From: Dehalococcoidia bacterium
GTDB lineage: Bacteria > Chloroflexota > Dehalococcoidia > Dehalococcoidales > Fen-1064
DNA length: 19,159 nucleotides
Reading direction: 5' to 3'
NCBI GenBank assembly: GCA_003153955.1
Contig: PMCB01000087.1
Coordinates: 1 to 19,159 of the forward strand
Part shown: positions 1 to 19,159 of the stretch, one piece after another
Numbering within the stretch: position 1 is the stretch's first letter
Layout of the letters: each line of letters opens with the position of its first letter
The notes under the pieces: generated by a model
Told to the model about the DNA's origin: nothing
Seen by the model: only the letters and a program-made list of their open reading frames with translations
The model's database searches: none
Made by a program: the position numbers and the translations under genes

Positions 1-774
1 GTTTATGAAGGCGCGCCGACACCAATCACAGCTTTTCTTTCGGTAGCCAGTAAAGCGGCGGGTTTTGCGATTATCCTGCGTGTTTTCTACACGGCTTTTA
101 ACTTCCCTGTCTGGTTAACCCATGACTGGGGAATGATATTCGCCATTTTGGCGGCAATCGGCATGACCGTCGGTAATATCGTCGCGATTCCGCAAACCAA
201 TATCAAAAGGATGCTGGCTTATTCCAGTATTGCCCAGGCAGGCTACCTGATACTCGGTATCGCGACAATGGGGTTCTCCCCCGCAATGGGTTATATGGGA
301 CAGAGCGGCGTGCTGTTCTTCCTGGCTGGATATACCGTTACTAATCTGGGCGCATTTATTGCCGTAATTGCCATATCCGAAAAAGTCGGCAGCGACCGCA
401 TCAGCGATTACGACGGAGTGTTAAAAAGATCCCCGCTGCTGGCATTAGCCTTAACGCTATGTTTGATTTCTCTAACCGGTATCCCGCTGACAGCCGGTTT
501 CCTGGCGAAGTTTTACATCTTCAGCGGCGCTGTCCAAAACCATCTGCTGTGGCTGGTAGTTATCGCAGTTTTAAACAGCGTGGTTGCAGCCTATTACTAT
601 CTAAGGGTAGTTAAAGTAATGTGGTTCAATGAGCCGAAATTCGAAGGGAAAGTAACGACTTCCTTCGCTTTGCGAGTGGCACTGGTTCTCAGCTGCGCGG
701 GTGTAATATTTATCGGAGTTTCACCCTACGTCATGAACCTGGCAAACTCGGCGGCGAAAATGTTCGGCTTCTAG
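1..774 (+). CDS. nuoN: NADH-quinone oxidoreductase subunit N, 3' part
   Basis: Membrane subunit of complex I, one of the antiporter-like subunits that couple quinone reduction to ion pumping. The reading frame is open from the first base, so the gene is cut by the window edge; 257 C-terminal residues are present, roughly half of the usual length. It begins with YEGAPTP and SVASKAAGFA, the conserved TM7 region, and K18, K69 (in PQTNIKRMLAYSS) and K170 (in TAGFLAKFYIF) match the buried lysines of the proton channel in this family. Several hydrophobic segments follow to the C-terminus. NuoN is usually the last gene of a nuo operon, which fits the 100-bp gap and the change to glycerol genes after it. 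No clear terminator follows. The NuoN call rather than NuoL or NuoM rests on the short C-terminus and these motifs. Confidence 0.93.
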   Translation, partial: VYEGAPTPITAFLSVASKAAGFAIILRVFYTAFNFPVWLTHDWGMIFAILAAIGMTVGNIVAIPQTNIKRMLAYSSIAQAGYLILGIATMGFSPAMGYMGQSGVLFFLAGYTVTNLGAFIAVIAISEKVGSDRISDYDGVLKRSPLLALALTLCLISLTGIPLTAGFLAKFYIFSGAVQNHLLWLVVIAVLNSVVAAYYYLRVVKVMWFNEPKFEGKVTTSFALRVALVLSCAGVIFIGVSPYVMNLANSAAKMFGF

Positions 775-808
775 TCCGGCACTTAACTACGTTGTTCCAG
801 CGCGTCAA

Positions 809-837
809 TTGTAAATTAGTCTTCATTTTGCTATTCT
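809..837 (+). promoter_or_regulatory. Putative sigma70-type promoter of glpK-glpD
   Basis: TTGTAA (809-814) and TATTCT (832-837) are separated by 17 bp, each matching 4 of 6 consensus bases. They lie in the 100-bp gap between nuoN and glpK, and the predicted start is about 30 nt before the glpK start codon. Judged by eye only. Confidence 0.35.
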
Positions 838-874
838 TTAACTAATCTTACAAATATGAAAGCAGGATGATTAC

Positions 875-2374
875 TTGGCCACACAAAGTTATATTCTGGC
901 AATCGATGAAGGAACCACCGGCACGACGTCCCTCCTGATTAATTCCGACGGCCAGGTTGTCTCTAAAGCTTATCGGGAAGTGCATGCGCTTTATCCACAG
1001 CCGGGTTGGGTGGAAGAGGATGCGCAGGAACTATTTCAGAAGGCTATCGCAGGGGCACTCGAATCGATTCAAAATACCGGCATTGAAATTTCGCTGGTAA
1101 AAGGGATCGGGATCACTAATCAACGTGAAACCACTGTCGTCTGGGACCGGCATACCGGTAAACCGGCAGCCAATGCGATCGTCTGGCAATGCCGCCGCAC
1201 CGCGGCGATGTGCGAAGAGCTGAAGCAAAAAGGCTACGAAACAACCGTCCGCGAAAAAACAGGGCTTGTCATCGACGCGTATTTCTCCGCGACGAAAATA
1301 CGCTGGATTTTAGACAATATCCCGAATGGACAAAAACGGGCAGAACGGGGAGAATTGTTATTCGGCACTGTCGACACCTGGCTAATCTGGAACCTGACAG
1401 GCGGCAAGGTGCATGTCACCGATTACAGCAACGCTTCCCGGACGATGCTGTTCAATATTCATACGTTGCAGTGGGATAAAGAATTGCTGGCGATGTTAAA
1501 CATCCCCGAAGCTGTTTTGCCGCAAGTGAAGCCGTCCAGTTATATCTACGGGGAAACGATTCCCAATATTTTCGGCATTAAATTACCGATATGCGGAATT
1601 GCCGGCGACCAGCAGGCAGCGCTTTTCGGTCAAACCTGCTATGAAGTTGGAAACACGAAGAATACCTACGGCACCGGATGTTTTATATTGTTGAACACCG
1701 GCAGTCAACCGGTAACTTCAAAGAATGGATTACTGACAACTATCGCCTGGAATATCGACAATAAAACGACTTACGCGCTGGAAGGCAGTGTTTTTGTCAG
1801 CGGCGCGGCAATCCAGTGGTTAAGGGATGAATTGAATCTGATTCCGTCCGCGGCAGACAGCGAAGCCATTGCCAAAACGGTACCGGACAACGGCGGAGTT
1901 TATCTGGTGCCGGCATTCGTGGGGCTGGGGGCACCTTACTGGGACATGTATGCCCGCGGAATTATCATCGGGATAACGCGCGGGACGAATAAGGGGCACA
2001 TTGTCAGAGCAACTCTGGAGGCCATTGCTTACCAGGTGAAAGACGTGGTGGATGTGATGAGCAAAGAGGCGGATATCGCGGTGCCTCACCTGCGAGTCGA
2101 CGGCGGCGGGACAGGAAACTCCTTATTGATGCAGTTTCAAGCCGATATTCTGGGAATCCCCATCCAACTGACTTCAATACCGGATACTACGGCGCTGGGT
2201 GCGGGTTTCCTGGCCGGGTTGGCCGTCGGAGTTTGGGAAAATACCGGCGAAATAGCCAAACGGCGTTATACTTCCCGGACATTCGAACCGAAAATGCCGT
2301 TAGAGCAACGAGAAAAACTTTATCACGACTGGAAAAGAGCGGTGGAACGCTCTCGAAACTGGATAACAAATTAG
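875..2374 (+). CDS. glpK: Glycerol kinase
   Basis: Cytoplasmic FGGY-family kinase that phosphorylates glycerol to sn-glycerol 3-phosphate with ATP. The start is TTG, with AGGA seven nt upstream (864-867). At 499 residues it has the normal length. The N-terminal phosphate-binding loop is DEGTTGTTSL (11-20). Glycerol contacts R84-E85 (in ITNQRETT) and Y136 are present, and the catalytic base is D245 in GIAGDQQAALFGQ. The C-terminal nucleotide half carries GTGCF (266-270), PAFVGLGAPYW (346-356) and VDGGGTGNSLLMQ. No histidine lies in residues 220-240, where PTS-regulated GlpK of low-GC Gram-positives carries the HPr-phosphorylated His, so that control is unlikely. glpD follows after 15 nt, giving a two-gene operon that feeds glycerol to dihydroxyacetone phosphate. 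No glycerol facilitator gene is in view. Confidence 0.96.
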   Translation: MATQSYILAIDEGTTGTTSLLINSDGQVVSKAYREVHALYPQPGWVEEDAQELFQKAIAGALESIQNTGIEISLVKGIGITNQRETTVVWDRHTGKPAANAIVWQCRRTAAMCEELKQKGYETTVREKTGLVIDAYFSATKIRWILDNIPNGQKRAERGELLFGTVDTWLIWNLTGGKVHVTDYSNASRTMLFNIHTLQWDKELLAMLNIPEAVLPQVKPSSYIYGETIPNIFGIKLPICGIAGDQQAALFGQTCYEVGNTKNTYGTGCFILLNTGSQPVTSKNGLLTTIAWNIDNKTTYALEGSVFVSGAAIQWLRDELNLIPSAADSEAIAKTVPDNGGVYLVPAFVGLGAPYWDMYARGIIIGITRGTNKGHIVRATLEAIAYQVKDVVDVMSKEADIAVPHLRVDGGGTGNSLLMQFQADILGIPIQLTSIPDTTALGAGFLAGLAVGVWENTGEIAKRRYTSRTFEPKMPLEQREKLYHDWKRAVERSRNWITN

Positions 2375-2389
2375 TTGGCAGGAATATAA

Positions 2390-3991
2390 ATGAAACGAGA
2401 TTTCACGGAAGCAGAGGGTAAATCATTTGATTTGATCATCATCGGCGGGGGAATTATTGGCGCCAACATTGCCCGGGATGCCGCGATGCGGGGACTGAAA
2501 ACATTATTGCTGGAAAAAGATGATTTTGCTACAGGAACGACATCGCGTTCTACACGTTTGATTCACGGCGGTTTCCGGTACCTGCAGCATTTTGAGTTCG
2601 GGCTGGTGCGCGAGGATCTACGCGAACGGGAAATCCTGTTGAAGATCGCTCCTCATCTTGTCTATCCACTGCCGTTTCTGATACCGGTAACGACGGCGAA
2701 AGATCATGTGATTATGGCCGCGGGTACACTGGTTTACGACATCCTTTCTTACGATAAAAGTGTGCCGGGGCGCAAACACTATAACCGGAAAACGACCATG
2801 AAAATGGAACCCAACATGAGGCTGGAGGGACTGCGCGGCGCCGACCAGTATTATGACTGCCAAATCTGGTTTACAGAACGCCTCTGCCTGGAAAATATTA
2901 TATCCGCGGTGGAAAACAACGCGGTGGCGTTGAATCACGCTAAAGTTACCGGCATCCTGAAAGAAGGGAATATAATCAGCGGAGTGAAAGTCCAGGATAA
3001 ATTGACCGGGAAAGAATACGAGATAAAATCACGCATGGTAGTTAACGCCGCCGGACACTGGATGGACGCAGTCTGCGGTATGATGTACGGGCACCCGAAA
3101 CAAATGGTCCGACGGACAAAAGGCGTGCATCTGCTGACACCAAGACTATCCAATAACGCGCTGGTGCTTTATGCCAAAAGCGACGGACGGCTCTGGTTTG
3201 TAATTCCAGCTGGGAAATATTCACTGGTAGGAACAACCGATACCGATTACAAAGGGGATTTAGAAGCGGTTTACGCCGATAAAACGGATGTCGATTACCT
3301 GATTCAGGAAGTACAGCGGGTTTTCCCGAACCTGCAAACCAAAGACATTTTTTATACATATGCCGGTTTACGCTCACTGCCCGATTCCGGAGATGAGAAG
3401 CCATCTAATGTTTCCCGCGCACATAAAACCATCGACCATGAGAAGCTGGACGGGGTGAAAGGGTTCATTTCAGTACTGGGTGGGAAAATTACCGGCGCCC
3501 GGGGCATCAGTGAAGAAATTACTAACTTGGTTTGTAAGAAACTGGAAATCAAAGCTAAATGTAAAACCGCAGGCACACCGCTGCCCGGCGCGCCGATGGT
3601 GACGCGGGAAGAATTAACTAAAATAACGACTGAGACAAAAACCGATTTTGAGACTTTGGCATACCTGTCATCGCTTTATGGGTCCCGTTATCTAAAAGTA
3701 TTGGATTACGCGCAAAGGGGCGCCCGCGGGATGCAGCCGCTTTGTCCGCATTCTAAGGATATTACCGCACAAATCTGGTATGCCGTGGCGGAAGAAAGCA
3801 CTTATACCGTCAGTGATTTTATGATGCGCCGCAGTGGGTTAGGACTGGCAGAATGCCAGGGATTAGATGCGGTTGAAATTGTGGGCAGGGAAATGGGCAA
3901 GCTGTTAAATTGGAAACCGGATGAACAGAAGCAGCAGGTGAATGAGTACAAAAGCACCGCGGCATTGGCACAGAAGTATAAAACTGCATAA
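2390..3991 (+). CDS. glpD: FAD-dependent glycerol-3-phosphate dehydrogenase
   Basis: Membrane-associated flavoenzyme oxidising glycerol 3-phosphate to dihydroxyacetone phosphate and passing electrons to quinone. The 533 residues match the normal GlpD size. A Rossmann FAD motif GGGIIG sits at 19-24 with E42 as the likely ribose-binding acid. The family signature TSRSTRLIHGGFRYLQ spans 51-66, and the C-terminal DAO_C domain includes YGSRYLKVLDYAQRG and EESTYTVSDFMMRRSGL. The start ATG has AGGAA (2380-2384) five nt upstream. It is 15 nt after glpK, so the two are surely co-transcribed. A quinone-linked enzyme beside a complex I gene fits a respiratory use of glycerol, but the adjacency alone does not prove a link. 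A single-subunit GlpD is favoured over anaerobic GlpA by the motifs and by the absence of glpB and glpC. Confidence 0.95.
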   Translation: MKRDFTEAEGKSFDLIIIGGGIIGANIARDAAMRGLKTLLLEKDDFATGTTSRSTRLIHGGFRYLQHFEFGLVREDLREREILLKIAPHLVYPLPFLIPVTTAKDHVIMAAGTLVYDILSYDKSVPGRKHYNRKTTMKMEPNMRLEGLRGADQYYDCQIWFTERLCLENIISAVENNAVALNHAKVTGILKEGNIISGVKVQDKLTGKEYEIKSRMVVNAAGHWMDAVCGMMYGHPKQMVRRTKGVHLLTPRLSNNALVLYAKSDGRLWFVIPAGKYSLVGTTDTDYKGDLEAVYADKTDVDYLIQEVQRVFPNLQTKDIFYTYAGLRSLPDSGDEKPSNVSRAHKTIDHEKLDGVKGFISVLGGKITGARGISEEITNLVCKKLEIKAKCKTAGTPLPGAPMVTREELTKITTETKTDFETLAYLSSLYGSRYLKVLDYAQRGARGMQPLCPHSKDITAQIWYAVAEESTYTVSDFMMRRSGLGLAECQGLDAVEIVGREMGKLLNWKPDEQKQQVNEYKSTAALAQKYKTA

Positions 3992-4015
3992 ATTTGAATT
4001 AACACGATGCCGCTG

Positions 4016-4046
4016 TGAACCGAGAGAATATTCTTCTTTCGGTTCA
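4016..4046 (+). terminator. Hairpin after glpD, possible terminator without U-tract
   Basis: A 13-bp stem with one G-U pair and a 5-nt loop (TGAACCGAGAGAA / TTCTTTCGGTTCA) lies 25 bp after the glpD stop. The run after it (GAAAGATTCAAGG) has no T-tract on either strand, so it is not a textbook intrinsic terminator. It may end or stabilise the glp transcript. Confidence 0.4.
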
Positions 4047-4062
4047 GAAAGATTCAAGGTAT

Positions 4063-4092
4063 TTGTATTTAGCACTCCATTTCCCATATAAT
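4063..4092 (+). promoter_or_regulatory. Putative promoter of rlmB, possibly leaderless
   Basis: A perfect TATAAT (4087-4092) lies 7 bp before the rlmB ATG, with a weak TTGTAT (4063-4068) 18 bp upstream. The expected transcription start falls at or next to the ATG, and no Shine-Dalgarno sequence can be seen before it. Confidence 0.45.
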
Positions 4093-4099
4093 TACAACG

Positions 4100-4834
4100 A
4101 TGTCAGACATTATTGAAGGTAGAAATCCGGTCCTGGAACTGCTCAAAGCGGGACGTTCCATTAATAAAATCTTGATCTCCGATAACGTGCAGCGGCACAG
4201 CACCATCGGGGAAATCCTGAACCTGGCAAAAACCAAAGGCACACCGGTTGAATTTGTGGAAGAATCCGTTATCCGGCGTTTGAGTTTTACGGCAGCCAGT
4301 CAGGGGATAATCGCTTACGTTTCACCGAAAGAGTACGTAACGCTGGATGATTTGCTGGCGATTTCAAAAAAACTTAACGAACCGCCCCTCTACTGCGTAC
4401 TGGACGGTATAGAAGACCCGCAAAATCTCGGGGCAATTTTACGCACCGCGGACGCGACCGGATTTCACGGGATCGTGGTTCGGGAGAGAAGGGCAGTCGG
4501 ACTGACGCCGATTGTGGCAAAAACTTCAGCGGGCGCGATAGAATATGTGCCGGTATCCCGCGTGGTGAACATTTCGCAAGCAATTGAATTTCTAAAAAAA
4601 GCCAATGTCTGGGTTATCGGCATCGACATGGCCAGCCGGACCGAATATTCGAAAATTGATTATAAAATCCCCACCGCAATCGTTATTGGCAGCGAAGGGG
4701 CGGGACTTTCCGACCTGGTAAGGAAGCGCTGCGACACTATTGCCGCAATCCCGATGAAAGGGAAAATCAGTTCTTTGAATGCTTCTGTGGCAACCGCGAT
4801 CGTGATGTATGAGGCTTTTCGGCAAAGGAGGTAG
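4100..4834 (+). CDS. rlmB: 23S rRNA 2'-O-ribose methyltransferase RlmB (SpoU/TrmH family)
   Basis: SPOUT-class methyltransferase of the TrmH/RlmB group. RlmB methylates a guanosine ribose in the peptidyl-transferase region of 23S rRNA using S-adenosylmethionine. The 244 residues are the usual size. The N-terminal substrate-binding domain opens with IEGRNPVLELLKAG. The three SpoU motifs follow: DPQNLGAILRTADATG (106-121, with N109 and R115), VIGSEGAGL (195-203) and SSLNASVATAIVMYE (224-238), which together form the SAM-binding trefoil knot. The start ATG has no ribosome-binding site, and a perfect -10 box sits 7 bp upstream. The next gene is coupled to it, with its ribosome-binding site overlapping the rlmB stop. 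A tRNA methyltransferase of the same family cannot be excluded, but the N-terminal domain and the motif set favour RlmB. Confidence 0.88.
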   Translation: MSDIIEGRNPVLELLKAGRSINKILISDNVQRHSTIGEILNLAKTKGTPVEFVEESVIRRLSFTAASQGIIAYVSPKEYVTLDDLLAISKKLNEPPLYCVLDGIEDPQNLGAILRTADATGFHGIVVRERRAVGLTPIVAKTSAGAIEYVPVSRVVNISQAIEFLKKANVWVIGIDMASRTEYSKIDYKIPTAIVIGSEGAGLSDLVRKRCDTIAAIPMKGKISSLNASVATAIVMYEAFRQRR

Positions 4835-4840
4835 TAACCT

Positions 4841-5773
4841 TTGTCCGGAATAAATCCGTTTCGATATACCGCTGGTCCTGTTGATTTCAATCTGCAACTC
4901 ATCCGGCAGAACAAACATTGGCAGCATTACCTGGTCGATTTTCCGGTTGTTTTCTCAGATCATTTACCCGGCGGCGATGTCGCCCGCGGCGAATATTTCG
5001 AACCTCTCGGGAAAAATGCTGCGCCGCTGGTAATCCTGATTCATGGATGGGGAGACAATAGTGTAATACCATTAAAATGGATGATACCCGGGTTGATTAA
5101 GAGAGGCACTGCCTGTTTTGTCCTTTATCTTCCATTCCATACCAAAAGCTTAACAGCGGAAATGAAATCGGGACTTTCGCACTTATCTCAGGACGAATGG
5201 TTTACAGGTTACCAAACGGCAGTGACCGATGTGATGCGGATTCTGGATTGGGCCGGACAAAACAACCAAATTAACCGCAGCCAAATCAGCTTGATATCCC
5301 TCAGTCTGGGGGCAATTGTCGGTTCGATAGCAATGGGGATCGACACACGAATCAAAGCCGGGGTTTTTATCGTCCACGGCGGCAACACGGGTAAAATCAT
5401 GCAAACCAACAGTGTCTCCCGATTCGGTAAAAAATACCGGTTATCTCCAGACGTTTATCTCGAAAAACAGAAGAACTATGCCGAATATCTGCGTGAAGTT
5501 GGGCAAAAAGGTTTTGATAACGTGCGGCCGATGGAGCGGAATTATCTGATTGACCCGCTGACTTACGCCCTGATGCTTAAAGGTAGACCGGTATTAATGA
5601 TCGATGCCAGATGGGACGAAATATTTCCGCAGGACTCTTCCGATGATTTTCAGAAAGCATGCGGTGATTGCGAAAGATTAGTTTTACCGGCGTCGCATGC
5701 CAGTATCTGGATATGGTATCCTATTATTGTACGTCGTATCAATAAGTTTCTGGCATTGACCTGTCATAATTGA
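4841..5773 (+). CDS. Alpha/beta hydrolase of unknown substrate
   Basis: Serine hydrolase fold, 310 residues, with no signal peptide. The oxyanion-side motif is ILIHGWGD (65-72). The nucleophile elbow is SLSLG (153-157), so S155 is the likely nucleophile; its first position is Ser instead of the usual Gly. H286 in PASHASIW is the probable catalytic His, with D255 or D259 (in MIDARWDEIFP) as the acid. The start is TTG, firmly supported by AAAGGAGGT (4824-4832), almost fully complementary to the 16S rRNA end, with AGGAGG nine nt before the start. This site overlaps the last codons and stop of rlmB, so translation is probably coupled. The substrate cannot be inferred. A dienelactone-hydrolase- or esterase-like role is possible. 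Confidence 0.8.
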   Translation: MSGINPFRYTAGPVDFNLQLIRQNKHWQHYLVDFPVVFSDHLPGGDVARGEYFEPLGKNAAPLVILIHGWGDNSVIPLKWMIPGLIKRGTACFVLYLPFHTKSLTAEMKSGLSHLSQDEWFTGYQTAVTDVMRILDWAGQNNQINRSQISLISLSLGAIVGSIAMGIDTRIKAGVFIVHGGNTGKIMQTNSVSRFGKKYRLSPDVYLEKQKNYAEYLREVGQKGFDNVRPMERNYLIDPLTYALMLKGRPVLMIDARWDEIFPQDSSDDFQKACGDCERLVLPASHASIWIWYPIIVRRINKFLALTCHN

Positions 5774-5802
5774 AACTGATTGCAAACGGAGGTGAGCCGC
5801 TA

Positions 5803-6762
5803 ATGCCAACTCTAATGCTGAGTAAAAAAGAAGTCCGCAGATTAATCAACATCCGGGATGTAATCGACGTCGTTGAAGCCGGGTTCAAAGACTATACCGA
5901 AGGAAAGGGGGAGATGCCTTCCAAGGTATATTTGACCGTGAAAGACGGAGATTTCCGCGCGATGCCGGCATCTTTACCGGGGGAAGCAGGCATGAAATGG
6001 GTGAGTGTCCACACCGGCAACATGGCGAAAGGGCTGCCCACCGTGATGGCCGTCCTGATATTCAATGACCCGGATACCGGTTATCCGCTGGCAATCATGG
6101 ACGCCTCCGAAATAACGGCGTTACGGACAGCAGCGACCTCCACCATTGCATCAAAATACCTGGCGCGTAAAGGCGCCGGTACGCTGGGCATTATTGGCTC
6201 GGGTTATCAGGCTTATCACCACATTAAAGCGCATTGTTAACTGTTTAAATTCAAAGAGATAATGGTGGCCGATATTTCCCCCAAAGCCACGGGAAGGCTG
6301 GTAGATTCTCTACCCAATTTACCGCTGCGGGCATGCTCGATTGAAGAAACGGCCTAGGCCGACATTATTTGTACGCTCACACCGGCGCATCAGCCGGTTT
6401 TACAAAAAAAGTGGCTAAAACCCGGTGCGCATATCAACGCAGTGGGGGCAGATGCCGAAGGAAAAGAAGAACTGGAACCTTCGATACTGAATAACGCGGT
6501 TGTAATTGTCGATGATTTAAGGCAGGCGATTCATGCCGGGGAAATCAATGTTCCGATAGCTATGGGAATATACAAAAAAGAACAAATCTACGCCTCTCTT
6601 GGAGAAATTATCGGCGGTAACAAACCAGGCCGGACAAATGATGAAATGATTACAGTTTTCGATTCTACGGGGTTGGCGATTGAAGATATCGCGGCGGCCG
6701 GGATGGTTTACCGGAAGGCCATGCAAAACGGCACCGGTGTTTCATTCAACCTGGTGGACTAA
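5803..6762 (+). pseudogene. Ornithine cyclodeaminase / alanine dehydrogenase family gene with two in-frame stops
   Basis: Member of the ornithine cyclodeaminase/mu-crystallin family, NAD(P)-dependent enzymes acting on amino or imino acids. Read through, the frame gives 319 residues, the normal family length, with no frameshift. It is interrupted by TAA at codon 146 (6238-6240) and TAG at codon 185 (6355-6357). The family features are in place on both sides: MKW with K65, SEITALRTAATS, the Rossmann loop GIIGSGYQA (129-137), LKPGAHINAVGAD with D217 and GKEELEP, and a C-terminal FDSTGLAIEDIAAA. The start ATG at 5803 has GGAGGTGA (5788-5795) seven nt upstream; an earlier TTG at 5770 overlaps the hydrolase stop and is less likely. 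The first stop falls just after the Rossmann loop, so the short product would be inactive. It is 29 nt after the hydrolase, probably in the same transcript. Substrate is unknown; an alanine dehydrogenase of the archaeal type is one option. Confidence 0.85.
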
Positions 6763-6810
6763 AGATGTTGCGTTGCAATATTTTGAGCGGACGTGTTTTT
6801 TCTATCCAAC

Positions 6811-6841
6811 TTACAGTGATGCGTAATATTTATGTTATAAT
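6811..6841 (+). promoter_or_regulatory. Putative promoter of dapF-dapL
   Basis: A perfect TATAAT (6836-6841) lies 50 bp before the dapF start, with a weak TTACAG (6811-6816) 19 bp upstream. The predicted leader is about 44 nt and contains AAAGG ahead of the ATG. Confidence 0.4.
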
Positions 6842-6891
6842 TCAAACATAACAAAACAGATTGTTGATATTATTCAAAGGTTTTTCGCTTA

Positions 6892-7746
6892 ATGGAATTC
6901 ACCAAAATGCAGGGCGCCGGCAACGATTTCGTAGTTATCGACGCTAAAAATAACCGGACTAACTGGAACGAACTGGCAATCAAAATGTGCGACCGTCATT
7001 ACGGCATCGGTGCGGACGGATTATTATTATCTTTACCTTCAAAAACCGGCGATTTTAAAATGCGGATATTTAATGCGGACGGGTCCGAATCCGCTGTCTG
7101 CGGGAACGGTTTAAGGTGCCTGGTCAGCCATTATCTTACTAACCCCAATTGGGGTAATCTTTCTGAAGTCACCGTCGAAACTTCCGTCGGTTTGCGGACC
7201 GCGAAAATCCGGCGTCAAAAGAATAATCCCATCGAAATCCAGGTAAATATGGGCGAACCGCAAATAGGGCTAAAACAAATACCGGTAAACAAACTAAACG
7301 ATTGCAAAACACTTGACATAATATCTTTGATGAATACGACGGTTGCCGTGAATAATCAGAAACTGTTGTTGAGCCTGGTATCCGTGGGCAATCCGCACGC
7401 GGTGCATTTTATCGATTATCGGGTGAACGATTTCCCGCTGGTGGATTTAGGGTCGAAAGTGGAACAACACAGATTATTTCCGGATGAAACTAATTTCGAA
7501 GTAGTTAGAGTTATCGATGAAAATAACCTCGAAGCGCGGGTTTGGGAGAGGGGAGTGGGGGAAACACTGGCCTGCGGCAGTGGTGCCTGCGCCATTATGG
7601 TCGCAGGTAATTTACTGGGAAAACTGGATAAAAAGGCGAAGATGCATTTGCCGGGTGGGGTCTTAAAAGTCGAATGGAATTATGGAATAAATAATAATAT
7701 CTATCTGAGCGGACCGGCGGAGACCGTATTCCGCGGTGAATGGTGA
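6892..7746 (+). CDS. dapF: Diaminopimelate epimerase
   Basis: Cofactor-independent epimerase converting LL-diaminopimelate to the meso form, the precursor of lysine and, where present, of peptidoglycan cross-links. The 284 residues are the normal length for two pseudo-symmetric halves. The N-terminus [12 protein letters not shown] is typical. The two catalytic cysteines are C70 (in [10 protein letters not shown]) and C228 (in [15 protein letters not shown]), and [10 protein letters not shown] (164-173) is the usual middle motif. The ATG is preceded by AAAGG about 11 nt upstream. dapL begins 34 nt after the stop, so the last two steps of the aminotransferase branch of the pathway are encoded together. 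Confidence 0.95.
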
Positions 7747-7780
7747 CGGGCTATTAAGCTCGTTAGAAAGGAAGTTACAC

Positions 7781-8971
7781 GTGAGATTATCGCAAAGAGT
7801 TGAAAGTTTACCCCCTTACCTGTTTGTCGAGATCAGCCGGAAAATCTCAGAAAGAAAAGCAAAAGGCGAGGACGTAGTTAGTTTCGGCATCGGGGACCCG
7901 GACATTCCGACACCGGCGCATATCATCGAACGTTTGTGTAAAGAAGCGCATGTTCCCGCAAATCAGCGCTATCCCGAATCCGAAGGTTTGCCTGAGCTGA
8001 GGAAAACAATCGCGAGCTGGTATCAGAAGCGTTTTGGCGTATCGCTCGACCCGGACAAAGAAGTCGCGCCATTAATCGGTTCGAAAGAAGGAATCGCGCA
8101 CATCGCCTTATGCCTGTTAAATCCGGGAGACATTGCGTTAATTACCGATCCGGGTTATCCTGTTTATGCCATCGGGACAAAGCTGGCCGGCGGAATCCCG
8201 TACTATTTGCCGATTTCTCCAAGAAACAATTTCTTGCCGGACCTGGATAACATTCCGGCCGAAATTTTAGCGAAAACAAAGGTATTATGGTTAAATTACC
8301 CCAATAATCCTACCGGCGCGGTGGCCGACCTCAAGTTTTTCAACAAAGCGGTCGAATTCGCAAAAAAGTATGATATCTGCATTTGTCACGACGGCCCTTA
8401 TTCTGAGGTAGCATTTGACGGGTATGTCCCGGTCAGCTTTTTGCAGGCGGAAGGGGCGAAGGATGTGGGTATCGAGTTTCATTCGCTATCAAAAACCTAC
8501 AACATGACCGGATGGCGTATCGGGATGGCAGTGGGGAACGCAGCCGCGATTAACGCACTGAAAACATTGAAATCCAATCTGGATTCCGGCATCCCTCAGG
8601 CAATTCAATACGCGGCGATCGAAGCTTTGACCGGACCGCAGAACTGCATTAAAGAACATAACGATGTTTATCAGCGGCGCCGCGACCTGATAGTTGATAC
8701 ATTGAACAAGATGGGGCTGGAAGCAAAACCACCGAAAGCCAGCCTGTATATCTGGGCAAAAGTACCCCACGGTTTTACATCGGTAGAATTTACCAATGAT
8801 TTACTGGATAAAACGGGCGTGGTGGTAACGCCGGGCACCGGTTACGGCAGCAACGGGGAAGGATATGTCCGGCTTTCGCTGACAATCGCGGACGCTTTGC
8901 TGCTGAAAGGGCTTTCCCGGATGGTACAATGGCATGATGGTAAGAACATTATGAGGCCTAAAAAAATCTAG
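7781..8971 (+). CDS. dapL: LL-diaminopimelate aminotransferase
   Basis: Class I/II PLP aminotransferase, 396 residues. DapL converts tetrahydrodipicolinate straight to LL-diaminopimelate with glutamate, bypassing the acylated intermediates; dapF then epimerises the product. Visible features are [12 protein letters not shown] (34-45), the GSKEGIAH loop (100-107), NYPNNPTGA (172-180), D204 in CHDGPYSE for the PLP ring nitrogen, the Schiff-base lysine K238 in [15 protein letters not shown], and R246 for the substrate carboxylate. I chose GTG 7781 because AAAGGAAG (7767-7774) lies just upstream. A GTG at 7736 would add 15 residues and overlap dapF but has no site of its own. Other class I aminotransferases share the fold; the dapF neighbour is what makes DapL likely. 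Confidence 0.82.
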
Positions 8972-8999
8972 ATTATCCGGCACAAATAAGGTAAATTCA

Positions 9000-9034
9000 A
9001 AGGGCAGGGTTTGATCCCCTGCCCTTCTTGTTAT
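9000..9034 (+). terminator. Intrinsic terminator after dapL, probably bidirectional
   Basis: A perfect 10-bp GC-rich stem (AAGGGCAGGG / CCCTGCCCTT) with a 7-nt loop is followed by the T-rich CTTGTTATACTT. Read on the other strand it is followed by TTGAATTTACC, so it may also end the convergent DUF4389 gene. Confidence 0.85.
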
Positions 9035-9049
9035 ACTTTACATAATTAT

Positions 9050-9688
9050 CTAGTCCAGGCTAAACGGCGGATATTTATCCGTTACCAGGAGAATAGCGTA
9101 AGCGGAGACGCGTAAGCCCCACCGGTATACACCTAAAACAAAATCAAAAATCCCCCGCGGATATCGGCCGGTGAAAAGAATCGCGAGCCAGGCAACGATA
9201 ATGCAAATGAAAGACGCTATAGCTAAAAAGAAAAGCACAAAATAATGAGGTATTGCCAGGAACCATTTGACCAGTGGCATCCACCGGTTCAGGTCCTTTT
9301 TAACATCAGGATAGTTGATTACGAGATGGACCGACTGCTCTTCGTCGGTTGATGGGTAAACATCGGTCATCAGTAAGAGATACGTGCCGACTCTGGCGCC
9401 AAACCGGGTGACGGCCAGATTCCAGTCAAACCACCATTTCGGGTATTTTTGCCGGAAGAGAATCATCAGAAGGGTGGACCCAAACAGGATGCCGACACCA
9501 CTGGCAGCTCCGACAACCCAGTTATGGGTATGCTGTCCCCAGGAAGTGCCCCTGCTGGAAAGCAGGCCCAGCACAATGGCAATGGGAATGACTGTGAAAA
9601 TGCGGAAAAATGAAGTCAGCCGATTAAGCAGACGATCGGGGTAATCAATTGTCACTTTTGCGGCATAATCTATTTTGTTTTCGGCCAT
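9050..9688 (-). CDS. DUF4389 membrane protein with two internal repeats
   Basis: Integral membrane protein of unknown function, 212 residues, with about four hydrophobic segments (near 28-45, 57-78, 141-172 and 190-203). It is an internal duplication. IDYPDRLLNR (14-23) resembles INYPDVKKDLNR (124-135), and KYPKWWFDWNLAV with TYLLLMTDVYP (81-112) matches RYPRGIFDFVLGV with AYAILLVTDKYP (176-207). This is the pattern of DUF4389, where each repeat ends in a (T)D-x-YP motif after a membrane segment. There is no signal peptide. The ATG has AAGGAG about ten nt upstream on the minus strand. It converges on dapF-dapL and diverges from a small membrane protein. No function can be assigned. Confidence 0.88.
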   Translation of the reverse strand: MAENKIDYAAKVTIDYPDRLLNRLTSFFRIFTVIPIAIVLGLLSSRGTSWGQHTHNWVVGAASGVGILFGSTLLMILFRQKYPKWWFDWNLAVTRFGARVGTYLLLMTDVYPSTDEEQSVHLVINYPDVKKDLNRWMPLVKWFLAIPHYFVLFFLAIASFICIIVAWLAILFTGRYPRGIFDFVLGVYRWGLRVSAYAILLVTDKYPPFSLD

Positions 9689-9717
9689 GTATATTGTTCT
9701 CCTTTTTGTATTTAACG

Positions 9718-9745
9718 TTTATAAACAAAGCCACAACTGGAACAA
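9718..9745 (-). promoter_or_regulatory. Putative promoter of the DUF4389 gene
   Basis: On the minus strand TTGTTC (9745-9740) and TATAAA (9723-9718) are 16 bp apart. The -10 box matches 5 of 6 bases and the -35 box is weak. The leader would be about 25 nt and includes the ribosome-binding site. Confidence 0.3.
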
Positions 9746-9805
9746 TGATATAGCGGTTAAGGAATAGTGTCAATAATAGTTTTGGTATTGAAAATGAATG
9801 GACGG

Positions 9806-9834
9806 TTGACAAGTAATATGCAGAAGTAGATAAT
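9806..9834 (+). promoter_or_regulatory. Near-consensus sigma70 promoter of the small membrane protein gene
   Basis: TTGACA (9806-9811), a 17-bp spacer and GATAAT (9829-9834) match 11 of 12 consensus bases with ideal spacing. It points at the 66-codon reading frame starting at 9891, with a leader of about 50 nt. Confidence 0.6.
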
Positions 9835-9890
9835 CCAATATAATTCTTCAATACTAGAAATATGAAATGGAAAGTCGTGTACTCAGATAA

Positions 9891-10091
9891 ATGAAAATTC
9901 ATCCTTTGCTCTGGATGGTTTGCTTAATAATATTCTTATGTTTTATTGTTTCGCGGATAATGTGGGTAATCCGTTTTGTATTTCCGGCGATGATACCTTT
10001 AATTTTATTATATGTGGCGGGATATTGGATTTATTCAAAAGTAAAAAATAAGAAATTAAAAAATGATAATCCGGACGGGGGAAATACTTAA
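9891..10091 (+). CDS. Small two-helix membrane protein, unknown function
   Basis: A 66-residue protein I do not recognise. Residues 6-26 and 28-48 are strongly hydrophobic, so two membrane helices joined by a short turn are likely. They are followed by a basic tail (SKVKNKKLKN) and a polar C-terminus, which suggests the tail is cytoplasmic. A near-consensus promoter points at it. No good ribosome-binding site is seen: GGAAAG is about 18 nt before the ATG, which is too far. It diverges from the DUF4389 membrane protein, and about 500 bp of non-coding DNA follow. It may be a genuine small protein or a chance frame in AT-rich DNA. The promoter and the clean membrane topology favour the former. 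Confidence 0.5.
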   Translation: MKIHPLLWMVCLIIFLCFIVSRIMWVIRFVFPAMIPLILLYVAGYWIYSKVKNKKLKNDNPDGGNT

Positions 10092-10592
10092 TCCAAATTT
10101 CTAGGCTAAAAGTGTATTCGAAGCTACTTTACACTACATAACATATATTATGCGCCCCAATAACAATGGTATTTTAACAGATACAATTTAGCCTATTTAC
10201 CGCTAATAATGCTTCGATCGCTGTTGCGTTTGTACTTTTGTAATTTTGTATTATTTTATATTGGCGATTTTATTGTTTTGGTCACCGATTAACGAATTTT
10301 GATACTTAAGCTTTGTTTCCCGCTACTAACCGTTTTCAGGAATTTCGACAAAATACCGACACCGGCAACCTACGACAACAACTATACAACAATTTCATCG
10401 AATTTCATGGTATTGTAATTATGTAATATAAAACCCTGCCGGACATTTTAAAAACAACAAACCAAAATATTTTGATAAATATTGATAACTCTAAAATAAT
10501 AGAATTTGTCTTACATAAACCGGCTTTGGCTATGTCATGATACGGAATTCCCGCAAAAACGGCCTAATTTTCGATTACAGCGAATATTGAGC
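10092..10592. other. AT-rich stretch of about 500 bp without a recognisable gene
   Basis: I see no coding frame of convincing length, no tRNA-like or rRNA-like sequence and no clear intrinsic terminator for hflX, which ends at 10593. The sequence is clearly richer in A and T than its flanks. It holds a short palindrome AAAATATTTT (10464-10473) followed by two nearby ATTGATA/TTTGATA runs. It could be decayed DNA or hold an unannotated RNA; nothing in it allows a call. Confidence 0.5.
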
Positions 10593-11789
10593 TCAATTTT
10601 GGTTATTTTGTGGCTGATACCCAGTTTTGTCAGTTAAAAGTTCACTGATCCGTTGCAGCAAACCGTTTAATCCCCATTTTTTTACCGCGGAGACAAAATA
10701 CATGTTTTCCTGGATTTCCGTTTCGTTAGACGACAAATATTGTAAAGCTTCTTCTTCGTTCCAACTTTTATCCTTTGCCAGTGCCAGGTCAATTTTGTTC
10801 AATACGGTAATACGTGGTTTTCCCATTATTCCCAAATCATTCAGAATATTTTCAACGGCGTGATTTTCTTCTGCGGCATAGGGCGAAGAAAAATCAATGA
10901 CATTCAATAACAGATCGGCTTCTTCCAGTTCTTCCAAAGTGGCGCGGAAAGCGCTGATGATATTCGTCGGTAATTTGCGGATAAACCCAACCGTATCGCT
11001 TAAAAGCGCCATTTTACCATCCGGCAGCATAATCCGCCGTGTGGTCGGGTCAAGCGTAGTAAAAACTTTATTTTCGCTAACAACATTAGCCCGGCTGATA
11101 GCGTTAAGCAAAGTACTTTTCCCGGCATTGGTATACCCGACAAGCGCGATAATGGGAATACCGCTTTTATGCCGCCTCTGCCGGTAGAGATAACGCTGCT
11201 GACTGACTTTATCCACTTCGGCGCTGAGCCGATGAATCCTTTTTTCAATCAACCGGCGGTCAGTTTCCAGCTGCGATTCGCCGGGCCCCCGGGTGCCGAT
11301 ACCGCCGCCGAGTCTTTCCAAATGGCTCCATTGCCCGGCCAACCGGGGTAATAAGTATTGATGCTGCGCCAGTTCCACCTGGAGTTTACCTTCGCGTGTT
11401 TGCGCGCGTTTGGCGAAAATGTCCAGAATCAAAGCAACCCGGTCGATGACTTTAACCTGCAGGGCTTCTTCCAAATTCCGTTGCTGGACCGGCGAAAGTT
11501 CATCGTCAAAAACAACCGTATCAAAATGCAATTCTTCTTTTAACGCCACGATTCCGTCGAGTTTGCCTTTACCCAAATACAATGCTTTGGTCGGCGAATC
11601 TAGGCGCTGAATAGTTGTCCCGACGACAATGCCGCCGGCTGATTTCACCAGCTGCGCCAGTTCGCTTTGGGAAGCTTCAGCAGAAACGATTTTCTCACTG
11701 TCTTTTGTGGCGACGGTCACCAAAAAAGTTTTTTCCGGTTGGATTTGTGTTGAAATAATTGTATTTTTAATAATATTCTCCGAAACCAT
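10593..11789 (-). CDS. hflX: GTPase HflX
   Basis: Ribosome-associated GTPase of the Obg-HflX group that splits or rescues stalled ribosomes under stress. The 398 residues include the HflX N-terminal domain with LDSPTKALYLGKGKL (63-77) and VVFDDELSPVQQRNLE (92-107). A linker with the signature GGGIGTRGPGESQLETDRR (161-179) follows. The G domain has G1 GYTNAGKST (218-226), the G2-region TLDPTTRR, G3 DTVGF (265-269) and G4 NKID (331-334). The start codon has no evident Shine-Dalgarno sequence; a TATACT box lies about 14 nt upstream on the minus strand, so the leader may be very short. It stands alone between the non-coding stretch and the CoA-transferase operon. Confidence 0.95.
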   Translation of the reverse strand: MVSENIIKNTIISTQIQPEKTFLVTVATKDSEKIVSAEASQSELAQLVKSAGGIVVGTTIQRLDSPTKALYLGKGKLDGIVALKEELHFDTVVFDDELSPVQQRNLEEALQVKVIDRVALILDIFAKRAQTREGKLQVELAQHQYLLPRLAGQWSHLERLGGGIGTRGPGESQLETDRRLIEKRIHRLSAEVDKVSQQRYLYRQRRHKSGIPIIALVGYTNAGKSTLLNAISRANVVSENKVFTTLDPTTRRIMLPDGKMALLSDTVGFIRKLPTNIISAFRATLEELEEADLLLNVIDFSSPYAAEENHAVENILNDLGIMGKPRITVLNKIDLALAKDKSWNEEEALQYLSSNETEIQENMYFVSAVKKWGLNGLLQRISELLTDKTGYQPQNNQN

Positions 11790-11960
11790 AATACTTTATG
11801 TTAAGTATAATGTACTAATAAAGTCTGGTTTTGAACAAATGTGTATTAATCTATTCTGACACAATTCTAAGAATATTTATACCACAGCATGTAAAACAGA
11901 CAAACCGCACTCGGTAAGTGTTGAAAACTACTCAACCGCCGAAACAGCATAATGGCAAGG

Positions 11961-13175
11961 TTAAATAAAGACCCCTTCCATCAGACAGGCATCGAATTCT
12001 TCCTGGGGCATGCCCAGAAATTCACGGCAGACGAATTCGGTGTGTTCGCCCATGCGCGGCGCGTTACGGTAAAGCTTCGCCGGAGTCCCGGATAATCTGG
12101 AGGCTTGCCCGAGATAAGTAAAATTGCCCAATATTTCATGCTGTGCCGTCCAGAAACATTCTCTTTCTTTGAGCTGGGGATCATCGCACAAATCATGCGT
12201 GTTTTCGACGACCCCGGCCGCCACGCCCGCCTTTTGCAGCAGTTTGGTCACGTCTTCGGCGGTTTGCTGTAAAGTCCAGGCCTCAACCAGTTCATTCAGT
12301 TGGCTTTCGTTCTTTTTGCGGTTAATAACAGTAGAAAACTTGGGATTCTTGCTCCATGACAATTGTCCGGCAGCCTTACAAAATACCAGCCATTCCTCGT
12401 CGGTAAACACACTGACGGCGCACCACCGGTCGTCACCTTTACAGCGGTAAATGCCGTGGGGCGCGGCATATTCACAGGAATTCCCTTTCAGGCTTTCATC
12501 GACTTTTACGCCCGGGTAATTAATCAGTTTCGGCGCGAAGAGGTTCAATCCAACTTCAAGCTGGGAAATATCCAGTTCCTGGCCTTTACCGGTCCGCCGC
12601 CGGTAATCCAAAGCGCCGATAAGAACGGCGGCGGCAAAATGCGGGACCACATAGTCGCTGTAGGCGACTTGCAGTGAAATCGGTTCTTTACCCGGCCAAC
12701 CTACCATGTTGACGATGCCGGCTAAGCCGTTGATATGATTTCCCAGTCCGGGTTGTTTGGCCGCCGGGCCGGTTTGTCCCTGGTTGGAATTGCGGATTAA
12801 AATAACGCCCGGATTTATTTTCTTGAGTTCTTGATAGGAAAACCCCCAGTTTTCAAGGACACCGGGACGGTGGCTATCGGCGACAACATCTGCCCAGGCG
12901 ATGAGCTTTTTCGCAATCTCAAAACCTTTCGGCTGGTTCAGGTCGAGCGTGACGCTGTATTTATTACCGGCCAGGTAGGCGAAATAACCGGAATTATCAA
13001 TTTCTGGGAGATTATCCTTAAACGGCGCGGATGTGCGCAGCAGATCAGGATGCTGCGAAGATTCCAGATTGACCACGGTCGCGCCGTAATCGGCCAGATA
13101 TTTAAGCGTCATCGGACCGGCAATAACCCAGCCAAAATCAAGGACTTTCAGCCCTTCGAATACTTTCTTATCCAT
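11961..13175 (-). CDS. Class III (CaiB/BaiF family) CoA-transferase, with catalytic Asp
   Basis: Formyl-CoA-transferase-like enzyme, 404 residues, moving CoA between carboxylic acids through a covalent acyl-Asp intermediate. The N-terminal Rossmann part has GLKVLDFGWVIAGPM (8-22) and YGATVVNLE (30-38). D174 in AYSDYVVP is the expected catalytic Asp, placed 22 residues before the GKGQELDIS motif. The C-terminal part carries the usual interlocking-dimer segments such as APHGIYRCKGDDRW. I chose ATG 13175 because AAGGGG lies nine nt upstream; a TTG two codons earlier would sit too close to that site. It follows the other CoA-transferase after 37 nt in the same operon. Substrate is unknown. The two proteins together could form a hetero-oligomer. 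Confidence 0.88.
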   Translation of the reverse strand: MDKKVFEGLKVLDFGWVIAGPMTLKYLADYGATVVNLESSQHPDLLRTSAPFKDNLPEIDNSGYFAYLAGNKYSVTLDLNQPKGFEIAKKLIAWADVVADSHRPGVLENWGFSYQELKKINPGVILIRNSNQGQTGPAAKQPGLGNHINGLAGIVNMVGWPGKEPISLQVAYSDYVVPHFAAAVLIGALDYRRRTGKGQELDISQLEVGLNLFAPKLINYPGVKVDESLKGNSCEYAAPHGIYRCKGDDRWCAVSVFTDEEWLVFCKAAGQLSWSKNPKFSTVINRKKNESQLNELVEAWTLQQTAEDVTKLLQKAGVAAGVVENTHDLCDDPQLKERECFWTAQHEILGNFTYLGQASRLSGTPAKLYRNAPRMGEHTEFVCREFLGMPQEEFDACLMEGVFI

Positions 13176-13212
13176 TTGCAAATTCCCCTTTGAATATATC
13201 GGTACTATGAGG

Positions 13213-14466
13213 CTAAATAACCCCGGATTGGTGTAAAACCGAGAGCTCCGATTGGGACATTCCTAATTCCTGCTCGTAAATTTCCGGGTTATGCTCTCCG
13301 ATGAGCGGCGCTCGTTTCTTGAACGTGAGCGGCGTTTCGGATAGTTTGGCGAAGGCGCCCGGGTACGTGATAGTAGTGCCCAATTCAGAATGTTCGATAT
13401 TAACCCAGTACTTGCGGGCCTTAAGCTGGTCGTTTTCCTGAATATCATGCGCGTTACACACAGGATACAACATGATGCCCCGTTTGAACGATTCCAGGTA
13501 CAGTTCGGCTTTCGTATAGCGCAGGAAAAATTCGCCGATGGGTTTTTCCAACCGGTCCTGCATTTCCTGGGTCTGTTTCAGCATATCCAGGGTGCGCCAA
13601 TCATAGTTTTTCAGATAGTCCGGGATTTCCCCTTTCTCAGCCATCCATTTGCTGATCGCCTGGTTGGTTTTTATGCCGGAAGGGCCGCCTAAAATATAGA
13701 AGGAAACAAAGCCGTCTTTACAGCGCCACAAAAGCCGCTGTTTGGTATCCGACCAGCGGCCGGAAAGGAACGAACCTGCCCGTTTATACAAAATCTTATT
13801 AACCTGCCAGAGCGGGATACCGTTGGCGATTTCCCAGAGGGCGCATTCCTGCGCAGAGACATCAACGTGCTGGCCCTGACCGGCGGTTTCCCGATAATAA
13901 TGGGCGATCATGCTGGCCGCGGCGGCGTGCGCGGAAGCCAGCAAAAACGCCTGGGGGAAGCTGATTCTTAACGGCGCCGTGTCCGGGTCGCCGGTGATAT
14001 ACATCAAACCGCTCATGGCCATGACCACAAGGTCGGAACCTTTATAATCCTTATACGGTCCGGTCCGGCCGAAGGGGGTGATGGAAGTCATAACAATCTT
14101 CGGATTAATCTCATGGATTTTGGCGTAACTTAAACCTAATTTATCCAGGTAGCCGGTGGGATAAGATTCGATTAGAAAATCGGCCTTTTTAATTAACCGG
14201 CTCAATATCTGACGGCCGTCTTCTGTTTCGACATCCAGGGTAATGCCGCGTTTATTGAGGTTATAAGCATACCAGTAAAGGCTTTTTTCCATATCAGGGA
14301 CCTGTTGATAAAACGGCCCGATTTTGCGGCCGCTGTCGCCGCGGGGATTTTCAATTTTGATAACATCGGCACCCATGTCCCCAAGGATTTTGCCGCACAG
14401 GTAGCCATTTTCATTAGTCAGGTCCAGAACGCGGTATCCGCTCATCATTTCCGAGGTGTTTGCCAT
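13213..14466 (-). CDS. Class III CoA-transferase family protein lacking the catalytic Asp
   Basis: CaiB/BaiF-family protein, 417 residues, first gene of the operon. Family features include YRVLDLTNENGYLCGKILGD (11-30), MGADVIKIENPRGD (31-44), the ITPFGRTGPYKDYKGSDLV segment (129-147) and GQGQHVDVS (196-204). In an ungapped alignment on that last motif, the place of the nucleophilic Asp is F174 (context SFPQAFLLASAH), and no Asp occurs between residues 163 and 201. Covalent CoA transfer by the standard mechanism is therefore doubtful, although the fold looks intact and of full length. The ATG has AAGGGAG about seven nt upstream. The downstream neighbour keeps its Asp, so this may be a non-catalytic partner subunit, as in heteromeric enzymes of the family, or a divergent enzyme. 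Confidence 0.85.
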   Translation of the reverse strand: MANTSEMMSGYRVLDLTNENGYLCGKILGDMGADVIKIENPRGDSGRKIGPFYQQVPDMEKSLYWYAYNLNKRGITLDVETEDGRQILSRLIKKADFLIESYPTGYLDKLGLSYAKIHEINPKIVMTSITPFGRTGPYKDYKGSDLVVMAMSGLMYITGDPDTAPLRISFPQAFLLASAHAAAASMIAHYYRETAGQGQHVDVSAQECALWEIANGIPLWQVNKILYKRAGSFLSGRWSDTKQRLLWRCKDGFVSFYILGGPSGIKTNQAISKWMAEKGEIPDYLKNYDWRTLDMLKQTQEMQDRLEKPIGEFFLRYTKAELYLESFKRGIMLYPVCNAHDIQENDQLKARKYWVNIEHSELGTTITYPGAFAKLSETPLTFKKRAPLIGEHNPEIYEQELGMSQSELSVLHQSGVI

Positions 14467-14532
14467 AGCAGGTCTCCCTTCAGAGTAAATAAATTATTTA
14501 TTAACTATTCGTTATCGTTAGTATATTCCGTA

Positions 14533-14562
14533 TTGCATTTCCGAAATGGAAAAGCATATAAT
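14533..14562 (+). promoter_or_regulatory. Putative promoter of marR-maoC genes
   Basis: TTGCAT (14533-14538), an 18-bp spacer and a perfect TATAAT (14557-14562). Transcription would start near 14569, just before the 16-bp palindrome. The spacer contains a small dyad TTTCC-N5-GGAAA (14538-14552). Confidence 0.4.
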
Positions 14563-14571
14563 AAATTAGCT

Positions 14572-14587
14572 AGTACGTACACGTACT
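14572..14587. promoter_or_regulatory. 16-bp palindrome, probable operator of the MarR regulator
   Basis: AGTACGTACACGTACT is an inverted repeat with 7-bp arms and a 2-bp centre. It lies in the spacer between the divergent marR and CoA-transferase genes, immediately downstream of the predicted start sites of both promoters. MarR dimers bind palindromes of this size, often in exactly this position, so autorepression plus control of both operons is the simple reading. Confidence 0.6.
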
Positions 14588-14598
14588 TCGATGTTTAT

Positions 14599-14628
14599 AT
14601 CATATACAAGAAAAGAACCGGATGTCAA
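14599..14628 (-). promoter_or_regulatory. Near-consensus promoter of the CoA-transferase operon
   Basis: On the minus strand a perfect TTGACA (14628-14623) and TATGAT (14604-14599, 5 of 6) are 18 bp apart. Transcription would start near 14592, so the palindrome lies at about +5 to +20. The leader would be about 125 nt. Confidence 0.6.
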
Positions 14629-14662
14629 GCTAATACACTGCTAATCAGTGACAGGAAAAGAA

Positions 14663-15199
14663 ATGGAAATCATCCAGAACGGCGAGAGGGAATACGATAC
14701 CTGGATACTGCTAAGCAGGGTCTATCACATGATTGCAAAGTTGCGCCGCCTGGAACTGGCCAAGTATAATATCCAACCGGTACAGGCCTACATATTATTA
14801 ATACTGAATTCACTCGGCGGCGAAACTTCACCGACCGAATTAGCCAGATATGCTTATGAAGATAAAAGCGCCATCTCGGATATTCTGATACGCATGGAAA
14901 AACAGGGCCTGATAACGAAGACAAAAGAAGTTGCCGGCAACAGTCGGGTTAAAGTGAAGATGACGGAAAAAGGCGAAAAAGCGCTCAAATTATCTTCGGA
15001 AAGAGAATATTTACGCCGGGTTATGTCTGTATTAACTGCGGAAAAACTTGAGCAGCTGGATTCCTGTTTGGGCTTGATACGCGATAATGCGATTACTCAG
15101 CTCGATATCCAGGAAAAGAAAATCATCGCGCCGTCGAAAGTCTCAAAATACTACCACAACAAAGAGTTATTCAAAGAAGAATCGGCCATTATAAATTAA
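14663..15199 (+). CDS. MarR family transcriptional regulator
   Basis: Winged-helix DNA-binding protein, 178 residues, acting as a dimer that usually senses a small aromatic or acyl ligand. An N-terminal dimerisation helix (about 10-34) leads into the helix-turn-helix. TSPTELARYAYEDKSAISDILIRMEKQGLI (56-84) contains the recognition helix, and SRVKVKMTEKGEKAL (94-108) is the wing and the start of the last helices. The C-terminal tail after about 150 is longer than in a minimal MarR. I chose ATG 14663, with AGGA (14653-14656) six nt upstream, over a GTG five codons earlier. It is divergent from the CoA-transferase pair and 49 nt upstream of the dehydratase-like gene, so it most likely controls all of them through the nearby palindrome. 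Confidence 0.88.
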   Translation: MEIIQNGEREYDTWILLSRVYHMIAKLRRLELAKYNIQPVQAYILLILNSLGGETSPTELARYAYEDKSAISDILIRMEKQGLITKTKEVAGNSRVKVKMTEKGEKALKLSSEREYLRRVMSVLTAEKLEQLDSCLGLIRDNAITQLDIQEKKIIAPSKVSKYYHNKELFKEESAIIN

Positions 15200-15248
15200 C
15201 GGTATATTTTCGAAATACATAAGTTTAAAACTCAGGAGGAAAAATAAC

Positions 15249-16445
15249 ATGACAACCAACGAACCGGCTAAAAAAGTCCAGATGACGGAAGGAATCTTCA
15301 CCGAAGAATTAATCGCTGAAATGAGAGCTAAAACAGGGATTATCCTTCGCATCGACCAGGGAATTAACAACGAAGAAGCAACCAGGATGGCCATCCTGAA
15401 ATTCGCGGACGGCATCGGCGACCCGAACCCTCTCTGGCGGAATGAAGAATATGCTAAAAAGACGCGTTTTGGTACAATCATCGCGCCGCCCTCATGGGTT
15501 TTTTCTGTCTTTGCCGGAATTAATTTCGGCTGGAAAGGACTGGGGGGCTTTCACAGTTCAACCGACGCCGAGTTTTACAAACCGATTTATCGCAACGATA
15601 AGATAACTCCGCAATGCCAATTCAACGGTTTTGACGGACCCAAACCGAGCTCCTTTGCCGAGAAAGTTATCGTCAACAAAAAAGAGAATACTTACCGTAA
15701 TCAAAACGGCGAACTGGTAGCTAAAGTAAACTGGTTCGTCACCAGAATGGAACGGCTGAAGGCCCGGCAAAAAGGCAGAGACTCCGCCATGAAACTGCCG
15801 TACCAGTGGAGCGAAGTCGAGCTGAAGAAGATAGAAGCCGACATTCTTGCCGAAGAACCCCGGGGCGCCACAATCCGCTATTGGGAAGATGTTCAAGTCG
15901 GCGAAAAATTAAACCATATTACCAAAGGCCCACTGGGGATGACGGACGAGATTGCCTTCCTGATCGGCGGCGGCGCACCCATCGCCAGACTGGCTGCCCA
16001 CGGAGTAATGCTGCGCAGCTATCAGACCCACCCGGCCTGGGCATACCGCGACCCCGATACCGGAGCATTAGAGCCTATTTTCTCAGTCCATTATAACAAA
16101 GCTGCAGCATTTGCTCAGGGCGGACTACCTTTACAATACGATATCGGATTCCAGAGACACACCTGGCAGATGCACTTGCTGACAAATTGGATGGGAGACG
16201 ACGGCTGGCTGAAGAGAACCCACGTAGAATTCCGGAAATTTGTCTATTTTTCTGATGTCGTACGTCTGGAAGGGACAGTCACCAAAAAATACATGGATGA
16301 TAACGGTGAACCCTGCGTCGATATCGATACCACGGCAATTAACCAGAGAGATGAGATGGTGATGCCGGGTAACGGGACGGTTATTTTACCATCCCGGGAA
16401 AAGAAGTCCTTCCCGATTGACAAACGGCAGCCGTTGAAGAAATAA
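15249..16445 (+). CDS. Double-hotdog MaoC / FAS1-like dehydratase family protein
   Basis: Acyl-CoA hydratase/dehydratase-like protein of 398 residues with two hotdog domains. The N-terminal domain (about 20-170) has the hydratase-2-like motif FADGIGDPNPLWRNEEYA (52-69), where Trp63 replaces the His of the canonical D-x-N-P-L-H, followed by TRFGTIIAPPSW. The C-terminal domain (about 205-385) has FSVHYNKAAA (278-287), YDIGFQRHTW (297-306) and LLTNWMGDDGWL (310-321), typical of MaoC-like proteins linked to acyl-CoA breakdown. The ribosome-binding site AGGAGG is strong and eight or nine nt from ATG. It is co-directional with marR and ends at a strong terminator. It probably acts on the CoA thioester made by the divergent CoA-transferases; the substrate is unknown. 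Confidence 0.82.
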   Translation: MTTNEPAKKVQMTEGIFTEELIAEMRAKTGIILRIDQGINNEEATRMAILKFADGIGDPNPLWRNEEYAKKTRFGTIIAPPSWVFSVFAGINFGWKGLGGFHSSTDAEFYKPIYRNDKITPQCQFNGFDGPKPSSFAEKVIVNKKENTYRNQNGELVAKVNWFVTRMERLKARQKGRDSAMKLPYQWSEVELKKIEADILAEEPRGATIRYWEDVQVGEKLNHITKGPLGMTDEIAFLIGGGAPIARLAAHGVMLRSYQTHPAWAYRDPDTGALEPIFSVHYNKAAAFAQGGLPLQYDIGFQRHTWQMHLLTNWMGDDGWLKRTHVEFRKFVYFSDVVRLEGTVTKKYMDDNGEPCVDIDTTAINQRDEMVMPGNGTVILPSREKKSFPIDKRQPLKK

Positions 16446-16465
16446 TCACTGGCAAATTGTTATGT

Positions 16466-16506
16466 AAAGGAAGAGTCTTCTTGTTTGAGGACTCTTCCTT
16501 TTTTAT
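16466..16506 (+). terminator. Strong intrinsic terminator, probably bidirectional
   Basis: A 15-bp stem with one G-U pair (AAAGGAAGAGTCTTC / GAGGACTCTTCCTTT) and a 6-nt loop is followed by TTTTAT. It lies between the dehydratase stop and the convergent ferredoxin stop at 16506. The complementary strand also reads out with TTTACATAACAATTT, so it can serve both transcripts. Confidence 0.9.
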
Positions 16507-17213
16507 CAATCTTTTAATTCCCCGTTGACGCTGACAACCATTTCCCTGAACGGAATGTGTTTGTTTGAAGTTGCAATTGCCTGCTTCGCCATGAAAGAGA
16601 GCCCCGAGCAGCACGGCACTTCCATGCGCACCACGGTCAGGCTATGTAACCCTGACGTCTCAATTGTTTGAGCGAGTTTTTGCGAATGCGCTTCAAAGTC
16701 ATCCAGTTTAGGACAAGCCACCAGCAAGGTATGATTTTTCAGGAAATCACGATGAAAATCGGCATAAACAAAGGCGGTGCAATCTGCTGCTAACACAACA
16801 TCGGCACCTTTTAAGAAGGGCGCGGCTGCCGCAACTAAAGTCAGTTGAACCGGCCAATGGCTTAATTGGGAAGGTTGATGACCCAAACCGGTTTCATTAT
16901 CTGCTTTGGTTAATACCCGAACTTTCTCCGATGGACAACCGCCGGCCGCGTACCCGTTGCCTGCTTTCAGAGTGCGAATTTGCTGTTTTACCTTAGATTC
17001 ATTGAATTCATCAACCTCGCGTTCCTCAATTGTAATGGCTCCGCGCGGGCATTCATACAAACAAGCTCCAAGTCCGTCACAATATGTATCGCTGACCAAC
17101 CTGGCTTTACCGCCGACGATTTTTAAAGCCCCTTCGGAGCAAGAAGGAACACAAATACCGCACCCGTTACATTTTTGCTCGTTTATCTTTACGATTTTTC
17201 GCGTTATTTTCAC
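16506..17213 (-). CDS. 4Fe-4S ferredoxin-domain protein with cysteine-rich C-terminal domain
   Basis: Cytoplasmic iron-sulfur protein of 235 residues. The N-terminal ferredoxin domain has C15-x2-C18-x2-C21-x3-C25 and then C45-x5-C51-x3-C55-P. The second motif has Leu at position 48, where a bacterial two-cluster ferredoxin has its middle Cys, so the second cluster has at most three cysteines from this domain. The C-terminal domain has further cysteines (C93, C145, C167, C201, C202) in GGCPSE, AADCTAF, VACPKLDD and PCCSG, a pattern I recognise from a conserved anaerobe family without a proven role. The start is GTG and overlaps the zinc-ribbon stop as GTGA, so the two are translationally coupled. 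AAAGGAA lies just upstream. An electron carrier or a redox or metal sensor is possible. Confidence 0.82.
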   Translation of the reverse strand: MKITRKIVKINEQKCNGCGICVPSCSEGALKIVGGKARLVSDTYCDGLGACLYECPRGAITIEEREVDEFNESKVKQQIRTLKAGNGYAAGGCPSEKVRVLTKADNETGLGHQPSQLSHWPVQLTLVAAAAPFLKGADVVLAADCTAFVYADFHRDFLKNHTLLVACPKLDDFEAHSQKLAQTIETSGLHSLTVVRMEVPCCSGLSFMAKQAIATSNKHIPFREMVVSVNGELKD

Positions 17214-17488
17214 GGTTTTCCTTTATCTTCATCAGATTTAGAGGCGCTTGGTTCTTTTTCGGCGTTCCCCGTTAACTGAGCCCAACGTTCTTCGCCCAGG
17301 CACTGCCGGGCAGAAGGGCACCATGAGATACATGAAGGCATTTGTTCGCGTAAAACCATTTTGCCGCATTTCTGACATTTTTCCCGGGTTTCATCGGAAA
17401 ATATTTCCACCTCAGCACCGCAATCCGGGCATTTGAATAATTCCACCCGAAGTTTACGCATATCCTGACCGGGACATTTACTATACAT
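17210..17488 (-). CDS. Zinc-ribbon protein coupled to the ferredoxin gene
   Basis: Small cysteine-rich protein, 92 residues, function unknown. C20-x2-C23 and C38-x2-C41 make a zinc ribbon (FKCPDCGAEVEIF, EKCQKCGKMVL). Four more cysteines are present (C5 in KCPGQD; C53, C57 and C63 in SCISWCPSARQC), which could bind a second metal or cluster. The C-terminal 20 residues are charged and probably disordered. It overlaps the ferredoxin-domain gene by 4 nt, and a protein of this kind next to such a ferredoxin is a pairing I have seen in anaerobes. No good Shine-Dalgarno is seen before the ATG. It diverges from the nfu-like gene. Confidence 0.75.
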   Translation of the reverse strand: MYSKCPGQDMRKLRVELFKCPDCGAEVEIFSDETREKCQKCGKMVLREQMPSCISWCPSARQCLGEERWAQLTGNAEKEPSASKSDEDKGKP

Positions 17489-17603
17489 TTATACACGCTC
17501 TATTTTCATTAATACAATCAATATAAAGAATTACAATCTCTTTTGCAGTGATAAATATCATACAGGTTAAAACAACAATACATACATTATGTCAGGTATT
17601 TTG

Positions 17604-17619
17604 TGCGACAAAAGTCGCA
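17604..17619. promoter_or_regulatory. Perfect dyad in the spacer between zinc-ribbon and nfu genes
   Basis: TGCGAC-AAAA-GTCGCA is a perfect 6-bp inverted repeat around 4 bp. It sits 54 bp before the nfu-like start and 115 bp before the divergent zinc-ribbon start. A possible + strand promoter, TTGTGC (17601-17606) with TATCTT (17623-17628) at 16 bp, would have the dyad in its spacer. The dimension fits a dimeric regulator; the regulator is unknown. Confidence 0.5.
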
Positions 17620-17673
17620 GACTATCTTGCCATATCAGGTTAATATTAACTCTAGAACCTAAAGGAGGATATT

Positions 17674-17892
17674 ATGAACGAGAAAGTTGAGAAGATAATT
17701 GAACAGATAAGGCCATCACTTCAGGCGGATGGGGGTGACGTGGAACTTGTGGGGATTAAAGACGGCGTTGTAAGTGTGCGTTTAACCGGCGCTTGCGGCT
17801 GCTGTCCGATGTCCACGATGACATTGAAAAATGGTATCGAACGGATGTTGAAGTCCAAACTGCCGGAAGTTAAAGAAGTAGTGTCCGTCTAA
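17674..17892 (+). CDS. NifU-like C-terminal domain protein (Nfu-type Fe-S scaffold)
   Basis: Stand-alone Nfu domain, 72 residues, which assembles or carries a 4Fe-4S cluster between two subunits and delivers it to target proteins. The family features are QADGGDVELVGI (17-28) and GACGCCPMSTMTLKNGIE (39-56), with the CxxC pair C41 and C44 and an extra C43 between them, where a Gly is common. The length equals a single domain. The ribosome-binding site AAAGGAGG is strong, about six nt before ATG. It is followed at once by an intrinsic terminator, so it is a single-gene unit. It is divergent from the zinc-ribbon/ferredoxin pair, which may be clients or share regulation. Confidence 0.93.
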   Translation: MNEKVEKIIEQIRPSLQADGGDVELVGIKDGVVSVRLTGACGCCPMSTMTLKNGIERMLKSKLPEVKEVVSV

Positions 17893-17922
17893 AACTTCTC
17901 CAATCCTTCATCCAGCTAATTG

Positions 17923-17961
17923 AGTCCTGTCATAATTTAAAGTTATGGCAGGACTTTTTTT
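17923..17961 (+). terminator. Intrinsic terminator of the nfu-like gene
   Basis: A 13-bp stem with one G-U pair (AGTCCTGTCATAA / TTATGGCAGGACT) and a 7-nt loop is followed by seven T residues, 30 bp after the stop codon. Confidence 0.93.
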
Positions 17962-18031
17962 GATGTATCAGCGTTAACATTGGGGCCGCTTGTTAGCATT
18001 TGTGAGCAACACAGACCTTGAATGAGGTAGT

Positions 18032-18163
18032 GCAAGTATTACTTGCATACTACAACTTGCCAGGCAAGTATTATACTTGCTCTATTTACTTATACTTGCC
18101 GTATACTTGCTTGCTTTTGTCTCCATTACTTGCTATTATTTAATGTGCAAGTAAATAACTTGC
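18032..18163. repeat. Array of ten ACTTGC/GCAAGT hexamers
   Basis: ACTTGC begins at 18041, 18055, 18075, 18094, 18105, 18128 and 18158. The complement GCAAGT begins at 18032, 18064 and 18147. That is ten copies in 132 bp. Several are paired: GCAAGT-N3-ACTTGC (18032-18046), ACTTGC-N3-GCAAGT (18055-18069), GCAAGT-N5-ACTTGC (18064-18080 and 18147-18163) and a direct pair 11 bp apart (18094-18110). Many are preceded by TAT or ATT. The last copy touches the ribosome-binding site of the 41-codon gene. It looks like a cooperative operator cluster. Iterons of a replication origin are an alternative. Confidence 0.8.
18111..18139 (+). promoter_or_regulatory. Putative promoter inside the hexamer array
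   Basis: TTGCTT (18111-18116) and TATTAT (18134-18139, 5 of 6) are 17 bp apart. One hexamer (18128-18133) abuts the -10 box and the pair at 18147-18163 lies directly after the predicted start near 18146. The -35 box is weak. Confidence 0.35.
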
Positions 18164-18175
18164 GGGAGGCATTTT

Positions 18176-18301
18176 ATGAAACAGGTACTGACAATCCAGG
18201 GAAAAGCAAAGAATGTTTTCAAGTACACGGCACTTCTGGCCAAACGGCAAGGTGACAAAAAATTAAAGGACATGATACCCCATACACAGGAATTACCTTA
18301 A
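18176..18301 (+). CDS. Unrecognised 41-residue basic protein downstream of the hexamer array
   Basis: A small gene not matched to a family I can name. The start ATG has GGGAGG (18164-18169) six nt upstream, the best spacing in this region, directly after the last hexamer. The product starts MKQVLTIQGKAKNVF and continues through KYTALLAKRQGDKKLKDMI to a short proline-ended tail. It is basic (eight Lys, one Arg against two Asp, one Glu). It reads as a short beta strand (3-8) followed by an amphipathic helix (about 11-25) and a second short helix. The strand-then-helix pattern recalls ribbon-helix-helix DNA-binding proteins or small division-inhibitor peptides of the MciZ kind, but neither is established. 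It could bind the array itself and autoregulate. Single-gene unit, no terminator seen. Confidence 0.6.
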   Translation: MKQVLTIQGKAKNVFKYTALLAKRQGDKKLKDMIPHTQELP

Positions 18302-18353
18302 ATATTATTTGCAAATTAAAACCGGTTATGCAATTAAACGAAATAATTATTGC

Positions 18354-18382
18354 TTGACAATTGCTTAACGCGATGCTAGTAT
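18354..18382 (+). promoter_or_regulatory. Promoter of the helix-turn-helix/coiled-coil gene
   Basis: A perfect TTGACA (18354-18359), a 17-bp spacer and TAGTAT (18377-18382, 4 of 6). The predicted start is near 18389 and gives a leader of about 20 nt that holds only the ribosome-binding site. No ACTTGC hexamer is present here. Confidence 0.6.
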
Positions 18383-18409
18383 GAAATTAACCAGCAAGGA
18401 ATGCGAATT

Positions 18410-18877
18410 ATGGCAAGAAAAGCGACCGTCGACCGGAATTTAGTGCTGCAATTATTAAAAGAAGGCAAGACTTCGCAAAGTATTGCCGCGCAGTTTGGTG
18501 TCAGTCGTCAAGCGATTGACTTATACCGAAAAGAATTTTTCCGTACCGGTCTTTTACAAACCAATGTTACTCCCCTACCGGTAACAACGCGCAATTCCTC
18601 GCCACCGATAACCGGTATGCCGGCGCCGGTACAAACCCAACCCGCCGGTTTACAACCCGAGGATGTTTCTCTGGATCAGATGATAGAACTGATGATTAAG
18701 GCTTTTGCTGCGCTAAAACGAATTTCCGAACTGGAAGCCGAAGCAGCCAAATACCGCAGTGAGCATGATGCTTTAATCGCGCAAATCGCGCAATTGGAAG
18801 AACGCGAGAAGAAACGCAAGGAACAGGAATCGCGCTGGCTGCATGCTCAAAATCCGGGTATCCTCACCAACCGTTAG
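18410..18877 (+). CDS. Helix-turn-helix protein with C-terminal coiled coil
   Basis: Probable DNA-binding protein, 155 residues, with no named family. The N-terminus holds a resolvase/transposase-like helix-turn-helix: NLVLQLLKEGKTSQSIAAQFG (10-30) and VSRQAIDLYRKEFF (31-44). A Pro/Thr/Ser-rich linker (about 54-82) follows. Residues 86-145 form a long charged helix with heptad-like spacing (IELMIKAFAALKRISELEAEA, ALIAQIAQLEEREKKRKEQE), likely a dimerising coiled coil. I chose ATG 18410 because AAGGA (18396-18400) is nine nt upstream; an ATG at 18401 touches that site. Its stop is 12 nt from the stop of the convergent histidine kinase. It could be a nucleoid-type or regulatory protein. Whether it reads the nearby hexamer array is only a guess. 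Confidence 0.75.
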   Translation: MARKATVDRNLVLQLLKEGKTSQSIAAQFGVSRQAIDLYRKEFFRTGLLQTNVTPLPVTTRNSSPPITGMPAPVQTQPAGLQPEDVSLDQMIELMIKAFAALKRISELEAEAAKYRSEHDALIAQIAQLEEREKKRKEQESRWLHAQNPGILTNR

Positions 18878-18889
18878 CAGCGGAAAATA

Positions 18890-19159
18890 TCATTGCTTTG
18901 GCGCAACCACTTCTTTTTTCCAGCGGTCGTAGGGAACCAACAGTGTTACGAGCGTACCACGCCCTACGTTCGACTGAATGCTTAAATTGCCACCTAAAAG
19001 GTCAGCCCGCTCTTGCATTCCGGCCAATCCGATTTTACCGGCCTCTACGAACCTCAGGTCTTCTCCGATAACAAAACCTTTACCGTCATCTTTAACCTGA
19101 ATCGTTGTGCCGTCTTTGCCGAAATCGATAGTTACATTAGCAGTCAGCGCGGCGGAATG
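18890..19159 (-). CDS. Sensor histidine kinase, C-terminal ATPase domain (partial)
   Basis: The last 89 residues of a histidine kinase whose start lies beyond the window. The HATPase_c domain shows VKDDGKGF (G1 box, 22-29) and KIGLAGMQERADLLGGNLSIQS (42-63), then GRGTLVTLLVP (67-75). The GLxGMxERA form of the G2 region is typical of NarX/DegS/LiaS-type kinases that pair with NarL-family response regulators. The signal sensed cannot be told from this part. It is convergent with the helix-turn-helix gene and only 12 nt apart, with no hairpin visible between them. Confidence 0.9.
   Translation of the reverse strand, partial: HSAALTANVTIDFGKDGTTIQVKDDGKGFVIGEDLRFVEAGKIGLAGMQERADLLGGNLSIQSNVGRGTLVTLLVPYDRWKKEVVAPKQ

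Follow-up and report, generated by a model that had tools for sequence, protein, structure and literature searches.

What does a dense array of a single hexamer do in front of a tiny gene, and which protein reads it? The question arises from a contig of a Dehalococcoidia bacterium (PMCB01000087.1), analyzed here as one window of 19,159 nucleotides. The initial annotation of this window reported ten exact copies of ACTTGC within 132 bp, in both orientations, and an array that runs into the ribosome-binding site of a small basic open reading frame. Both descriptions are confirmed: the copies far exceed what shuffled sequence produces, and the ribosome site (GGGAGG) and a 41-aa reading frame are both present. 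We propose, with a probability of roughly 0.57, that the region is a chromosomal module comprised of the array, the 41-aa gene and a downstream helix-turn-helix (HTH) gene, and that the HTH protein would bind the array, multimerize and repress the small gene.

The array and the gene it precedes

The features of the module in the window are as follows.

18032..18163, no strand assigned: array of 10 exact ACTTGC/GCAAGT sites, 9 of 10 fitting WWACTTGC
18111..18139, forward strand: putative promoter of the 41-aa gene, TTGCTT (18111-18116), 17 bp, TATTAT (18134-18139), from the sequence and a 12-locus comparison
18147..18163, no strand assigned: pair of inverted sites, GCAAGT-N5-ACTTGC, close to where transcription is expected to start
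18164..18169, forward strand: ribosome-binding site GGGAGG, from the sequence
18176..18301, forward strand: gene for a basic 41-aa protein (pI 10.1) of the array-type GKAKNVF[KR]Y family, with no known domain
18354..18382, forward strand: putative promoter of the HTH gene, TTGACA-17-TAGTAT with extended -10 TGC, from a promoter scan (10 of 12 positions matching)
18410..18877, forward strand: gene for a 155-aa HTH/coiled-coil protein, the proposed array binder, from Pfam HTH_7, co-occurrence and an AF2 model

The exact copies start at 18032, 18041, 18055, 18064, 18075, 18094, 18105, 18128, 18147 and 18158, giving successive start-to-start distances of 9, 14, 9, 11, 19, 11, 23, 19 and 11 bp; the recurrence of 9, 11 and 19 bp noted earlier holds on recount. 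In 20,000 dinucleotide shuffles of positions 17893-18175 (283 bp), the mean was 0.31 copies and the maximum 4, so that none reached the 10 observed, and the commonest hexamer of any kind had at most 7 copies in 2,000 of these shuffles. The whole window holds 14 copies on both strands, relative to 7.6 expected. Elsewhere in the genome of origin (2.09 Mb, 137 contigs, 83% complete), two same-strand copies no more than 30 bp apart occur at 2 other places, and the reversed control pattern at 8.

The inverted pairs within this region bear on RNA structure as well. Two of them score as terminator-like, accounting for two of the four terminator-like matches, and both lie upstream of the promoter. The pair at 18147-18163, directly before the ribosome site, could form a weak RNA hairpin. 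An RNA element was nonetheless rejected as an identity for the array, given no Rfam match over the gathering score and a fold z-score of -0.83 for the ribosome-site hairpin, little better than shuffles.

The 41-aa reading frame is a real gene under coding selection. Codon comparison of six pairs gave dN of 0.07-0.15 against dS of 0.67-2.4, and the gene was recovered at E<=0.1 from 10 of 101 genomes, namely its own, all four others of the genus (66-88% identity), three family members (44-48%) and weak matches in G006 and G010. A profile search of a large protein set returned 78 proteins at E<=0.01. The protein itself has no match in Pfam, NCBIfam, PADLOC or PHROGs and no PDB sequence match up to E 10. 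Among 32 relatives, five Pfam families have matches at E<=1, each in one to three of the proteins. Its AF2 model consists of one helix with a pTM of 0.39, too weak for a structure search.

Conservation of the array, the predicted binding site and the putative promoter

We compared 12 loci with an array-type small gene: the eight good matches of the 101-genome search, the additional public contig L033, and G490, G491 and G493 from a second family. The array lies upstream of the small gene in all 12, with 3 to 10 copies per 200 bp and 74 in total. The sparsest examples are G490 (3 copies) and G493 (4), the former with four copies of mixed orientation within 250 bp, and ACTTGC ranks first among hexamers in the upstream 220 bp at all nine loci compared. 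Site positions and orientations vary from genome to genome, which indicates that individual sites turn over while the motif stays. By alignment, a second conserved stretch (AGCATTTGCRAGAAACAGAGAGATTGAGTGAG-like; 17995-18031 in the window) is found 5' of the array in the genus-1 loci and L033. The latter is a 3.3-kb contig that is filed as Phycisphaerae and carries the whole module; it is probably a misbinned Dehalococcoidales piece.

Across 156 genomes of the order, which is Dehalococcoidales or close to it, a strict three-copy pattern occurs in 15. Ten of these are among the 11 genomes with the module (G490 is the sole exception), always at the module locus, and the other five are among the 145 remaining genomes, at a single place in each; for comparison, the reversed control pattern is present in 8 of the 156. 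The association of array and HTH gene has a Fisher p of 2e-11 when related genomes are counted as independent. The genome-wide cluster count thus yields one place per genome in the genomes searched, at this locus, and supports the earlier reading of a dedicated regulator-site array at the promoter of the small gene: for the array-type gene, the array is present at 12 of 12 loci and does not recur elsewhere in the genomes searched. In G029, tandem TTGTCAATNTTAACTTG units with three ACTTGC (L054 1500-1565; G029:C1:835294) occur in a genome with no small-gene match and are probably another system. Likewise, at least 120 stretches in viral contigs match the site pattern, and none of the 80 loci examined encodes either protein motif. 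Among these contigs, L133 near 5057 and L164 near 1335 carry 6 and 5 WWACTTGC per 200 bp with neither protein motif, and the L164 repeat is regular and coding-like.

Alignment of the copies also redefines the site. Two A/T bases precede 72 of the 73 copies with a full 5' flank, relative to a background of 46% (12 loci). On the 3' side, A/T stays at the background level (37 of 74 copies). The site is therefore an asymmetric 8-mer, WWACTTGC; the hexamer first described is real but too short. Such asymmetry, with WW on the 5' side only, is what would be expected of one HTH whose basic arm enters the minor groove, as in Hin and gamma-delta resolvase.

The clearest regularity of the array is its phasing to the putative small-gene promoter, one that a generic promoter scan did not call. 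In the window, the exact site at 18128-18133 touches the -10 box. All 12 loci have [AG]CTTGC before a -10 box of at least 4/6, the spacer from TTGCNN to the box being 17 bp, or 18 bp at one locus. This -35 rule came from a search for TTGC with 16-18 bp spacing, and in G490 another candidate ranked level. When every offset from 6 to 60 relative to a -10 box of at least 5/6 was tallied across the 12 loci, copies were found at offset 25 in 10, at 40 in 8, at 6 in 7 and at 50 in 5, and at all other offsets in no more than 3. The fixed-offset copies overlap the -35 and the extended -10, and an inverted copy starts 9-19 bp past the start of the -10 in 9 of 12 loci. Counting from the -10 box, sites would thus fall near -52, -37, -18 and +1. 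The TGC before the -10 box of the small gene may simply be an extended -10 element. By comparison, the argument from helical turns in the initial annotation is weak and only partly right: the commonest same-strand start-to-start spacings in the 12 loci are 15 (9 times), 19 (8) and 29 (4), of which neither 15 nor 29 makes up complete turns, and 19 just approaches two.

Taken as a class, the locus would qualify as a promoter operator array of the general kind, with repeated sites that lie over a promoter and are conserved together with it. Because these sites cover the -35, the extended -10 and mostly the start, repression is the most likely outcome of binding. The main rival is activation by the same HTH protein, which would occupy offsets 25 and 40 next to RNA polymerase and make up for a poor -35 contact. 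Two same-strand positions are strictly phased to the -10 box (10 and 8 of 12 loci), which suits such a role, as does a -35 that is only TTGC-like (TTGCAT, poor) next to a -10 box that is good in most loci. We consider activation rather unlikely, however, as the exact site touching the -10 box (7 of 12) and the inverted one near the start (9 of 12) would block polymerase.

The phasing also weighs on the idea that the array is a centromere- or origin-like site with which the small-gene promoter merely shares its sequence. A single cluster per genome where searched would suit this idea; short-site arrays do act as centromeres in pSM19035, according to the accessible part of the published account (PMC9499535), and on the G013 contig the GC skew is 0.08 over the 10 kb on one side and drops to 0.003 over the 10 kb on the other. 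Even so, that contig shows no change of sign, the 54-kb contig of G004 shows no change in skew, dnaA is on a different contig from the module in G000, G004 and G013, the sites are phased to one promoter, and the HTH gene is absent from 145 of 156 genomes. A role of this kind is highly improbable.

The candidate binder and a proposed mechanism

The initial annotation treated the array and the tiny gene as the unit. That pairing is borne out, but the downstream HTH gene belongs to the unit as well. The order of array, small gene and HTH gene is the same in all 12 loci (11 genomes and L033), and array-type gene, HTH gene and array co-occur in the same 11 of 156 order genomes, with L033 as one further public contig. 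In the 101-genome search, the HTH gene matches 8 genomes, exactly those with a good small-gene match; its profile finds 11 of 156 order genomes at E<=1e-8, the gene being absent from the other 145, and no further match at E<=1e-4 appeared in a spread of 393 class genomes (three module genomes included).

The listed start of the HTH reading frame (18401) is nine bases early, as relatives start at MARK (18410). The protein barely exceeds the cut-off for Pfam HTH_7 (24.2 bits relative to 23.8), has weak profile matches to Tn3 and gamma-delta resolvase (PDB 5cy1, 1res), over residues 142-174 of the former at E 0.03 and at E 0.5 for the latter, and continues through a proline-rich linker into a C-terminal helix of 60 residues, read as a coiled coil. 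In its AF2 model (pTM 0.31), an N-terminal HTH and a helix spanning residues 91-150 form two separate domains, with low confidence for the linker between them. A recognition-helix pattern is present in 113 and a MARK[AP] start in 111 of 121 HTH proteins, a set comprised of P0002 and 120 of the 148 matches from the protein-set search. PADLOC gave no match for the protein, and PHROGs only weak ones, the best an HTH DNA-binding family at 1.4e-4.

A natural contrast to the module is provided by a sister type of the small protein (M[EQ].F..xGKAKTVF-like), which occurs in the same order with no HTH gene beside it and has diverged from the array type, C-terminus included. None of 21 sister loci has two or more copies in the 250 bp upstream; 19 have none and 2 have one (G012:C2:16823 and the weak G014, with motif not shown, and the weak G457 and G096 are excluded). 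G013 encodes one small gene of each type, and its sister gene lacks any copy. With neither an HTH gene alongside nor an array upstream at the sister loci, the array follows the HTH gene, and these loci also show that small proteins of this kind occur independently of an array. The expectation that the small gene is never found without hexamers therefore holds for the array-type gene but not for its diverged sister. Upstream of the sister gene in G006 and G010 (L018, L019, L020), repeated TAAACCTTTAT-like units recur at about 11 bp, and we take these to resemble Pho boxes.

The same comparison speaks to autoregulation, in which the 41-aa protein would bind its own array. The protein is basic, adjoins the array in 12 of 12 loci and is about the size of the smallest known repressors. 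It has no Pfam or NCBIfam match, however, including none to a ribbon-helix-helix (RHH) family, and its N-terminal strand is mostly hydrophobic, from which the strands of ribbon-helix-helix proteins differ. With 0 of 21 sister loci carrying two or more sites and with the HTH protein as the better candidate, the earlier suggestion that the small protein is its own regulator finds no support, since the array tracks the HTH gene, and we judge it quite improbable. Both proteins are always present, so co-occurrence does not by itself separate the HTH protein from the array-type small protein as binder.

A third candidate is another resident factor, such as a NarL-type response regulator, which is often encoded nearby. 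By eye, a histidine kinase gene adjoins the HTH gene in G000, G002 and L033 and lies beyond selAB in G005, with a response regulator gene alongside the kinase except in L033, which is cut off; G003 has another receiver-like gene there. No such gene is seen beside the module in G004, G009 or G013, the contig of G001 ends, and this reading does not account for the coincidence with the HTH gene in 11 of 11 genomes. There is very little chance that such a factor is the binder.

We infer that the HTH protein binds the array, multimerizes on it and represses the small gene, and that its own expression is independent of the array. In this mechanism, one HTH would read one asymmetric 8-bp site: its recognition helix would contact ACTTGC, and the basic MARK arm would reach the A/T pair alongside. 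With a flexible linker and a coiled coil, subunits could fill several sites whatever their orientation and despite unequal spacing, and cooperative binding over the -35, the extended -10 and (at most loci) the start would shut the small-gene promoter off. The HTH gene, with a near-consensus promoter of its own, would be expressed without needing the array. That promoter is similar in most aligned relatives and differs in G013. The gap before the HTH gene has one or two exact hexamers in 6 of 12 loci and none in the other 6, the window among these, while ACTTGACA, a near-site fused to the -35, is found in 7 of 12. Self-control of the HTH gene through array-type sites should show as copies at that gene, and with exact hexamers in only half of the loci it is possible in some genomes only.

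As for the 41-aa protein, our guess is that it is either a regulated effector or a cofactor or antirepressor of the HTH protein. A fuller model would have a resolvase-type HTH, linker and coiled coil polymerize over an evolving cluster of single 8-bp sites into a dedicated nucleoprotein switch, with its main target, the microprotein, acting back as antirepressor or cofactor. This elaboration is speculative and, on balance, unlikely; if true, two tiny genes and an array would form a self-contained feedback device and a new class of single-locus regulator.

Genomic context and comparison with known systems

The module is apparently a long-standing chromosomal locus whose surroundings have been rearranged locally. 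By eye, its flanks contain CoA-transferase genes in the window, G004 and G013; dapF, an aminotransferase gene and hflX are near it in the window and G013, and nifU in the window and G004. A tRNA-Gly is nearby in G001, G002, G003 and L033. Flanking genes common to the window, G004 and G013 make inheritance look vertical. A mobile element was rejected on the same flanking genes and on the absence of HTH relatives from phages, plasmids and IMG/VR at the limits used. A defense system was likewise set aside, as PADLOC returned none for either protein.

A link to selenocysteine was also considered. In G004 and G005 the module is bordered by selAB (selA identified by eye), and tRNA-Sec is near it in G005, G009 and, by eye, G004. 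Because selB exceeds the cut-off in only three of the eight family genomes with the module (G004, G005 and G013, not G000, G001, G002, G003 or G009), this proximity is probably not functional and the link was rejected. In three genomes (L037, L041, L042), selAB and/or tRNA-Sec genes are next to or near the module.

Finally, the initial annotation knew of no described system with this layout, and we found none in the literature searched, which was mainly openly accessible. The module gives two uncharacterized protein families from uncultured Dehalococcoidales a shared, testable role and a binding-site prediction, all from sequence alone. Moreover, the number, order and orientation of sites vary while the motif and promoter phasing are kept, providing a natural series for the evolution of operator clusters.

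Three known systems offer partial likenesses. As in operator-bearing toxin-antitoxin operons, the module pairs two genes in a compact chromosomal unit, one of them encoding a candidate DNA-binding protein, and has sites lying across the promoter; unlike them, its HTH gene is second and has its own promoter, there is no sign of mobility, and Pfam, NCBIfam and PADLOC assign no toxin or antitoxin family to the module proteins. With serine resolvases, it shares an HTH_7 DNA-binding domain that scores just over the gathering cut-off. Unlike serine resolvases and invertases, the HTH protein lacks a catalytic serine recombinase domain (there is no Pfam match, and the model contains an HTH, a linker and one long helix); with a coiled coil in place of the catalytic resolvase domain, the protein was rejected as a recombinase.

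The third is the omega (ParB) system of pSM19035. According to the accessible part of the published account, omega is a ribbon-helix-helix protein with a ParA partner that recognizes clusters of 7-10 short AT-flanked sites (WATCACW), which are non-palindromic, occur in both direct and inverted orientation and overlap promoters, and it has low affinity for a single repeat and needs contiguous repeats for full activity (PMC9499535). Relative to that description, the present locus differs in being chromosomal, in same-strand sites that lie 9-59 bp apart rather than as contiguous heptads, and in a candidate binder with an HTH and coiled coil whose AF2 model is helical and not ribbon-helix-helix; no ParA was found among the 10 window proteins scanned with Pfam. 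The likeness is in the arrangement, in which short AT-flanked sites, direct and inverted, are clustered over a promoter. By analogy with what is accessible of that system, the array would work like the pSM19035 heptad arrays while being unrelated to them.
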